A stretch of 64,000 bases of DNA, from the NCBI RefSeq assembly GCF_003990725.2, contig NZ_CP030064.1, forward strand, positions 2,480,001 to 2,544,000, in the 5' to 3' direction. The notes under the pieces were generated by a model that had not been told where the DNA came from, searched no databases, and worked only from the letters and a program-made list of their open reading frames with translations. This DNA is from Halorubrum sp. PV6 (GTDB lineage: Archaea > Halobacteriota > Halobacteria > Halobacteriales > Haloferacaceae). Made by a program: the position numbers and the translations under genes. Shown one piece after another: positions 1-64,000 of this stretch; within the stretch, counting starts at the first letter, position 1, and every line of letters starts with the position of its first letter.

Positions 1-61
1 GGGACGGGTCGGGCGGTTCCGGTCGGCGCCGAGGGTGCGTCGTCGAGCGTCGTTCGGAACG

Positions 62-69
62 CTTATACC
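62..69 (+). promoter_or_regulatory. TATA-like box of the tRNA-Gly gene
   Basis: The AT-rich element CTTATACC lies about 35 nt before the mature tRNA 5' end in otherwise GC-rich DNA, a position typical of an archaeal TATA box. The assignment is positional inference. Confidence 0.5.
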
Positions 70-101
70 TCCGACTCGGGCTATGTGAAATTGCGAAGCA
101 C

Positions 102-172
102 GCACCGGTAGTGTAGTGGTATCACGCAACCTTGCCATGGTTGCAACCCGAGTTCAAATCTCGGCCGGTGCA
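102..172 (+). tRNA. tRNA-Gly (anticodon GCC)
   Basis: This 71-nt sequence folds as a tRNA. The acceptor arms GCACCGG (102-108) and CCGGTGC (165-171) pair, followed by discriminator A172. The anticodon stem CAACC/GGTTG (127-131/139-143) encloses the loop TTGCCAT with anticodon GCC at 134-136. The T arm contains GTTCAAATC. There is no intron and CCA is not encoded. It reads GGC/GGU glycine codons. Its 3' end is copied several times just downstream, which suggests use as an integration site in the past. Confidence 0.97.
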
Positions 173-470
173 TCTTCTCGCTACGCTCGAAGATACACCG
201 GCCTGACTCCCCGCTCGCTGCGCTCGCGGGGAGTCTCGGCCGGTGCTTTTCTCACACAACGTAAGCAATCACCGAGAGAGATTTGAACGCTATCAGTCGC
301 GCGCAGCGGACGAAGCGAGCGAGCACGTCTGATTCTGCGTTCAAATCTCTGCCGGTGCCTCCCTACGGTCGTGTGCCGCCCGGCTTCCCGCTCGCTGCGT
401 CGCCGGCGCTGCGCGCCGGCTGCCAGAGAGACCAGAGGTCTCTCGCTGCTCACGGGAGTCTCGGCCGGTA
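173..470 (+). repeat. Cluster of partial tRNA-Gly 3'-end copies and hairpins
   Basis: This non-coding stretch contains fragments of the tRNA 3' end: GAGTCTCGGCCGGTGC at 231-246, GTTCAAATCTCTGCCGGTGC at 339-358 and TCTCGGCCGGTA near 459-470. Inverted pieces are also present. CACCGGCC (196-203) pairs with GGCCGGTG (238-245), enclosing GACTCCCCGC/GCGGGGAGTC, so 196-245 can form one long hairpin. GAGAGATTTGAACGC (276-290) is inverted relative to 337-350. Repeated tRNA tails are the usual trace of integrases using the gene as an att site (inference); no integrase gene is nearby. Reading frames crossing this region look spurious. Confidence 0.7.
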
Positions 471-574
471 TGATTCATCCATTTAAATGAAAGCGTGAGC
501 CGCCGGCGAGCGAACCGACCGCCACTTCTCCGCGACCGGTAGTTTCAATCGGCGATCCGCCGAACCGGTTGGAT

Positions 575-1408
575 ATGACCGTTCCAACCAAGACGCTCCC
601 GAGCGGCGCCGAGTTGCCGGCGCTCGGACTCGGGACGTACGACCTCGGCGACCACACGGCAGACAGCGTCCGTGCGGCGCTCGACGCCGGCTACGCCCAC
701 ATCGACACCGCCGAAGGGTATCACAACGAGGCGGCGATCGGCGAGGCGCTCGCCGAGTACGACCGCGACGAGGTGTTTCTCACCTCGAAGGTGCTCGCGA
801 AGAACCTCAACTACGAGTCGGTGATCGAGTCGTGTGAGGCCTCGCTCGACCGACTCGGCACCGGCTATCTCGATTTATACCTCATCCACTGGCCGAACCC
901 GGCAATCTCGCTGCGCGAGACGCTGCAGGCGATGGCCGAACTCCACGACCGGGGGCTCGTCCGCGACGTCGGCGTCTCGAATTTTAGCGCCTACCAACTC
1001 AGCTGCGCGCACCACGTCGCGGACGTGCCGATCGCGGTCAACCAGATCGAGTACCATCCCTGGTTCCAGCGCCCGGATCTCGTCGACTACTGCCACGAGT
1101 CGGACACCGTGATCGAGGCCGCGGCCCCGCTCGCGCGGACGGCGGTGTTCGACGACGAGGTCGTCGCCGACCTCGCCGAGACGTACGACAAACACCCCGC
1201 GCAGGTCGTGTTGCGGTGGGCGCTCGACAACGACGTGGTCGCGTTACCGCGGTCGGCGACCCCGGAACACGTCCGGGCCAACGCCGACCTCGACTGGGAG
1301 CTCGACGCCGCCGACCGGCGGCGACTCGACGGGCGCGACCGCGACGAACCGGTGTACGACACCCCGGCGCGCGACTGGACGAGCGACGTGTACGGGATCG
1401 AGCAGTAG
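575..1408 (+). CDS. Aldo/keto reductase
   Basis: A 277-residue cytosolic NAD(P)H-dependent carbonyl reductase of the aldo/keto reductase superfamily, a single TIM barrel of about the usual length. The catalytic tetrad is visible: Asp44 and Tyr49 in DTAEGYHNE, Lys72 in TSKVLAKN and His105 in LYLIHWPNP. The barrel continues with GVSNFSAYQL and NQIEYHPWFQ, both family signatures. I chose ATG 575; a TTG two codons upstream is also in frame but less likely. The gene converges with the Gfo6-type dehydrogenase downstream. The substrate cannot be told; small aldehydes, 2,5-diketogluconate-like sugars or xylose-type aldoses are typical for relatives. Confidence 0.93.
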   Translation: MTVPTKTLPSGAELPALGLGTYDLGDHTADSVRAALDAGYAHIDTAEGYHNEAAIGEALAEYDRDEVFLTSKVLAKNLNYESVIESCEASLDRLGTGYLDLYLIHWPNPAISLRETLQAMAELHDRGLVRDVGVSNFSAYQLSCAHHVADVPIAVNQIEYHPWFQRPDLVDYCHESDTVIEAAAPLARTAVFDDEVVADLAETYDKHPAQVVLRWALDNDVVALPRSATPEHVRANADLDWELDAADRRRLDGRDRDEPVYDTPARDWTSDVYGIEQ

Positions 1409-1442
1409 CCGACGCCTCTCGCGCCGGCCGCGAGCCTTGCGC

Positions 1443-2543
1443 TTACGACCGATCCGTATCGAGGTCGACGGGCTCCCCCGTCTCGGCCGACTGATAAATG
1501 CCGTCGATAGCGCGCACGTCCGTGAGCGCGTGGTCCCCGTCCGGGTGGAACGGTTCGCCGGCCAGAAGCTGGTGGCCGAAGTAGGCGAACTCCGCTTCGA
1601 TCTGGTGGACCTGCTCGAAGTCGACGTCGACGCGCGTGCCGTCGCGGACGACGGCGAACCCCCTGTCCTCGCGCTCGTAGAACGCCGGATCGAGGATCAG
1701 GCGCCCGTCCGTGCCGGTGACCTCCAGCCGGCTCGCGTGCTCGGCGTTCTGGCTCACCGTACACAGCGCGTCGACGCCGTCGGGGAACGCCAGCCGGAAA
1801 CTGGCGTGTTCGTCGACGCCCGCGAACGCCTCGTGGCGCGTTCGGGTCCGGCCCGACACCTGCACCGGGTCCTCGTCGAGAACGAATCGGGTCGTGTTGA
1901 TCGGGTAGACGCCCAGATCCATGAGCGCACAGCCGCCGGACAGTTCGGGGTCGAGCCGCCACTGATCGGTGTCGCCGGCGAGCTCCCCGAGCATCGTCTG
2001 GGACATCGTCGCGTGGACGTGAACCACGTCGCCGACGACGCCCGCCGAGCGGAGGTCACGGAGCCGGCGGACGGCGGGGTCGGTCTGCATGCGGTAGCCG
2101 ACCATCAGCGGCACGTCGGCCTCCCGACAGACATCCACGAGGCGGCGAGCGCGGTCCAGCGTCGATTCCAGCGGCTTCTCGCACAGAATCGCTTTCCCCT
2201 GTTTTGCGGCCGCGCGAACGTACCCAAGGTGGGTCGCGTTCGGCGTCGCGACGTACACCGCGTCGTACGCGTCCGCGACGGCGCCCGATCTGAACGCGTC
2301 GGGATCCACCTTGGTCACGTCGTGTTCGGCGGCGACCGTCTCCACCGCGTCCGCGTCGATGTCGGTGACGACGGTCGCCTCGGTGTACGCCGACCGGGCG
2401 ATTCCCGGCAGCGCCCACTCGCGGGCGAACCAGCCGAGGCCGACGACAGCGACTCTCACAGGGTCGGTGACGGCCTCCCGGTCCAGCGTCTCCCAGTCGC
2501 GGCGCGTGAACCCATCGAGGTACTCCGCCAGGGCGGTTTCCAT
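1443..2543 (-). CDS. gfo6: Gfo/Idh/MocA oxidoreductase, Gfo6-type D-xylose dehydrogenase
   Basis: A 366-residue NAD(P)-dependent sugar dehydrogenase. The N-terminal Rossmann fold shows VAVVGLGWFA (residues 31-40), and the EKP motif of the GFO/IDH/MocA family sits at 122-124 (LCEKPLEST). The unusual N-terminus, a short helix with DGFTRRDWE before the Rossmann fold, resembles the haloarchaeal Gfo6/XacA D-xylose 1-dehydrogenases that start oxidative pentose degradation. The substrate is inferred from this resemblance only. ATG 2543 is preferred over an upstream in-frame codon at 2645 because it begins right before the conserved helix. No other pentose-pathway genes are adjacent, so glucose or another aldose is possible. 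Confidence 0.8.
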   Translation of the reverse strand: METALAEYLDGFTRRDWETLDREAVTDPVRVAVVGLGWFAREWALPGIARSAYTEATVVTDIDADAVETVAAEHDVTKVDPDAFRSGAVADAYDAVYVATPNATHLGYVRAAAKQGKAILCEKPLESTLDRARRLVDVCREADVPLMVGYRMQTDPAVRRLRDLRSAGVVGDVVHVHATMSQTMLGELAGDTDQWRLDPELSGGCALMDLGVYPINTTRFVLDEDPVQVSGRTRTRHEAFAGVDEHASFRLAFPDGVDALCTVSQNAEHASRLEVTGTDGRLILDPAFYEREDRGFAVVRDGTRVDVDFEQVHQIEAEFAYFGHQLLAGEPFHPDGDHALTDVRAIDGIYQSAETGEPVDLDTDRS

Positions 2544-2693
2544 GCGTGCCCGTCCGCGTGCGGACGTGAAATAACCCCGGCGACGCGGACGGCCCGAACC
2601 CCGGCGACGCGAAACGCGCAAAAATCGACGATGCAGAGCACGCAATCCCCGACGAGGCGAGACTCGACGACACGCGGAGGTGCCGTCGAACGC

Positions 2694-3221
2694 TCACCAC
2701 GGCCCGTCGTAGTCCACTCGCGGGCGGTCGACGTCGATGCCGATATCGCGAAGTGCGGCGGTGGCGTTCTGGACGGGCGAGGGCGCCGGGCGGTCGAGCG
2801 CGTCGATCGTCGCCTCGGCGAACCGCACCGTCCAGTCGCCGCCGATCACGACGACCGCCCGGCGCGGTATCTGCGAGTGACCCTCCCACGATTCGGCGAG
2901 GAGGTCGTACGACTCGGCGACGGTCCCGTGGAAGTCTGAGACAATCGGGAAGGGGAATTCGAACCGGTCGGCGTACGCGAACCCCGCGTACAGCGAGTCG
3001 CCGGTGAGGGCGACGACGGCGAGGTCGTCGCGGCCGTGCCAGCCCGCGTCGCGGACACCGGCGAGCGCCGCGGTACAGGTCGGGACGAAGTTCGCGGGCG
3101 CGAAACAGCAGACGACCGCATCGTGGCGGTCGACGAGCCGGAACAGCTCCAGTTCCGCGGCGGTCCCGGCGGTGACCGCGGGGGCGATGAAGTCGGGAGC
3201 CGTGACGCCGACATCGATCAT
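2694..3221 (-). CDS. Peroxiredoxin-like redoxin-domain protein
   Basis: A 175-residue thioredoxin-fold protein of the AhpC/TSA-redoxin group, expected to reduce peroxides in the cytosol. The probable peroxidatic cysteine is Cys49 in PANFVPTCTAAL. The canonical P-x3-T-x2-C motif is incomplete: Pro42 and Cys49 are present but the Thr position is Val46. An extra Cys pair (Cys38-Cys39) precedes it. The following WHGRDDLAVVALTGDSLYAG and FPFPIVSDF segments fit the peroxiredoxin fold. ATG 3221 is chosen because the sequence MIDVGVTAPDF matches the usual family start. The gene diverges from the DedA-like gene at 3381. Confidence 0.85.
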   Translation of the reverse strand: MIDVGVTAPDFIAPAVTAGTAAELELFRLVDRHDAVVCCFAPANFVPTCTAALAGVRDAGWHGRDDLAVVALTGDSLYAGFAYADRFEFPFPIVSDFHGTVAESYDLLAESWEGHSQIPRRAVVVIGGDWTVRFAEATIDALDRPAPSPVQNATAALRDIGIDVDRPRVDYDGPW

Positions 3222-3380
3222 GGGTGACACGTTTGGTTGCCACTGATAAATACTCACCCCCGGCCTCGTCGGCGTATCCGCGCACCCGAAACGCCGATCG
3301 AAGCGCTAAACGGACGGGACGACACCTGCGAGCGTATTTCACGGTGTAAGAGTTTTACGTCCCGACGACCGACTGGTGTC

Positions 3381-3929
3381 GTGTTCGGTTCTCACGCCGC
3401 CACGGCGCTCGCCCTCGTCGACAGCTACGGTGCGATCGCCATTTTCGCGGTCTTCGCGCTCGAAGGCGCGCTCGTCGGGAAGATGCTCCCGGCGCGGACC
3501 CTGTTCGTCACCGCCGTGGTCGCCGTCGGCGTCGAGGCGGTCGCGGTGCTGCCGGTGTTCGCCGCGGCGGTGGTCGGCGCGACCGTCGGCCAGTCGGTGG
3601 TGTTCGTCGCGGTGCGCCGGTTCGACGCGGACCCCACGTCGCTCAGGCTGGTCCCGGTCGACGAGGGGCAGTTGGAGGGCGTGGGGCGCTGGTTCGACCG
3701 ATGGGGCCTGCCGGCGGTGGCGGCCTCGAACGCGGTCCCCGGCACCCGCGGCTGGCTCGCCGTCCCAACCGCGAACGCCTCGTCCGTCTCCGCGCCGCGG
3801 TTCGCCGCCGCGTCGCTCGTCGGGTCCGTGGCCTACGTCGGCGCGCTGGCCGCCGTCGGCGTCGCCGTGGTGTTCGGGTTCGGTGACGCCCTCGGCGCGT
3901 TCGGCGCCGGCGCGGTCGCGTATTTATAA
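3381..3929 (+). CDS. DedA/VTT-domain-like membrane protein
   Basis: A 182-residue protein that is almost entirely hydrophobic, with about four or five membrane segments. The core SNAVPGTRGWLAVPTANA near residues 115-132 resembles the R-x-x-P-G-x-R segment of DedA/VTT (SNARE-associated) proteins, which include lipid scramblases and transporters. The acidic EGALVGKMLPA near the N-terminus also fits. I chose GTG 3381 because the upstream in-frame extension is arginine-rich and not membrane-like. Its TAA stop overlaps the stop of the convergent carboxyltransferase gene by 6 bp in a shared TTATAA palindrome. The exact substrate is unknown. Confidence 0.7.
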   Translation: MFGSHAATALALVDSYGAIAIFAVFALEGALVGKMLPARTLFVTAVVAVGVEAVAVLPVFAAAVVGATVGQSVVFVAVRRFDADPTSLRLVPVDEGQLEGVGRWFDRWGLPAVAASNAVPGTRGWLAVPTANASSVSAPRFAAASLVGSVAYVGALAAVGVAVVFGFGDALGAFGAGAVAYL

Positions 3930-5729
3930 CACCGTGCCGTGCTTCTTGTCCGGGAGGTCCTTCTCGACATCCTCGTAGAACGCGAAGCGCGCGGCCAGTT
4001 CCTCGCGGAGCGAAGAGGGCGCGACGATCTCGTCGATGACGACCTCGCTGGCCATCCGGTGGATGTCGATATCCTCGCGGTACTCCTCGCGTAGGCGCGC
4101 CTCGGTCTCGGCGCGCTCCTCGGGGTCGTCGATCGCGGCGAGCTTCCGGGCGTAGACGGCGTTGATCGCGGCCTCCGGCCCCATGATACCGATCTCGCCG
4201 GACGGGAGCCCGATCACGCTCTCGGGGTCGTAGGCGGGGCCGCCCATCGCGTAGATGCCCGCGCCGTACGCCTTCCGGGTGACGACGGTCTGTTTCGGGA
4301 CCGTCGCCGAGGAGGTGGCGTAGATCATCTTCTTGCCCTTCTCTAAGATCGCGTCCTTCTCGACTCCCGACCCCGCCATGAACCCCGGCGTGTCACAGAG
4401 GTACAACAGGGGGATCTCGTAGGCGTCGCAGGTCCAGATGAACTCCGCCGCCTTCTCCGCCGCGTCCGGGAAGATGGCGCCCGAGCGAACCGTGGGGTCG
4501 TTGGCGACGACGCCGACAGGCCGGCCGTCGATCCGACAGAACGCCGTGACGATCTCCGAGCCGTACCCCTCCTTCAGCTCGAAGACGGACTCCGCGTCGG
4601 CGATCCGGTCGAGGAGGTCGCGGACGTCGTAGGGTCGGTTCGGCGAGGCGGGGATCAGCTCGTCGATCCCCTCGGGCGAGAACTTCGGGGGCTTCGGCTC
4701 CCGTTTCGGGGGCTTCTCGCCCGCCTTGTCGGGGAGGTAGCCGACGAGGTCGGCGACGAGTTCGCGGGCGTGCTCCTCGTCGCGGGCGACGAGATCCGCG
4801 GAGCCGGACTCCTCGGCGTGGACCCGCGGGCCGCCGAGGTCGTCCATCTCTATCTCCTCGCCGGTGACCATCTTCACCATCCGCGGCGAGGCGATGGCCA
4901 TCGCCGACATCCCCTCGACCATCACGGTGAAGTCGGCGAAGACGGGCGTGTAGGCGGCGCCGGCGATACAGGGGCCGTACAAGACGCAGATCTGTGGGGC
5001 GGCGCCGGAGAGCATCGAGTGGTTGTAGTAGTACTTCCCGATCCCCTCGCGGTTGGCGAAGAAGCCGGTCTGCTGGTCGATCCGACCGCCCGAGGAGTCC
5101 ATCAGGTAGAGGATCGGCTTCCCGGTTTTCAGCGCGCGCTGTTGCATCCGGAGGAACTTCTCGACGCCCTTCGCCGCCATCGACCCCGCCTTCACGGTGA
5201 AGTCGTTGGCCATGAAGTGAACGTCGCGACCCTCGAACTCGGCCGCGCCGGTGAGCAGGCCGTCGCCGGGGAGCCGGTCGTCGGTGGCCGCGTCCTCCTC
5301 GTCGCCTGTCGGAGCGTTCGGGTGCCAGTCGTCGAAGGCGGCGAACTTCCCGTCCTCGAAGTGGAGTCCCGCGGGGTCGCCGTCGGTCGCGCTCGCGTCG
5401 CCGGCCCCCCGCGTGCCGCCCTCGCCGCCGAACCAGAGGTCGAGCCGGTCGCGGACGAACAGTTTGCCCTGCTCCGGGAGTCGCTGGCGGTACTTCTCCG
5501 GACCGCCCTCCAGGATGTCGTCGATCTCCTCCCGGAGCGCGCGCTCGCGGTCCGTCGGGCCGAGGTCGTCGTCGAGCGGGTAGTCGACCGCCGGCGGGTC
5601 GGCGCTCGCGGCGGGCTCCGCGCGCTCGCCGACGTGAACGTCGACGCCGACGCCGAGATGTTCGGCGAGCGACTTCGCGATCGCTTCGGCCTCTTCGGGC
5701 GTCGCCGCCGCGCCGACGTGGACTTTCAT
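3924..5729 (-). CDS. Acyl-CoA carboxylase carboxyltransferase subunit (PccB-like)
   Basis: A 601-residue biotin-dependent carboxyltransferase with the two crotonase-like halves of the propionyl/methylcrotonyl-CoA carboxylase beta family. Visible features include GGRIDQQTGFF, GPCIAGAAYTP, the oxyanion region PRMVKMVTGEE, then CDTPGFMAGSGVEK, AYGAGIYAMGG and the C-terminal IGIMGPEAAINAVYARK. It transfers carboxyl from biotin to an acyl-CoA. An N-terminal extension of about 90 acidic residues makes it longer than typical PccB (about 510). ATG 5729 (MKVHVGAAAT) is chosen. No biotin carboxylase or BCCP gene is adjacent, so its partner must be encoded elsewhere. The chain-length preference is unknown. 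Confidence 0.88.
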   Translation of the reverse strand: MKVHVGAAATPEEAEAIAKSLAEHLGVGVDVHVGERAEPAASADPPAVDYPLDDDLGPTDRERALREEIDDILEGGPEKYRQRLPEQGKLFVRDRLDLWFGGEGGTRGAGDASATDGDPAGLHFEDGKFAAFDDWHPNAPTGDEEDAATDDRLPGDGLLTGAAEFEGRDVHFMANDFTVKAGSMAAKGVEKFLRMQQRALKTGKPILYLMDSSGGRIDQQTGFFANREGIGKYYYNHSMLSGAAPQICVLYGPCIAGAAYTPVFADFTVMVEGMSAMAIASPRMVKMVTGEEIEMDDLGGPRVHAEESGSADLVARDEEHARELVADLVGYLPDKAGEKPPKREPKPPKFSPEGIDELIPASPNRPYDVRDLLDRIADAESVFELKEGYGSEIVTAFCRIDGRPVGVVANDPTVRSGAIFPDAAEKAAEFIWTCDAYEIPLLYLCDTPGFMAGSGVEKDAILEKGKKMIYATSSATVPKQTVVTRKAYGAGIYAMGGPAYDPESVIGLPSGEIGIMGPEAAINAVYARKLAAIDDPEERAETEARLREEYREDIDIHRMASEVVIDEIVAPSSLREELAARFAFYEDVEKDLPDKKHGTVL

Positions 5730-5811
5730 GGACGCAAGATTTGCGGTAGATCCTAAACAGTTTTCCATGCGGGTTCGCGGTCGCCCCGGCGGCTCGAAAA
5801 GACGCGCCGCG

Positions 5812-6708
5812 CTACGCCAGCGCCGCCTGCAGCCGTTCGACCAGTTCCTCGTTGCCGACGTACAGCGGCACGCGGTCGTGGACGCCCTCGGGCTCGACGT
5901 CGAGGATGTGTTGTTCGCCGTCGGTCGCCGTCCCGCCCGCCCGCTCGATGATGTACGCGATGGGGTTCGCCTCGAAGGAGAGCCGGAGCTTCCCGTCCGG
6001 CGCGTCGACCAGCGCGGGGTACGCGAAGACGCCGCCGTAGGTGAGCACCTGGTTCACGTCGCCGACCATGGCGCCGCCGTACCGGAGTTTCAGTTCGTCC
6101 TCGATCTCGCGGGCGTAGGCGGTGAAGTCGGCGGGCCAGTCGGGGACGCGCCCCCCGAACCCGTAGACGAGCGGGTCGTCGGGGAGTCGCAGGTCGGCCT
6201 CGACGACGGACCGCTCGACGCCCTCGCCGTCGCCCGCGACCACCTCCTCGCGGACGCCGGACGCGTCGGCGACGACCATCGTCGTGATCGGGCCGTACAG
6301 GACGTAGCCGGCGGCGACGAGGTCGCGCCCGGTCGCCGGAAGCGGGGCGTCGTACACGCCGACGACCGTGCCCATCGCGTTGTTCGACCGGAGGTTCGAG
6401 GAGCCGTCGAGCGGGTCGATGGCGACCGCGTACGCGCCCTCGCCGACCGCGCCGCCGGCGTCGACGGCGGCCTCGCGCTCCTCGCTGACGAACGAGCCGA
6501 CGCCGTCGACCGCCGTGATCGCCTCGCCGAGCAGTTCGTCGGCGTAGAGGTCGCCGGCCAGCACGGACTCGCCGGAGGCGTTCTCCGTCCCGCTCTCGAC
6601 GCGGCGACCGGGGAGCGCGGCGCGGATCTCGGGGGCGGTGGCCGCGACCGCGTCGAAGACCGCCTCGACGGTCGAGTCGGCGCCGCCGTCCGACGCAGGG
6701 TCGGCCAT
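5812..6708 (-). CDS. fbp: Fructose-1,6-bisphosphatase (class I / IMPase superfamily)
   Basis: A 298-residue Mg-dependent sugar phosphatase. The metal-binding motif DPLDGSSN is at residues 98-106, preceded by the acidic VSEEREA loop (74-80) and followed by YGGAMVGDVNQVLTYGGVFAYP, both typical of FBPase I. It would hydrolyse fructose 1,6-bisphosphate to fructose 6-phosphate in gluconeogenesis. It is the second gene of a coupled pair with the class I aldolase: the aldolase stop and this ATG share one base (TGATG at 6710-6706). This pairing strongly supports the gluconeogenic role over inositol monophosphatase activity. Confidence 0.93.
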   Translation of the reverse strand: MADPASDGGADSTVEAVFDAVAATAPEIRAALPGRRVESGTENASGESVLAGDLYADELLGEAITAVDGVGSFVSEEREAAVDAGGAVGEGAYAVAIDPLDGSSNLRSNNAMGTVVGVYDAPLPATGRDLVAAGYVLYGPITTMVVADASGVREEVVAGDGEGVERSVVEADLRLPDDPLVYGFGGRVPDWPADFTAYAREIEDELKLRYGGAMVGDVNQVLTYGGVFAYPALVDAPDGKLRLSFEANPIAYIIERAGGTATDGEQHILDVEPEGVHDRVPLYVGNEELVERLQAALA

Positions 6709-7511
6709 CAGTCGTCGCTCTCGGCGATCGCCAGCGCCTCGTCGGGCGCTACCTCTTGGAAGATCACGGCTTCCAGCGCGTCGAGGATGCGTTCGGGGTC
6801 GTCACGCTGGAACACGTTCCGCCCCACAGCGACGCCGGTGGCGCCCGCGTCGATGGCGTTCGCGACGTTCCGGAGGAACGCCTTGTCGTCGCGCATCGTC
6901 CCGCCGGACATCACCACGTCCGCCGGACCGGCCATCTCGACGGCGTGACCCATCGCCTCGGCGGAGCCGGGGTACTTCACCTTCACCACGTCGGCGCCGA
7001 GCTCCAAGCCGAGGCGCGCGCCGTACGAGATCACGTCGGGGCTGCCGTCGTTGCGGAGGCCCTGCCCGCGGGGGTACGACCACATGACGACGCCCATGTC
7101 GTGTTCGCGGGCGCCCTCCTGTGCGGTCCGGAACTCCTCGGCCATCTCAATCTCGTGGTTCGAGCCGCCGTAGACCGTGAATCCGATCGCGTCGGCGCCC
7201 AACTCGGCCGCGTACTCGGGCGTGCAGTTGACCGCGCTGTTCGGCTCGCCCCGCCAGAGGTTCGAGGTCCCGTTGAGTTTCAAAAGGAGGTTGACGTCGT
7301 CCTCGTAGTCGGGGTAGTACGCCTCGGCGAGCCCCTTCTGGACCGCCAGCGAGGTGACCGCCTCGTGCGTGGCGAGTTCGAAGATCCGCTCGGGGTCCGC
7401 CGTCTCGGGATTCGGCTCGAAGTCGACCGGCCCGTGTTCGATCCCGTGGTCGTACGCCAAGATGAGCGACTTACCGTCCCGCGAGATGTTGTCGGCGGCG
7501 TGTGGGAGCAT
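6708..7511 (-). CDS. Fructose-bisphosphate aldolase, archaeal class I
   Basis: A 267-residue Schiff-base aldolase of the archaeal DhnA/FbaB type, interconverting fructose 1,6-bisphosphate and triose phosphates. Markers are ILAYDHGIEHGP near the N-terminus, KLNGTSNLWRG, FTVYGGSNHE, the Lys-rich strand DVVKVKYPG (Lys177 or Lys179 is the likely Schiff-base lysine) and the phosphate loop VMSGGTMRDDK with GVAVGRNVFQR. It lies directly upstream of and overlaps fbp by one base, forming a gluconeogenic operon. The upstream region has an AT-rich stretch suitable for a promoter. Confidence 0.95.
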   Translation of the reverse strand: MLPHAADNISRDGKSLILAYDHGIEHGPVDFEPNPETADPERIFELATHEAVTSLAVQKGLAEAYYPDYEDDVNLLLKLNGTSNLWRGEPNSAVNCTPEYAAELGADAIGFTVYGGSNHEIEMAEEFRTAQEGAREHDMGVVMWSYPRGQGLRNDGSPDVISYGARLGLELGADVVKVKYPGSAEAMGHAVEMAGPADVVMSGGTMRDDKAFLRNVANAIDAGATGVAVGRNVFQRDDPERILDALEAVIFQEVAPDEALAIAESDD

Positions 7512-7710
7512 CGATTCATACTCCCGTTACATCGGTAAAAAACACTATGGTCGGACGGGCGGGCGTAAAGAATTGAATTCGGCCGGTTCCGCGCGTCTTG
7601 ACGGTTTCTAACGGAGATTGAGAGAGAACATACTTACTACTCAAATAGTTAATTATGGCACGCAGGACGAACGCGCCTCCCGTGGGTGGTCGTCTCGGGC
7701 AGGAAGCCGC

Positions 7711-7718
7711 AATACTTA
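7711..7718 (+). promoter_or_regulatory. TATA-like box before the 3-hydroxyacyl-CoA dehydrogenase gene
   Basis: AATACTTA lies 30 nt before ATG 7745, the spacing expected for a leaderless haloarchaeal transcript. It supports ATG 7745 over the in-frame start at 7655. Confidence 0.45.
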
Positions 7719-7744
7719 CCACGCCCGGCGCGACAGCGTGCCGC

Positions 7745-8602
7745 ATGCGAGCGTTAGCAGACATCGACGTCGTGGGCGTCGTCGGCGCCGGGACGATGGG
7801 CAACGGGATCGCGCAGGTCGCGGCGACGGCCGGCTACGAGGTCACCATGCGCGACATCGAGCCCGAGTACGTCGAGCGCGGGCTCGACAGCATCGACGAC
7901 AGCCTCGCCCGGCTCGACGAGAAGGGGCGGCTCGACGACGCCCCGGAAGCGATCCGGGACCGAATAACGGGCACCACCGACCTCGACGCCCTCGCGGGAG
8001 CCGACGTGGTCGTCGAGGCCGCAGTCGAAGATCTTGCGGTGAAACGAGAGATATTCGCCGACCTCGACGCGGTGACCGACGACGACGTGGTCCTCGCGAC
8101 CAACACCTCGACGCTCTCTATCACGGCCGTCGCGAGCGCCACCGACCGCGCGAGCGACGTGGTCGGCCTCCACTTCATGAACCCGGTCCCGATAATGGAC
8201 GGCGTGGAGGTCGTCGTGGGCGAACACACGACGGACGCGGTCGTCGACTTCGCGCACGCCTTCGCCGAGGACCTCGGCAAGGAGACGTGGGAGGCGGACG
8301 ACAAGCCCGGCTTCGTCACGAACCGAATTCTGATGCCGTGGATAAACGAGGGCGTCCGGGCGTACGACGAGGGCGTCGCGGACAAGGAAGATATCGACCG
8401 GGGGATGAAACTCGGGACGAACGTCCCGATGGGGCCGCTGGAACTCGCCGACCACATCGGCCTCGACGTGGTGGTCAACGCCAGCGAGACGCTGTACGAC
8501 GAACTCGGCGACCGGTACAAGCCGGCGTACCTCCTGAAACGGAAGGTAGAGGCGGGCGACCTCGGGAAAAAAACCGGCCGCGGGTTCTACGAGTACGAGT
8601 AG
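7745..8602 (+). CDS. 3-hydroxyacyl-CoA (3-hydroxybutyryl-CoA) dehydrogenase
   Basis: A 285-residue single-function NAD-dependent dehydrogenase that oxidises (S)-3-hydroxyacyl-CoA in beta-oxidation or the reverse in polymer and butyrate metabolism. The Rossmann motif VVGAGTMGNGIAQ is at residues 12-24. The second signature GLHFMNPVPIMDGVEVV carries the catalytic His. The C-terminal helical domain has FVTNRILMPWINEG, the GTNVPMGPLELADHIGLD stretch and the terminal KTGRGFYEYE typical of Hbd/PaaH. The length (about 280) fits the family. Start ATG 7745 is supported by the upstream TATA-like box. It stands alone, downstream of the divergent aldolase operon. Confidence 0.95.
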   Translation: MRALADIDVVGVVGAGTMGNGIAQVAATAGYEVTMRDIEPEYVERGLDSIDDSLARLDEKGRLDDAPEAIRDRITGTTDLDALAGADVVVEAAVEDLAVKREIFADLDAVTDDDVVLATNTSTLSITAVASATDRASDVVGLHFMNPVPIMDGVEVVVGEHTTDAVVDFAHAFAEDLGKETWEADDKPGFVTNRILMPWINEGVRAYDEGVADKEDIDRGMKLGTNVPMGPLELADHIGLDVVVNASETLYDELGDRYKPAYLLKRKVEAGDLGKKTGRGFYEYE

Positions 8603-8628
8603 AGCGCGTCGAACACCGGCACGGCGAG

Positions 8629-9294
8629 TTACGAGTCCTTCTCGTCGCCCGCGGTCCACCGGCGCGCGCCGGGGAGCAGCCCGACCAGTTTCGTCACGTA
8701 GCCGAACCGGAACAGCCCGACCTGCGAGAGCGCGCCGAGGACGAAGACGGCGAGAAAGAGGGGCGCGGTCACGTCGAACAGCAGCGGCTCGACCGACGTC
8801 TGTGCGGTGGCCGCGTCCAGCGTGGCCGGGGTGATCGACCGCGACGCGAACGCCGCGCCGATAAAGGCCGTCGAGACGACGAGCGTCGTCCGGCTCAACA
8901 CGAACCCGAACAGCGCCCCGACCGCGACGCCGGCCAGCGTCGCGCCGACGAGGAGCAGCGTCCCCTCGATACCGGTCGCGTCGGCCGCGTACATCGGCCC
9001 GACGGCGAACCGACCGGCGAAGCCGCCGACCAGTCCGCCGATGGCGACGACCGCGAAGGAGAGCCCGGCGTACGCGAGGAACCCGCCCACCGCGGCGCCG
9101 AGCGCGGCGGCCGCGCCGGTGAGGAGGAGGCCGTCGACGGCGATCAGCCCGGCGAGGCTCGGAGCGGCGACGTAGCCGGCGCCGGCGCCGACGAGGACCC
9201 CGGTCAGCGTGACGGCGTAGACGGAGACCGCGGCCCCGACGAACGCGAGGAGCAGTCCCGCGAGAACGATCCCGGCCGAGAGTGGCGTGATCAT
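8629..9294 (-). CDS. DUF4203/TMEM198-like multi-pass membrane protein
   Basis: A 221-residue protein with about seven hydrophobic segments, rich in Gly and Ala (for example GVLVGAGAGYVAA and GGLVGGFAGRFAVG), a pattern like the DUF4203/TMEM198 family. No catalytic motif is visible. The C-terminal cytosolic tail ends in basic then acidic residues. It converges with the dehydrogenase gene upstream. The function is unknown; the family assignment rests on topology and glycine-zipper-like segments only. Confidence 0.6.
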   Translation of the reverse strand: MITPLSAGIVLAGLLLAFVGAAVSVYAVTLTGVLVGAGAGYVAAPSLAGLIAVDGLLLTGAAAALGAAVGGFLAYAGLSFAVVAIGGLVGGFAGRFAVGPMYAADATGIEGTLLLVGATLAGVAVGALFGFVLSRTTLVVSTAFIGAAFASRSITPATLDAATAQTSVEPLLFDVTAPLFLAVFVLGALSQVGLFRFGYVTKLVGLLPGARRWTAGDEKDS

Positions 9295-9429
9295 GCCAGC
9301 AGGTGGAGCGCGGGCCGACTTAAAAGGTCGCGAGACGAGAGGGCGATGGCGGCGACGGGAGGCAGGTGGCAGCGACGGGAGGCAGATGGCGACGGGAGTC
9401 GAGCAGGGCGACCGACGCCCGCGCGAGCC

Positions 9430-9708
9430 TCAGCGCCCCTGCCGGCCCGACTGCCGGTCGAGGTACCGAGTGTAGCCGCCGACGGCGAGGCCGAAGCCGA
9501 GCACGATCAGGACGAGGCCGAGCAGGCGGGTCGTACCGAGCGTCATCACCGCGAGGATCACGCCGAAGACGAACGCGAACACGCCGGCGACGACGACCCC
9601 GGCGTCGAGGAGCGGCGAGGGCTGGACGGCCTCACAGTGGGGACAGATCCGCGCGTCGCTCGGGATCGGCTCCCGGCAGTCGACGCAGTGGACGCGGTCG
9701 CGGGACAC
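9430..9708 (-). CDS. Small zinc-ribbon membrane protein
   Basis: A 92-residue protein with an N-terminal zinc ribbon (CVDC at residues 8-11 and CPHC near 22-25) followed by two membrane helices (about 33-56 and 62-80) and a basic tail. Such zinc-ribbon-2TM proteins are common in haloarchaea and are of unknown role. It lies between the DUF4203-like gene and the MFS gene on the same strand. The 135 bp downstream of its stop hold short GGCGACGGGAGGCAG-type repeats and no gene. Confidence 0.75.
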   Translation of the reverse strand: MSRDRVHCVDCREPIPSDARICPHCEAVQPSPLLDAGVVVAGVFAFVFGVILAVMTLGTTRLLGLVLIVLGFGLAVGGYTRYLDRQSGRQGR

Positions 9709-9742
9709 GGCCGCCGGTTCGACCGTCGGCGACTTATAAATA

Positions 9743-11056
9743 TCAGTCCGCCGTCGCCGTCGCCGACTCGCCGCCCGTCTCCAGCGTCTCTTGGACCTGC
9801 GTCACGACGGTCACGAGCGCGACGACCGCGAGGCCGGCGCCGGCCGCGAACGGGACGACGAAGCCGAACCCGTAGAGCCAGCCGGAGGCCAGCGGCCCGA
9901 CCGCGACGCCGAAGCCGAACCCCATCGTGAGCACCGACAGCGTCGTCCCGGACTCGCCCTCCCGCGCGAGGTCGCCAGCAAGCGCGAGCGACGGCGCGAA
10001 CACGCACGCCACGGCGATCCCCTGTGCCAGCCGCACGAGCGTCATCACCACCGAGTCGGTGACGATCCCCTGGAGGAGCGTCGTGGGGACGAGCAGCACG
10101 AACCCGACCAGGAGGAACGGACGACGCCCGATCCGGTCGCTCGCCTGTCCGACCGGCACCTGAAACAGGACGTTGGCGATGGTGACCGCCGCGAACTGGA
10201 GTCCGAACCACACCGGCGCCTGATCGAGGCGGGCGTTCACCTGCGTCTGGAGGGTCGCGAACAGCGCGATACAGATCCCCATCGCGACCGTCGCCAGCCC
10301 CAGAGCGAACACCGGGTCGAGCAGTCGCCCGTCCCCGCGGACGCGGATCGAGAGGTCGTCGCTCGCCGCGCTCGACTCGGCGGCGTCCCGGACGAGCAGG
10401 AAGACGAGCACGAAACTGAGGTACGCGGCCGCACAGGCCGCCACGAACGCGGCGTCGAACCCGTCGAGGACGGGGAGACCGACCGCCGAGAGGTCGTACG
10501 GTCCGCGATCGACCACGAGGCCGGCGAGAACCGGGCCGAAGCCGAACCCGATCAGCCGGAAGGTGTTGTACACGCCGAAGTTGCCCCCGCGGTCCGCGTC
10601 GCTCGCGGCGTACTCGTTGACCAGCGCGACGGTCGCCGGGATGATGAGCGCCGCGCCGAACCCCTGTGCCGCGCGAAGGGCGATCAGCTGCCAGTAGGCG
10701 TCCGCGACGGTGTACAGCCCGCTTGCGGTCCCCAAGAGCAGGATGCCGGCTAGCACGAAGGGGCGACGGGCGCCGGTCCGGTCCGAGAGCCGCCCGGTCA
10801 GGGGCTGTGAAAGGCTGTTGAGGAACCCGAAAAGCGAGAGGACGACGCCGATGAGCAGCGGTTCGGTGAGCGTCACCGAGGCCGCGCCGACGCCGACGGC
10901 GGACCCGAGGAGCGACTCGATGTCGACCAGATCGCTCGCGATGTACAGCGGCAACACGACGATGAGAAAGGAGTTCCCGGCGGCGCCGACCATCCGGGCG
11001 AGCGCGAGGACGATGACCCGCCGATCGGTGTCGAGGACGCCGGAGACGAGGCCCAT
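9743..11056 (-). CDS. MFS transporter
   Basis: A 437-residue major facilitator superfamily secondary transporter with about 12 membrane segments in two halves. The loop 2-3 motif A appears in both halves: GRLSDRTGARRPF near residue 90 and GQASDRIGRRPFLL near residue 300. The layout resembles drug/proton antiporters (DHA1 group). The substrate is not evident; neighbours do not suggest one. The start ATG 11056 (MGLVSGVLDTDRRV) places a short cytosolic N-terminus before the first helix. Confidence 0.87.
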   Translation of the reverse strand: MGLVSGVLDTDRRVIVLALARMVGAAGNSFLIVVLPLYIASDLVDIESLLGSAVGVGAASVTLTEPLLIGVVLSLFGFLNSLSQPLTGRLSDRTGARRPFVLAGILLLGTASGLYTVADAYWQLIALRAAQGFGAALIIPATVALVNEYAASDADRGGNFGVYNTFRLIGFGFGPVLAGLVVDRGPYDLSAVGLPVLDGFDAAFVAACAAAYLSFVLVFLLVRDAAESSAASDDLSIRVRGDGRLLDPVFALGLATVAMGICIALFATLQTQVNARLDQAPVWFGLQFAAVTIANVLFQVPVGQASDRIGRRPFLLVGFVLLVPTTLLQGIVTDSVVMTLVRLAQGIAVACVFAPSLALAGDLAREGESGTTLSVLTMGFGFGVAVGPLASGWLYGFGFVVPFAAGAGLAVVALVTVVTQVQETLETGGESATATAD

Positions 11057-11133
11057 CTATCCCCGCTTCGGCCGCGACCGCAAAGGCGTTTGTGAACGGG
11101 GGGTATCGTTCCGGTTTCGCGCGGGACCGGCGA

Positions 11134-12936
11134 TTACGGCTCCGGGAGCGGCGCGTAGTGTCGTTTGATCCCGCGGATCTCGAAGCGCGCGCCGCCCTCG
11201 TCCGACGCGGTCGCCTCGACGGTCCAGCCGTGGGCGCTGGCGATCTCCTGGACGATCGCCAGCCCGAAGCCGGTGTTCCCCTCGGCGCTGCTCTGTCCGG
11301 GCTCGAAGAGGTCGTCCGCGACCGACTCCGAGATCCCCGGCCCGTCGTCGGCGACGTAGAACCCGTCGTCGAGGTCGCCGACCCGGATCGTCACGTCCGG
11401 CCCGGCGTGTTCGACGGCGTTCCGCGCGAGGTTCTCGAACAGGTTCCGCAGCCGGTCCGGGTCGGCCGACACCTCCCTGTCGGTCTCGACCGTGAGCGTC
11501 GCGGCGCCGGTCTCGACCGTCTCCCAGCTGTCGGTCGCGACCGTCGCGAGCGAGACCGGCTCGGTGTCGCCGACCGTCTCCCCCTCTCTGGCGAGCGTGA
11601 GGGTGTGGTCGATGATGGACTCGATCCGGTCGAGCGCGGCGGCGGTGGCGTCGAGGTGCTCGTCGATCTCGGCGTCCTCGTCGGCCGTCGTCTCCGCGAG
11701 CTCGACGCGCCCCTGCGCGACGTTGAGGGGGTTTCGCAGGTCGTGCGAGACGATGGACGCGAACGAGTCGAGTCGCTCGTTCTGGCGTTTGAGCGCCGCC
11801 TCGCGGGTTTTAAACTCCGTGATATCCTCCTGGAAGCCGACCCACTCCGTGACCCGACCGGCGGCGTCGGTGATGGGGGCGATGCTGACGCGGTTCCAGA
11901 ACTCGGTGCCGTCCTGGCGGTAGTTCAGCAGTTCGACGCTGGTCGACTCTTCCGCCGCGATGGCGTCGCGAAGCGTCGAGACCGCGGCCTCGTCGGTGTC
12001 CGGCCCCTGCAGGAACCGGCAGTTCACGCCGACCGCGTAGTCGCGGTCGTAGCCGGTCATCTCGACGAACCGGTCGTTGACGTACACCATCGGGTTGTCC
12101 GGCAGTTCCGGGTCGGTAATGGTGATCCCCACCGGGGCCTCGTCGAGCGCGCGGGTCTTCGTCTCCAGCTCCTCGCGCTGCTCGACGTCCTCCGAGACAT
12201 CGCGCAGGATGCCGACGCTGCCGTCGAACTCCTCGCCCTCGTACGGCAGCGCGGCCATGTGGTCGCGACAGGGGATCGGGTCGCCCTCCTTCGGCTCGAT
12301 GTCGACGCGGAACCGCTGGATGTCCGGCCCGTCACGGGAGAGGATGGTTCCGAGCCGGTCTTCGGACTCGTGGACCGCGTCGTCGCCCTTTATCAATCCG
12401 GGCTTGCTTCCGACGATCTCCTCGACGTCGTAGCCGGCCAACTCCGCGAACGGCTCGTTGACGAACTCGAAGGTGCCCGTCTCGTCGACGACGTAGACCG
12501 GATACCCGAGCGCGTCGATGACGGTCGAGTAGCGGTCGGCGATCTCGCGGGTCCGGTGCTCCTCGACCGCCTGCCCGACCCGGTTCGCGAGCCGGCGCAG
12601 CTGCTCTGGACCGCCCTTCTGGAAGTAGCCGGTGACGCCCGCGTTGAGCGCCTGGCTGGCGATCTCTTCGGAGCCTTTCCCGGTGTAGAGGACGAAGGGG
12701 GTCGAGCAGTCGGTCTCACAGATCCGCTCGAAAAGCGCCAACCCGTCCATCTCGGGCATGTCGTAGTCGCTGATGATACACTCGAAGCGGTCGTCGTCGA
12801 GTTCCTCCAGCGCGGCCGACGGCGTCGTGACGCTCGTGACTGCAACCGCGTCCAGTTCCCGTTCGAGGTAGGCCTCCGTGAGGTCGAGTACGGAAGCGTC
12901 GTCGTCGACGTGCAACACGTCGATGCGTTCAGCCAT
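11134..12936 (-). CDS. Receiver-PAS-LOV histidine kinase (candidate blue-light sensor)
   Basis: A 600-residue soluble hybrid kinase. Residues 1-120 form a receiver domain with acidic pocket Asp11-Asp13, phospho-acceptor Asp57 (IISDYDMPEMDG), Thr85 and Lys107. A PAS domain follows (about 130-250). Residues 262-375 match a LOV flavin domain closely: VYVNDRF, GVNCRFLQG with the photoactive Cys306, NYRQDGTEFWN and GFQEDIT with the flavin-interacting Gln369. HisKA has the phospho-acceptor His398 (SIVSHDLRNPLN), and the HATPase has ENLARNAVEH (N box), DDGPGI and GFGLAIV. It likely senses blue light through FMN and signals by autophosphorylation. No separate output regulator is adjacent. Confidence 0.88.
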   Translation of the reverse strand: MAERIDVLHVDDDASVLDLTEAYLERELDAVAVTSVTTPSAALEELDDDRFECIISDYDMPEMDGLALFERICETDCSTPFVLYTGKGSEEIASQALNAGVTGYFQKGGPEQLRRLANRVGQAVEEHRTREIADRYSTVIDALGYPVYVVDETGTFEFVNEPFAELAGYDVEEIVGSKPGLIKGDDAVHESEDRLGTILSRDGPDIQRFRVDIEPKEGDPIPCRDHMAALPYEGEEFDGSVGILRDVSEDVEQREELETKTRALDEAPVGITITDPELPDNPMVYVNDRFVEMTGYDRDYAVGVNCRFLQGPDTDEAAVSTLRDAIAAEESTSVELLNYRQDGTEFWNRVSIAPITDAAGRVTEWVGFQEDITEFKTREAALKRQNERLDSFASIVSHDLRNPLNVAQGRVELAETTADEDAEIDEHLDATAAALDRIESIIDHTLTLAREGETVGDTEPVSLATVATDSWETVETGAATLTVETDREVSADPDRLRNLFENLARNAVEHAGPDVTIRVGDLDDGFYVADDGPGISESVADDLFEPGQSSAEGNTGFGLAIVQEIASAHGWTVEATASDEGGARFEIRGIKRHYAPLPEP

Positions 12937-13052
12937 GATCTCTTCTGTCGCTCGGCAGGTAAACGAATACCGGCGAAAATATCAGTCCTGAGTTTCGTCG
13001 GCGGTGTCGTCGTGGCTGATTCTTAAGGGCGCGCGGCGCGGACCCCAGAGCG

Positions 13053-14468
13053 ATGGCGGGCGGGACGCTCCCCGGAACCGACGCGGACGACGACGCGGGG
13101 AGCGACCGCGTCGTGTTCCACGTCGATATGGACTGTTTTTACGCCTCCTGCGAGCGCCTGCGTCGCCCCGACCTCGTGGGCGAACCCGTCGTGGTCGGCA
13201 TGGGCTACGAGGCGGGCGAGACCATCGGCGCGGTCGCGACGGCGAGTTACGAGGCGCGCGCGTTCGGCGTCGAGAGCGCGATGCCCATCTCGGAGGCGCT
13301 CGACCTGCTCCCGCGGCGCGCCGACGCCGACCCCGACGACCCGGACGCGCCCGACCCGGCCGACGCCGGGCGGTACGTCCCCGTCGACCTCGACTTTTAT
13401 AAGGAGGTCGCGAGCGACGTGAAGGCGGTCCTCCGCGACTGCGCCGATGTGGTCCGCGAGGTGAGCATCGACGAGGCGTACCTCGACGTCACCGACCGGA
13501 CGGCGTGGGACGCCGCCGGCGACCCCGACGACCCGCCGCCGAGCGCCGCGAGCGGCCCCGCGGCGGCCCGAACGCTGGCCGAGGGGTACGCCAGACACGT
13601 GAAACAGCGCATCGAGCGCGAGGCCGGCGTCCCCGCGAGCGTCGGCGTCGCCCCGAACATGTCGACCGCGAAGGTCGCGAGCGACGCCGACAAGCCGGAC
13701 GGGCTGGTGGTCGTGCCGCCGGGCGAGGTGGCGCCGTTCCTCGCGTCGCTGCCGACCGCGGACATCCACGGCGTCGGCCCGGTGACGGAGCGGACGCTGG
13801 CGGAGATGGGCATCGAGACCGCCGGCGACCTCGCCGCGGCCGACCCCGACCGGCTCGCCGAGGAGTTGGGCGAGCGCGGCCCCGACCTCCACCGCCGCGC
13901 TCGCGGCGACGACGACCGGGCGGTCACCCCGACCGGCCTCCCGAAGAGCCTCTCGCGGGAGTCGTCGCTGTCGGCGACGGCCGACGAGGAGACGAAGCGG
14001 GAGACGGTCCGCGCGCTGGCCGCCGACGTGGCCCGACGCGCCCGCGAGCGGGGGTGCCTCTATCGCACGATCGGGATAAAGGCAGTCGAGCCGCCCTACG
14101 AGGTGAACACCCGCGCTCGGAGCCTCCCCGGCCCCGTCGACGACCCTGACCTCGTCGAGTCGGTGGCGCTGGACCTCCTCGACGAGTTCGCCGGCGACCG
14201 GGTTCGCAAACTCGGGGTTCGCGTCTCGAAGCTCGACTTCGCCGAGAGCGATCAGGCGACGCTCGGCGGGTTCGAGCCGGGCGACGGGGCACGCGAGGGG
14301 CGCGACGCCGAGGGCGGTCGCGGCGCGGTCGACACCGGCGGCGACGGCGGGAAGCTCACCGACTGGATCGGCGGCGAGCCGACCGGCGCCGAGAGCGATG
14401 AGGACGACGAGACGGCGGCCGACAGACGCACCGGCGACGGGCAGGCCTCGCTCGGCGACTGGTCGTAG
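13053..14468 (+). CDS. dinB: DNA polymerase IV (Y family)
   Basis: A 471-residue translesion DNA polymerase. Palm-domain metal ligands are seen at VFHVDMDCFYASCE (Asp25) and VREVSIDEAYLDVTD (Asp140-Glu141). An acidic insertion (DADPDDPDAPDPADAG, about 91-106) sits within the catalytic core, common in haloarchaea. The helix-hairpin-helix thumb (IHGVGPVTERTLAEMG) and little finger (PKSLSRESSL; VRKLGVRVSKLDF) follow. The last 80 residues are a disordered acidic tail ending QASLGDWS, a plausible PCNA-interacting motif. It is about 110 residues longer than crenarchaeal Dbh/Dpo4. A TATA-like ATTCTTAA lies about 30 nt before ATG 13053. Confidence 0.95.
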   Translation: MAGGTLPGTDADDDAGSDRVVFHVDMDCFYASCERLRRPDLVGEPVVVGMGYEAGETIGAVATASYEARAFGVESAMPISEALDLLPRRADADPDDPDAPDPADAGRYVPVDLDFYKEVASDVKAVLRDCADVVREVSIDEAYLDVTDRTAWDAAGDPDDPPPSAASGPAAARTLAEGYARHVKQRIEREAGVPASVGVAPNMSTAKVASDADKPDGLVVVPPGEVAPFLASLPTADIHGVGPVTERTLAEMGIETAGDLAAADPDRLAEELGERGPDLHRRARGDDDRAVTPTGLPKSLSRESSLSATADEETKRETVRALAADVARRARERGCLYRTIGIKAVEPPYEVNTRARSLPGPVDDPDLVESVALDLLDEFAGDRVRKLGVRVSKLDFAESDQATLGGFEPGDGAREGRDAEGGRGAVDTGGDGGKLTDWIGGEPTGAESDEDDETAADRRTGDGQASLGDWS

Positions 14469-14522
14469 CCGGACGCTCGCCGCGATAGGGGGATTTAGGT
14501 GGCCGAGCGCCGACGCCGAGGC

Positions 14523-15068
14523 ATGGACGACTTGGCGTGGGAGACGCTCGACACCGACATCGACTACCGCTGCCCCGGCTTCGAGGTGCGCCGCGACGAG
14601 GTGCGCTTCCCGGACGGCGAGACGGACGGGTACCACTACGTGGACGAGTCGCCGGCGGTCGTGGTCCTCCCGCTGACGCCCGACGGCGACGTCGTCGTCA
14701 TCGACGAGTGGCGGCAGGCGGTCGGGCGGGTCAACCGCGCCCTCCCGGCGGGGTCGGTCGAACCCGAGGACGCGGCGGCCCTCGAACGCGCCGCGGCGCG
14801 CGAACTCGCCGAAGAGACCGGCTACGAGGCCGACGCCTTCGAGCGACTCACGACGGTGGAGCCGACGAACGGGCTGGCGAACTCGGTCCACCACCACTTC
14901 CTCGCGACGGGGTGTGAGCCGACCGCGGAGCAGGACCTCGACCACAACGAGTCGATCGCGGTCGAGACGGTGGCGTACGACGACCTGCTCGAAGCCGTCG
15001 TCGACGAGGGGCTCCGCGACGGCCGGACCGTGACGGCCGTGCTGTGGTACGAACTGCTCCACCGCTGA
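14523..15068 (+). CDS. Nudix hydrolase, ADP-ribose pyrophosphatase-like
   Basis: A 181-residue Nudix-fold pyrophosphohydrolase. The Nudix helix REL-AEETGY is at residues 93-101, preceded by PAGSVEPEDAA; the spacing between the Gly and the REL helix is a little longer than the classic box. The upstream EWRQAVGRVNRALPAG resembles ADP-ribose pyrophosphatases (EQYRx6xELPAG). It probably cleaves ADP-ribose or a related nucleoside diphosphate. I chose ATG 14523, which has an AT-rich GATTTAGG about 30 nt upstream; an in-frame start at 14499 adds only arginines. Confidence 0.88.
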   Translation: MDDLAWETLDTDIDYRCPGFEVRRDEVRFPDGETDGYHYVDESPAVVVLPLTPDGDVVVIDEWRQAVGRVNRALPAGSVEPEDAAALERAAARELAEETGYEADAFERLTTVEPTNGLANSVHHHFLATGCEPTAEQDLDHNESIAVETVAYDDLLEAVVDEGLRDGRTVTAVLWYELLHR

Positions 15069-15136
15069 ACCGGCGTCGACGCCGGCGCGTCCGATCGACG
15101 GACAGGCATTTCTGCGATCGGCCCCTACCGAGGCTA

Positions 15137-16078
15137 ATGAGCGATCCCTCCGAGTTCGACACCGGGGCCGGTGACGGCGGGCGAGCGCGCGACGAGCACG
15201 AAGACGCCGCGATCGAAGACGGCGGCGAGCCCGGCACCGCACACGCGACGGTCGACAGCGCCGACCCGGCCGACGAGGGGTCGAAGCGCCCCCTGCTCCG
15301 GACGGTCGGCGTCGCCTTCGGGCTGGGCGTGGCGGGCATCCTCGGGCTCATCATCGTCACCGCGATCATCGGGGGCGGCGTCTTCCTCGTCTCGGAGGTC
15401 ACGGGACAGCAGCCGCCGCTCCTGCTCTCCTTCGTCGTGCCGTTCGTCGTCGGGCAGATCGTCGCGTTCCTCGGCGTCGGGCTCGGATACCTGCGATGGC
15501 GCGGGCTGAGTCGCGAGGAGATCGTGGCGTACCTCGGGGTCCGGCGGCCGACCATCGTCGAGACCGTGATCGCGGTCGTCGGGCCGGTCGCGGTGATATT
15601 CACCGTCTTCGTCGTTAGTTCGCTGGCGCTGGTGACCGGAACGCAGCCGGCACAGAATCAGGGCGCGCAGATGACGCTCCAGAACCCGTCCATCATCCCG
15701 ATCATGATCGTGGCCATGCTGCTCGTCGTGGGGCCGTGCGAGGAGATCCTGTTCCGCGGGGTCATTCAGAGCCGGGCGCGGGAGACCCTCTCCGCGATAC
15801 CCGCCATCCTGCTCACCGCGTCCGTGTTCGCGCCGGCGCACATCGTCTCGCTGAGCGGCGGCGTGAGCGCGATGATCACGTCGATCAGCATCCTCTTCGT
15901 CCCGAGCCTGATCTTCGGCGCGGTGTACGAGTACACGAACAACCTCCCGGTCGTCGCCGTGATGCACGGGCTGTACAACAGCTTCCTCCTCACCATCGGC
16001 TACATCGCCATCACGTACGGTCCCGAGATGGAGGGGGCCGGACAGGCGGCCGCGGCGCTGTCGCTGGTGCCATTATAA
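15137..16078 (+). CDS. CPBP-family intramembrane glutamic endopeptidase
   Basis: A 313-residue membrane protease-like protein of the CAAX/CPBP (Abi) family. About 50 acidic cytosolic residues precede six to eight membrane segments. Motif 1 is CEEILFRGVIQSRA with Glu202, Glu203 and Arg207. Motif 2 provides His235 in FAPAHIVSLS, and the last motif YEYTNNLPVVAVMHGLYNSF ends with conserved His and Asn. Relatives process prenylated proteins or bacteriocins; the substrate here is unknown. A 545-bp non-coding repeat region follows. Confidence 0.9.
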   Translation: MSDPSEFDTGAGDGGRARDEHEDAAIEDGGEPGTAHATVDSADPADEGSKRPLLRTVGVAFGLGVAGILGLIIVTAIIGGGVFLVSEVTGQQPPLLLSFVVPFVVGQIVAFLGVGLGYLRWRGLSREEIVAYLGVRRPTIVETVIAVVGPVAVIFTVFVVSSLALVTGTQPAQNQGAQMTLQNPSIIPIMIVAMLLVVGPCEEILFRGVIQSRARETLSAIPAILLTASVFAPAHIVSLSGGVSAMITSISILFVPSLIFGAVYEYTNNLPVVAVMHGLYNSFLLTIGYIAITYGPEMEGAGQAAAALSLVPL

Positions 16079-16623
16079 ACCGGTCGCGGCGCTGTCGCTG
16101 TTAGTTTGATGAACGAGCCGGTGGCGCGTGCCCGTGAGCGGTCGCCGTCGGCGACCGCGAACGGCACCGCGCGAGGGAGTCAGTCGCCGGAGCGAAGCGG
16201 AGGCGACTGACGAGGCTGGGGAGGTTCGAGGCTGCGGTGCTGTGCGGGGTGGGACGCAAAGGGGCAGCCGCGAGGACGACGCTCGACGACGCAAGCACCG
16301 CAAACCGCGAACGAAGTGAGCGGGTGAGGAGCGCAGCGAGTCGCGCGAGTCGTCGCGGCTGGGGCTTTGGAAGTGTCTGTTCTCGATTTGCGGTCGACCG
16401 TTTATAGGCGAGCGGCTGGGGCGTTGGAAGTGTCTGTTCTCGATTTGCGGTCGACTATTTATAAGCGAGCGGCTGGGGCGTTGGGGGTGTTCATCGGCGA
16501 ATCGTCAATCACGTATAACGGAGACTGGGGCGTTGGAGGTGGTCACCGAAGAGTCGTCGAGCAACGAGTAGCGGTTTATAAAAAACACGTCGTCAGCGAC
16601 ACCCACGACTCACGAGTACGAAA
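16079..16623. other. Gene-free region between the CPBP protease gene and rnpB
   Basis: No convincing coding sequence is present. The first half (16079-16350) is GC-rich with short inverted repeats such as CAGTCGCC/GGCGACTG (16182-16208), and reading frames through it are arginine-rich and repetitive. The second half contains the tandem 57-bp array described separately, which ends in an AT-rich TTTATAAAAAA about 50 bp from the 3' end of rnpB. Blocks like this are scattered between genes of Halorubrum-type genomes as far as I recall; this is not checked. Confidence 0.6.
16355..16580 (+). repeat. Tandem 57-bp repeats carrying TATA-like boxes
   Basis: Units begin at 16355, 16412, 16469 and about 16521. 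The first two are nearly identical over 57 bp (GGCTGGGG-CTTTGGAAGTGTC...GATTTGCGGTCGAC). The third and fourth keep the GGCTGGGGCGTTGG head but diverge after it. Each unit ends in an AT-rich element resembling an archaeal TATA box on the plus strand: TTTATAGG, TTTATAAG, GTATAACG and TTTATAAAAAA. No plus-strand gene follows directly; transcripts from these boxes would run antisense into rnpB. Confidence 0.8.
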
Positions 16624-16946
16624 GCGGACTGAGGGGAGTAAGCCCCCTTCGGTTCGTCCCGACATTCGGCTCAGCGTCCGCGCCGTGGCCGGACTACCTT
16701 ATGGCGCGAACTTGCACCGGCGAGGATTCGCCGTTCCATCCGTTCCCACCCGTCAATCCTCATCGGGTTAGCTCCCTTCCCTTACGGGTCGGTTCGCGCG
16801 AATCACGGGTCGGGGTGGGGGGTGTCGTTGCTGTTCCAGAGCCAGCCGTCTCCGACTCCGGGCGTGTGCCCGGTCGCCTGTCCGGCCGGTGGGGGGACTT
16901 TCCTCATGCCGAGGGCACGGGAGTCGGGCTCCCTCTGTCCGACCGC
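16624..16946 (-). ncRNA. rnpB: RNase P RNA (archaeal type A)
   Basis: The minus strand carries the hallmark RNase P conserved region I, GAGGAAAGTCCCCCC (complement of about 16896-16910). Near the 3' end lies CGAACCGAAGGGGGCTTA, which matches conserved region V and can form helix P4 with the first. The interior has GTGCAAG and AACGGCGAATCC segments seen in archaeal RNase P. The ends pair (GCGG at the 5' end with CCGC at the 3' end, helix P1), giving about 323 nt. This is the catalytic RNA that trims tRNA 5' leaders. A TATA-like CTTATTC lies about 20-25 nt upstream. Arginine-rich frames on the opposite strand are artefacts. Exact ends are uncertain by a few bases. Confidence 0.93.
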
Positions 16947-16964
16947 GTGTTACCAACGCCCGCG

Positions 16965-16971
16965 AATAAGC
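16965..16971 (-). promoter_or_regulatory. TATA-like box of rnpB
   Basis: On the minus strand CTTATTC sits about 20-25 nt before the inferred RNase P RNA 5' end, in a 150-bp divergent region shared with the AMMECR1 gene promoter. Confidence 0.5.
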
Positions 16972-17096
16972 CGTTCGGTACTCGCGGGGCCGGGTCGATC
17001 ATGACGGTCGGCCGTCCGGATCCCCCCGTCGAACGGGGTCGAACAGTCGGATTCTCAAGGGAAGCGTTCAAGTCGTCAGCAACGTAAGGGACTATC

Positions 17097-17699
17097 ATGT
17101 CCGAGGCTCAGACCGTTCAGCTGTCGTACGACGACGGTGCACGAGCGGTCGAACTCGCGCGGGAGGCGGTCGAGTCGTTCGTCCGACACGGACAACGTGA
17201 ACAACCCGGTAGCATGCGGGAGGCGTTTTACGCCCGCACCGGCGCATTCGTGCGACTGGAGTCCACACGGGGACGCGGTCGGCTCCGCGGCTGCGCCGGC
17301 GCGTGGGAGACGTCCGATCAGCTCGGTCACGCCATCGTCGAGGCCGCCATCAAGGCCGCGTCCGGCGACTCCTGCGGCTCCGAGGTCGAGCCGAAGGAGC
17401 TCGACAACATCACCGTCTCCGTGTTCATCGTCTCGAACACGGTCCTCACCAACGACCCGCTCGCCGACTTACAGATCGGCACCCACGGCGTCGCCGTCGA
17501 CGGCGGGAACTCGCACGGCTGGCTCTACCCGACGGTGCCCGTCGAGAACAACTGGTCCGGCGCCGAGTTCCTCTCGCGCGCCTGCCGGAAGGCCAAGCTC
17601 GCGCCGAACGCGTGGGAAGACGAGGAGACGATGGTGACGCTCATCGAGGGACAGGTGTTCCGCGAGCGCGCAGACGGCGGCGCCGTCGAAGAGCTGTAA
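17097..17699 (+). CDS. AMMECR1-domain protein (TIGR00296 family)
   Basis: A 200-residue single-domain AMMECR1 protein. The signature is GRLRGCAGAW (family consensus LRGCIG; Ile is replaced by Ala), followed by VEAAIKAASGD, NITVSVFIVS and the EKNNWS-like segment VPVENNWSGAEFLSRACRKAKL. The family is conserved from archaea to humans. Its biochemical role is not established; a link to radical-SAM and MEMO partners is known in other organisms. No MEMO gene is adjacent here. The length matches archaeal homologues. It diverges from rnpB. Confidence 0.92.
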   Translation: MSEAQTVQLSYDDGARAVELAREAVESFVRHGQREQPGSMREAFYARTGAFVRLESTRGRGRLRGCAGAWETSDQLGHAIVEAAIKAASGDSCGSEVEPKELDNITVSVFIVSNTVLTNDPLADLQIGTHGVAVDGGNSHGWLYPTVPVENNWSGAEFLSRACRKAKLAPNAWEDEETMVTLIEGQVFRERADGGAVEEL

Positions 17700-17762
17700 C
17701 GACTCGACCGCAACGACGACCCCGTTTCTCCGCCCGACGACGAGCGGCGAGCCGCCCGCACG

Positions 17763-18821
17763 TCACGGGACGTACCAGATTCCCCTGTCGGCGTCGAACA
17801 GGTCGCCGACGACGACGTGCGGAAGCGCGATGATGCTGATCGCGACGCTCCAGAACGCCACCGCGCCGGGCAGCAGCGACGACCCCGCGAAGGGGTTCGG
17901 GAACGCGACGTACAGCGCGGCGACGACGGTGAACGTCGCGAGCGCGCCGACCGCCATCAGCGCCCACGCCCGCAGCGCGGCCGCCGACACGGAGTCACCC
18001 CCCACGAGGTCCCAGTCGTCCTCGCCGACCGGCTCGGCCTCGACCGTCGCCGTCCGCGCGACCTGGCGGGCGGAGTACCAGAACGGGAAGTAGAGCCCGA
18101 CGGCGACGAGCACCGGGACGACGGCGAAGTACACGGCCAGCAGGACGCTCTCGCCGGCGTCGACGAGCCACGCCCGACCGCCGCCGCGGACGTAGCCCAG
18201 CGCGATGTGCGCGACGAGCGCGGCGGCGTAGCCGGCGAGGATCACCCCGCGAACCGTGTCGGTGGGGCCGCGCGTGAGCGCGCCGGCGTCGACGAGGCCG
18301 ACCATGAGCGTGCTAAACGCGTAGAAGGTGTCGCTGTGGAACACCATCGGCACGAGCATCACGGCGCCGCCCCGGACCGCGGCGGCGAGCGCTCGCTGCG
18401 GCCGCGTCTGGAGGTGCGGGACGCCGACGGTCGCTTCGAGGACGCGAACCCCGCCGATTCCGCCCTTCGCCATCGCGACGACCAGCGCGAGACCGAGGCC
18501 GGCGACCGGGGCGATCAGGAACAGGCCGACGAAGCCGGCGATCCCGCCGAGGTACGCGGCGACGTACCGCCAGCGGAACGACGGTCGCCGCCGCCTGAGG
18601 TTCTCGAAGTGTTCGTACCCGCCGTGCGGGAGGTTCAGGGCGATCATCCCCACGAGGTAGACGATCATCTGTGCCTCGATCGGAACGGACACGCCGGCGA
18701 GCGCGACCGCGCCGAACCCGGCGATGAGCGCCGCGAGCGCCGCCCGCGAGAGCCCGATCGACGGGTGGGTCCGCGTCCCGCCGACCGACCGCCACAGCCG
18801 CTTTTGAACGGTCAGGGACAT
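17763..18821 (-). CDS. Brp/Blh-like membrane protein with altered active site
   Basis: A 352-residue integral membrane protein with eight or more helices, of the Brp/Blh beta-carotene 15,15'-dioxygenase family that makes retinal. The family PHGxxDH motif appears as PHGGYEH (His66, His71), and VFHSDTFY (His162) and PHVVVGD (His335) are also present. The metal-binding WHSxRH motif of true Blh enzymes reads WYSARQ at residues 248-253, so both histidines are lost. The start ATG 18821 (MSLTVQKRLW) is preferred to an upstream in-frame codon. It is divergent from the CrtI-type desaturase gene, which supports a carotenoid-related role, but dioxygenase activity is doubtful. Confidence 0.82.
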   Translation of the reverse strand: MSLTVQKRLWRSVGGTRTHPSIGLSRAALAALIAGFGAVALAGVSVPIEAQMIVYLVGMIALNLPHGGYEHFENLRRRRPSFRWRYVAAYLGGIAGFVGLFLIAPVAGLGLALVVAMAKGGIGGVRVLEATVGVPHLQTRPQRALAAAVRGGAVMLVPMVFHSDTFYAFSTLMVGLVDAGALTRGPTDTVRGVILAGYAAALVAHIALGYVRGGGRAWLVDAGESVLLAVYFAVVPVLVAVGLYFPFWYSARQVARTATVEAEPVGEDDWDLVGGDSVSAAALRAWALMAVGALATFTVVAALYVAFPNPFAGSSLLPGAVAFWSVAISIIALPHVVVGDLFDADRGIWYVP

Positions 18822-18924
18822 TACAGCGGACGTACGGACGGGATAACAAAATCCGTCCGGGCGCGATCCCACGCTCCGGGAACGGCACGAATTGCCAAGG
18901 GTCGGGGTCACGTACCGATCGGAT

Positions 18925-20499
18925 ATGGCCGACCAGCTTCGCGACGACCCGACGATCACCGTCGTCGGCGGGGGGTTCGGTGGCCTCGCGGCCGCCGCGT
19001 ACCTCGCCGACGCCGGAGGCGAGGTGGAGCTGCTCGAACGCCACGACCGCGTCGGCGGCCACGCCGGCGTGATCGAACGTGACGGCTTCCGGTTCGACTC
19101 GGGGCCGTCGTGGTACCTGATGCCGGACGTGTTCGAGCGCTTCTTCGGGCACTTCGACCGAGAGCCCGAAGACTACTACGAGTTGGAGCGGCTCGACCCC
19201 CAGTACCGAGTGTTCTGGAAGGACGGGGACCGCGCCACCATCGCGCCGAACCGCGAGAACGTCCACGAGGTGTTCGAGTCCTACGAGCCCGGCGCCGGCG
19301 ACGCGCTCGCCGAGTACCTCGACCGCGCCGAGCGCAACTACGACCTCGCGATGGACCGGGTGGTGTACGAGGGCCGCGACCGGCTGCGCGACTACGTCGA
19401 CACCGACCTCCTCCCGCTGGCCCCGCGATACCGCCTGTTCGGGAACATGGACGACTACGTGGGGCGGTACGTCGACCATCCGAAGCTCAAACAGCTGTTG
19501 GAGTACACGCTGGTGTTCCTCGGCGGCTCGCCGTACAACACGCCGGCGCTGTACAGCATCATGAGCCACGTCGACCTGAACATGAACGTCTTCTACCCCG
19601 AGGGCGGCATCGCCGGGGTGGTCGACGCGCTCGCGACCCTCGCTCGCGAGCGGGGAGTTAGGATAGAGACGGGCGTCGAGGTGCGGTCCATCGACGGCCG
19701 AGCCGGGGCGTTCGACCTGACGACCGACGCCGGGACGCGACGGACGGACCTCGTCGTCAGCAACGCCAACCCGGCGTACGTCGAGCAGGAACTGCTCGAC
19801 CCGAGCGACCGCGACCACGACCCTGGCTACTGGGACGACCGCACCTACGCGCCCTCCGCGTACATGCTGTACCTCGGCGTCGAGGGCGACGTGGGGCCGC
19901 TCGCGCACCACTCGCTCGTCTTACCGACCGACTGGTCCGACCACTTCGAGGCCATCTTCGAGGAGCCGCGCTGGCCGGACGACCCCGCCTACTACCTCTC
20001 CGTCGCCTCCGAGACGGACGAGACGGTCGCGCCCGACGGCCACCACGCCGTCGTCGCGCTGGTCCCCATCGCGCCCGGCTTAGAGGACGGGCCGGCGGTG
20101 CGCGAGCGCTACCGCGAGAAGGTGTTGGCCGACCTCGCCGAACACGCCGGCGTCGACCTCCGCGACCGGATCGTCTCCGAGACGACCGCCTGCGTCAGCG
20201 ACTTCGCCGACCGCTACGGCGACCCGCAGGGGACGGCGCTGGGGCTCGCACACACGCTCTTCCAGACGGGGCCGCTCCGCCCCGGCCACCGCGCCGGCCT
20301 CGACGGCCTCTACTACGTCGGCTCGTTCACGGGGCCGGGAATCGGGATGCCGATGTGTCTCATCAGCGGCGAGCACGCGGCGACCGCCCTCGGAGAGGAC
20401 TACCCCGAAGCCCTCGGCGGCGACGGGCTGACGCTCGACGCGGCACACCCGACCGGGTCGGAGCCGGCCGGCTCGGCGACGCCGCCCCGGTCGCGGTGA
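18925..20499 (+). CDS. crtI: Phytoene desaturase family protein (CrtI-type)
   Basis: A 524-residue FAD-dependent carotenoid desaturase/isomerase. The N-terminal dinucleotide fold is VVGGGFGGLAAAAYL, then ELLERHDRVGGHAG. The family C-terminal signature appears as LDGLYYVGSFTGPGIGMPMCLISG. Substrate-channel segments such as FDSGPSWYLMPDVFERFF and YPEGGIAGVVDAL match CrtI proteins. It would convert phytoene toward lycopene, or act later in bacterioruberin synthesis. The proline-rich last 30 residues vary. A phytoene synthase gene lies 5 kb downstream and a Brp-like gene is divergent. Confidence 0.93.
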   Translation: MADQLRDDPTITVVGGGFGGLAAAAYLADAGGEVELLERHDRVGGHAGVIERDGFRFDSGPSWYLMPDVFERFFGHFDREPEDYYELERLDPQYRVFWKDGDRATIAPNRENVHEVFESYEPGAGDALAEYLDRAERNYDLAMDRVVYEGRDRLRDYVDTDLLPLAPRYRLFGNMDDYVGRYVDHPKLKQLLEYTLVFLGGSPYNTPALYSIMSHVDLNMNVFYPEGGIAGVVDALATLARERGVRIETGVEVRSIDGRAGAFDLTTDAGTRRTDLVVSNANPAYVEQELLDPSDRDHDPGYWDDRTYAPSAYMLYLGVEGDVGPLAHHSLVLPTDWSDHFEAIFEEPRWPDDPAYYLSVASETDETVAPDGHHAVVALVPIAPGLEDGPAVRERYREKVLADLAEHAGVDLRDRIVSETTACVSDFADRYGDPQGTALGLAHTLFQTGPLRPGHRAGLDGLYYVGSFTGPGIGMPMCLISGEHAATALGEDYPEALGGDGLTLDAAHPTGSEPAGSATPPRSR

Positions 20500-20529
20500 C
20501 GGCTGGCGAGCGACCCCGCGCCGGGCGAA

Positions 20530-21696
20530 TCACGCCGTCGGTTCCGAATCGTACCCGACAGCCGCCGCGTCGGCGAGCGCGCGCTCGGCGGCCGCGTCGA
20601 TGTCGAACGGCTCGTCCGCGACCACCTCGCCGTCGCGGATCACCGGCTCCATGAGCGACTCGGCGCCGTCGGGGCCCGCGCGGCCCGCCAGTCCGACCGC
20701 GTGCGCGCCGTCCGCGGTGCGGTAGACGGCCTTCGTGCCGGAGAGTTTGCCGCGCTTCGCGGCCGGCTCCCCGTCGACCTCAACCACGTCGAGCGCGAAG
20801 TCGACCGGCTCGGCGTTGGAGACGTACCCGCCGACGCCGAACCCGTCGACGACGTCGCGCAGCTCACGGAGGTCGGCGGGACCGAGACCGCCGGAGACGT
20901 ACACGTCGACGTCCTCGTGCCCCCGAACGTCCAGCTCCCAGCGCACCTCCCGGATGATGTGCCTGAAGTCGCCGCGCCGCGAGCCCGTGGTGTCGAGCCG
21001 GACGCCGTCGAGCCGGTCGCCGAGCGTCTCGACCGCGCGCAACACCTCGTCGACCTCGTCGGAGTAGGTGTCACAGAGGGCGATCCGGGGGACCGATTCG
21101 TCGGCGGCCGCGTCGAAGGCGCGCCACGCCGCCTCCTGTTCGCCCCGACCGAAGCAGATGGCGAGGGCGTGCGGCATCGTCCCCGACGCCTCCCGGCCGA
21201 GCGTCTCGCCGGCGGCGACGTGCGAGAACCCGTCGAAGCCGGCGACGAGCGCCGAGCGCTCGACCATCGCGGTCATCGACGGGTGGACGTGACGCGCCCC
21301 GAACGAGAGCAGTTGGGTGTCCGGCGCGGTGACGCGGCAGTCCAGCCCGGCGGTCGCGACGCCGGACGCGTGCGAGAGGAATCCGAGCAGCGAGGTCTCC
21401 AGTCGCGCGAACGCGAGGTACGGCCCCTCGATCCGCATCACCGGGCCGCCGTCGAACAGGCGGCCCTCCGGGATCGCGTCGACGTCGACGTCGCGGCCCT
21501 CCAAGAGCGCGACCGCGTCTTTCAGCCCGGCGAACAGTTCGAAGTCGCCGTCGGGGAACTGATCTGCGGTCACCTCGGCGACGACGCGGGGGTTCCGCCC
21601 CGCGTGTTCGAGGGCGGCCGCGGTCCGCTCGAAGTACGCGTCGGTCGCCCGACCCTCCCGGATCGCGGCCGCGTCGACGATGTCGAACTCCGTCAT
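20530..21696 (-). CDS. pncB: Nicotinate phosphoribosyltransferase
   Basis: A 388-residue type II phosphoribosyltransferase that couples nicotinic acid and PRPP to form nicotinate mononucleotide in NAD salvage. Visible features include the N-terminal TDAYFERT, RIEGPYLAFARLET, SFGARHVHPSM and the barrel motifs GVRLDTTGSRRGDFRH and DVYVSGGLGPADLREL, which hold the PRPP phosphates. The later GKLSGTKAVYRT is typical of archaeal members. ATG 21696 is chosen because it begins the conserved MTEFDIVDAAAIREG; a start at 21774 is also in frame. A nicotinamidase-like gene at 23822 would supply the substrate. Confidence 0.93.
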   Translation of the reverse strand: MTEFDIVDAAAIREGRATDAYFERTAAALEHAGRNPRVVAEVTADQFPDGDFELFAGLKDAVALLEGRDVDVDAIPEGRLFDGGPVMRIEGPYLAFARLETSLLGFLSHASGVATAGLDCRVTAPDTQLLSFGARHVHPSMTAMVERSALVAGFDGFSHVAAGETLGREASGTMPHALAICFGRGEQEAAWRAFDAAADESVPRIALCDTYSDEVDEVLRAVETLGDRLDGVRLDTTGSRRGDFRHIIREVRWELDVRGHEDVDVYVSGGLGPADLRELRDVVDGFGVGGYVSNAEPVDFALDVVEVDGEPAAKRGKLSGTKAVYRTADGAHAVGLAGRAGPDGAESLMEPVIRDGEVVADEPFDIDAAAERALADAAAVGYDSEPTA

Positions 21697-21798
21697 ACCC
21701 GACAGTTCGACCGCGTGGGGAGAAAAGCCATCCGAGTCTTCCGAGTGGAACAGGAGAGAGCAGAGGGCGGTCAAAGAGCGGGCGACGACGCCGATCGG

Positions 21799-23523
21799 TC
21801 AGGGCCGGACGCGACGCGCGCCCAACGCCACCACCGCGAGGAGGGCGACGAGCGCGGCCGTGACGCCGAACCCGGGCGTGCCGTCGCCGGTGCCGGCGTC
21901 GGGGCCGGCGTCGTCGCCGCCGTCGTCGCCGGACCCGATGTCGGGGTCGTCGGTGTCTGCCCCGTCCGCGTCGTCGCCGTCGGTGTCGCCCGCCTCGTCG
22001 CCGTCGGAGGTCGTGGGGACGGCGAGGTCGGCGTTCGGCCGGAGGTCGCGGACGCCGTCGGGGGCGGGGGCGTGCGTGATCGTCACGCGAGTCCCGGTGC
22101 GCTCGACGGCGTAGGCCCCGCGGAAGTCGCCGTCGGGGATCTCGTACACCTCGCCGGCGGTGAACTCGTCGCCGCCGTGGGCGGTGAGCATCCGCAGGTA
22201 CGCCTCGCGGAACTCGGTCGCGTCCGCGGTCGTCTGCCACTCCGTCGCCCAGACGTAGCCGTCGCGATCCCCGTTTCGGTAGGGGTACAGCTCGTCGTCG
22301 GCCCAGCCGGCGGTCGCGGGGTGTTCGTAGTTGTAGGTGAACCGCGTCTCGAGGCGCTCGTCGGTCTGGGTGTGGACCTGCACGTTTTCTCGGACGCTCG
22401 CGGACGGGTCGAAGATCGAGTAGCCGTACTCGTAGCTCTGGTACCAGAACATCACGAACATCGACGCCTCGCCGGCGGTGTCGGCGCCCTCGACACCCTG
22501 GTCGGGGTAGGTCTCCCAGCCGCCGGTGGCGGTGTCCTCGAACTCGATATCGCGGGTCTCGTAGTCCGGGTCGCGATGGATCACCTCGGCGGTCGACCCC
22601 GGCGGGTCGTTCATCGTCTCGTTGACCGCGCGCCACCCGTCGGCCGCGACGAGTTCGCGGACGTAGAGCGCGCCGTCGCCGTACGGCTGGAGGATCGTCT
22701 GGAGGATGCCGAAGTTGTAGTCGGCCCCCGAACCGCCCCCGCCGCCGGACTCGGGCGGGTCGGGACAGGTCCAGTTGTCCGCACAGCGGGCGGCGTAGCG
22801 CTCCTCGACGTGTACCGCCTCGCCCTCGACGATCCCGTTTATCGCGAGGTCGCCGTCCTGCGTCTCGCCGGCGTAGCGGGGCCGCGAGAGGTCGTGGTAC
22901 TGGTCTTGCATCGCGTGGATCAGTTCGTGTGCCAGCGTGGAGGGGGCGATCTGGGGGTCCTCGTCCGCCGGGATGACGAGCACGATCCGGTCTTGGGCCG
23001 GCGAGTAGAACCCGGAGACCGCGCTACCGTAGACACCGCCGATGGCGTCGGAGGTGTTCTCCGCCTCGCCGACGACGAACAGCGCCTTCCACACCTGGTC
23101 GTTCCAGCGCTGGAACTCGGGGTCCGAGCCGCCGAACCCGCCGGCGGCGGAGTCGTTCATGAAGTCGGACCGGGCCACCGTCTCGACCGGCACGTCGCGG
23201 CGGAAGGGGCGCTCGCGGATGTGCTCGACCTGCGCCATCGTCAGGTCCGTCAGCGCCGCGAGTTCGGCCTGCGTCAGCCCGTCCGCCTGGTCGAAGGCCA
23301 CCGCGTCCTCGTAGTGGGTCCCGTTCCAGCAGCCGACGAGCTCGGGGCCGTCGCCGGCGTCGCACTCGGCGGGGGTCGCGCTGGTCGGCGCCCCGGCGTG
23401 GATCGCGGCCGACCCGGTGGGGCTGGCTGGCGCGGTCTCGACGGCGGCGCCGGCGCCGGCGCCGGCGCCGACCGCGAGGAGCAGTACGGCGGCGACGACC
23501 GAAAGGGCGAGGACCCGTCGCAT
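21799..23523 (-). CDS. Hvo_1808-type surface protein with PGF-CTERM anchor
   Basis: A 574-residue exported protein. The N-terminal signal peptide is about residues 1-28. A zinc-metallopeptidase-like HELIH (199-203) lies in TLAHELIHAMQDQYHDL, with a downstream Glu in NGIVEGEAVH as possible third ligand. It is followed by a Trp/Tyr-rich domain, a Thr/Asp/Gly-rich acidic stalk (about 510-550) and a C-terminal TPGFGVTAALVALL...ARR sorting signal of the PGF-CTERM type, which archaeosortase A uses for lipid anchoring. It resembles the haloarchaeal Hvo_1808 family. Peptidase activity is inferred only. Confidence 0.88.
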   Translation of the reverse strand: MRRVLALSVVAAVLLLAVGAGAGAGAAVETAPASPTGSAAIHAGAPTSATPAECDAGDGPELVGCWNGTHYEDAVAFDQADGLTQAELAALTDLTMAQVEHIRERPFRRDVPVETVARSDFMNDSAAGGFGGSDPEFQRWNDQVWKALFVVGEAENTSDAIGGVYGSAVSGFYSPAQDRIVLVIPADEDPQIAPSTLAHELIHAMQDQYHDLSRPRYAGETQDGDLAINGIVEGEAVHVEERYAARCADNWTCPDPPESGGGGGSGADYNFGILQTILQPYGDGALYVRELVAADGWRAVNETMNDPPGSTAEVIHRDPDYETRDIEFEDTATGGWETYPDQGVEGADTAGEASMFVMFWYQSYEYGYSIFDPSASVRENVQVHTQTDERLETRFTYNYEHPATAGWADDELYPYRNGDRDGYVWATEWQTTADATEFREAYLRMLTAHGGDEFTAGEVYEIPDGDFRGAYAVERTGTRVTITHAPAPDGVRDLRPNADLAVPTTSDGDEAGDTDGDDADGADTDDPDIGSGDDGGDDAGPDAGTGDGTPGFGVTAALVALLAVVALGARRVRP

Positions 23524-23581
23524 AACTCCGATTACGGTCGACTCGGTAAGTAGTTTGTCGGTGGGGAACGGTGGGGCACCC

Positions 23582-23665
23582 GTCGGGTGGGGTGCGTCGA
23601 CGTGCGCCTGTCGGGTGGAGGGCGTCGACGTGCGCCTGCCGGGTGGAGGGCGTCGACGGCGACGC
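23582..23665 (+). repeat. Three tandem 28-bp repeats
   Basis: Units start at 23582, 23610 and 23638, sharing GTCGGGTGGAGGGCGTCGAC and GTGCGCCT with few changes. They lie in the 298-bp gap between the divergent surface-protein and nicotinamidase-like genes, just upstream of two TATA-like elements (TTTATATA at 23685-23692, ATATATAA at 23716-23723). The gap holds no convincing gene. Confidence 0.85.
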
Positions 23666-23821
23666 CGGCAGACCGCGACGGCCGTTTATATACGTCCGGT
23701 GGAGGCGAGCGGGCGATATATAAATGGCCGACCTGACCGCGCGGCGACCTCGTCGCGGAGCGGCCGCCGTCCGCCGACGCGGCGACGGGAGTTTTTGCGT
23801 CTCGCGGTCCTACCGGCGCCC

Positions 23822-24397
23822 ATGCCGTATGATCCGACCGAGACCGCGGTTATCGTCGTCGACATGCAGAACGGCTTCTGTCACCCCGACGGGAGCCTCT
23901 ACGCCGAGCCGAGCGCGGCGGCCGTCGAGCCGGTCACGGCGCTCGTCGACCGGGCCCGCGAGGCCGGCGCGAGCGTCGTCTACACCCGCGACGTCCACCC
24001 GCCGGAGCAGTTCGACGACGCCCACTACTACGACGAGTTCGAGCGGTGGGGCGAACACGTCGTCGAGGGGTCGTGGGACGCCGAACTCGTCGCCGACCTC
24101 GACGTGCGCGAGGCGGACCACGTCGTCGAGAAACACACCTACGACGCCTTTTACCGGACGGATCTGGAGGGGTATCTCGACGCGCACGGGATCAACGACC
24201 TGCTCATCTGCGGGACGCTCGCGAACGTCTGCGTGCTCCATACGGCCGGCAGCGCGGGGCTCCGCGACTACCGGCCCGTCGTCGTCGAGGACGCGCTCGG
24301 CTACATCACCGAGGACCACCGGGAGTACGCCGTCGACCACGCCGACTGGCTGTTCGGGGAGACGACGACCCGCGACGCCGTCGCGTTCGACTCGTAG
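23822..24397 (+). CDS. Isochorismatase-family cysteine hydrolase, probable nicotinamidase
   Basis: A 191-residue hydrolase with the full catalytic triad: Asp14 (VVDMQNGF), Lys104 (VVEKHTYDAFY) and Cys137 (GTLANVCVLH, with the family cis-peptide region). A metal site typical of nicotinamidase is visible as Asp57-x-His59 (TRDVHPP) and His68. This favours nicotinamidase/pyrazinamidase over isochorismatase. It would deamidate nicotinamide to nicotinate, which the nicotinate phosphoribosyltransferase encoded 2 kb away uses. The divergent neighbour is the PGF-CTERM surface protein gene. The substrate is inferred from the metal ligands and context. Confidence 0.88.
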   Translation: MPYDPTETAVIVVDMQNGFCHPDGSLYAEPSAAAVEPVTALVDRAREAGASVVYTRDVHPPEQFDDAHYYDEFERWGEHVVEGSWDAELVADLDVREADHVVEKHTYDAFYRTDLEGYLDAHGINDLLICGTLANVCVLHTAGSAGLRDYRPVVVEDALGYITEDHREYAVDHADWLFGETTTRDAVAFDS

Positions 24398-24493
24398 GAG
24401 GGGAAACCGGCGGACGACCGCGACGCGCGGCCGGTTATCAGCCGCGTGAATCGGCGTGTAAGCCTTTTTAGCCGCGATGCGGTCGAGACGCGT

Positions 24494-25057
24494 ATGGAAC
24501 TCTCTCGGCGCGGCATCTTGGGCGGGGTCGGGGCCGCGGTGGCGGTCGGTGTCGTCGGCTTCGCCGGCGCCGCCTCGGTGACGGACGACGACGCGGCGGC
24601 CGGCGGGACCGGCCCCGACAACCCGGTGAGCGGCGACGCGAGCGTCGGCGCGGGCGACGACGGCGAACAGGGCGGTTCGGTCCCGGTCGACCCCGACGCC
24701 CCGTTCGAGGCGCGGCTGCTCCGCGACGGCGAGGACGACCGGCGGCTCTTCGGCGCCGGCGATCTGGCCCGCGTTCAGGGCGTGATCACGGAAGACGACG
24801 AACACCTCGTGTACGTCTCGCTCGGCGAGGCGGGCGTCGAGGGGCTCCGGACGGGGTTGGAAGACGCGGGCGCGACCGACGAGCCGGAGCGGTTCGTGGT
24901 GTCGATGACGCTCGACGGCACCGAGGTCAGGCGGGTCGAACTGGACGAGGCGACCGTGTCGGCGCTGACCGACGAGGAGTGGGGCGGGGTCGTGACGCTC
25001 CCGTTCGGCGAGCAGACGGTCGCGCAGTCGGTGTACGACTCGCTGGCCGACGAGTGA
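24494..25057 (+). CDS. Exported or membrane-anchored haloarchaeal protein of unknown function
   Basis: A 187-residue protein. The N-terminus ELSRRGILGGVGAAVAVGVVG has a twin-arginine pair before a hydrophobic stretch, so it is probably exported by Tat or anchored by this helix; there is no lipobox Cys. A Gly/Asp-rich linker (30-70) leads to a compact alpha/beta domain with ARVQGVITEDDEHLVYVSL and FVVSMTLDGTEVRRVELDE. I do not recognise the domain with confidence. I chose ATG 24494, since the upstream in-frame extension would hide the twin-arginine signal. Confidence 0.7.
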   Translation: MELSRRGILGGVGAAVAVGVVGFAGAASVTDDDAAAGGTGPDNPVSGDASVGAGDDGEQGGSVPVDPDAPFEARLLRDGEDDRRLFGAGDLARVQGVITEDDEHLVYVSLGEAGVEGLRTGLEDAGATDEPERFVVSMTLDGTEVRRVELDEATVSALTDEEWGGVVTLPFGEQTVAQSVYDSLADE

Positions 25058-25173
25058 CCGTATGTAACCTATAGCCGTCGTTCTTAACCCATAGCCGTCG
25101 CGATTGTTTCCGAACGGGCGCGTTGTGGGCCTCCGAGGACAGCGGTTATGACGGCGGCGCTCGTAGAGGTTAT

Positions 25174-25317
25174 ATGAGCGACGCCGAGGGCGCGTCCGCC
25201 GGCGATGTCGGCGGGCGGCCCTGCCCACTGTGCGAGACGCCGATGTATCACCGCCACTGTAAGTACGTGTGCCCCGAACACGGCGTCGTGTACGACTGCA
25301 GTGACACGTTTTACTGA
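25174..25317 (+). CDS. Small zinc-finger protein (HVO_2523-like)
   Basis: A 47-residue protein with the dense metal-binding pattern CPLC (17-20), HRHC (26-29), CPEHG (33-37) and Cys42. This resembles the small CPxCG-type zinc-finger proteins that are widespread in haloarchaea. Their roles are regulatory or unknown. ATG 25174 follows a GTTATATG sequence and begins a clean acidic N-terminus. It lies upstream of the phytoene synthase gene on the same strand, about 130 bp away. Confidence 0.78.
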   Translation: MSDAEGASAGDVGGRPCPLCETPMYHRHCKYVCPEHGVVYDCSDTFY

Positions 25318-25443
25318 TGGTCGAGAGCCCGCCGGTTGGATACCAAACTATGTTGTGCGAACTGTTATGTTCTTGGGGTTCGACTCGTATGTTATGATCG
25401 GCGACCCGCTCTCGATCCTCCCTACCGACTGCCAGAGGCCAGC

Positions 25444-26409
25444 ATGGTAGAGAAGACGCAGGTTGCCAGAGGAAAGCGGATCCAGCGCCAGACGGGGAAG
25501 ACGTTCCACGTTGCGACCCGACTGCTCCCGGAGCGGATCCGGCACCCGACGTACGTGCTGTACGGGTTCTTCCGGATCGCGGACGAGGTCGTCGACGCCG
25601 AAGACACCGCGCCGCCGGACGAGCAGCGCGCGGAACTCGACCGGCTCCGACGGGCCGCGCTCGGCGAGACGACGACCGACGACCCGGTGTTGGAGGCGTT
25701 CGCCGCGGTCTGCGAGGAACACGGCATCCCCGACGAGGACGTGAACGCGTTCGTCGACGCGATGGCGTCCGACATCGACACCGACCGGTACGAGACGTAC
25801 GACGAGTTGGAGACGTACATGGACGGCTCCGCGGCCGCCGTCGGTCGGATGATGACGGCGATCATGGAGCTCGACGACGAGGCCGAGGCGAAGGCGCTCC
25901 CCCACGCGACGAAACTCGGCGAGGCGTTCCAGATGACGAACTTCATCCGAGACGTCCGCGAGGACGTGGTCGAGCGCGATCGGGTGTACCTCCCGCTCGA
26001 GACGCTCCGGCGGCACGGCGTGAGCGAGCGCCAGATCCTGGAGCTGGAGTTCGACGACGACGTGGCGGCCGCGATACGCGAGGAGCTGACCCGGACCGAG
26101 AAGCTGTACGAGGAGGGCGTCGCCGGGATCAAGTACCTCCCGGAGGGCTGCCAACTCGCCGTGTTGCTCTCGGCGGTGCTGTACGCGGACCACCACCGAC
26201 TGGTCCGAGACCTGGGGTTCGACACGGTGTCGACGACGCCGGAGCTCTCCTTCCTCCGGAAGATGTCGCTGCTCGTCCGGACCCGCTGGAAGTGGCAGTG
26301 GAACCAGGATCCGGAAGCCGTGTTCCACGAGATGTGCGGCGACTTCGGGGGAACCCACGACCCGCGTGAACACGGGCCACACGGGCCGGGAGCCGCCCAG
26401 TCGGACTGA
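25444..26409 (+). CDS. crtB: Phytoene synthase (squalene/phytoene synthase family)
   Basis: A 321-residue prenyl-transferring enzyme that condenses two geranylgeranyl diphosphates to phytoene, the first committed step to bacterioruberin. The first Asp-rich region is FRIADEVVDAED near residues 46-57 and the second is GEAFQMTNFIRDVREDVVERDRVYLP, the classic signature with DxxxD metal ligands. The length fits archaeal CrtB. I start at ATG 25444 because the upstream in-frame extension (from 25336) is Cys/Arg-rich and unlike the family. A short membrane protein gene follows 5 bp downstream. Confidence 0.95.
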   Translation: MVEKTQVARGKRIQRQTGKTFHVATRLLPERIRHPTYVLYGFFRIADEVVDAEDTAPPDEQRAELDRLRRAALGETTTDDPVLEAFAAVCEEHGIPDEDVNAFVDAMASDIDTDRYETYDELETYMDGSAAAVGRMMTAIMELDDEAEAKALPHATKLGEAFQMTNFIRDVREDVVERDRVYLPLETLRRHGVSERQILELEFDDDVAAAIREELTRTEKLYEEGVAGIKYLPEGCQLAVLLSAVLYADHHRLVRDLGFDTVSTTPELSFLRKMSLLVRTRWKWQWNQDPEAVFHEMCGDFGGTHDPREHGPHGPGAAQSD

Positions 26410-26414
26410 GAGCC

Positions 26415-26624
26415 GTGAACAGGTCTCGGTTCGTCGGCCTCGCGTTCGCCGCGTTCGGGCTGGTCTTCCTGTCGTTCATCGTCCGCGGCACGACGCGACT
26501 CGTCGCGCCGTACGAGGTCGCCGTGATGCTCTCGGCGCCGATCCTCTTCGTCGCCGCCGCGCTGTTGGTCGGGTTGGTGGCGCTCGCGGCGCTCGACGTG
26601 ACGGGGATTCGCCCGATGGAGTAG
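26415..26624 (+). CDS. Small two-helix membrane protein
   Basis: A 69-residue protein starting with GTG, 5 bp after the phytoene synthase stop, likely in the same transcript. Two hydrophobic helices (about 6-25 and 37-62) are separated by RGTTRLVAPYEVA. No known motif. Similar tiny membrane proteins accompany carotenoid genes in some haloarchaea, as far as I recall. The function is unknown. Confidence 0.65.
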   Translation: MNRSRFVGLAFAAFGLVFLSFIVRGTTRLVAPYEVAVMLSAPILFVAAALLVGLVALAALDVTGIRPME

Positions 26625-26695
26625 TCGCCCTCGGGCGGCCGGAGCGACCGAGTGAGAGTCGGAACGCCCTTTTGACCGCGGCTCCCAGTGGCCGC

Positions 26696-27973
26696 ATGGA
26701 CGTACGAACCGTCGCCGACCTCTCCCCGGCCGAGCGCCGCGCGTTCTTCGACCGCGACGCGGGCGTGGGAGCGGTCCGCGACGACGTGAGCGAAATCGTC
26801 GGCCGGGTACGCGAAGAGGGAGACGTGGCGCTGCGAGAGTTCTCCGAGGAGTTCGACGGCGTCACGGTCGGCAACATCGACGTTACGGACGACGCGGAGC
26901 GCGCACACGCCGATCTCGACGACGCGGACGACCCGGTGTTCGACGCGATCCGCGAGGCGGCCGCGAACATCCGAGCCTTCCACGAGCGGCAGCGCCCCGA
27001 CGACTGGCGAGAGACGTTCGGCGACCGCGAACTCGGGCGCCGGTTCCGCCCGCTCGACCGGGCCGGCGCGTACGTGCCCGGCGGCTCGGCGGCGTACCCC
27101 TCCAGCGCGCTGATGGGCGTGATCCCCGCGACCGTGGCGGGCGTCGGCCACGTCTCGGTCGCGACGCCGCCGGCCGAGGACCTGAACCCGGTCACGCTCG
27201 CGGCGATCCACGAGGCCGGCGCCGACGCCGTGTATCAGGTCGGGGGCGCACAGGCGATCGCCGCGCTCGCGTACGGGACGGAGACCGTGACGAACGCCCA
27301 GAAGGTGGTCGGCCCCGGCAACAAGTGGGTCACCGCCGCGAAGGCGGTCGTGCAGGGCGACGTGGAGATCGACTTCCTCGCCGGCCCAAGCGAAGTGCTC
27401 GTCCTCGCCGACGAGACGGCGGACCCCGACCTCGTCGCGGCCGACCTCGTCGCGCAGGCGGAACACGACCCGAACGCCTCCGTGGTCGCCGTCACGGACG
27501 ACGAGACCCTTGCCGACGCAGTTTCGGAGGCCGTCGAGGCGCAGGCCGCCGGACGCGAGCGCGAGGAGACGATCCGGGCCGCCCTCGACAACGACGCCTC
27601 GGGGGTCCTCCACGCCAGATCGATGCCGGAGGCCGTGTTATTCGCCGAGGAGTACGCGGCCGAACACCTCTCTATCGTCGCCGCCGACGGCGAGGCGCTC
27701 TTGAGTCGGATCACGAACGCCGGCTCGGTGTTCCTCGGCCCGTACTCGCCGGTCGCCGCCGGCGACTACGCGACCGGGACGAACCACGTGTTGCCGACCA
27801 ACGGCGGCGCGAAACGCTACGGCGGGCTCTCCGTCGACACCTTCCTCCGGTCGTCGACGGTCCAGCGGCTTGACCGCGACGCGCTCGACGACCTCTCGGA
27901 GACCGTCACGACCCTCGCCGAGGCCGAGGGGTTAGAGGCCCACGCCGAGAGCGTCAGGCGGCGGTTCGAGTAG
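26696..27973 (+). CDS. hisD: Histidinol dehydrogenase
   Basis: A 425-residue Zn-dependent enzyme oxidising L-histidinol to histidine, the last two steps of histidine synthesis. The nucleotide-like fold is seen in DRAGAYVPGGSAAYPSSALM, GGAQAIAALAYGTETV and VVGPGNKWVTAAKA. The conserved VAQAEHDPNASVV holds a zinc-site and catalytic His, and YAAEHLSIV and TFLRSSTVQRL are typical C-terminal signatures. The length matches the family. The ATG 26696 is chosen; a long upstream in-frame extension overlaps the previous genes and is Arg-rich. No other his genes are in the window, as is usual for haloarchaea. Confidence 0.96.
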   Translation: MDVRTVADLSPAERRAFFDRDAGVGAVRDDVSEIVGRVREEGDVALREFSEEFDGVTVGNIDVTDDAERAHADLDDADDPVFDAIREAAANIRAFHERQRPDDWRETFGDRELGRRFRPLDRAGAYVPGGSAAYPSSALMGVIPATVAGVGHVSVATPPAEDLNPVTLAAIHEAGADAVYQVGGAQAIAALAYGTETVTNAQKVVGPGNKWVTAAKAVVQGDVEIDFLAGPSEVLVLADETADPDLVAADLVAQAEHDPNASVVAVTDDETLADAVSEAVEAQAAGREREETIRAALDNDASGVLHARSMPEAVLFAEEYAAEHLSIVAADGEALLSRITNAGSVFLGPYSPVAAGDYATGTNHVLPTNGGAKRYGGLSVDTFLRSSTVQRLDRDALDDLSETVTTLAEAEGLEAHAESVRRRFE

Positions 27974-27994
27974 CCGTTCGTATCCCCGTCCGGC

Positions 27995-28022
27995 CTCAAT
28001 AGGAGGTATATACTTTATTGAG
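27995..28022 (+). promoter_or_regulatory. TATA box inside an inverted repeat, promoter of the phn-type operon
   Basis: CTCAATA (27995-28001) and TATTGAG (28016-28022) form a perfect inverted repeat flanking a TATATA box (28007-28012). The position, about 120 bp before the binding-protein gene, suggests a repressor or activator site overlapping the core promoter, leaving a leader of roughly 100 nt. The regulator is unknown; phosphate-dependent control is a guess from the cargo. Confidence 0.6.
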
Positions 28023-28138
28023 AAAACATATTACCTTGGAAACACCAATACCGGTACGCTGCGGTCTGGACGGGTATCGACCGCCGTATTGGGCTCATAG
28101 CAGCCTTCTTGCTCACAACCACGCCTGTTTGGGCCGTA

Positions 28139-29368
28139 ATGGTGGACAACACCGACGGACGGCAGGAATCGAACTCGCGACGGAAGTTCCTCATCGCCGG
28201 CGGCGCGGCCGCCCTCACCGGGCTCGCCGGCTGTTCCGGCGGGTCGAACTCGGGGGGCGACGGGTCGGACGGCTCCGACGGGAGCGACGGCACCGGTTCG
28301 AGCACCAGCGGGAGCGACGGCAGCAGCGGCGAGTCCGGCGACCCGATGTTAGCCGAAAACAGCGAGTTCGACCCCGCGGAACCGACGTGGGAGGGGAACA
28401 ACTACCTGTCGTCGGCGCTGGTCGACGCTGGCTACCAGCGCGGGTCGACGACCGACCTGGAGAATATGCGGAACCGGGAGGTCGAGGAGGTCCCCCACGG
28501 TCAGCCGGTCCAGGAGACCCCCAGCGACGAGAGCGAGCTGTTGGATCCCGACACGCTGGTGTTCACCGAGAGCCCGAGCGAGGACGTCCAAGGGCGGTTC
28601 GAAGAGGACTTCGAGGTGGTCTTCGACCGGATCGAGGAGGAGACCGGAAAGCCGGTCGAGTTCAGTAAGGTCGACAGTTACGCGGCGTCCGTCGAGGCGA
28701 TGCGCTCGGAGCGCGCCCACATCGCGAACTTCTCGACCGGGACGACCGCGTTCGCGGTCAACCTCGGCGGCGCGGTGCCGTTCGCGGTCGGGCTTACCCC
28801 GGAAGAAGAGTTCGGATACCGGCTGTTCGCGACCACCCGCGCCGACGCGGACGACATCCAGAGCGTCGACGACTTCGCCCGCGAGGAGGTGAAGGTCGGC
28901 CACTCCGAGCCCGCCTCGAACTCCGGGCACCAAGCCCCCTCGGCGCTCTTCGACCAGTACTTCGACGTGACGGCCGAAGAGGACTACAAGGTCAACTTCT
29001 CGGGCGGTCACGGCAACACCACCCGCGGCATCGCGGCCGGCGACTACGACGCCGGGCCAATCTGTTCGACGTGTATGGTCGACACGGTTGAGGCCCAGAG
29101 CGACCTCAGCTTCGACGACTTCAAAGTGGTGTGGGCGTCGGCGCCGTTCCCGAGCGGCCCCGTCGCGTACCGCTACAACCTCAAGCCGGAGATTCAAGAG
29201 GGGATCGAGCGAGCGTATCTCGAATCCGACTTCTCGGGGACGGCCTACGAGAAGCGGACGGGGTACAACAAGTTCGTCCCGATCGACTACAAGACGGTCT
29301 GGAAGGACATCATGATCATCCAGCGGTACAACGGCGTCGAGTACGAACGGAGCGCGCTCGGATCGTAA
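28139..29368 (+). CDS. phnD: PhnD-type substrate-binding lipoprotein
   Basis: A 409-residue solute-binding protein for an ABC importer. The N-terminus has a Tat signal (SRRKFLIAGGAAALTGLAGC) with a lipobox Cys32, then a Gly/Ser/Asp-rich linker (35-75) before the globular part. The core FEVVFDRIEEETGKPVEFSKVDSYAASVEAMRSERAHIANF pattern, GHQAPSALFDQYFDV and NTTRGIAAGDYDAG resemble PhnD/PtxB-type phosphonate and phosphite binders. It is translationally adjacent to phnC (next ATG follows immediately). The exact ligand (phosphonate, phosphite or phosphate) cannot be told. Confidence 0.88.
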   Translation: MVDNTDGRQESNSRRKFLIAGGAAALTGLAGCSGGSNSGGDGSDGSDGSDGTGSSTSGSDGSSGESGDPMLAENSEFDPAEPTWEGNNYLSSALVDAGYQRGSTTDLENMRNREVEEVPHGQPVQETPSDESELLDPDTLVFTESPSEDVQGRFEEDFEVVFDRIEEETGKPVEFSKVDSYAASVEAMRSERAHIANFSTGTTAFAVNLGGAVPFAVGLTPEEEFGYRLFATTRADADDIQSVDDFAREEVKVGHSEPASNSGHQAPSALFDQYFDVTAEEDYKVNFSGGHGNTTRGIAAGDYDAGPICSTCMVDTVEAQSDLSFDDFKVVWASAPFPSGPVAYRYNLKPEIQEGIERAYLESDFSGTAYEKRTGYNKFVPIDYKTVWKDIMIIQRYNGVEYERSALGS

Positions 29369-30199
29369 ATGCTTCGAGTCACCGACCTCCGGAAGACGTA
29401 CTCGACCGGCGACGAGGCGCTACAGGGCGTCACGATGTCGGTCGAGGGCAGCGAGACCGTCGCGATGATCGGCCCGAGCGGAGCCGGGAAGTCGACGTTT
29501 ATCCGGTGTGTCAACCGGCTAACCGAGCCGAGCGGCGGCCAGGTCCACCTCGACGACGCGGAGTTGACCGGGCTCGGTGACGACGCGCTGCGGTCGGCCC
29601 GTCGCGACATCGGCATGATCTTCCAGGAGTACAACTTGGTCGAGCGGCTGACCGTGATGGAGAACGTTCTCACGGGGCGGCTGGGGTACGTCTCCGCGTG
29701 GCAGGCGTTCCGGCGGTCGTTTCCCCCCGATGACGTCGAGCGGGCGTACCGCATCCTCGACCGGGTCGGGCTGGGCGACATGGAGAACAAACGCGTCGAC
29801 GAGCTTTCCGGCGGCCAGCGCCAGCGCGTCGGCATCGCGCGGGCGGTGATACAGCAGCCGAAGATCCTGCTGGTCGACGAGCCGACGTCGAGTCTGGACC
29901 CAGAGACCTCGGACACGGTGATGCGGCTGTTGACAGACATCGCCGCCGAACGGGAAGTGCCGGTGTTGATCAACATCCACGAGGTCGACCTCGCGATGGA
30001 GCACGCCGACCGGATCGTCGGGCTCCACGACGGCGAGCTCGTGTTCGAGGGATCGCCCTCTGAGCTCGACCAGCAGGGGCTAGACCAAGTGTATCGGGGC
30101 GCAGCGATCCCCGAAAACGCCGACAAACAGGGATCGAAGCCGGACTCGGGCGGAGACGCGCTGTCGGACGTGGACCGTCCGCTCGCGGGGGAGACCTGA
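29369..30199 (+). CDS. phnC: PhnC-type ABC transporter ATPase
   Basis: A 276-residue ATPase that powers the phosphonate-type importer. Walker A is GPSGAGKST (about 37-45), the signature [15 protein letters not shown] and Walker [13 protein letters not shown] follow, and the switch His is in [15 protein letters not shown]. The segment [19 protein letters not shown] is typical of PhnC. It starts directly after the phnD stop and ends directly before the first permease, so the genes form one transcription unit. A short acidic tail extends the C-terminus. Confidence 0.95.
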
Positions 30200-31000
30200 A
30201 TGGCCGCCGGCAACCGTACTTGGGAGCGGCCAACCGTCTTCCCGAATCGGGGGGTGAAGTGGGCGGTGTACGCCGGCGTCGTGGGATTCTTCCTCTGGTC
30301 GGGTGTCGGGGTCGGAGCCGACCCTGCACGGATCGCTCAGGGGCTCGGCAGCGCCGGGTCGCTCGTCGGCGACTTCCTCCCGCCCTCGGCGACCCCGCGA
30401 CAGGCCCAGCGGATTCTCGACAAGATGCTCGAAAGCGTCGCGATGGCGATGGTGTCGACGCTCACCGGAATCCTGCTCAGCGTCCCGATCGCGTTCATGG
30501 CCGCGGAGAACCTCTCGCCGAAGCCGCTGTACGCGATCAACAGGGGGTTCATCTCCGTCTCTCGGGCGTTCAACGCGATCATCGTCGGCATCATCGCGGT
30601 CAAGGCCATCGGGTTCGGACCGCTCGCGGGCATCCTCACGATCACGTTCAAGACGGTCGGCTTCTTCTCGAAGCTCCTGGCCGAAGATCTAGAGGACATC
30701 GACATGGGGTCGGTCAACGCGGTGCGGGCCGCGGGCGCCTCACCGATTCAGACGCTCTTGTACGGGGTGGTACCGCAGATAATCCCGCGGTTCGCGGGGC
30801 TCTCGGTGTACCGGTGGGACATCAACATCCGCACCTCGACCATCATCGGCATCGTCGGAGCCGGCGGGATCGGATCCGTGCTCCTGACCGCGTTCAACCG
30901 GTACGATTACCAGTACGTCACGGCCATCCTGCTTGCGATCATCGCCGTCGTCCTCGTGGCTGAGGGAGTCAGCGCGGTCGTCAGACGGAGGTACAACTGA
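30200..31000 (+). CDS. phnE: PhnE-type ABC permease (first)
   Basis: A 266-residue inner-membrane permease with about six helices. The EAA loop that docks on PhnC reads VRAAGASPIQTLLYGVVPQIIPRF, and the C-terminal YRWDINIRTSTIIGIVGAGGIG is the strong PhnE signature. It shares the TGATG junction (30998-31002) with the second permease. It would form a heterodimer with that protein to pass the substrate across the membrane. Confidence 0.94.
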   Translation: MAAGNRTWERPTVFPNRGVKWAVYAGVVGFFLWSGVGVGADPARIAQGLGSAGSLVGDFLPPSATPRQAQRILDKMLESVAMAMVSTLTGILLSVPIAFMAAENLSPKPLYAINRGFISVSRAFNAIIVGIIAVKAIGFGPLAGILTITFKTVGFFSKLLAEDLEDIDMGSVNAVRAAGASPIQTLLYGVVPQIIPRFAGLSVYRWDINIRTSTIIGIVGAGGIGSVLLTAFNRYDYQYVTAILLAIIAVVLVAEGVSAVVRRRYN

Positions 31001-31794
31001 TGGCGATCGAACAACCGAGCTGGCAGCGGTTCGACCGGCGGCGGCGTATCGCCCGGTTCGTCCTCCTGCTGACCGCCGCCGTCACCGTGATCGCCTCGTG
31101 GCGGTTCATGGATACCGGCGTCGCCAGGCCGGAGACGATCCCGCGAGAGGTGAGCGACCTTTTGACTCGGATGTACCCGCCGGATGTGGCGTACACCACT
31201 CAGATCGTCCAGCCGCTGGTCGAGACGGTCCAGATTGCCGCGCTCGGAACGCTCGGCGCCTTCGTGCTCGCGATCCCGGTGGCGTTGCTCGCGGCCGAGA
31301 ACACCACGCCGAACGGCGCGACATTCTGGCTCGGGAAGCTCATCGTAACGGTAAGCCGGTCGGTCAACACCATCATCTGGGCCCTGTTCTTCGTCGTGCT
31401 GTTCGGATCGGGTCCGCTCGCCGGCGCCGTCGCCATCGTGTTCCGCTCTGTCGGCTTCCTCGGGAAGCTGCTCGGAGAGGAGATCGAAGAGATAGACTTC
31501 GGTCAGGTCGAGGCGGTCCGCGCGTCCGGCGCGTCACAGGCGCAAGTGTTGCTCTACGGCATCCTCCCGCAAGTCAAGCCCGCGCTGGTCGGGCTGTCGA
31601 TTTACCGCTGGGACATCAACATCCGCGACTCGACGGTGCTCGGGTTCGTGGGTGCCGGCGGCATCGGCGTGGAGCTGTTCCGCGCGGTCAACGCCTTCGC
31701 GTGGCAGTCGGTCGCGATGGTGTTGATCGTCATCCTCGGGGTGGTGGTCGTCACCGAGAGCCTATCGGCGTACACGCGGGGGCTGGTTCGATGA
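31000..31794 (+). CDS. phnE: PhnE-type ABC permease (second)
   Basis: A 264-residue permease paralogous to the preceding one. It shows the same signatures: EEIDFGQVEAVRASGASQAQVLLYGILPQ for the EAA loop and YRWDINIRDSTVLGFVGAGGIG near the C-terminus. It overlaps the previous gene by one base and the following HAD gene by four (ATGA at 31791-31794), indicating translational coupling. Two distinct PhnE subunits are usual for this transporter class in haloarchaea. Confidence 0.94.
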   Translation: MAIEQPSWQRFDRRRRIARFVLLLTAAVTVIASWRFMDTGVARPETIPREVSDLLTRMYPPDVAYTTQIVQPLVETVQIAALGTLGAFVLAIPVALLAAENTTPNGATFWLGKLIVTVSRSVNTIIWALFFVVLFGSGPLAGAVAIVFRSVGFLGKLLGEEIEEIDFGQVEAVRASGASQAQVLLYGILPQVKPALVGLSIYRWDINIRDSTVLGFVGAGGIGVELFRAVNAFAWQSVAMVLIVILGVVVVTESLSAYTRGLVR

Positions 31795-32564
31795 GTTCGT
31801 TCAGACCCGACGCGTACGACGTGGTGCTGTTCGACATGGACGGCGTCGTGTTGGAAAGCCCCGGTATCGACCCCGCGATCCGCTCGCGAGCCTTGGACAA
31901 CGTGCTCGACGACCGTGGTCTGACCGTACCGTCGGCACTTCGCGAGCGGCTGGAACGTGACGCGTACGACGAAGCGTTCCGCGCGGCCTGCGAGGAACTG
32001 GCGGTCGACCCTAGACCCCTCTTCCGGGCGCGCGAGGAGCGGAGCGCGGAACGCGCAATCGAGCGGTTGGCGGCCGGGGCGCGGCGCCTCCACCGGGACG
32101 TCGAGGCCCTCGACGTGCTGTCCGATCGCGCGACGCTCGGGCTGGTGAGCAACAACTACCACCCCACCGTCGAGTTCGTCGTCGATCACTTCCGGCTCGA
32201 CACGTTCGCGTTCGTCCGCGGCCGCGACCCCGGCCCAGACGGATTCCGGCGGCGCAAGCCGAACCCGCACTACCTCGAGGAGGCCCTCAACGCTCTCGAC
32301 GCGACCGACGGGATCTACGTCGGAGACCGCGCGACCGACGTGCTCGCCGCCGAGCGAGCCGGGATCGACAGCGCGTTCCTGCGGCGCGACCACAACGCCG
32401 ACCGAGACCTCAGCGTGGAGCCGACCGTCGAGATCGAGAGCCTCCGGGACCTCTTGGACATCCCCGACGCCTCGCCCTCCGACGCGCCCGCAACTCGATC
32501 AGACCCCGCCGGCTCGTCGGACTCGCAGACCGACCGGGGTCGCTCGTCGGGTTCGTCCGAGTAG
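31791..32564 (+). CDS. HAD-superfamily hydrolase coupled to the phn-type transporter
   Basis: A 257-residue phosphatase-like protein. HAD motif I is VLFDMDGVVLE with the nucleophile and acid Asp pair; motif II is LGLVSNNY, and motif III/IV are RKPNPHYLEEAL and IYVGDRATDVLAAERAG. The cap domain is the helical C1 type found in phosphoglycolate phosphatase and phosphonatase. The ATGA overlap with phnE argues that it acts on the imported compound or its product. A Ser/Asp-rich tail of about 30 residues follows the core. It lacks an obvious phosphonatase Lys motif, so the chemistry is open. Confidence 0.88.
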   Translation: MSSFRPDAYDVVLFDMDGVVLESPGIDPAIRSRALDNVLDDRGLTVPSALRERLERDAYDEAFRAACEELAVDPRPLFRAREERSAERAIERLAAGARRLHRDVEALDVLSDRATLGLVSNNYHPTVEFVVDHFRLDTFAFVRGRDPGPDGFRRRKPNPHYLEEALNALDATDGIYVGDRATDVLAAERAGIDSAFLRRDHNADRDLSVEPTVEIESLRDLLDIPDASPSDAPATRSDPAGSSDSQTDRGRSSGSSE

Positions 32565-32667
32565 AGCGGGCGCGGCGGCTCCCACCTGCCCGCTCGCGCG
32601 GCTCCGGTCCCGCGCCCGCCACGCGCCGCCAGAAACGGTTATCTCCCGCCGTGGCGTCGGTACTGGA

Positions 32668-33855
32668 ATGATACCGTCGCTTTCCGCGTTGTTCGAGGGG
32701 TTCTCGGCGGTCGAGGCGACGGTCGCGGTCCTCGCCATCTCCGTCGTCGCCGCGCTGGGGATGGAGTTCGTCGTCTTGCGAATCGCCCGCCGCTACGTCT
32801 CGACCACCGAGTCGAAGTACGACGACATCATCATCGCGTCGCTTCGCGCCCCGCTGGTCGTCACCGCCGCGCTCGCCGGGGTGTACGTCCTCACGCAGGT
32901 GCCGACGGTCCGGGCCTCCGTCCTCGTCGACCCGCAGCTGCTCGACGACATCTTCGGTCGCCCCTCGCTTTCCGTGATCATCCTCGTGTGGGCACACGCC
33001 GCCAACGCCGTCGTGAACCGGCTCGTCGCCGCGGTCAACGAGGAGGGGAACCGCTTCGACTTCGCGCCCGTCTTCTCGAACGTCTGGACGCTCGCGGTCC
33101 TCGTGGGGAGCGCGGGGACCCTGCTGTGGCTGTGGGGCATCGAGATCACCCCGCTGCTCGGCGCGGCCGGCGTCGCCGGCATCGCGGTCGGCTTCGCCGC
33201 GAAAGACACCGTCGCGAACTTCTTCGGGGGGATCGCGCTGTACTTCGACGACACCTACAAGATCGGCGATTACATCGTCTTAGACGACGGCACCGCCGGC
33301 ACCGTCATCAAGGTCGGCGTGCGCTCGACGACGCTGCTCACCCGCGACGAGGTGTTGGTGACCGTACCGAACGCCGCGCTCAACGCCGCGAAGGTGACGA
33401 ACGAGTCGGCGCCACAGCGTCGTCGTCGCGTCCGGGTCCCGATCGGCGTCGCCTACGGGACGGACATCGACGCGTTCGAGGCGCTCGCGATCGAGGTGGT
33501 GCAGGCCGAATCGCTCGTCCTCGATTCCCCGAAGCCGCGAGCCCGGCTCCGGTCGTTCGGCGACTCGGCGCTCCAGTACGAGATCCTCTGTTGGGTGAAC
33601 GGGCCGACGCGTCGCCGCCGCGCGCAGCACGAACTCAACCGCGCGTTATATAAAGCGCTGAACGACGCCGACATCGAGATCCCGTACCCGAAACGCGACG
33701 TGACGGTCACGACCGGCCCGGACCCGAGCGTCGAGGTCCCGGACGAGCGAGGAGCCGGGCAGGCGGCCGTCGACGGCGGGACCGCGGCCGGGCGCAACGG
33801 CGAGAGTGCGGCCGAGCGCGACGGCGAGAGTGCGGCCGAGCGCGACGGCAACTGA
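32668..33855 (+). CDS. MscS-type mechanosensitive ion channel
   Basis: A 395-residue small-conductance channel. Four N-terminal helices lead to the pore-lining TM3 with GAAGVAGIAVGFAAKDTVANFFGGIALYFDDTYKIGDYI, the Gly/Ala-rich MscS signature. The cytosolic beta and alpha/beta domains follow (VGVRSTTLLTRDEVLVTVPNAAL). It relieves turgor during osmotic downshift. The C-terminal 50 residues are disordered, and 24-bp tandem repeats (33799-33822, 33823-33846) encode a doubled GESAAERD. It is a stand-alone gene with a TATA-like GTTATC about 30 nt upstream. Confidence 0.93.
   Translation: MIPSLSALFEGFSAVEATVAVLAISVVAALGMEFVVLRIARRYVSTTESKYDDIIIASLRAPLVVTAALAGVYVLTQVPTVRASVLVDPQLLDDIFGRPSLSVIILVWAHAANAVVNRLVAAVNEEGNRFDFAPVFSNVWTLAVLVGSAGTLLWLWGIEITPLLGAAGVAGIAVGFAAKDTVANFFGGIALYFDDTYKIGDYIVLDDGTAGTVIKVGVRSTTLLTRDEVLVTVPNAALNAAKVTNESAPQRRRRVRVPIGVAYGTDIDAFEALAIEVVQAESLVLDSPKPRARLRSFGDSALQYEILCWVNGPTRRRRAQHELNRALYKALNDADIEIPYPKRDVTVTTGPDPSVEVPDERGAGQAAVDGGTAAGRNGESAAERDGESAAERDGN
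33799..33846 (+). repeat. Perfect 24-bp tandem repeat in the MscS gene tail
   Basis: Two identical in-frame units, 33799-33822 and 33823-33846, each encode GESAAERD in the disordered C-terminus. This is consistent with slippage in a tolerant region. Confidence 0.9.
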
Positions 33856-33901
33856 GACCACCGATTTCGGCGGCGGCGCCGTCAGCGATCCTCCAGCAGG
33901 G

Positions 33902-35686
33902 TTACGCCGCGACGCGGTACACCCGCGCCTCCCAGGGCCTGAGTCGAAGCTCGCCGGCAGCGAACTCCCGGAGCGCGTCGTCGGTCCGGTAGTTCCCGAT
34001 CAGCAGGGCGCCCTCGTCGCTCGCGACGCCCGGCGGGAGGCGCACCTCGCGGTCGTCCCCGGTGACGTTCAGCGCGACGAGGAGCCGCACCCCCGTGTCG
34101 TCGGCGCTGTCGCCCGCCCCGTCGTCGCCGAGGTCGAGGCTCCGCGTGTACACCCACACCTCGTCGTCGTCCGGGAACAGGGGGTCGTAGTCGCCGTACA
34201 CGAGCGCGTCGTGTTCCTCGCGGAGGGCGATGAGATCCTGGTAGTAGCGCCAGACCGAGTCGTCGTCCGCGCGCTCCCGTTCGGCGTTGACCTCGTCGTG
34301 GTCGGGGTTGACGCCGATCCACGGCTCTCCGTCGGTGAAGTCGGCGTGCTCGGCCGCCGACCACTGCATCGGCGTGCGAGCGTTGTCGCGAGAGTTCGCC
34401 CGAATCCCGTCTCGGACCGCGTCGAACGACGCCACCTCGCCGCCCTCGATGGCCTGCCGAAGCGGGTTGAGGGTGTCGACGTCGCGGAGCTCGTCCATCG
34501 AGTCGAACGGGTAGTTCGTCATGCCCAGCTCCTCGCCCTGGTAGACGTACGGGGTGCCGCGGAGCGTGTGGAGCAGCGTCGCGAGCAGGGTCGCGCTCTC
34601 GCGGCGGTACTCGCCGTCGTCGCCGAACCGCGACACCATCCGGGGCTGGTCGTGGTTGTTGAGGTACAGCGCGTTCCACCCCGTCTCGCTCAGCCCCTCG
34701 TCCCATCGGTTGAACACCGCCTTGAGCTCCGAGAGCGTCCACTCGTCGCGCTCCCAGACCCTCTCGCCGCGGTCGAGCAGCATATGCTCGAAGTGGAACA
34801 GCATCGAGAGGCCGCCCTCGTCGGGGTCGAGGTACCGTCGCGCGTGCTCCATCGGCAGCGGCGACCCGACCATCTCGCCGACGGTGAGCAGGTCGCGGTC
34901 GAGCACCCGCTCGTTCATCTCCGCGAGGTACTCGTGGACGCGCGGCCCGTTCGCCGCGCCGGTCATCGCCCCGTTGAACGGGCCGTCGAAGTCGTTCGGG
35001 AGCCCGTCGGGCTTCGAGATGAGGTTGATCACGTCCATTCGGAACCCGTCGATGCCCCGGTCGAGCCACCAGTCCATGAGGTCGAACACCGCCTCGCGGA
35101 CGCGGGGGTTCCGCCAGTTCAGGTCCGGCTGTTTGCGGTCGAACAGGTGGAGGTACCACTCCTCGCGGCGGTCGTCGTAGGACCACGCCGGACCGCCGAA
35201 GAAGGACTGCCAGGCGTTCGGCGGGACCTCCCCGTCCGGTCCCCGGTCCGACCCCCAGTCGACCGCGGCCGCGTCACGTCCCTCGCGCCACCAGTAGTAG
35301 TCCTCGTACGCTCCCTCTCGGCGGCGGGAGCGCCGGAACCACTCGTGCTCGTCGGAGGTGTGATTGACCACCAGGTCCATGATGAGCCGGATGCCCCGCT
35401 CGTGGAGCGCGTCGCGCAGGTCCGCCCAGTCGGCCAGCGTCCCGAACTCGTCCATCACGGAGCGGTAGTCCCGGATGTCGTAGCCGTTGTCCGCGTTCGG
35501 CGAGTCGTACACCGGGCACAGCCACACCACGTCGACCCCCAACTCGTCCAAGTAGTCGACCTTCTCCGTGATTCCGGGGATGTCACCGACCCCGTCGCCG
35601 TCGGTGTCGTTGAAGCTCCGCGGATATATCTGATACACCACCGCCTCCTTCCACCACCGCCGCTCCGGCGCCCCGTCGGACTCCAT
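33902..35686 (-). CDS. GH13 alpha-glucosidase, oligo-1,6-glucosidase type
   Basis: A 594-residue cytosolic (no signal peptide) alpha-amylase-superfamily enzyme. Domain A starts WWKEAVVYQIYPRSF; region II GFRMDVIN carries nucleophile Asp218, region III TVGEMVG the acid/base Glu271, and region IV YLNNHDQPR the stabilising Asp346. The QPDLNW motif is that of the oligo-1,6-glucosidase subfamilies. Val219 after the nucleophile (Thr in maltases) predicts preference for alpha-1,6 or sucrose-isomer linkages. The C-terminal beta domain ends in RLRPWEARVYRVAA. It is near the sugar ABC and fructan genes but not in one operon with them. Confidence 0.93.
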   Translation of the reverse strand: MESDGAPERRWWKEAVVYQIYPRSFNDTDGDGVGDIPGITEKVDYLDELGVDVVWLCPVYDSPNADNGYDIRDYRSVMDEFGTLADWADLRDALHERGIRLIMDLVVNHTSDEHEWFRRSRRREGAYEDYYWWREGRDAAAVDWGSDRGPDGEVPPNAWQSFFGGPAWSYDDRREEWYLHLFDRKQPDLNWRNPRVREAVFDLMDWWLDRGIDGFRMDVINLISKPDGLPNDFDGPFNGAMTGAANGPRVHEYLAEMNERVLDRDLLTVGEMVGSPLPMEHARRYLDPDEGGLSMLFHFEHMLLDRGERVWERDEWTLSELKAVFNRWDEGLSETGWNALYLNNHDQPRMVSRFGDDGEYRRESATLLATLLHTLRGTPYVYQGEELGMTNYPFDSMDELRDVDTLNPLRQAIEGGEVASFDAVRDGIRANSRDNARTPMQWSAAEHADFTDGEPWIGVNPDHDEVNAERERADDDSVWRYYQDLIALREEHDALVYGDYDPLFPDDDEVWVYTRSLDLGDDGAGDSADDTGVRLLVALNVTGDDREVRLPPGVASDEGALLIGNYRTDDALREFAAGELRLRPWEARVYRVAA

Positions 35687-35783
35687 AGGCGCCGTCCGCT
35701 CACGAGCGTGAAAAAACCACGCGGGACCGCCGCGGCTGCGGGAACGATGGGGTCGGGCGCGACGCCGACTGATAAATCGACGG

Positions 35784-36116
35784 TCAGTCGCGGCGGGGGG
35801 CGCCCTCCCCGGAGTCGGTCTCGTCTGCGGGCTCGCGGAGGCAGTTCCGACAGCGTGACGCGCCGGCGACGAGGCGAGTCCCGCAGGCCGGACAGCGCCG
35901 TCGGTCGAGGGCGGCCGTCGCCGACGCGAGGACGTCGGCCGGCGCCGGACGGGGCGCCTCGACCGCGCCGCGGGTCGCCAGCCGGTCGATCAGCGCGTCG
36001 TCGCGGAGCCACGAGAGGAACCGCCACAGCCCGAGGTAGAGCAGGGTCGGACCGACGATAACGACCGCGGCGACCGCGAGCCGGAAGCCGAGTTCGGCCG
36101 TGCTACCGACACCCAT
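35784..36116 (-). CDS. Zinc-ribbon membrane protein
   Basis: A 110-residue protein with an N-terminal membrane helix (about 9-30), a central linker and a C-terminal zinc ribbon (CPACGTRLVAGASRCRNC). It resembles many haloarchaeal DUF7577-like small proteins, though that label is uncertain. I chose ATG 36116 (MGVGSTAELGF); the longer in-frame frame starting at 36377 overlaps the next gene and is low-complexity. The function is unknown. Confidence 0.7.
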   Translation of the reverse strand: MGVGSTAELGFRLAVAAVVIVGPTLLYLGLWRFLSWLRDDALIDRLATRGAVEAPRPAPADVLASATAALDRRRCPACGTRLVAGASRCRNCLREPADETDSGEGAPRRD

Positions 36117-36252
36117 ACGATCCGCTAGGACCGGACCGGATTGTAGCTGTCGGCGGCGCCCGTCGACGGGGAGGACGCGAGGACGGACCGGAGAGGATGG
36201 GAAACGCGCGAAGACGGAGTATAAAGGAGGAGAAGCGGCGGGGTTCGAATCG

Positions 36253-37053
36253 CTACTCGGCGAAGACGACCGCGTTGCACTCGGCACAGGCCCTGACGGG
36301 GCGTTCGGGGTCGCCGCTGACGCCGCCGGGACCGCCACAGCAGTTCCGGAGGGTCGTGTCGGTGACGCGGCCGGCACAGACCGGACAGGTGCGGGCGAAG
36401 GTGCGCAGCGGCTCGGCCGCCTGTACCCGCAGCTCGTGCGAGATACCCCGGTCGGCCAGCGCTTCGACGGCCGCCGTCTCGGCGATCGCGATCGCCGGGC
36501 TCAGCCACGCGTCTCGGTCGCCGGCCAACAGCACCCGCTCGCCGTGGAACTCGCCCTCGACCGAACTGTGCGAGGCGGCGGCCGTGCGGACGGCGAGCTC
36601 CTCGCCCGAGCGGTCGCGGAGGTCGGCCATCCGGTCTTCCCACGCGGTCCGGAAGTCGTCGTCGAGGTAGAGCTGGTCACCGTCCGGCACGATGACGCCG
36701 GCCTCGACGAGCGCCTCCATCATGGCCTCGGGGTCGCCCTCGTCCGCGAGCGAGCCCGACTCGACGCCCGCGGGCGACTCGTGACCGAACGCGACGGGGA
36801 GGGGGTCGACGAGCGCGGGCGCGAACCGCGGCGTCCCCGGCACGACGTACCCGCGCAGCGAGACGAGCGCGAGACCGACCGCGAGCGCGAGCACCCCGAG
36901 CGGGCGGCTCCGGCGAGAGAGCGCGATCGCGGCGACGCCGACGATAGCGGTGTTGAGGACGGTACACGGGAGACAGCGGTTTTCGCCGGTGTGCTCCGGA
37001 CGACGGAGGCGCTCGGCGGTTCGGCGAAGCGACTCGAATCCAGTCATCGACAT
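36253..37053 (-). CDS. Membrane protein with C-terminal zinc-binding region, unknown function
   Basis: A 266-residue protein. A CLPC pair lies at the start of the hydrophobic region, two membrane helices follow (about 35-50 and 55-72), then a soluble alpha/beta region. The C-terminal zinc-binding part has CPVC, a CC pair and CAEC. I do not recognise the family. The start at ATG 37053 (MSMTGFESL) is likely; ATG 37047 is also possible. It is next to two small membrane-protein genes on the same strand, possibly one unit. Confidence 0.65.
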   Translation of the reverse strand: MSMTGFESLRRTAERLRRPEHTGENRCLPCTVLNTAIVGVAAIALSRRSRPLGVLALAVGLALVSLRGYVVPGTPRFAPALVDPLPVAFGHESPAGVESGSLADEGDPEAMMEALVEAGVIVPDGDQLYLDDDFRTAWEDRMADLRDRSGEELAVRTAAASHSSVEGEFHGERVLLAGDRDAWLSPAIAIAETAAVEALADRGISHELRVQAAEPLRTFARTCPVCAGRVTDTTLRNCCGGPGGVSGDPERPVRACAECNAVVFAE

Positions 37054-37098
37054 AAGTGGGAGGCCGCGGCGCAATAAATCACCGGCACGGGCAGGCGG

Positions 37099-37536
37099 TC
37101 AGGCGCGGAGCGCGCTGTCGCCGAGCGGCTCCCCGTAGACGAGGTTGTACGCGGTGGGGAACGCGGCGAGCCCCGCGACCTGCACCGCGGCGCCGAGCAG
37201 CGTGAGCCACCAGTTGCCGGAGGCGATCACGACGGCGGCGACGCCCATCGACGAGACGAGGAACAGGAGGCTGAAGTAGCCGACGCGAAGCGGGATCGAG
37301 GTCAGCTCGCTCCGGCGCGGCCACGCGCCGACGTCGACGGTCCGGTTGCGGAACTCCGCGAGCGCGAGGCTCCCGAAGCCGATAGCGAGCAGTCCGGCGA
37401 TCGGCACCGCGTCGGGATACACGTCCTGAAAGACCACCACGAGCGCGAACCCCGGCGACGAGAGGAAGGAGAGCTCCATCCCGCCGAAGAAGATCCCCTC
37501 CAACCAGTCGAAGAACCGCGTGTGCCATGCACTCAT
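37099..37536 (-). CDS. Four-helix membrane protein of unknown function
   Basis: A 145-residue protein with four predicted membrane helices: about 20-36, 43-60, 82-104 and 108-125. No catalytic or metal-binding motif is visible. The N-terminus SAWHTRFFDWLEGIFFGG is amphipathic. It diverges from the sugar-binding-protein gene, leaving a 200-bp regulatory region between them. The function cannot be told. Confidence 0.65.
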   Translation of the reverse strand: MSAWHTRFFDWLEGIFFGGMELSFLSSPGFALVVVFQDVYPDAVPIAGLLAIGFGSLALAEFRNRTVDVGAWPRRSELTSIPLRVGYFSLLFLVSSMGVAAVVIASGNWWLTLLGAAVQVAGLAAFPTAYNLVYGEPLGDSALRA

Positions 37537-37708
37537 CGTTAGTCCGCGTCGGTTTCAACCGGAGAGTCATAAGTCGTTCGGCGGCGTCGACACCACAACT
37601 CGCACAAAGCGCGTATAAGAGCCCGTGTGCCGCCGATAAATGCGATTTTCACCGTCGTCGGCCGTCGAGTAGAAATTTACAACAGTCCGAGTGGTCCCCA
37701 TTAGTTAT

Positions 37709-37719
37709 ATTAATCATGA
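37709..37719 (+). promoter_or_regulatory. ATTAATCATGA element before the sugar ABC operon
   Basis: The 11-bp ATTAATCATGA lies 19-29 bp before ATG 37738 next to AT-rich TTAGTTATAT, probably the core promoter. TTAAT and ATTAA arms surround CATGAGA as a small inverted repeat. The identical 11-mer occurs at 43575-43585 between the regulator and GH68 genes, suggesting a shared site. Confidence 0.5.
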
Positions 37720-37737
37720 GAATTAACCACACCTGTA

Positions 37738-39177
37738 ATGGTTCGTCCAGACCAAGAGGCAGGTGAGAGCGGTGTATCGAGACGGAAGTTCCTCGGCGCA
37801 GCGGGCACGGGGGCCGCGATGGGCGTCGCCGGCTGTATGGGCGGCGGCGACGGAGGCAGCCAGGCCATCCAGATGTCGATGGACGGCGAGTGGGCCGACG
37901 CGCAGGAGCCGGTCGTCCAAGCGCTGTACGACGCCGGGCTCAGCGAGGACATCGACGTCGAGTTCCTTCCGGGCGACTTCGAGACGGGCGCGCGGCAGAC
38001 GGACTTCACGTCGGCGCTGGACGCCGGGCGGTCGAGCCCCGACATCTTCATGATGGACTCCGGGTGGACGATTCCGTTCATCGTCCGCGAACAGCTGGTG
38101 AACCTCAGCGAAGAGCTGTCCTCTGACACGTTAGACTACGTCCAGAGCGACTACCTCTCCGCGGCGGTCAGCACCGCGAGTCACCCCCAGACGGGCGACC
38201 TGTACGGCCTCCCGGTGTTCCCCGACTACCCGGTGATGCACTACCGAAAGGACCTCGTCGAGGACGCCGGCTACGACACCTCCAACTGGAGCACGGAGCC
38301 GATGACCTGGACCGAGTTCGCCGAGGTGGCCGCCGACGTCGTCGAACAGAGCGACGTGGACTACGGGTTCACCACGCAGGGCGCCGACTACGAGGGCACC
38401 TCCTGTTGTACGTTCAACGAGATGATGACCTCGATGGGCGGCGCGTACTTCGGCGACCACGAGAACCTGTTCGGGCCGGTCGGCGACCGGCCGATCACGG
38501 TCGACGAGGAGCCCCTCTACGAGACCATCAGGATGATGCGCTCGTTCATGTACGGGCCGGACGCCGAGAACGCCAACCCGGACATCCCGCAGATCAGCAA
38601 CAGCGACCTCGTGGAGTTCACCGAAGAGCCCTCGCGCGAGCCGTTCACGAGCGGCAACGCGGCGTTCATGCGCAACTGGCCGTACGCCATCAACATCAAC
38701 CTCGACGAGGGGTTCACCGCGGGCGAGGACTACGACGTGATGCCGATGCCGTACGGCGTCGAGGAGGGCGAAGGGAACTACGCGGGAACCGGCGGAACGA
38801 GCCACGCGCTCGGCGGATGGCACCTCACGGTCAACCCGAACAGCCAGCGCCTCGGCGACGCCATCTCGGTGCTGGAGGCGTTCGCCAACGAGTCCGTGAT
38901 GCTGACCGTGTTCGAGGAGCTCGGGAACCTCCCGCCGGTCGCCTCGGTCACGCAGTCGGCCACGGAGGACCAGGTGGGCGACCTGGCGAACTTCCTCGAC
39001 ACGTTCGCCGTCGCCGCCGACAACACGGTCCCGCGGCCGGTGACGACGGCGTGGCCCGACGAGTCGCCGCTCATCTCGGGCCAGATCAGCGACGCCTACC
39101 GCGGCGAGAAGTCGCCCGAGGACGCCATGGCGGACCTCGAATCGGAGCTCGCCGACATCGAGAACGAAGGTCAATAA
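37738..39177 (+). CDS. Sugar ABC transporter substrate-binding lipoprotein
   Basis: A 479-residue family 1 (MalE-like) solute-binding protein. The Tat signal SRRKFLGAAGTGAAMGVAGC with lipobox Cys33 predicts export folded and lipid-anchored at the outer membrane face. The mature part has typical segments DVEFLPGDFETGARQTDFTSAL and IFMMDSGWTIPFIVREQLVNLSEEL, and a hinge typical of MalE folds. It leads a four-gene operon with two permeases and an ATPase. The substrate is probably sucrose or a fructo-oligosaccharide, judged by the GH68 and GH32 genes nearby; maltose-type sugars remain possible. Confidence 0.9.
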   Translation: MVRPDQEAGESGVSRRKFLGAAGTGAAMGVAGCMGGGDGGSQAIQMSMDGEWADAQEPVVQALYDAGLSEDIDVEFLPGDFETGARQTDFTSALDAGRSSPDIFMMDSGWTIPFIVREQLVNLSEELSSDTLDYVQSDYLSAAVSTASHPQTGDLYGLPVFPDYPVMHYRKDLVEDAGYDTSNWSTEPMTWTEFAEVAADVVEQSDVDYGFTTQGADYEGTSCCTFNEMMTSMGGAYFGDHENLFGPVGDRPITVDEEPLYETIRMMRSFMYGPDAENANPDIPQISNSDLVEFTEEPSREPFTSGNAAFMRNWPYAININLDEGFTAGEDYDVMPMPYGVEEGEGNYAGTGGTSHALGGWHLTVNPNSQRLGDAISVLEAFANESVMLTVFEELGNLPPVASVTQSATEDQVGDLANFLDTFAVAADNTVPRPVTTAWPDESPLISGQISDAYRGEKSPEDAMADLESELADIENEGQ

Positions 39178-39193
39178 CGCCCGGTAGCCAACC

Positions 39194-40168
39194 GTGACAT
39201 CGAAACAAGACACCGACACGCGGCTGCTCATGCGACCGCTGAACTGGCTCGAAACCCAGAGCGAGGCGACGTTCGCCTACGTCCTGTTAGCGCCGGCGTT
39301 CCTGCTCTTGGCCGTCATCGCCTTTTACCCGCTGTTGCGGACGTTCTCGTTCTCGCTGCTGGCCGATCAGACGGCCGCGCCGACGCCGTTCGGCGAGTTC
39401 ATCGGGTTCGACAACTACGCCGCGCTGCTGACGGGCGAGGCGCTGTTGCCACAGCAGTTCTTCGACCCGTCGTTCGCGACGCCGATACTGCAGCAGGCGC
39501 TCTTCGTGACGCTCGCGTTCGCGATCCTCAGCGTGCTGTTCGAGACGCTGATCGGCTTCGGACAGGCGATCGTTCTCGATCAGGAGTTCTACGGTCGACG
39601 CTGGGTTCGCGTCGCGATCATCATCCCGTACGCCATTCCCATCGTCATCCAGGCGATGATCTTCTACCTCATGTTCAACCCGACCGTCGGTTTCGCGGCG
39701 GAGTTCATGCAGGGGATCGGCGTCTTCGGGAACAACCCGCTGACGAACGCCACCGACTCGTTTATCATCGTGTTGGTGGCCGACATCTGGAAGACGTCGG
39801 CGTTCATGGCGCTGCTCATTCTCGCCGGGCTCCAGAGCATCGACCGCGGGCTCTACGACGTCGCCCGCGTCTCCGGCGCCTCGCCGTGGCAGCAGTTCAA
39901 GTACATCACGCTCCCGCTCATCGCGCCGGCGCTGCTCGTGGCGATGCTGTTCCGGACGATGGACGCGATGCGAATCTACGGGCTCATCGACGCGACGGCG
40001 GGCTGTCAGACGGTGCCGTCGATGAGCTGTCTGGTCATCACCGCGTTACAGAACACGCGACGCTGGGCGACCGCGTCGGCGGTCGCGTTCCTGACGGCCG
40101 TCGTCATCGGCGTCTTGGTTCTGTTGTACCTGGTTAGCCTGCGCGACACGGAGGCTGGTGTCACATGA
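39194..40168 (+). CDS. Sugar ABC permease, MalF-type
   Basis: A 324-residue permease with about six to seven helices. The EAA loop reads DVARVSGASPWQQFKYITLPLIAPAL, the docking site for the ATPase. GTG 39194 is 16 bp after the binding-protein stop, and the gene's last codons overlap the next gene (ATGA at 40165-40168). It forms the transmembrane pore with the MalG-type partner. Confidence 0.93.
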   Translation: MTSKQDTDTRLLMRPLNWLETQSEATFAYVLLAPAFLLLAVIAFYPLLRTFSFSLLADQTAAPTPFGEFIGFDNYAALLTGEALLPQQFFDPSFATPILQQALFVTLAFAILSVLFETLIGFGQAIVLDQEFYGRRWVRVAIIIPYAIPIVIQAMIFYLMFNPTVGFAAEFMQGIGVFGNNPLTNATDSFIIVLVADIWKTSAFMALLILAGLQSIDRGLYDVARVSGASPWQQFKYITLPLIAPALLVAMLFRTMDAMRIYGLIDATAGCQTVPSMSCLVITALQNTRRWATASAVAFLTAVVIGVLVLLYLVSLRDTEAGVT

Positions 40169-41130
40169 GCGAGCAAGACCGAACCGACCTGGCGGCGATG
40201 GAGAAGGAGGAAGAGCCCGACCTCGACCGCGGCATGATCGAGGCGTGGGCCGCGAAGATGATCTCGAACCCCGAGCGCGCCTACCGGGCGACGTTTTACG
40301 TGGCGACGATATTCTTCCTCGTCACCACGCTGTTCCCGTTCTACTGGCTGCTGATGGTGGCGCTGACGCCGCGGAGCGACCTCAGCAGCGTCGGCGTTCT
40401 CACGCCCGGCGGGTTCAATCCGGGCGCGTTCATCGAGATATTCACCCGGTTGCCGTTCCACCGGTACATCTTCAACAGCTTCCTGATCGCGGTCGTCGCG
40501 ACCGTCATCGTGCTGTTCGTCGCGAGCCTCGCCGGGTACGTCTTCGGACGGCTCCGGTTCCGCGCGAAGAACGTGCTGTTGCTCAGCGTGCTCGTCACCT
40601 CGTTTTTCCCGCCCGCGGCCTTCTTCGTGCCGCTGAACCGACTGTTCAATCAGAACATCGACATCCTACGGCCGCTGATGCAGGACGGATCGCTGTACAA
40701 CACGCCGTACGCGATCTTCATTCCGCTCTCGGCGCTGTACCTGCCGCTGTCGATCTTCATCCTGATGACGTTCTACTCGCAGATCCCGGACGGCCTCGAA
40801 GACGCCGCTCGGGTCGAGGGAACGACGCGTCTCGGCGCGCTGTTCCGGATCATCGTGCCGCTCTCGGCGCCGGGCGTGGCGACCGCCGGCGTGTTGACGT
40901 TCATCACCGTCTACAACGAGTACTTCTTCTCCTCGTTGATGACCGACGGGCGGCCGGGGAGCTGGGCCCCGATGTTGGAGGGGATCTTACGCTTCCAAGG
41001 CGAGTTCGAGGTGCTGTTCAACCTCATGGCGGCGGCCAGTATCGTCGCGGTGCTGCCGGTCGCGATACTCGTCATCGTCGCACAGGAGAAGATCGTCAGC
41101 GGACTGACCGCGGGGGCGGTCAAAGAGTAA
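40165..41130 (+). CDS. Sugar ABC permease, MalG-type
   Basis: A 321-residue permease with a charged cytosolic N-terminus and six helices. The EAA loop is EDAARVEGTTRLGALFRIIVPLSAPG. Additional MalG-like segments are FNSFLIAVVAT and YTVYNEYFF-like ITVYNEYFFSSLM. It overlaps the MalF-type gene by four bases and is followed within 3 bp by the ATPase gene, so all are cotranscribed. Confidence 0.93.
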   Translation: MSEQDRTDLAAMEKEEEPDLDRGMIEAWAAKMISNPERAYRATFYVATIFFLVTTLFPFYWLLMVALTPRSDLSSVGVLTPGGFNPGAFIEIFTRLPFHRYIFNSFLIAVVATVIVLFVASLAGYVFGRLRFRAKNVLLLSVLVTSFFPPAAFFVPLNRLFNQNIDILRPLMQDGSLYNTPYAIFIPLSALYLPLSIFILMTFYSQIPDGLEDAARVEGTTRLGALFRIIVPLSAPGVATAGVLTFITVYNEYFFSSLMTDGRPGSWAPMLEGILRFQGEFEVLFNLMAAASIVAVLPVAILVIVAQEKIVSGLTAGAVKE

Positions 41131-41133
41131 ACC

Positions 41134-42261
41134 ATGGCATCCGTAACACTGCAAGATATCACGAAACAGTACGAGGACGTAACAGCCGTCAACGACATGA
41201 ACCTCGAGATCCGCGACGGTGAGTTCATCACCTTCGTCGGACCGTCGGGGTGCGGGAAGTCGACGACGATGGAGACCATCGCCGGCCTCACGCTGCCGAC
41301 CGAGGGAGCGATCAACATCGGCGACCGGGACGTCACCGACTTGCCGCCGAAAGACCGGGGCATCTCGATGGTGTTCCAGAACATCGCGCTGTTCCCGCAC
41401 ATGGACGTGTACGAGAACATCTCCTTCGGGCTCCGGCTCCGGAAGTACGACCAGGAGGAGATCGACCGGCGCGTCGAGGAGGCGGCCGACGTCGTGCAGT
41501 TGGAGGGGATGATGGACCGGATGCCGAAGGAGATGTCCGGCGGGCAGCGGCAGCGCGTCGCCATCGCCCGCGCCATCGTCCGGGAGCCGGACGTGTTCCT
41601 GATGGACGAGCCGCTGGCGAACCTCGACGCGGAGCTGCGGGTCCACATGCGCACCCAGCTCCAGCGGCTCCACCGCGAACTCGACACGACGATCATCTAC
41701 GTCACGCACGACCAGGCGCAGGCGATGACGATGTCCGACCGCATCGCCGTGATCAACGGCGGCGTCCTCCAGCAGGTGGCGCCGCCCCTGGAGTGCTACA
41801 ACGAGCCGGCGAACCTGTTCGTCGCCGGCTTCATCGGGTCGCCCGCGATGAACTTCATCGAGGGCGAGGTCATCGACGGCGGCTTCGACTCGGAGTACGC
41901 GCAGGTCGACTTCGACCCGGCGAACCACGGGGTGTCGCCGGGACAAGACATCACGGTCGGCATCCGGCCCGAAGACGTGTTCTTAGAGGAGGACGCCCGG
42001 AAGGCGGCCTCCCCGACGAAGGCGTTCGACGCCGTGGTGGACGTCATCGAGCCGATGGGGAAGGAGGTCAACGCCTACCTCCTGTTCGACCGCGACGTCG
42101 AGGCGAGCGCCGAGGGGCGCGGCGAGGGCCAGCTGCTCATCAACCTCGCGCCCGACACCGACATCGCGGAGGGTGACGACATCCGGATCGTGATGGATCG
42201 CGAGAACGTCCATCTCTTCGACCGGGCGAGCGGCGACGCGGTCACCCACTCGCTGGAGTAG
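41134..42261 (+). CDS. Sugar ABC transporter ATPase, MalK/UgpC-type
   Basis: A 375-residue ATPase. Walker A is GPSGCGKST, signature [15 protein letters not shown], Walker B VFLMDEPLANLD, and the switch His in YVTHDQAQAMTM. The C-terminal about 130 residues form the TOBE/OB regulatory domain of the CUT1 sugar transporters (HVSPGQDITVGIRPEDV-like segment). It is the last gene of the operon. MalK proteins of this type often serve several permeases. Confidence 0.95.
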   Translation: MASVTLQDITKQYEDVTAVNDMNLEIRDGEFITFVGPSGCGKSTTMETIAGLTLPTEGAINIGDRDVTDLPPKDRGISMVFQNIALFPHMDVYENISFGLRLRKYDQEEIDRRVEEAADVVQLEGMMDRMPKEMSGGQRQRVAIARAIVREPDVFLMDEPLANLDAELRVHMRTQLQRLHRELDTTIIYVTHDQAQAMTMSDRIAVINGGVLQQVAPPLECYNEPANLFVAGFIGSPAMNFIEGEVIDGGFDSEYAQVDFDPANHGVSPGQDITVGIRPEDVFLEEDARKAASPTKAFDAVVDVIEPMGKEVNAYLLFDRDVEASAEGRGEGQLLINLAPDTDIAEGDDIRIVMDRENVHLFDRASGDAVTHSLE

Positions 42262-42381
42262 CCAACGCGGTCACGCGCTCGCGAGAGCGGGCGATGCGGA
42301 TCCCTTCTTCTGTCGGCGGCTCGCGACGAGCGACGGCGAGCGGCGCGACGCGACGTACGCGTCGACCGGCGGGCGCTCGCC

Positions 42382-43452
42382 TCAGTCGACCGCTTCGACC
42401 GTTATCTGGTGGGCCTCGACCGCCTCAACCATCGCCCCCCAACCCCCGACTTCGACGGTGCCGTCGGCGGTCTCGACGATGAGCCCGACCTGCCCGCCGT
42501 AGCTGGCGATGGTCTCCGCGTCGACCGCGCCGTCGCCGGTGACGATGACCTCGGAGAGGAGCCCCTCGACGACGCGGTCCGCCCCGCTCTGGGTGTCGGT
42601 GCCCTCGATACGGAGTTTGACGCTCGCCCCGTCCCGGAGGAGCGGCGCGACGTCCCGGACGCAGTACCGAATGTCGATGTAGTCGATCGGCGGGTCGTCG
42701 CTGCGGGAGGTGTATATCGACTCCCACGTGTCCCACTGCGTCGTCAGGAAGTACCAGTGGAACACGTACGAGTGGGTGCGGTCGTCGACGAGCACGCCGT
42801 ACTCGTTGGTCGAGCCCGCGTGCGGCGCGAAGCAGGTCTTCGTCCGGTCGACGATGACGACGAACGGCGAGGGGAGCCGGCGGTGGCGCGCCTCGGAGCA
42901 GACCTCGGCGAGCGCGTCGGGACCGGGGAGGTCGGCGGGGTCGCCGTCGGGCGTGTGAAGCGAGAGGTTGACGCGGACGCCGCGCTCGGTGGCGGCCTTG
43001 AGCGCGCCGCGGAGCCGGTCGAAGTGCTCGATGCCGAGCGAAACGTTCACCTGCGTCTCGGCGTCGCCGATGAACTCGGCGGCGTTTTTGATCACCGTCT
43101 CGAACCGCGTCACGATGCTCACGGTCGACTGCTCGACGGACGGCTCGTTCCAGCGCCGCTCTATCTCCTCGGTCGCCGCGGTGAACCGGCTCGCGCGCGT
43201 CCGGAGGTCGCCGGTGATCTCGTCGAGGTCGTTCGCGCGGGCGTACAGCGACTCCTGTTTGTACGTCTCGATGTAGCCGGCGCTCTCTAAGTCGCGTAAC
43301 ACGTCGTAGATCCGCGGGTCGGGGACGCCGCTGGCGTCGGCGACGCGCGTCACCGGCGCCGCGCCGAGTTCGAGCACGGTGACGTAGGCGTCGGCCTGGT
43401 ACGGCGAGAGGCCGGCGTCCTCCAGCGTCTCGGTGAGTTCGGCCCGGTCCAT
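42382..43452 (-). CDS. trmB: TrmB-family sugar-responsive transcriptional regulator
   Basis: A 356-residue regulator. The N-terminal winged helix (about 1-80) reads LSPYQADAYVTVLELGAAPVTRVADASGVPDPRIYDVLRDLE. A coiled linker and a phospholipase-D-like middle domain follow, then the C-terminal TrmB sugar-binding region (YIDIRYCVRDVAPLLRDGASVKLRIEGTD). TrmB proteins bind sugars and control sugar transport and glycolytic genes. It sits between the ABC operon and the GH68 gene, so it likely controls both. The start is ATG 43452; an upstream start at 43482 is also open. Confidence 0.93.
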   Translation of the reverse strand: MDRAELTETLEDAGLSPYQADAYVTVLELGAAPVTRVADASGVPDPRIYDVLRDLESAGYIETYKQESLYARANDLDEITGDLRTRASRFTAATEEIERRWNEPSVEQSTVSIVTRFETVIKNAAEFIGDAETQVNVSLGIEHFDRLRGALKAATERGVRVNLSLHTPDGDPADLPGPDALAEVCSEARHRRLPSPFVVIVDRTKTCFAPHAGSTNEYGVLVDDRTHSYVFHWYFLTTQWDTWESIYTSRSDDPPIDYIDIRYCVRDVAPLLRDGASVKLRIEGTDTQSGADRVVEGLLSEVIVTGDGAVDAETIASYGGQVGLIVETADGTVEVGGWGAMVEAVEAHQITVEAVD

Positions 43453-43574
43453 GTTCACCGCTCCCCGGCCGGACGGCGACACGTGATTGACACACCGTCA
43501 CGATTGCCGGCGGCGCAGAGCGAAACGGAGCGCTCAGAGAGCCCACCGCTCGCTCGGGCTCGACCGGGAGATCG

Positions 43575-43585
43575 ATTAATCATGA
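43575..43585 (+). promoter_or_regulatory. Second copy of the ATTAATCATGA element
   Basis: This 11-mer is identical to 37709-37719 before the ABC operon. It lies in the trmB/GH68 intergenic region beside the larger palindrome at 43591-43610. It overlaps ATCATGAT, a perfect 8-bp palindrome (43579-43586). Confidence 0.5.
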
Positions 43586-43590
43586 TGTAC

Positions 43591-43610
43591 TTTACCACGG
43601 CCATGGTAAA
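43591..43610 (+). promoter_or_regulatory. Palindromic operator candidate TTTACCA-N6-TGGTAAA
   Basis: A perfect 7-bp inverted repeat with a 6-bp centre lies between the divergent trmB and GH68 genes. It is directly followed by the AT-rich ATGTTTTATT, a possible TATA box. The position fits autoregulation by the TrmB-family protein or control of the fructan genes. No binding has been shown. Confidence 0.65.
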
Positions 43611-43680
43611 ATGTTTTATTTCCGTGACGGACCCGCGACGAACCGCGGGCGGCGGCCACCGAGGCGCCGACTGAAAAGGC

Positions 43681-43687
43681 TTTATTC
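43681..43687 (+). promoter_or_regulatory. TATA-like box of the GH68 gene
   Basis: TTTATTC lies 28 nt before ATG 43709, fitting a leaderless transcript. The palindromic operator candidate is about 70 bp upstream of it. Confidence 0.5.
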
Positions 43688-43708
43688 GGTTCGTCGCGGA
43701 GAGAACGT

Positions 43709-45040
43709 ATGCACGAGACGTCCGGCGGCGACGGCCCCCATCGGTCGCGATGGACCAGGGGCCAAGCCGCGTCCATCGAGCGTCGACACGGAAACGTCGC
43801 GCCGCCGGCGGGACCGCCGACGGTCGACCCGTTCCCGGAGTTACACGTCTGGGACACGTGGCTCCTGCGCGACCGGCACGGCGAGATCGCCGACGTGGAC
43901 GGGTATCGGCTGGCCTTCTCGCTTACCGCGCCCGCGGACCTACTTCCGGGGACGCGCCACGACGTGGCCGAGATCCGGTGTTTCTACTCGGCCGACGGCG
44001 AGACCTGGCGCGACGCCGGGGCGGTCTTCGACGGCGGCGCGCTCGGGCAGCGGCAGTGGGCCGGCTCGGCGCTGTACGACGACGGCGATCTCTACCTCTA
44101 CTACACGGCCGCCGGCCGCGACGACGCCGACGAGTTGACCTACACCCAGCGGATCGCGGTCGCGCACGGCGGCACGGTCGCCGCGACCGACGAGGGGATC
44201 GAGCTCGCGGGCCCGTGGACCCACGAGACGCTGCTGGAGCCGGACGGCGACTGGTACGAGACGGAGGCGCAGTCGCGCGGAATGACCTACACGTTCCGCG
44301 ACCCGTGGTTCTTCGAGGACCCCGCGACCGGCGAGACGCACCTCCTCTTCGAGGCGAACGTCCCGGCGCCGGAACGCGAGGGCGACGACGCCGAGACGAC
44401 CGAGAGACGGGCGTTCAACGGCTGTATCGGCGTCGCCGCCTCCCCGTCCGGCGACCCGCTGTCGTGGGAACTTCGGCCGCCGCTCCTCGACTCGCTCGAA
44501 GTGAACCAGGAGTTAGAGCGGCCGCACGTCGTCGTCGCCGACGGTCGCTACTACCTGTTCGTCTGTAGCCACGTCCACACGTTCGCGCCGGGCGTCACGG
44601 GCCCCGACGGGCTGTACGGGTTCGTCGCCGACGCGTTCGGGGGCGAGTACCGGCCGCTCAACGGCTCGGGGCTCGTCGCCACGAACCCGCCGAGCGCGCC
44701 GTTCCAGGCGTACTCGTGGATGACGTTCGCCCACGACGAGGAGGTGCTGATACAGAGTTTCCTCAACTACCACGACTTCGCGGGCGACTCGCTCGACGCG
44801 GTCGCCGAACTGCCGGAGGCCGAACAGCGGGACCGCTTCGGCGGGACGCTCGCGCCGACCCTCCGGTTGGCGGTCGACGGCGACCGGACTCGGCTGCTCG
44901 GAGCGCTCGACGCGTGGCGGGTCCCGACCCCGGACGAGTCGCTCCCGCCGGCTGACGGGTCAGAGCTCCCCGCCGACTTCGACGAGGGCGTCGCCGAGGC
45001 GGGGACCGGCCTCGCGGCGGGGTACTACGGCGAGTTCTGA
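43709..45040 (+). CDS. GH68 glycoside hydrolase (levansucrase/invertase family), cytosolic
   Basis: A 443-residue five-bladed beta-propeller enzyme that acts on sucrose. The nucleophile Asp49 is in HVWDTWLL, the transition-state stabiliser Asp198 in [10 protein letters not shown], and the acid/base Glu270 in [10 protein letters not shown]. Other GH68 markers include [18 protein letters not shown] and [11 protein letters not shown]. No Sec or Tat signal is visible, unlike most levansucrases, so it probably acts on imported sucrose, by hydrolysis or fructosyl transfer. Its 3' end overlaps the convergent GH32 gene by 16 bp. The upstream region has a palindromic operator candidate. Confidence 0.9.
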
Positions 45041-47295
45041 GACGGCTCCATCAGGCCGTCGAGGCGCCACGCGGTCAGCCGGGTGAGCGACGCGCGCCCG
45101 CCCTCGGCGACCGCAGAGACGTCGACCGCGTCCTCGCGGGTCGGGTACACCCGGCTCGTCAGGCAGTGCCGACCGTTCGCGTATATCTCGACGACCGACC
45201 GGTCGACGAACACCCGCAGCGAGAGCGGCTCGTCGTACGGCGGGACCGACATCGACTGCGGGTCGGTGAACGACTCGGAGTCGCCGCTCGACGGCGCCCG
45301 GTCGACGGTCAGCGTGCCGTCGCGCTCGTAGCGGATCGGCGTGTGCTCCGCGCGGTCCGGCGTCTCGAACACCGACAGTTCGACCGCCTCGGCGTCGTCT
45401 AAGGCGATCTCCGCGTCGATCTCGATCGTCGCGCCGGCGGCGTCGAGCCGACGCCGGTCGCCGGCGTCGAGGCGCACGTCGCGGTGGTCGGCGATCTGCT
45501 CCGTGCGGAGGTCGGTCACTTCCTCGGCCGGTCGCTGCCGGAGGCCCCCGTCGTCGCCCAGTTCGATCACCCGCGGGAGCGACAGCGCGCCGGACCAGCC
45601 GGCGTCCCACTGGTCGGCCACGTCGCGGGCCTCGGGGAGCCACCCCCAGGTGAGCGTCCGGTCGCCGTCGTCGAGCGACTGCGGCGCGTAGAAGTCGCCG
45701 TGATCGAGCAGCCCCTCGGAGTCGACGACGAGTTCGCCGTCTTCGAGGGTGCCGAGGAAGTAGACGACGTTCTCGTAGTCGGAGACGTGGAAGAGCCGCC
45801 GGTCGCCGAGGTCGAGGAGTTCGGGGCACTCCCAGACGGCGCCGGCGTCCGGGCCGCCCGTGAGGAGCGGACCCTCGTAGGTCCACTCGCGGAGGTCGTC
45901 GGCGGTGTACAGCAGCGCGGCGCCCCCGCCGTCGGAGAGCCCCGTGCCGACGAGGTGGTACCACGTGCCGTCCTCGCGCCAGACGTTGTGGTCGCGGAAC
46001 TCCGCGCGCCAGGCGTCCGTCTCCAGGACGCCGAGGTCGGCCGGCGGCGCCTCGATGACGGGGTTGCCCTCGTACTTCTCCCACGACCGGAGGCCGGGGT
46101 CGTCGGTGGTCGCGAGACAGGGGAGCTGATCGCGGCCGGCCCCGCCCGTGTACAGCAGCGTCGCCGTGCCGTCGTCGTCGACCGCACAGCCGGACCAGCA
46201 GCCGTCGCGGTCGGGGCCGTCGGGAGAGGGGGCGAGCGCGACCGGCTCGTCGCGCCACGTGACGAGGTCGTCGCTGACGGCGTGGCCCCAGTGGATGCTG
46301 TTGTGGTACGGGCCGCCGGGGTTGTACTGGTAGAAGACGTGGTACCGCCCGTTCCACCTGATGAGCCCGTTCGGATCGTTCAGCCAGTTCGCGGGCGCCG
46401 TGAGGTGGTACGCGGGCCGGCCGCCGGGACCGTCCTCGCCCGCCTCGTCCACGCGCTCGCGGAGCCGGCGCATGTCGTCGGCGCTCTCCGGACGGCTCGG
46501 GACCGCCTCGGGCGACGCGAGGCTCCTGAGACACCCCGCGAACAGTCGGTCCCGAGCCGCGTCGAGGCGCGGGTCGTGTTCGGTGTGACCGTCCGTCGGT
46601 GGCTCGGCGAACAGCACGGGCGCGCCGACCCCGAGGACGGCGCCGTCGCCGGCGGGCCACGAGACGACCGTCACCTCCTCCGGGACCGCCGTGTCGCCGC
46701 GGACCGTCGAGGCGAGGGGCTCGCCCGCTCGGGGGAGCACGCGCTCGTAGCGGACGCCGGGGACCGTCCCGCGTCGCCGGAGGGGGTGGCGAAGGCCGTC
46801 GAGCGCGTCGAGCGCGGGGTGGTCGGCGTGCAGCGAGCGCCAGAGCACTCCCGTCGGCTCCCCGAGGGCGTCGTCGCCGACGCGGTCCGGCGGGACGGAC
46901 TCGACCGAGAGCGCGTCGACCGCCGCGAACGCGTAGAGGCTGAGACAGAGGCCGCCGCCGGCCGCGAGGAAGGCCTCGACCGCGGGCGCCGCGTCGGCGA
47001 GGGGGTTCGCGCCGCCGAGCGGGCGGTCGCGGTGCCACCAGAGGACGTCGAACCGCCCGGCACCGTCCCCGACGCCGGCGCCCGGATACGACTCCCCGAG
47101 CGACCGCGAGCCGTCGGCGTCGCCCGGTTCCGGCGACGCCGGCGGGGCGAGCGCCTGGCCCGCGGCGAGGGCCTCGAACGACACGACCTCGACGGCCGCC
47201 CCGTCGCGGGCGCCGATCCACGCCTCGGCGGCGCGCTGTTCGGCCGTGGGGTCGCCGTCGACTAACAGCCCGACGCGAATCGACGTATCGGTCAT
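45025..47295 (-). CDS. GH32 beta-fructosidase with N-terminal GATase/ThuA-like domain
   Basis: A 756-residue fusion. Residues 1-265 resemble a class I glutamine-amidotransferase-like/ThuA Rossmann domain ([25 protein letters not shown]). The GH32 propeller follows with nucleophile Asp307 (NWLNDPNGL), Asp435 in EFRDHNVW (RDP changed to RDH) and acid/base Glu489 (WECPEL). The C-terminal beta-sandwich ends [18 protein letters not shown]. No signal peptide, so it hydrolyses sucrose, inulin- or levan-type oligosaccharides inside the cell. The ATG 47295 is likely; 47307 is also open. The role of the N-terminal domain is unknown. Confidence 0.88.
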
Positions 47296-47478
47296 ACCCG
47301 CGTTCACTCGCTACCGAAGCAAAACCGTATCGTCCCGGCTGCGGCGCGCTCGTCTCGCGGCGGTCGCGAACCCGGCGGGGCGACCCGGAGAGTCGTCCGA
47401 GCGAACGTTGCCGTCCGCGGTTACATTCGCTTTCGGTCCGCCGGCAGGGTTTTTACCGTGCGAACGGAAGGAGTTCCC

Positions 47479-47844
47479 ATGAGTACCGAAACGGCCGACA
47501 CTGGGAGCGACCCGGCGATCGAGGTGACCCCGGACGCCGCGTCGGAGGCGCTCTCACTTTTGGAGGGCGAGGGCCTCGACACGGCGGAGGCGGGGCTCCG
47601 GCTGTTCGTCCAGCAGGGCGGCTGCGCGGGCCTCTCGTACGGGATGCGGTTCGACACGGAGCCGGAAGAAGACGACCTGGTCGTCGAACACCACGGGCTG
47701 CGGGTGTTCGTCGACCCCGCGAGCCGGAACTACATCGGCGGGAGCAAACTCGACTACGAACACGGCCTGCAGGCGGCCGGCTTCGAGGTCGAGAATCCGA
47801 ACGTCGTCTCCGAGTGCGGCTGCGGCGAGTCGTTCCGGACGTAG
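47479..47844 (+). CDS. HesB/IscA-type iron-sulfur assembly protein
   Basis: A 121-residue A-type Fe-S carrier. The three conserved cysteines are Cys49 (QQGGCAGLSYG), Cys113 and Cys115 (SECGCGESF). The fold core RLFVQQGGCAG and IGGSKLDY match ErpA/IscA. It would hand Fe-S clusters to apo-proteins in the cytosol. A TATA-like GTTTTTACC lies about 28 nt before ATG 47479, which supports this start over one 7 codons upstream. Confidence 0.93.
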   Translation: MSTETADTGSDPAIEVTPDAASEALSLLEGEGLDTAEAGLRLFVQQGGCAGLSYGMRFDTEPEEDDLVVEHHGLRVFVDPASRNYIGGSKLDYEHGLQAAGFEVENPNVVSECGCGESFRT

Positions 47845-47897
47845 TTCGCCCGTCGCCGACTCACGCTTTTAAACGGATCCGCGCGGTAGTACCGGCC

Positions 47898-48143
47898 ATG
47901 AGTCTCGACGCTTCGACGACGGGCGACGGCGAGCAGGTGTACACCGACCACACGAAGGTCGAACGGGGCGCAGAGGGGCCCTTTTACGTCGTGTTCGCCG
48001 ACGCGGACGGGTCGGCTCGGTGGGGGTTCCGGTGTGGCAACTGCGACTCCTTTGACACCGCGATGGACACGATGGGCCGGATCCAGTGTACGGAGTGCGG
48101 GAACCTCCGGAAGCCCGACGAGTGGGACGCCGCCCACGAGTGA
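47898..48143 (+). CDS. Small zinc-binding protein, DUF5816-like
   Basis: An 81-residue protein with a zinc-binding pair CGNC and CTEC separated by about 20 residues (GFRCGNCDSFDTAMDTMG...IQCTECGN). It resembles the haloarchaeal DUF5816 family as I recall it. The function is unknown. The ATG 47898 has a TATA-like CTTTTAAA about 30 nt upstream, which argues against the longer in-frame reading from 47814. Confidence 0.75.
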   Translation: MSLDASTTGDGEQVYTDHTKVERGAEGPFYVVFADADGSARWGFRCGNCDSFDTAMDTMGRIQCTECGNLRKPDEWDAAHE

Positions 48144-48277
48144 CGGCTGGGCGAACCGGGCCACAGCGTCGGGTGAGCGCTCCCGAGCAACGCCGGTTCG
48201 GAGCGTGTGCCAGCGGTATCGCGCCGAATCGAAATCGTGAGAAACTTTATCACGGAAGCCGGCCAACGGTGAGGTAG

Positions 48278-48616
48278 ATGGCCACTGCGAGCATTCCACC
48301 GACGACGGAGGCCAGAGACGTCTTTCGCGAACTCGGGTACACCGTCTCCGAGGGCGGACAGGAGTTCATCGCGGAACGAAAGTGGCGGCGCGTGCTCGTG
48401 ACCGTGTTGTGTATGGAGACCGACGACCTCGAACCGTATCTGACGGGGACCGAGGACACGCCTCGCCTCCGGTGTTTCGTGACGTGGCGCAATCGCGCGG
48501 GCGACCTCAGGGACCGGCTCGTCTCGACGAAACCCCCGTACGACTGGGCGGTGATCGGCATCGAGGCCGACGGCGAGGACTTCGCCGTCATGGAAGGCGC
48601 ACCGGGAAGCCCCTGA
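48278..48616 (+). CDS. Haloarchaeal protein of unknown function
   Basis: A 112-residue alpha/beta protein with no metal or membrane motif. It begins ATASIPPTTEARDVFRELGYTVSEGGQEFIAERKWRRVLVTVL and has a cysteine in LVTVLCMET. It resembles small conserved haloarchaeal proteins (DUF7116-like, uncertain). A TATA-like ACTTTATC lies about 30 nt before ATG 48278. It is between the zinc-binding and dodecin genes, each with its own promoter. Confidence 0.7.
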   Translation: MATASIPPTTEARDVFRELGYTVSEGGQEFIAERKWRRVLVTVLCMETDDLEPYLTGTEDTPRLRCFVTWRNRAGDLRDRLVSTKPPYDWAVIGIEADGEDFAVMEGAPGSP

Positions 48617-48644
48617 GCGCGCCTCGCGTCGCGTGACCGCCGCC

Positions 48645-48652
48645 TTTTATAT
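48645..48652 (+). promoter_or_regulatory. TATA-like box of the dodecin gene
   Basis: TTTTATAT lies 27-34 nt before ATG 48679, the standard leaderless arrangement. Confidence 0.55.
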
Positions 48653-48678
48653 CAGCGTGTGTCCAACTAGCGTGTGAC

Positions 48679-48879
48679 ATGGTGTTCAAAAAGATCACGC
48701 TGATCGGGACCAGCGAGGAGAGTTTCGACGCCGCCGCGGACGAGGCGATCGACCGCGCCGAGGACACGCTGGAGAACGTCTACTGGGCCGAGGTACAGGA
48801 GTTCGGCGTCGAGTTGGACAGCGCGGCCGACCGGGAGTATCAGGCGGAAGTCGAGGTCGCGTTCGAACTCGAAGGCTGA
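48679..48879 (+). CDS. Dodecin, flavin-storage protein
   Basis: A 66-residue protein that assembles into a hollow dodecamer binding riboflavin or FMN. The sequence [29 protein letters not shown] and [13 protein letters not shown] closely follow Halobacterium salinarum dodecin as I remember it. Trp36, which stacks on the isoalloxazine ring, and Gln40 are present. It would buffer free flavins and protect them from light. Confidence 0.95.
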
Positions 48880-49108
48880 GAGCGACACCGGGGGCACCGA
48901 CGCGGCCCGCTCGGTTTTACGGCGGTAATTCTCGGACGCTGTCACGCAGCGTCGCCCGTTGATCGACGCGCTGTATCACCCGGATGCAGCACTCTTTCGC
49001 CCGTATTACGACGGATAAACGGAATCAAACATTTCAGGGATTTACTACAGTCACGCCTCGTGATAATTTGGACCCCCCACTTATGCGCGGAACGGCGCTG
49101 TGATCCGT

Positions 49109-50005
49109 ATGGGTACACGAACTGTGCTTTGCGTTGATAAAGAGGAGGGTGTCGAGGAGATGGCGGAGGCGATACGGGGCGAAGACGGCCTCGAACCGAC
49201 CACGGCGACGACCGTCGCCGAGGCCGGCGATCGGATCGAGTCGGAGGCGGTCGACTGCGTGGTCACCGAGTACGACCTCACGGACGGCACGGGTCTCGAC
49301 GTCGTCGGGCACCTGCGACGCGATGACCCCCACACGCCGGTCGTCCTGTTCACCGGCGTCTCGCCGAGCGAGATAGACACCGCCTCCTTCGAGGAGATGA
49401 TAGTCGAGTACCTCAACAGGGACCTCCCGGACGCCCACGATCGACTCGGCTTCATCGTCGACGACGTGATCTCCCACAGCGCACAGGTCGGCTTCCTCGT
49501 CCCCGACTCCGAGGGCTCGCGGCTCGAAGCGTTGGCGGAGTACGACGTCGACGAACTCCCCATCGAAGAGAGTTTCTCCCGGCTCACCGACCTCATCGCC
49601 GACCGCTTCGACGTGGCGGTGTCGTTCATCGGCCTCATCGAGAAGGACGTCGAGAACGTGCTCGCGTGTACCGGCTCGGACTGGGACAGCATCACCCGCG
49701 AGGACACGATCTGCACCCACAGTATGCTCCAAGAGGACGTGATGGTCGTCGAGGACATCAACGAGGACAAGCGGTTCGCAAACAACGACGCCCTACAGAA
49801 CCTCGGTATCGTCTCGTATGCCGGCGCGAACATGACGAACAAAGACGGCGAGGTCATCGGGCAGGTGTGCGTGATCGACCACGAGCGCCGGGAGTACTCG
49901 GCGGCGGAGCGCGAGAGCCTCCAGCAGTACGCCGCGACGGCGATGGAGATTCTCGAACTCAGACAGAGCCTTCGGAACGCCCGCGGCGTGGAGGTGGAAG
50001 CGTGA
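49109..50005 (+). CDS. Degenerate receiver-GAF signalling protein
   Basis: A 298-residue protein. Residues 1-115 form a receiver fold, but the phospho-acceptor Asp is replaced by Glu54 (VVTEYDLTDG), only Asp10 remains of the N-terminal acidic pair and the Lys is missing (EYLNRDL). A GAF domain (about 140-290) has EDTICTHSMLQEDVMVVEDINEDKRF and NMTNKDGEVIGQVCVID, typical of redox/bacterio-opsin-activator-type GAFs. It overlaps the next gene by four bases (GTGA). It probably senses a small molecule or redox state without phosphorylation. ATG 49109 is preferred to 49100. Confidence 0.85.
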   Translation: MGTRTVLCVDKEEGVEEMAEAIRGEDGLEPTTATTVAEAGDRIESEAVDCVVTEYDLTDGTGLDVVGHLRRDDPHTPVVLFTGVSPSEIDTASFEEMIVEYLNRDLPDAHDRLGFIVDDVISHSAQVGFLVPDSEGSRLEALAEYDVDELPIEESFSRLTDLIADRFDVAVSFIGLIEKDVENVLACTGSDWDSITREDTICTHSMLQEDVMVVEDINEDKRFANNDALQNLGIVSYAGANMTNKDGEVIGQVCVIDHERREYSAAERESLQQYAATAMEILELRQSLRNARGVEVEA

Positions 50006-50658
50006 GTCTCGCCGGTCGGCAGACGTTCGGCGTCGACTCGCTGGCGATAGACGACATCCCCGGTAACACGAGCATCCTGCTCACGTCGGACGACTCCGAC
50101 GCCCTCGAAGCCGTGTTCTACCGGCTCGTCGCCGCGCCGGAAGACGAGCAGTCGGTGGTGTTGGCGACCGAGTCCAGCGGCCGGTCCACCAAGCGCTCGC
50201 TGAAGAACGCGATCCGCGGCGCCGACGACCGGAGCACGATGCTCACCTGCGAGGGGCCGGACCGCGGCGAGGGCGTCCAGTCGGTCGCGGAGCTCGGCGA
50301 CCTCACCCGACTCGGCATGGATTTCTCGGAGCTCTTCGCGGAGGCCCAGCAGACGGAGGCGCCGCTTCGGGCGGGCATCCTGCTGTGTTCGACGATCATG
50401 GGCGAAGTGGACGACACCCGCTCGGTGTACCGGTTCCTCAACTCGAATTTCCTGAGCCAACTGCGCCGCAGCAAGGCCCTCGGCGTCTGCGCCATCGACA
50501 TGAGCGCCGACATCGGGGCGGACATCGACAGCACGGTCGTCGGGCTCGAAACCTCCTTCAGCGCGCGCATCGACGTCGAGTCGACCGGGCGGAAGCAGGC
50601 GACGCTCGACGTGTCGGGCCTCGGGGACAACGACGGCACCATCGAGGTGTCGTGGTAG
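50002..50658 (+). CDS. DUF7504-like protein coupled to the receiver-GAF gene
   Basis: A 218-residue protein starting with GTG that overlaps the previous stop (GTGA at 50002-50005). It has an alpha/beta core with GNTSILLTSDDSDALEAVFYRLV and LRAGILLCSTIMGEVDDTRSVYRFL and resembles a RecA/KaiC-like fold without a P-loop. Such DUF7504 proteins accompany signalling genes in haloarchaea. The tight coupling suggests it is the partner or output of the GAF protein. The function is unknown. Confidence 0.75.
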   Translation: MSLAGRQTFGVDSLAIDDIPGNTSILLTSDDSDALEAVFYRLVAAPEDEQSVVLATESSGRSTKRSLKNAIRGADDRSTMLTCEGPDRGEGVQSVAELGDLTRLGMDFSELFAEAQQTEAPLRAGILLCSTIMGEVDDTRSVYRFLNSNFLSQLRRSKALGVCAIDMSADIGADIDSTVVGLETSFSARIDVESTGRKQATLDVSGLGDNDGTIEVSW

Positions 50659-50706
50659 CCGACGCCGCGACCCGATAGAACCGCCGCAACCGGCGAGGCG
50701 CCCACC

Positions 50707-50713
50707 TATTTAT
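50707..50713 (+). promoter_or_regulatory. TATA-like box before the AlaX-type gene
   Basis: TATTTAT lies 30 nt before ATG 50737. Confidence 0.5.
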
Positions 50714-50736
50714 CCGACCGCGACCACCACTCGCGT

Positions 50737-52047
50737 ATGACTGCGTCACGCGCTCCCGCGGAGCCCGACGTTCGCGCGTTCGAGGCGACGGTCGAATCGG
50801 TCGACGACCGCTCGGTCGTCCTCGACGAGACGTACTTCTACGCCGAGTCGGGCGGGCAGCCGGCGGACCGAGGGACGATAGACGGCACCCTCGTGGCAGA
50901 CGTGTTCGAGCGCGACGGGCGAGTCGTCCACGTCCTCGACGACGAGTCCGGGGGCGTCCCCGCGGTCGGCGAGACCGTCTCGGCGATGGTCGACGACGCG
51001 TTCCGGCGCTACTGCACCCGCGCGCACACCGCCTCGCACGTGTTGTACGGCGCGGCGCGCCGGACCTGCGAGGACCTCGGCTACGCCGGCTTCGACATCT
51101 CCGAGACGAAGGTCCGCGTCGACCTGACGACCGCGGAGCCGCTCGACGACGCCGACCTCGTCGAACTCGAACGGCTCGCCAACCGCGCCGTCTGGGACTC
51201 GCTGCCCGTGTCGTGGGAGACGATGCCGGAGGCGGAGGCGCGCGCACTCGACGGGATCGCTTTTAATACGAAGACCGAGGAGGGGGCGATGAGCGGGAGC
51301 GAGGCGGTCCGCGTCGTGACGATCGACGGGGCACGCGGGGCGGACGGAGCAGCCGGCGGTCCCGGCGGGGCGGACGGAGCAGCCGGCGGTCCCGGCGGGG
51401 CGGGCGCGCCGCCGTGGGACGTGGCCGCCTGCGGCGGGACGCACGTGCGGAACACCAGCGAGATCGGCCCGATATCGGTCCTCGACCGGTCGAACCCCGG
51501 CGAAGGCGTGACCCGCGTGGAGTTCGCGGTCGGCCCGACCGCGATCGATCACGAGGCGGCGGTCCACGACGCGGCGCTCACCGCGGCGACGGCCCTCGAC
51601 GCCCGGATCGGGGACCTCCCGGACGCCGTCGACCGGCTCCGAGAACGGGCCGACGACCTCGAAGCCGACCTCCAGACCGTCACGACCGACTTGCTCGCCG
51701 CGCGCCTGCGGGAGTTCGCGGTCGTCGACGCGGACGGGGCGACGTGGGGCGTCGGCACGGTCGACGACGCGTCGCCGAACGACCTGCGCGAGCCGGCACA
51801 GCGCGTCCTCGCCGCGGCGGACGCGCCGGACGCGATCGCGGCCGTCGGGACCGGCGACGCGCCGTTCGTGGTCGCCGCGGTGGCGGACGACGCGGCCGGT
51901 GCGGGCGACGGGCCGGACGCCGGCGCGGTCGTCGAGGCGGTCACCGACGAGTTCGGCGGCGGCGGTGGCGGCGGTCCGACGTTCGCGCAGGGGGGCGGGC
52001 TCGACGCCCACCCGGAAGCCGTCGTGGCGTGGCTTCGCGAGCGATGA
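50737..52047 (+). CDS. Alanyl-tRNA editing protein, AlaX-L type with DHHA1-like tail
   Basis: A 436-residue free-standing editing protein that removes Ser or Gly from tRNA-Ala. The zinc ligands are His97 and His101 (RAHTASHVLYG), Cys232 and His236 (ACGGTHVRN); YFYAESGGQPADRG is the AlaRS/AlaX N-terminal signature. The C-terminal part (about 290-436) resembles the AlaRS DHHA1 domain with GGGGGGPTFAQGGG. A Gly/Ala-rich insert with two copies of GADGAAGGPG (201-220) lies next to the zinc site. The gene overlaps the AIR-synthase-like gene by four bases (ATGA at 52044-52047). Confidence 0.9.
   Translation: MTASRAPAEPDVRAFEATVESVDDRSVVLDETYFYAESGGQPADRGTIDGTLVADVFERDGRVVHVLDDESGGVPAVGETVSAMVDDAFRRYCTRAHTASHVLYGAARRTCEDLGYAGFDISETKVRVDLTTAEPLDDADLVELERLANRAVWDSLPVSWETMPEAEARALDGIAFNTKTEEGAMSGSEAVRVVTIDGARGADGAAGGPGGADGAAGGPGGAGAPPWDVAACGGTHVRNTSEIGPISVLDRSNPGEGVTRVEFAVGPTAIDHEAAVHDAALTAATALDARIGDLPDAVDRLRERADDLEADLQTVTTDLLAARLREFAVVDADGATWGVGTVDDASPNDLREPAQRVLAAADAPDAIAAVGTGDAPFVVAAVADDAAGAGDGPDAGAVVEAVTDEFGGGGGGGPTFAQGGGLDAHPEAVVAWLRER
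51337..51396 (+). repeat. Two perfect 30-bp tandem repeats in the AlaX gene
   Basis: Units 51337-51366 and 51367-51396 are identical and in frame; a partial third follows at 51397. They encode the doubled GADGAAGGPG insert just before the zinc-binding CGGTH. The exact identity suggests recent slippage. Confidence 0.9.
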
Positions 52048-53027
52048 CGGGAAAACTCGGCCCCGACGCGCTCGCGGAGGTGCTCGCGGCGACGGGGGCC
52101 GACGACGCCGCGGTCGAGGTGGGGGCGGCCTACGGCGAGGACGCGGCCGCGATCGATCTGTCCGGCGCAAGCGGGACGCTCGTCGTCGCCGCCGACCCGC
52201 TGTCGCTCGCGGCCGACGCGGTCGGCGAACTGGCGGTCCACGTCGCCTGCAACGACGTGGCCGCGAGCGGGGCGGACCCGCGATGGCTCACGCACACGCT
52301 CTTTTTGCCCGACGCCGACGCTGCGCGTCGCCGAACCGTCATCGAGCAGGTGGACGCGACCGCCCGTGATCTGGGCGTTGCGATCGTCGGCGGACACACC
52401 GAGGTGTTGCCGTCGCTCGACAGGCCGCTCTGTTCGATGACCGCGCTCGGGACGACGGACCGCTTCGTGTCGAGCGGCGGGGCCGAGCCGGGCGACCGAC
52501 TCCTGCTCACGAAGGGGGCCGGGATCGAGGCGACCGCGATCCTCGCGAGCGACTTCCGCGAGGCGTGCGCCGAGGCGGGGGTCGCGACCGAGACGCTCGA
52601 CGCGGCCGCCGCGTTCCTCGACGACGTGAGCGTCGTTCCCGACGCGGCGGCCGTGCGCGACGCCGCGACCGCCATGCACGACCCGACCGAGGGCGGCCTG
52701 CTAACTGCGCTCGTCGAGACCGCGAGCGCGAGCGGGACCGAGTTGGCGGTCGAACGCGAACGCGTCCCGGTTCGACCCGAAACGCGGGCGTGCTGTGACG
52801 CGCTCGGCGTCGACCCGCTGGCGACGTTCGGCTCCGGCGCGCTGCTCGCGGCGGTACCCCCAGAGCGCGTCGACGACGCGCTCGATTCCCTGGCGGACGC
52901 CGGCATCGACGCGGCCGTGATCGGCGACGTTCGGGCGGCCGACGAGCGCGACGCCGGGAGCGTCCGCCTCGACGGCGACCGGATCGACGAGGCGCCGCGA
53001 GACGAGCTGTACCCGCTGTGGGAGTAG
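52044..53027 (+). CDS. AIR-synthase/HypE-fold protein of unknown substrate
   Basis: A 327-residue ATP-binding protein of the PurM/SelD/HypE/ThiL superfamily. Visible features are the N-terminal GEDAAAIDL (Mg/ATP), HVACNDVAASGADPRWLTHTLFLP, VGGHTEVLPSLD and the C-terminal MHDPTEGGLLTAL and FGSGALLAAV. It lacks the C-terminal Cys of HypE and the N-terminal Cys of SelD and is not a typical ThiL, so the substrate is open. It is translationally coupled to the AlaX-L gene, which suggests a tRNA- or amino-acid-linked role. Confidence 0.82.
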   Translation: MTGKLGPDALAEVLAATGADDAAVEVGAAYGEDAAAIDLSGASGTLVVAADPLSLAADAVGELAVHVACNDVAASGADPRWLTHTLFLPDADAARRRTVIEQVDATARDLGVAIVGGHTEVLPSLDRPLCSMTALGTTDRFVSSGGAEPGDRLLLTKGAGIEATAILASDFREACAEAGVATETLDAAAAFLDDVSVVPDAAAVRDAATAMHDPTEGGLLTALVETASASGTELAVERERVPVRPETRACCDALGVDPLATFGSGALLAAVPPERVDDALDSLADAGIDAAVIGDVRAADERDAGSVRLDGDRIDEAPRDELYPLWE

Positions 53028-53099
53028 CGTTCGGTCGCGAGATCGCCGACCCTCACCCCGATCGCGCAACTTTTTCCCTGTGCCGGTGAACGCTGTGGC

Positions 53100-54260
53100 A
53101 TGACTGGCACGCGCGTCGGCTCGGCGCTCACCGACGAACAGACGGCGATACGCGACCTCGTTCGCGAGTTCGCGGCCGAGGAGGTCCGGCCCGGCGCCGG
53201 CGAGGCCGACGAGGCCGAGTCGTTCCCGGAGGACGTGTGGGACGGGCTCGCCGAGCTCGGCGTGACCGGCCTGACGGTCCCCGAATCGTACGGCGGCTTC
53301 GGCGCCGACGAGACGACGTACGCGGTCGTCAACGAGGAGCTCGCGTACGGCCATCTGGCGGTCGCGACCGCGCTCTCCGTCCACTGTCTCGCGGCGTCCT
53401 GCATCGCCGAGTTCGGGAGCGAGGCCCAGCGAGAGCGCTGGCTCCCGGCGATGGCGAACGAGGGGCGACCGGTCGGGATGTTCTGTCTCTCCGAACCGCA
53501 CGCCGGGTCGAACCCGGCGGCGATGTCGACGACCGCCGAGTACGACTCGGAGACGGACGAGTACGTCCTCAACGGCGAAAAGCAGTGGATAACGAACGGG
53601 CAGCGCGGCGGGGTCGCGGTCGTGTTCGCGAAGACCGACGGCGACGACGACGCGTCGATCACCCAGTTCCTCGTCCCGGCCGACACGGAGGGGTTCGAGG
53701 TGGGGAGAAAAGAGGAGAAGCTCGGACTCCGGGCCTCGGACACGACCGCGATCAGTTTCGACGACTGCCGAATCCCGGCCGAGAACCGGCTCACCGAGGA
53801 GGGGTCCGGACTCTCGGCGGCCTTCCAGACGCTCACCGGCGGCCGCATCGGTATCGCGGCGCAGGCGGTCGGGCTGGCGCAGGCCGCCTTCGACGAAGCA
53901 AAGGCGTACGCCGCGGAGCGCGAGCAGTTCGGCGGCCCGATAGACGACATCCAGTCGATCCGGCACAAGTTCGCGGAGATGGCGACCGGCATCTCGGCGG
54001 CCCGCCTGCTGGTCCGCGAGGCCTGCCGGCAGGCCGAGGCGGGCGAGGACAACCGCGTCGCGGCCTCGAAGGCGAAGTACCGGGCCAGCGAGACCGCGAT
54101 GTCGGTGACTAACGAGGCGATCCAGATCCACGGCGGGTACGGCTACACCACCGAGTTCGACGTCGAGCGCTTCTACCGCGACGCGAAGATCACGGAGATA
54201 TACGAGGGGACGACGGAGATCCAGAAGACGATCATCGCTCGGGGGGTGTTAGGCGAGTGA
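53100..54260 (+). CDS. Acyl-CoA dehydrogenase
   Basis: A 386-residue FAD enzyme of beta-oxidation or branched-chain acyl-CoA oxidation. The signatures are GMFCLSEPHAGSNPAAM, YVLNGEKQWITNG, GLRASDTTAISFDDCRIP, and the C-terminal NEAIQIHGGYGYTTEF with FYRDAKITEIYEGTTEIQ, which contains the catalytic Glu region. The length matches short/medium-chain ACADs. The stop overlaps the GTG of a HAD gene (GTGA). An ETF gene is not nearby. The chain-length specificity is unknown. Confidence 0.96.
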   Translation: MTGTRVGSALTDEQTAIRDLVREFAAEEVRPGAGEADEAESFPEDVWDGLAELGVTGLTVPESYGGFGADETTYAVVNEELAYGHLAVATALSVHCLAASCIAEFGSEAQRERWLPAMANEGRPVGMFCLSEPHAGSNPAAMSTTAEYDSETDEYVLNGEKQWITNGQRGGVAVVFAKTDGDDDASITQFLVPADTEGFEVGRKEEKLGLRASDTTAISFDDCRIPAENRLTEEGSGLSAAFQTLTGGRIGIAAQAVGLAQAAFDEAKAYAAEREQFGGPIDDIQSIRHKFAEMATGISAARLLVREACRQAEAGEDNRVAASKAKYRASETAMSVTNEAIQIHGGYGYTTEFDVERFYRDAKITEIYEGTTEIQKTIIARGVLGE

Positions 54261-54901
54261 CGACCGACGACCGAGCGACCGAGACGGGCGGCGACGCCCC
54301 GAAGCGCGCCGCCCGCGGCGTGCCGAGCGTGGACCCGCCGATCGATCTGGGCGCGTACGACGCCGTCGTCTACGACCTCGACGGCACCCTCGTCGAGCTC
54401 GCGGTCGACTGGGAGGCCACCGCGAAGTCGGTCCTCGACGTGTACGCCGAACACGCGATCATCCCGCCGACCGACGAGCTGTGGGGGTTACTCGGGGCCG
54501 CCGACGAGTACGGCGTCAGCGACCCGGTCGAAGCCGCCATCGCCGACCGCGAGCGGGCCGGCGCGCGCGAGTCGGTCCTGCTCCCGCTTGGGAGCCGACT
54601 GATCGACGGCGCCCACGAGGCGGGGCCGCCCGCGGGCGTCTGCTCGCTCAACTGCGAGGAGGCGTGTCGGGTTGCGATCGAGACGCACGGATTCGGCGAC
54701 GCGCTCGACGCCGACGCCATCGTCGGGCGGGACACGGTCGAGACGTATAAACCGGACCCGGAATCGGTACTCGCCGCGGTCGATCGACTCGGGAGCGACC
54801 CTGAGCGCGCGCTGTTCGTCGGCGACTCGCGGCGCGACGCCGTGGCCTCCGAGCGCGCGGGCGTCCCCTTCGCGTGGGCGACGGACCTGAACGAGCGCTG
54901 A
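54257..54901 (+). CDS. HAD-superfamily hydrolase
   Basis: A 214-residue phosphatase-like protein. Motif I is DAVVYDLDGTLVELAVDW, motif II VCSLNCEE, and motifs III/IV KPDPESVLAAVDRL with ALFVGDSRRDAVASERAGV. The cap is a small helical C1 type as in phosphoglycolate phosphatase. The start GTG 54257 overlaps the acyl-CoA dehydrogenase stop by four bases, so expression is coupled. The substrate is unknown. Confidence 0.88.
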   Translation: MTTDDRATETGGDAPKRAARGVPSVDPPIDLGAYDAVVYDLDGTLVELAVDWEATAKSVLDVYAEHAIIPPTDELWGLLGAADEYGVSDPVEAAIADRERAGARESVLLPLGSRLIDGAHEAGPPAGVCSLNCEEACRVAIETHGFGDALDADAIVGRDTVETYKPDPESVLAAVDRLGSDPERALFVGDSRRDAVASERAGVPFAWATDLNER

Positions 54902-54915
54902 GGGCGGGCGGCGGA

Positions 54916-55440
54916 TTACGGCTCTTCTGTCGGGGGGGATTTGTCGGTAGGACCAGTGGGTTCGGTCTCGTCGACGGCGGTGTCGGCGGCGGTCGGGTCG
55001 CTATCGACGTTGTCGTCGGCGGAGGTGGCGTCCCCGCCGTCGAGGTCGGGGCTGGCGGCGTCTCCGTCCGTTGAACTACCGTCGCCCGCGTCGGTCCGGC
55101 GCGCGTAGAGCGCGACGGCGACGGCGGTGAGAAACCAGATCGGCGCGCCGACTCTGACCGCGAAGGCCGCGCGGGCCGACCACGATTCGAGGGTGACGAA
55201 CGCGGAGAGGACGGCGACGACCGGCGCCCCCACGAGGATGGTGAGGACGAACGTCGTCTGCATCACCCAGCCGTAGTCGATTCCCTCGTACTCGGCCCGC
55301 TCGACGGGTTGCACGACGAGCGGTTCGTGGCGAACGTGCAAATCGGTGACGGTCCGCGACCGGGAGAGCACTGTGCCGGTCAGATTTCCTGATCCCGCCA
55401 ATTTTACCCGGTCGCCCGGCTGTAGTCGAGATATGACCAC
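54916..55440 (-). CDS. Two-helix membrane protein with acidic tail, unknown function
   Basis: A 174-residue protein. A short beta-rich N-terminus (RLQPGDRVKLAGSGNLTGTVLS) precedes two membrane helices (about 63-86 and 94-112), then a Thr/Asp/Gly-rich acidic tail of about 60 residues. I do not recognise the family. The start is uncertain: GTG 55440 keeps the conserved-looking beta-rich segment but overlaps panB by 8 bp; GTG 55371 is an alternative. Confidence 0.6.
   Translation of the reverse strand: MVISRLQPGDRVKLAGSGNLTGTVLSRSRTVTDLHVRHEPLVVQPVERAEYEGIDYGWVMQTTFVLTILVGAPVVAVLSAFVTLESWSARAAFAVRVGAPIWFLTAVAVALYARRTDAGDGSSTDGDAASPDLDGGDATSADDNVDSDPTAADTAVDETEPTGPTDKSPPTEEP
55401..55408 (+). 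promoter_or_regulatory. TATA-like box of panB
   Basis: ATTTTACC lies about 28-32 nt before ATG 55433, within the 5' part of the divergent membrane-protein gene. Confidence 0.5.
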
Positions 55441-56239
55441 GACGCGGGGACTGCGGGAGGGCGACGATCCGATCACGATGTTGACCGCCTACGACGCCCC
55501 GACGGCGGCGGTGATCGACGAGGCCGACATCGACGTGGTGCTCGTCGGCGATAGCATGGGCAACACCGCGCTCGGCTACGACTCGACGCTGCCCGTAACC
55601 TTCGAGGAGGTCGCCAGCCGGACCGCCGCGGTCGCCCGCGCGACCGAGGACGCGCTGGTCGTCGCCGACATGCCCTTCCTCTCGTTCGGCGTCGACGAGG
55701 CGGAATCGGTGCGCAACGCCGGACGCCTTTTAAAAGAGGCCGATGCCGACGCGGTGAAAATCGAGAGCGGCCCACACACCGTCGAGATGACCGAGCGGAT
55801 GACCGCGATCGGGATTCCGGTGATGGCGCACCTCGGCTTGACCCCCCAACACGTCAACCGCGTCGGCGGGTACACACGACAGGGGACTGATCAGGCGGCC
55901 GCAGAGGAGATAATCGACCTCGCGGGCGCTCACGCCGAAGCGGGCGCGTTCGCGCTCGTCTTAGAACACGTTCCCGCGAACCTCGCCGGGGCGGTGACGG
56001 AGGCGCTCGACATCCCCACGATCGGTATCGGTGCAGGCCCGGACTGCGACGGCCAGGTCCTCGTGATCAACGACGCGGTCGGACTGGGCGAGTGGTCGCC
56101 GCCCTTCTCCCGGCAGTTCGGCGACGTGCGCGGCGAGATGCGCGACGCGGTCGAAGCGTACCGCGACGCGGTGACGAGCGGCGAGTTCCCGGCCGAGGAG
56201 CACTCACACGTCGAGTCGGACCTCGAAGACCTGTACTGA
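55433..56239 (+). CDS. panB: 3-methyl-2-oxobutanoate hydroxymethyltransferase
   Basis: A 268-residue TIM-barrel enzyme making ketopantoate from ketoisovalerate and methylene-tetrahydropterin, for pantothenate and CoA synthesis. The Mg/substrate motif is VVLVGDSMGNTALGYDST (Asp40, Ser41), followed by VVADMPFLSF, AVKIESGPHTVEM, PVMAHLGLTPQHVN and the C-terminal IGIGAGPDCDGQVLV. The length fits PanB. ATG 55433 has a TATA-like box about 30 nt upstream. Archaeal PanB is an established route member. No panE-type gene is next to it. Confidence 0.95.
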   Translation: MTTTRGLREGDDPITMLTAYDAPTAAVIDEADIDVVLVGDSMGNTALGYDSTLPVTFEEVASRTAAVARATEDALVVADMPFLSFGVDEAESVRNAGRLLKEADADAVKIESGPHTVEMTERMTAIGIPVMAHLGLTPQHVNRVGGYTRQGTDQAAAEEIIDLAGAHAEAGAFALVLEHVPANLAGAVTEALDIPTIGIGAGPDCDGQVLVINDAVGLGEWSPPFSRQFGDVRGEMRDAVEAYRDAVTSGEFPAEEHSHVESDLEDLY

Positions 56240-56364
56240 GCCGATCGGAGTCCCGCGCTCGCGGGGGTTTATATACCGTGTCGCGGTCGCGGAGCGAAAC
56301 CGCCCGCTCGGTCGGCGATAGCTGAACCGGGTCCCGCGTCGAAATCGCCGCACCCGGCGTGGGG

Positions 56365-56370
56365 TATATA
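56365..56370 (+). promoter_or_regulatory. TATA box before the DUF460 gene
   Basis: TATATA lies 25-30 nt before GTG 56395 and supports that start over the in-frame GTG at 56359, which would lie upstream of the box. Confidence 0.6.
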
Positions 56371-56394
56371 CGCGCCAACGGCCTACGTGAACTC

Positions 56395-58443
56395 GTGACA
56401 ACCCGGACCATCCGCGCCCGCGACCGGCCGGTGTTCGGCGTCGACGTCCACAGCGGCGACGTTCGCGGCGACGACCCCTCCTACGCCCTCGTGATCTTAG
56501 ACCCCGTCGACGAGGACGACCCCGACGCGCCCGACGCCGACGGCCCGATGGCGCGGATCACCCGCGACGTGGTGTCGTTCCGGAAGCTCTGTCGGCTGAT
56601 CGACGACCGCGAGCCGCTGTACGTCGCCACCGACAACGCCTACGAGCTGGCGGCGGACAAGGGGGAGCTCGTCGGCTTCCTCCGGTCGCTGCCCGACGGC
56701 ACGCGACTGGTGCAGGTGACCGGCGCGGAGCGACCCGAACCCCTCTCGCGGGTCGCCTCCAGACACGGCATCCCGTACGGGAAAGAGCCGATGAAGGAGG
56801 CGGAGGCGTCCGCCCGGCTCGCGGCCGCCAACGTCGGCCACGAGGTGACCGCGTTCACCGACGAGACGCGGGTGAAGGTGTCCCGCGGGCGGTCGACCGG
56901 GAAGGGCGGATGGAGCCAGGACCGGTACACCCGGCGCATCCACGGCAACGTCCGGAAGCGGACCCGGCAGGTCCAGTCGAAGCTGAAGGAGGCGAACCTC
57001 TCGTTCGAGCGCGACGTGACCGAAAAATACGGCGGCTACGCGAACGCGACGTTCACCGTCGAGGCCCGTCCCGAGGACATCCCCGTGTCGAACTCGCGGG
57101 CCGGCGACGTCCGCGTCGAGGTCGAGCGCGAGCGGCGCGACGGGATCGAGTACGAGCCCCTCGTCAAGCGGCGCGACCGGGTGATAGTCGGGATCGATCC
57201 GGGGACGACCACCGCGGCCGCAGTCGTCGGCCTCGACGGGACCGTCCACGCGCTCTACTCCTCGCGAACGTCCGACACCGCCGACGTGACTGAATGGATC
57301 GTCGAGCAGGGCCGACCGATCATCGTCGCCGCCGACGTGGAGCCGATGCCGGAGACCGTCGAGAAGTTCCGGCGCTCGTTCGACGCCGCCGGGTGGAAGC
57401 CGACGACCGACCTCCCGGTGGACGAAAAACTCCACCGAACCCGCGAGGCGAACTACGACAACGACCACGAGCGCGACGCGCTGGCGGCCGCGCTGTACGC
57501 CTACGACGACCACGAAGACCAGTTCGAACGGATCGCCGCGAAGACCCCGCCCCGGCTCGACCGCGAGGCGGTGATCGCCGGCGTCGTCGCCGGCGGGTCG
57601 TCCGTCGAGGCCGTGATCGAGTCGCTGAACGACGACGACGGCGACGGGGGCGACGGCGGCGGGAGCGACGACGAGACGGACCCCACGGAGCCCGAGCGGA
57701 CCGAAGAGGAGGAGACGATTCGGCGACTCCGCGAGCGCGTCGACCGGCTGGAGTCGCACGCGGAGTCGCTCGAAGACGACCTCGACGAGCGCGACGAGCG
57801 GATCGCGGAACTGGAAGGCGAGTTAGAGGAGGCGAAACGCGAAGAGCGGATCGAGGCGCGAACCCGTCGCGCCGTCTCGCGGCTCGAACGCGAGACCGAC
57901 CGGCTCGAACGCGAACGCGACGAGGCGAGAGAGACCGTCGAGACGCTGGAAACGAAGGTAGAGACGCTCAAGGAGCTGTGGCGGCTCGACCACTCGAACT
58001 TCGACGACGTGGCCGACGACCGGGGGCTCGTGAGCGTGAAAGTCGTCGAGCAGTTCACGCTCGACGCCATCGAAACCGCAGACGAAGAGTACGGGCTCGT
58101 CGCCGGCGACGTGGTCTACTTGCGCGACGCCTCCGGCGCCGGGCGGCGGACCGCGGAGCGACTGGCCGAGACGGAGCCGCGCGCCGTGATCCGCGACGGA
58201 AACCTCTCCGAGGTGGCCGATCAGGTCCTCTTCGACCACGACGTGCCGGTGCTCCCGGCCGACGCGGTCCCCGTGCGCGAGGTCGACGAGCTGGCGGTCG
58301 CGAGCGAGGAGGCCGTCGTGGCCGCCCTCGACGACTGGGAGCGCCGCGCCGAGCGCCGCCGGAAGGCCGAGAAACAGGAGCACCTCGACCGGATCATCTC
58401 GGAGCACCGGGCGGGGCGAACGCTCCCGGAGACCGAGGAGTAA
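56395..58443 (+). CDS. DUF460-family protein (RNase H/RuvC-like with coiled coil)
   Basis: A 682-residue archaeal protein. The N-terminal half carries PVFGVDVHSGD and RLVQVTGAERPEPLSRVASRHG. The second RNase H-like domain begins VIVGIDPGTTTAAAVVGLDG (about 270), typical of RuvC-like folds, with Asp/Glu in NYDNDHERDALAAALYAYDD. An acidic linker and a long coiled coil (about 435-535) follow, then a C-terminal domain (LVAGDVVYLRDASGAGRRTAERL). The family is conserved across archaea; nuclease function is predicted but not proven to my knowledge. It starts at GTG 56395 by TATA spacing. Confidence 0.88.
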   Translation: MTTRTIRARDRPVFGVDVHSGDVRGDDPSYALVILDPVDEDDPDAPDADGPMARITRDVVSFRKLCRLIDDREPLYVATDNAYELAADKGELVGFLRSLPDGTRLVQVTGAERPEPLSRVASRHGIPYGKEPMKEAEASARLAAANVGHEVTAFTDETRVKVSRGRSTGKGGWSQDRYTRRIHGNVRKRTRQVQSKLKEANLSFERDVTEKYGGYANATFTVEARPEDIPVSNSRAGDVRVEVERERRDGIEYEPLVKRRDRVIVGIDPGTTTAAAVVGLDGTVHALYSSRTSDTADVTEWIVEQGRPIIVAADVEPMPETVEKFRRSFDAAGWKPTTDLPVDEKLHRTREANYDNDHERDALAAALYAYDDHEDQFERIAAKTPPRLDREAVIAGVVAGGSSVEAVIESLNDDDGDGGDGGGSDDETDPTEPERTEEEETIRRLRERVDRLESHAESLEDDLDERDERIAELEGELEEAKREERIEARTRRAVSRLERETDRLERERDEARETVETLETKVETLKELWRLDHSNFDDVADDRGLVSVKVVEQFTLDAIETADEEYGLVAGDVVYLRDASGAGRRTAERLAETEPRAVIRDGNLSEVADQVLFDHDVPVLPADAVPVREVDELAVASEEAVVAALDDWERRAERRRKAEKQEHLDRIISEHRAGRTLPETEE

Positions 58444-58509
58444 GACTGGTGGCGGCGTGTCGGGGCGACCGCCACCGCCGCCGGCCGCGCGCACGCTTCC
58501 AGAAGTCAT

Positions 58510-59523
58510 ATGTCCGACAACCGCGCAGTCGTGCCTATGGACGCTTACGAGCGGATCACCCGGAACGCGGCCGAGGTGGTCACCGAGGAGGAGATCGAGG
58601 CGCTGGCCGACGACCCGGACGGAAAGCGGGCGTACGTCGGCTACGAGCCCTCGGGGGTTCTCCACATCGGACACATGCTCACCGCGAACAAGCTCATCGA
58701 CCTCCAGGCGGCCGGCTTCGAGGTGACGGTCCTCTTGGCCGACGTACACGCCTACCTCAACGACAAGGGCTCCTTCGAGGAGATCCGCCACACCGCAGAG
58801 CGGATGCGCGACCAGTTCATCGCGTACGGGCTCGACGAGTCGAACACGCAGTTCGTTCTCGGCTCCGACTTCCAACTCGACGACGACTACACGCTGGATC
58901 TCCACTCGTTAGAGCTCGAAACGACGCTCGCGAGAGCCGAGCGCGCGATGGCGGAGATCACCTCCGGCGACTCGGTGAAGGTGTCGCAGGCGGTGTACCC
59001 GCTGATGCAGGCGCTCGACATCCCGTACCTCGGCGTCGACTTGGCGGTCGGCGGGATGGAACAGCGGAAGGTCCACATGCTCGCGCGCGACGTGCTGCCG
59101 AGCATCGATCGCGAGCCGCCGACGAGCCTCCACACCCCGCTCATCGCCGACTTGGGGACGGGTCGCGGGAAGATGTCCTCCAGCGAGGGCGTCACCATCT
59201 CGATGGAGGACTCCCGCGCAGACATCGAATCGAAGGTGAACGACGCGTACTGTCCGCCGACGGCCGACCCCGAACCGGCCGACGACGGCGGCGAGAGGGA
59301 GAACCCCGTCCTGCAGGTGTTCGAGTACCACGTGTTCCCGCGGTTCGAGACCGTGGTCGTCGAGCGCCCCGAGGAGTACGGCGGCGACTTGGCGTACGGC
59401 GCGTACGACGAGTTAGAGGACGATCTCGAGTCCGGAGAGCTCCATCCCGCCGACGCGAAGGGGGCGCTCGCCGAGTACCTCGACCGGCTCATCGCGCCGG
59501 GTCGCGAACAGTTGGCCGAGTAG
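58510..59523 (+). CDS. tyrS: Tyrosyl-tRNA synthetase
   Basis: A 337-residue class Ic synthetase charging tRNA-Tyr. The HIGH motif is LHIGHM (52-55) after YVGYEPSG, and KMSSS is at 221-225. Tyrosine-pocket segments such as QAVYPLMQALD and LGVDLAVGGMEQRKVHM are typical of archaeal TyrRS, which lacks the S4 domain of bacterial forms. An in-frame ATG at 58537 (MDAYERITRN) is an alternative start. It directly follows the DUF460 gene. Confidence 0.96.
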   Translation: MSDNRAVVPMDAYERITRNAAEVVTEEEIEALADDPDGKRAYVGYEPSGVLHIGHMLTANKLIDLQAAGFEVTVLLADVHAYLNDKGSFEEIRHTAERMRDQFIAYGLDESNTQFVLGSDFQLDDDYTLDLHSLELETTLARAERAMAEITSGDSVKVSQAVYPLMQALDIPYLGVDLAVGGMEQRKVHMLARDVLPSIDREPPTSLHTPLIADLGTGRGKMSSSEGVTISMEDSRADIESKVNDAYCPPTADPEPADDGGERENPVLQVFEYHVFPRFETVVVERPEEYGGDLAYGAYDELEDDLESGELHPADAKGALAEYLDRLIAPGREQLAE

Positions 59524-59543
59524 GTAGCCGCGTTATACGTCGT

Positions 59544-60308
59544 TCAGCCGCTAATTTTCCCGTCTGCTGTGTGTCCCCCGTACTCACAGGTCCCGTCCAG
59601 ACAGCCGCGGCCGGCGGCCGTCTCGAAGACGGGGAGCCCGCAGTCGCACTCGTCGACGACGACGCCGGACGGAATCGAGAAGGTCGTCTCACACGCCGGA
59701 CGATTCTCGCAGGCGAGATAGACGCGGCCGGGCGCAGACTGGACGGTGAGCGCTCCCTCACAGTCCGGGCAGTCCCAGACGCGGGAGAACCGGTCGCTGA
59801 CCGCGGTCGCCATGGGGTCGCAGGCGGGGTCGAGACAGAGGTGGAACGGCTCGCCGCGCTCGATTCGAATCTTCGGGAGCCCGCAGTCGTCGCAGGTTCC
59901 GTCGGTGACGCTCGCGCCGGCCGGGAGCCCCCACCGCTGCTCGCAGTCGAGACAGACCACGTCGCCGCGCGAGCGAATCAAAACCCCGCCGTCGTCAGGG
60001 CACGTCCCGACCGGCAGACCGGCCTCCGTGACCGGGAGCGCGCGGTCCGCGGTGGCCGTCTCGGCGACGACGCGGAGCCGACGCGAGCCGTCGCGGGCGG
60101 TCACGGAGAAGCCGTCCCCGTCGCCTTCGACGACGACGCTCTCGGGGCGCGTGAGCCACGCGACCGGCTGGTAGCCGTCGGCGTCGTGGACGAGCGTGGT
60201 GTCGTCGGGTTTGACGATGACGACGACGCGCCCCCGGTGGGTCCGGGAGCGGTCGCCGCGTTCGGTCACTCGACAGTCGCCGGCGAACACACGGAGTCGT
60301 TCGGGCAT
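59544..60308 (-). CDS. NucS-N/DUF91-like protein with Topo-I-type zinc fingers
   Basis: A 254-residue protein. The first about 100 residues (RLRVFAGDCRVTERGDRSRTHRGRVVVIVKPDDTTLVHDADGYQPVAWL) resemble the NucS N-terminal DNA-binding domain; the NucS nuclease domain is absent. Four Cys4-type zinc fingers follow (CPDD...CLDC; CDDC...CLDPAC; CPDC...CENRPAC; CDC...CLDGTC), like the C-terminal fingers of type IA topoisomerases. It is probably a nucleic-acid-binding protein. ATG 60308 is chosen over an in-frame ATG at 60386. It converges with tyrS. Confidence 0.8.
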   Translation of the reverse strand: MPERLRVFAGDCRVTERGDRSRTHRGRVVVIVKPDDTTLVHDADGYQPVAWLTRPESVVVEGDGDGFSVTARDGSRRLRVVAETATADRALPVTEAGLPVGTCPDDGGVLIRSRGDVVCLDCEQRWGLPAGASVTDGTCDDCGLPKIRIERGEPFHLCLDPACDPMATAVSDRFSRVWDCPDCEGALTVQSAPGRVYLACENRPACETTFSIPSGVVVDECDCGLPVFETAAGRGCLDGTCEYGGHTADGKISG

Positions 60309-60438
60309 ACGGCCGGATGGGGCCAGTATGGGTCTTAAGCGGTCGGAGCCGGGGTTTAAATGGGATACAGGGCGGCGCTGCGTCACGACCGCTCGTCGGC
60401 GCCGACGGTTCGCGAGAACCGGTTCGGCGGACTGCGGC

Positions 60439-62781
60439 CTACGCCACCCGAACCGTCCGCGTCGCCCTGACGGGCATCAGCGGGAGGTCCGGGAACGCGA
60501 CCTCGACGACGAACTCGAGTTCGTCGGCGTCCGGCGGCCCGAACACGCCGACGGGGACCGTCGTCTCCCCGTCGAGATACGTCGTCGTCGACGACATCTC
60601 CACGTCGTTGACGGTGACTCGGATCCCCGCGCGGGCGCTTCCAGAGACCGCGGCCACGGCGACCTCGCACATCTCGTTTTCGCCGACGGCGATGGTGTCG
60701 GGGAACTCGCCCCAGTCGACATCGATCCGCGGGCAGTCGCGCGCGGCGGCGACGATCCGGTCGGCGACCGACCCGCTCATGCCGGCGTTTTCGAGCGCGT
60801 CAGCGCCGGCGTCAACGACGTCGCCGGGGGAGGTGAGCCCGGCGTCCGCGAGGCGTTCGGCGCGACCGGAGCCGACGCCGTCGATCGCGGTGAGCGCGAC
60901 CGCCTCCCGCGAGACGCCGTGTTCGACGCGGGCCTCGACGCGACACGCGAGATTGGCTGCGCGCGGCCCGGCGAATCGGTCGAGGAACTCCGAGAGCGCG
61001 GCGAGTAAGCGGAGCGCATTCTGGCGGATTACCCACGCGTCCGAGCGCAGATCCGAGGGGATCGAGTCGGCCATCCCGGCGCGGAGAATGGCGAACACCT
61101 TGCGGTGGCCGTCCGCCAAGTCGGTGTCGCGATCGTCGAGGATCCGGTCGATCGCGTCCGACTCGGCCGCGCGCGCGGAGACGGAGTCGAACTCGCCGGC
61201 GGCCGCGACGGTCGCCAACACCGAGTCGACGGTCAGCGTCTCCCGGTCCGCGAGCCGTTTAAACCGGCGGGCGGTGTCGAGTCGCAGGTAGTACTTCGAG
61301 GCGAGCCGTCCCAGCGCGGTCGGCTCGATCGCGAGGTCGTCGTCGGCCGCGACGAACCCGTCGTCGACGAGCGATTCGAGGGTGCCGCGGACGCGGTCAC
61401 GGAGGGTGGCGAAGTCGTATTTCTCGGGTTTCGACTCGGCGCGGACGTAGTAGAAGGTGGTCTCTAACCACTCCATCACGTCTTCGAGCCCGCGGATGGT
61501 TCCCATCGCGATCTCCGCGTTCAGGTGTGACTCCAGTTCCGCGGCGAGCCGCGACTCGATCGGCTTCCCCTCTTTTAAAAGCGACCGATACGTGTCGGCG
61601 TCGGCGCGGTCACAGACGACCCAGCCGTATCCCACGTCGTCGTAGCCGGGGCGGCCGGCGCGCCCGAGCATCTGGAGCACGTCGAGCGGCGAGATGTCAG
61701 TTTCTCCCTCAAGCGGGTCATGGTACTTCGTGTCGCGGATAACCACACAGCGGGCGGGGAGGTTCACCCCCCACGCGAGCGTCGACGTCGAGAAGAGGAA
61801 CTTGATCTTCCCCTGTTTAAACCACTCCTCCACGCGGTCGCGGTCCGACTTCCCTAACCCGGCGTGGTGGAAGCCGACGCCGTCGGTGACGGACTGCCGG
61901 AGGGTGTCGTTGGTGAGTTCCTTCGCCTCGTTGTGGAAGTCGTAGTCGCCCCGCGAATCGATCGGAATGTCGCGGTCCGTGATCTCGTCACGGGCCTTCT
62001 TCGCGGCCTGTACCGTGTCCTGTCGCGAGGAGACGAACACGAGCGCCTGCCCGTCCTCGCGGACGTGCGGCTCGGCCAGATCCAGCGCGCGGTAGAGTCG
62101 GCGGTACTTGTCCGCGAAGGCGTTCGAGCCGTGCGAGTACGTCTTCACGCCCGTTTCGAGGTCGACCGGGCGGTAGTCGTCGCCGAACTCGTAGGTCGTC
62201 TCCGCGGGGGCGTCAAGCCACTCCGCGACGTCGCCGACGTTCGGCATCGTCGCGGACAGCGCGACGACGCGGGGGTCCTGAAGCCGGCGCAGTCGGGAGA
62301 CGGTGACTTCGAGGACGGCGCCGCGCTTCTCGCTGTCGAGTAAGTGGACCTCGTCGATGACGACGCAGTCCACGTCGGTGATAAACGAGTACCGGCCGGA
62401 GTCGTGTTTGCGCGTCGCGCTGTCCGCCTTCTCCGGCGTCGTCACGAGCACGTCCGCGCGCTCGGCGCGGCGGGGATTTAAGTCGCGCTCGCCGGAGACG
62501 ACGTAGACCGAGTAGCCGAGGTCCTCGAATCGCTCCCACTCGCTTTCCTTCTCGTTGGTGAGCGCGCGGAGGGGCGCGACGAAGAGGGCCGTGCCGCCCT
62601 CCGAGAGCGTCTTGCAGATCGCCAGTTCGGCGAGCGCGGTCTTCCCCGAGGCCGTCGGCGCCGAGGCGACCACGTTGTGGTCGGTCTCTAAGAGCCCCGG
62701 AAGCGCCTCGCGTTGCATCCGATTGAACTCCTCGAACCCGAAGGCGTCGGCGAACGCCGGCACCGCGTCGGCGACCTTCAC
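60439..62781 (-). CDS. Ski2-like DNA helicase related to Hel308, with Sec63-like C-terminus
   Basis: A 780-residue superfamily 2 helicase. Walker A is APTASGKT (41-48), the DEVH box 143-146 (VVIDEVHLL), and later motifs include LVFVSSRQDT, GVGFHHAGLGKSDRD and QMLGRAGRPGYD. A winged helix and a ratchet-like helical bundle follow, then a helix-hairpin-helix (LTAIDGVGSGRAERLADAG, about 625-680). The last about 100 residues look like a beta-sandwich (Ig/FN3-like), as in Sec63/Brr2 units and absent in classic Hel308. It probably remodels stalled forks or other nucleic-acid structures. Confidence 0.88.
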   Translation of the reverse strand: MKVADAVPAFADAFGFEEFNRMQREALPGLLETDHNVVASAPTASGKTALAELAICKTLSEGGTALFVAPLRALTNEKESEWERFEDLGYSVYVVSGERDLNPRRAERADVLVTTPEKADSATRKHDSGRYSFITDVDCVVIDEVHLLDSEKRGAVLEVTVSRLRRLQDPRVVALSATMPNVGDVAEWLDAPAETTYEFGDDYRPVDLETGVKTYSHGSNAFADKYRRLYRALDLAEPHVREDGQALVFVSSRQDTVQAAKKARDEITDRDIPIDSRGDYDFHNEAKELTNDTLRQSVTDGVGFHHAGLGKSDRDRVEEWFKQGKIKFLFSTSTLAWGVNLPARCVVIRDTKYHDPLEGETDISPLDVLQMLGRAGRPGYDDVGYGWVVCDRADADTYRSLLKEGKPIESRLAAELESHLNAEIAMGTIRGLEDVMEWLETTFYYVRAESKPEKYDFATLRDRVRGTLESLVDDGFVAADDDLAIEPTALGRLASKYYLRLDTARRFKRLADRETLTVDSVLATVAAAGEFDSVSARAAESDAIDRILDDRDTDLADGHRKVFAILRAGMADSIPSDLRSDAWVIRQNALRLLAALSEFLDRFAGPRAANLACRVEARVEHGVSREAVALTAIDGVGSGRAERLADAGLTSPGDVVDAGADALENAGMSGSVADRIVAAARDCPRIDVDWGEFPDTIAVGENEMCEVAVAAVSGSARAGIRVTVNDVEMSSTTTYLDGETTVPVGVFGPPDADELEFVVEVAFPDLPLMPVRATRTVRVA

Positions 62782-62953
62782 GCCGGACCACGCCCGCGGG
62801 AGAGTCGACGGCGACCGAGAGTCGTTCGCATCACGTCAAGACGGGGGCTTCCAGAGCAAAGGCGTTTCTCATGTGGTCGCCCGCGACCGCGGAGAGCCGA
62901 GAGCGTCGCCACCGAACCCGGACGTTTACGTCACCGCGGATCGACCGCCCCGT

Positions 62954-63316
62954 ATGCTCCCGTCGTCACCGGTCGTCGTCGGTGCTGCCGCCGTGATCGC
63001 CCTGCTCGTCGTCGCGGTGGTGATACGTCGGCTGCGCGGCCCGTCCGCCGAGGCGCGAAAATCGAAGCGCGCACACGAGGCGGCCCAAAAGCGCGACCCG
63101 CCCGTCGATATCGGCGAGACCTACGAGTTCGGCGTCACCGAACTCACGGACCACCACTCGGGCGAGGAGGTCGCCGTCGGGAAAGTCGAGGGGTTCGTCC
63201 TCTTCACCGAGGACGTGCCGGGTGGCCTCGAACCGGGCGACGTGATCCGCGCGAAGGTGCTCTCGTTCAACGAGGGGCGCACCTCCGCCGACGCGACGTT
63301 CGTGGGACGCGCGTGA
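62954..63316 (+). CDS. Membrane-anchored TRAM-domain protein
   Basis: A 120-residue protein. An N-terminal membrane helix (about 5-25) is followed by a basic linker (RRLRGPSAEARKSKRAHEAAQKRD) and a TRAM beta-barrel (about 55-118: VDIGETYEFGVTELTDHHSGEEVAVGKVEGFVLFTEDV...ADATFVG). TRAM domains bind RNA, and short free-standing TRAM proteins are common in archaea; the membrane anchor is unusual. ATG 62954 is chosen; a longer upstream in-frame reading overlaps the helicase gene. It is upstream of mcm. Confidence 0.85.
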   Translation: MLPSSPVVVGAAAVIALLVVAVVIRRLRGPSAEARKSKRAHEAAQKRDPPVDIGETYEFGVTELTDHHSGEEVAVGKVEGFVLFTEDVPGGLEPGDVIRAKVLSFNEGRTSADATFVGRA

Positions 63317-63405
63317 GAGCGCCGGAACGGATCTGAGCGCTCGGGGTTGTCCACCTCCGCCCCGAGCATGAAGTTCATACGTGGTGGCGTCGAAGTGGTT
63401 TCGTA

Positions 63406-64000
63406 ATGGCTCAGGCCGGGAATCAGGACCTCACGGAGCGGTTCATTCAGTTCTACCGCAACTACTACCGCGAGGCGATCGGCACCCTCGCACAGCGATA
63501 CCCGAACGAGCAGCGCTCGCTGTACATCGACTACGACGATCTGTTCCAGTTCGACCGCGACCTCGCAGAGGACTTTCGGACGAAGCCGGACCAGATGCGC
63601 GAGTACGCCGAGGAGGCGCTGCGGCTCTACGACCTCCCCGCCGACGTGAGCCTCGGACGCGCACACGTTCGGATCGAAAACCTCCCCGAGGGGATCGACA
63701 TCCGCGGTATTCGGGTCCACGACGACCACATCGGGCGACTCGTCTCGATCAAGGGAATCGTTCGCAAGGCGACCGACGTGCGACCGAAGGTGACCGAAGC
63801 CGCCTTCGAGTGTCAGCGCTGCGGGACGATGACGTACATTCCCCAGAGCGACGGCGGGTTTCAGGAGCCCCACGAGTGTCAGGGGTGTGAACGACAAGGA
63901 CCCTTCCGGGTGAACTTCGATCAGTCCGAGTTCGTCGACTCACAGAAGCTCCGCATCCAGGAGTCGCCCGAGGGGCTCCGCGGCGGCGAGACGCCTCAGA
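63406..64000 (+). CDS. mcm: MCM replicative helicase (5' part)
   Basis: The first 198 codons of the archaeal minichromosome-maintenance helicase, open to the right edge. The N-terminal domain A begins TERFIQFYRNYYREAIGTL, then YIDYDDLFQFDRDLAEDF. The OB-fold domain has VRIENLPEGIDIRGIRV and GRLVSIKGIVRKATDVRP, and the zinc-binding subdomain CQRCGTMTYIP...CQGCERQ is present. The AAA+ motor lies beyond the window. It would unwind DNA ahead of the replication fork. A TATA-like TTCATACG is about 27 nt before ATG 63406. Confidence 0.96.
   Translation, partial: MAQAGNQDLTERFIQFYRNYYREAIGTLAQRYPNEQRSLYIDYDDLFQFDRDLAEDFRTKPDQMREYAEEALRLYDLPADVSLGRAHVRIENLPEGIDIRGIRVHDDHIGRLVSIKGIVRKATDVRPKVTEAAFECQRCGTMTYIPQSDGGFQEPHECQGCERQGPFRVNFDQSEFVDSQKLRIQESPEGLRGGETPQ

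Follow-up and report, generated by a model that had tools for sequence, protein, structure and literature searches.

A 600-residue protein of Halorubrum sp. PV6, in which a receiver (REC), a PAS domain and a LOV domain precede the HisKA and HATPase_c domains of a histidine kinase, is in our estimate with about 90% probability a cytoplasmic histidine kinase that binds flavin and serves as a receptor for blue light, as judged from its sequence and from the model of its LOV fold. The conserved cysteine of the LOV domain, Cys306, and an ortholog whose flavin pocket has decayed together with the loss of its kinase domain support a genuine photosensor that would be coupled to the kinase. The gene lies in a 64,000-nucleotide stretch of the PV6 genome, hereafter the window; Table 1 gives the positions of its features.

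Domain organization of the LOV kinase

The open reading frame and its translation were found exactly where the earlier note had placed them, with an ATG start. Analysis with Pfam detected the receiver, two PAS domains, HisKA and HATPase_c, with the best PAS_9 stretch at residues 268 to 374 (E = 6e-30 for the whole protein). This result bore out the order receiver-PAS-LOV-kinase proposed in the earlier note, which had also called the LOV the middle domain; the LOV domain is present, but as the third of five domains. The acid pair, the phosphoacceptor Asp, the Thr and the Lys of a receiver domain are all there, and the kinase half carries the H-box His plus the N, G1 and G2 boxes of a HisKA-type kinase. 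Relatives at 75 to 82% identity all came from Halorubrum, in line with the archaeal origin that had been assigned to the protein.

The block GGTATTCGTTTA upstream of the gene is found at the same distance in five of the six close Halorubrum orthologs examined and is slightly altered in the sixth, and the TTCGTTTA element is a putative promoter of the LOV kinase gene. A long open reading frame on the plus strand (11092 to 13026) was rejected as a gene, being an antisense shadow from high GC.

Table 1. Features of the LOV kinase gene and other genes of the window
Feature	Position in window	Strand	Evidence
REC-PAS-LOV-HisKA-HATPase histidine kinase gene, 600 aa	11134-12936	minus	ORF, domain scan, genus-wide orthologs
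Receiver (REC), residues 7-113; Asp12/Asp13 acid pair, Thr85, Lys107	12598-12918	minus	Pfam Response_reg, 1e-20
REC phosphoacceptor Asp57 codon	12766-12768	minus	invariant among 26 LOV-type relatives
First PAS domain, residues 131-255, without LOV motif	12172-12546	minus	Pfam PAS families
LOV domain, residues 262-375	11812-12153	minus	phmmer to solved LOV domains, AlphaFold, Foldseek
Cys306 codon, predicted flavin-adduct cysteine	12019-12021	minus	invariance in orthologs and relatives
GVNCRFLQ motif around Cys306	12007-12030	minus	sequence
NYRQDGTEFWN, residues 338-348, with predicted flavin-contact Asn338 and Asn348	11893-11925	minus	each Asn in 25 of 26 LOV-type relatives
Gln369 codon, conserved signaling glutamine of the last LOV strand	11830-11832	minus	26 of 26 LOV-type relatives
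HisKA dimerization/phosphoacceptor domain, residues 390-452; H-box SHDLRNPL	11581-11769	minus	Pfam HisKA, 1.5e-11
His398 codon (H-box)	11743-11745	minus	invariant in 36-sequence alignment
HATPase_c, residues 492-588; N box with Asn506, G1 DDGPG, G2 GFGL	11173-11463	minus	Pfam, 1.4e-17
TTCGTTTA element, candidate BRE/TATA of a leaderless transcript, ~24-31 bases 5' of the ATG	12960-12967	minus	conserved block
Brp/Blh-type beta-carotene 15,15'-dioxygenase gene (retinal synthesis)	17763-18959	minus	
Phytoene/squalene synthase family gene	25486-26250	plus	
Dodecin gene	48682-48873	plus	

The LOV domain retains the flavin-contact residues

A LOV search pattern from the literature, [NS]-x(2)-[FPGHSA]-x(4)-[GEQR]-x(9,11)-C (Losi and co-workers, PMC4844311), is satisfied by N287, F290, G295 and C306 of the protein. 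The LOV consensus GX(N/D)CRFLQ is present as GVNCRFLQ at residues 303 to 310, with the predicted adduct cysteine in place; the motifs quoted in the earlier note (GVNCRFLQG at 303 to 311, NYRQDGTEFWN at 338 to 348 and the terminal Gln at 369) all read as given there, and the cysteine is indeed residue 306. When the protein was aligned with known LOV proteins, a check proposed in the same note, the top phmmer match in the PDB was the LOV kinase YF1 (4gcz; E = 1.1e-41, residues 256 to 586), and almost every one of the top 60 PDB matches was a LOV protein or an engineered LOV fusion, so that the LOV assignment is not by chance. The scores against the NCBIfam equivalogs YtvA_fam and BluLightHisKinLov were 169.3 and 149.7 bits, under the curated cut-offs of 250 and 450, respectively; by its sequence the protein thus lies outside these two equivalog families, though it is a LOV kinase.

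The AlphaFold model of the LOV domain alone, built with 30 aligned sequences, had a pLDDT of 93.3 and a LOV fold. Foldseek superposed it on the Meiothermus LOV domain with a TM-score of 0.97 (0.8 to 0.9 Å), on YF1 with 0.93 (1.1 Å) and on the Brucella LOV-HK with 0.89 (0.8 Å). Search pattern, PDB matches and fold model therefore all agree on the LOV identity claimed at the outset. The full-length model had a pTM of 0.42, and the whole-protein fold search returned mostly domain matches with poor whole-chain superposition; for this reason the domain arrangement was left uninterpreted.

The polar flavin contacts of phototropin LOV2, mapped by eye on the phmmer alignment, are retained, and the contact set N281, N305, R307, Q310, R323, N338, N348 and Q369 is present and conserved. 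Trp365, which is conserved across all Halorubrum orthologs, occupies the site beside the flavin that is Phe in bacterial and eukaryotic LOVs. Trp at this flavin-facing position is usual for archaeal LOVs, according to the study of Lake Diamante (PMC12202551). Trp365 could nevertheless quench the flavin or favor photoreduction, and this counts against the blue-light receptor.

Other LOV-type domains of the PV6 genome

Five LOV-type domains were found in the PV6 genome, of which three, including that of the window protein, have the cysteine and two have Pro instead. The two further cysteine-bearing LOV kinases are a GAF-PAS-LOV protein on contig 2 and a PAS-PAS-LOV protein at C1:1.82 Mb. The H-box of these two kinases (L168, 3937 to 5946; L169, 4009 to 6192) is of the RHNLRN type, unlike that of the window protein. 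At C1 ~608 to 610 kb (L170, 3685 to 5979) a Bat-type protein with the order REC-LOV*-GAF-BAT-HTH_10 carries the motif GRNPRFLQ. A short protein at C1 ~741.4 to 742.3 kb (L171, 4423 to 5259) has a C-terminal LOV-like domain with GENPRLLQ, Pro standing for Cys; no output domain was recognized in it, and it is possibly a stand-alone cysteine-less LOV.

Since Trp365 beside the flavin is an electron donor, the conserved residue would also fit a sensor mainly of redox state or flavin occupancy, in which the redox state of the flavin is the physiological signal and light a secondary trigger, as in cysteine-less LOVs such as that of Halorubrum Bat. The LOV* domain of a Halorubrum Bat protein has been shown to bind flavin and to be reducible by light as well as chemically, although it lacks the cysteine (PMC4682037). 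However, the adduct cysteine is invariant in the family while Pro-type LOV* domains, two in number, occur in the same genome, which argues that the cysteine is not merely carried along. We consider a redox sensor of this kind very unlikely and the blue-light receptor the better account.

Conservation of the LOV kinase in Halorubrum and Haloplanus

Full or nearly full orthologs at 70% identity or above were present in 45 of the 52 Halorubrum genomes, the protein being conserved at 70 to 84% identity over the genus, and a second genus, Haloplanus, has orthologs at 60 to 63% identity. Cys306 was unchanged in 33 distinct aligned Halorubrum orthologs and in the five intact Haloplanus orthologs. Among 26 LOV-type relatives, down to ~40% identity, Cys306, Leu309, Gln310, Gly367 and Gln369 were unvarying in every sequence, and the receiver residues D12, D13, D57, T85 and K107 were invariant together with His398. 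The kinase residues His398, N506, D530, G532, G534, G556 and G558 were invariant in a 36-sequence alignment. Compared with eight orthologs, the gene had a dN/dS of ~0.16 to 0.42 in every domain; by this measure every domain of the LOV kinase is under purifying selection.

The ortholog of Halorubrum sp. Boch-26 (L040, 5001 to 6785) keeps the cysteine and has Arg307 replaced by Leu, Asn338 by His and Gly270 by Asp. Because Arg307 is the phosphate-binding residue and Asn338 is changed as well, some lineages may have become less strict in binding flavin, and flavin binding may be weakening in that of Boch-26.

Joint loss of the kinase domain and the flavin pocket

In the Haloplanus genome G074, the ortholog (L138, 7291 to 8403) ends directly after the LOV domain and has no kinase domain; the next gene 3', from its translation, encodes cobyric acid synthase. 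In this kinase-less copy, 11 of 48 conserved LOV positions have changed versus 0 of 66 in REC-PAS (Fisher p = 3.5e-5). The changed residues include Cys306 (to Leu), Gln310 (to Arg), Asn338 (to Thr), Asn348 (to Thr), Trp347 (to Arg) and Gln369 (to His). The intact Haloplanus copies, which keep the cysteine, had 2, 2, 2, 3 and 8 changes at the conserved LOV positions. Since the pocket has decayed where the kinase was lost, the simplest reading of this single truncation event is that the flavin pocket appears to be kept because it controls the kinase. By the same reading, the unchanged REC-PAS positions suggest that the receiver and the first PAS domain are useful on their own.

Some related kinases share this REC-PAS-kinase chassis but have no LOV, and weakened pocket residues are seen in two orthologs, one from Halorubrum and one from Haloplanus; such facts could fit a degenerate PAS domain that looks like a LOV by descent and has lost flavin binding, with sensing left to the receiver and the first PAS. 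On the other hand, all the main flavin contacts are present, Cys306 and Gln369 are invariant in the family, and true decay, as in the kinase-less ortholog, looks quite different. We find a degenerate domain scarcely credible and keep to a functional flavin-binding photosensor.

The LOV-less chassis itself is represented by a haloarchaeal REC-PAS-kinase of 506 aa (L057), which is 61%, 55% and 51% identical to the Halorubrum protein in the receiver, the first PAS domain and the kinase, respectively. Copies of the first PAS domain with 54 to 57% identity are found in haloarchaeal kinases without LOV. In both the Halorubrum LOV kinase and L057, the phosphoacceptor His lies 27 residues after the Asp that belongs to the last sensor strand; this spacing is also 27 in 79 of the 94 haloarchaeal kinases counted, with minor classes at 20 and 34, in steps of seven. 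From the shared chassis and the common spacing, the LOV domain looks like a cassette that sits in register within a common haloarchaeal REC-PAS-kinase frame.

Genomic neighborhood and the receiver

In Halorubrum, a gene for an MFS transporter lies 3' of the LOV kinase gene on the same strand, and the gene for DNA polymerase IV is divergently adjacent. Of the surrounding block of about ten genes, most were also present in the further Halorubrum genomes that were compared, so adjacency is uninformative, and the neighborhood was rejected as a functional clue because it is plain synteny across Halorubrum. The block is absent from Haloplanus, and no cognate response regulator adjoined the LOV kinase gene in the Halorubrum genomes examined. 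The dodecin and carotenoid genes, which had been taken as a sign of a light-exposed lifestyle, are present in the window, but their support for it is weak: the dodecin gene is 36 kb away and the genes stand in ordinary conserved synteny. This context was rejected as evidence of light function, being too distant or too generic.

In Haloplanus, all six ortholog-bearing genomes have the LOV kinase gene head-to-head with a three-gene cluster (L136, 3857 to 6986; L133, L134, L135, L137 and L138), which encodes, in order, a membrane histidine kinase of ~500 aa, a single receiver of 145 aa and a REC-kinase of ~390 aa. Pfam assigns the 145-aa protein to Response_reg, and from its sequence we read it as resembling the Rcp1 type. 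The same cluster is found without a LOV kinase in two of six other Haloplanus genomes, and the kinase-less G074 ortholog still adjoins it. This arrangement is suggestive of a pathway shared by the LOV kinase and the cluster in Haloplanus, an association that phylogeny alone could explain. A homologous partner cluster in PV6 was rejected, the best kinase having 43% identity and the best response regulator 41% over part of its length only; a kinase/response regulator/REC-kinase group near C1:57-63 kb of this genome is not clearly orthologous to the Haloplanus cluster.

Because neither Asp57 nor its partner residues vary and the Haloplanus orthologs stand head-to-head with the cluster, it is plausible that an upstream phosphorelay tunes the light input via the receiver. 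The receiver plus first PAS might even be the principal regulator, serving the neighboring kinase system, with the LOV-kinase half as an accessory light gate. Such a division, which overlaps with our main explanation, would fit the invariant receiver residues and the REC-PAS half that has stayed unchanged beside the cluster in the kinase-less Haloplanus copy. However, this view has a single truncated copy behind it, the gene has no such cluster beside it in Halorubrum, and the PV6 genome has only weak homologs of it; we regard this division of roles as unlikely. A two-input gate is a tentative possibility, in which an upstream kinase would write on the receiver, blue light would act via the LOV domain, and both would set one kinase; REC-PAS could then persist alone, as in one Haloplanus genome, and the Haloplanus cluster would be the partner system.

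Discussion

By analogy with established LOV chemistry, blue light would produce a covalent adduct between Cys306 and FMN bound in the LOV domain, and the adduct would change the hydrogen bonding at Gln369. This change would reach HisKA and HATPase through the helical linker of 27 residues between Asp371 and His398, and a shifted kinase/phosphatase balance there would alter phosphoryl transfer to one or more response regulators, whose genes are predicted to lie at other loci of the genome. Separate inputs would come from the N-terminal receiver, probably phosphorylated by another kinase, and from the first PAS domain; we infer both this role and the target of the kinase. A LOV domain of this kind from a haloarchaeon, characterized in 2025, binds FMN, forms an adduct absorbing at 390 nm and photocycles up to 3 M salt (PMC12202551), which counts in favor of the blue-light receptor. 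A rule based on linker length predicts the sign of the light response in YF1 (PMC6798134). The Asp-to-His linker is 36 residues in YF1 versus 27 here, and the offset of -9 fits neither 7n nor 7n+1; the rule therefore gives no sign for the Halorubrum kinase, and a prediction from it was rejected.

YF1, a fusion of the YtvA LOV domain and the FixL kinase, is the best match in sequence and fold, with the same succession of LOV, helical linker, HisKA and HATPase, but it is engineered and has neither a REC nor an additional PAS domain. The Brucella LOV-HK (PDB 6ph4, 6pps) likewise combines a blue-light LOV domain with a histidine kinase and a further PAS domain, and its LOV fold is close; unlike the Halorubrum protein, it is bacterial, has the order LOV-PAS-kinase and lacks a receiver. 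Bat of Halorubrum hochstenium (PMC4682037) has its LOV fold after a receiver and comes from the same genus, whereas its LOV* domain has Pro for the adduct Cys and its output is GAF plus HTH DNA binding, with no kinase.

Closer in kind are the archaeal proteins. A 2014 survey covered 167 archaeal LOV proteins, and all that lack an HTH are LOV kinases carrying response regulator, GAF and PAS modules (PMC4844311). Lake Diamante yielded 28 archaeal LOV proteins, and the paper on them also describes receiver, PAS and GAF domains before the LOV and kinases after it (PMC12202551). The Halorubrum protein resembles the archaeal LOV histidine kinases in its LOV motif, its haloarchaeal origin, the REC/PAS/GAF type of modules before the LOV and the histidine kinase after it, and it shares with archaeal LOVs the Arg after the FWN motif and the Trp at the flavin-facing Phe position. 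ALovD-1 of Halonotius (PMC12202551) is a haloarchaeal LOV domain from a multi-PAS histidine kinase, for which FMN binding and a photocycle were demonstrated; it differs in belonging to another kinase family, in having Tyr for Phe inside the LOV motif and in having been studied as an isolated domain only. Our literature search found no experimental record for the Halorubrum or Haloplanus orthologs and no experimentally characterized complete archaeal LOV kinase, the isolated haloarchaeal LOV domain being the only case. Given the 2014 catalog (PMC4844311) and the 2025 photocycle (PMC12202551), the class of archaeal LOV kinases is already known, and the Halorubrum protein is a further, well-conserved member of it.

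The PV6 genome has three rhodopsins, all encoded outside the window, and Halorubrum is a genus otherwise known for rhodopsins. The LOV kinase is nearly universal in this genus, which makes it a good candidate for studying the use of flavin-based light sensing in haloarchaea. With its receiver intact, the protein would allow a direct test of whether light and a phosphorelay are integrated, and the G074 ortholog, which lacks both the kinase and the flavin pocket, is a natural experiment linking photochemistry to kinase output.
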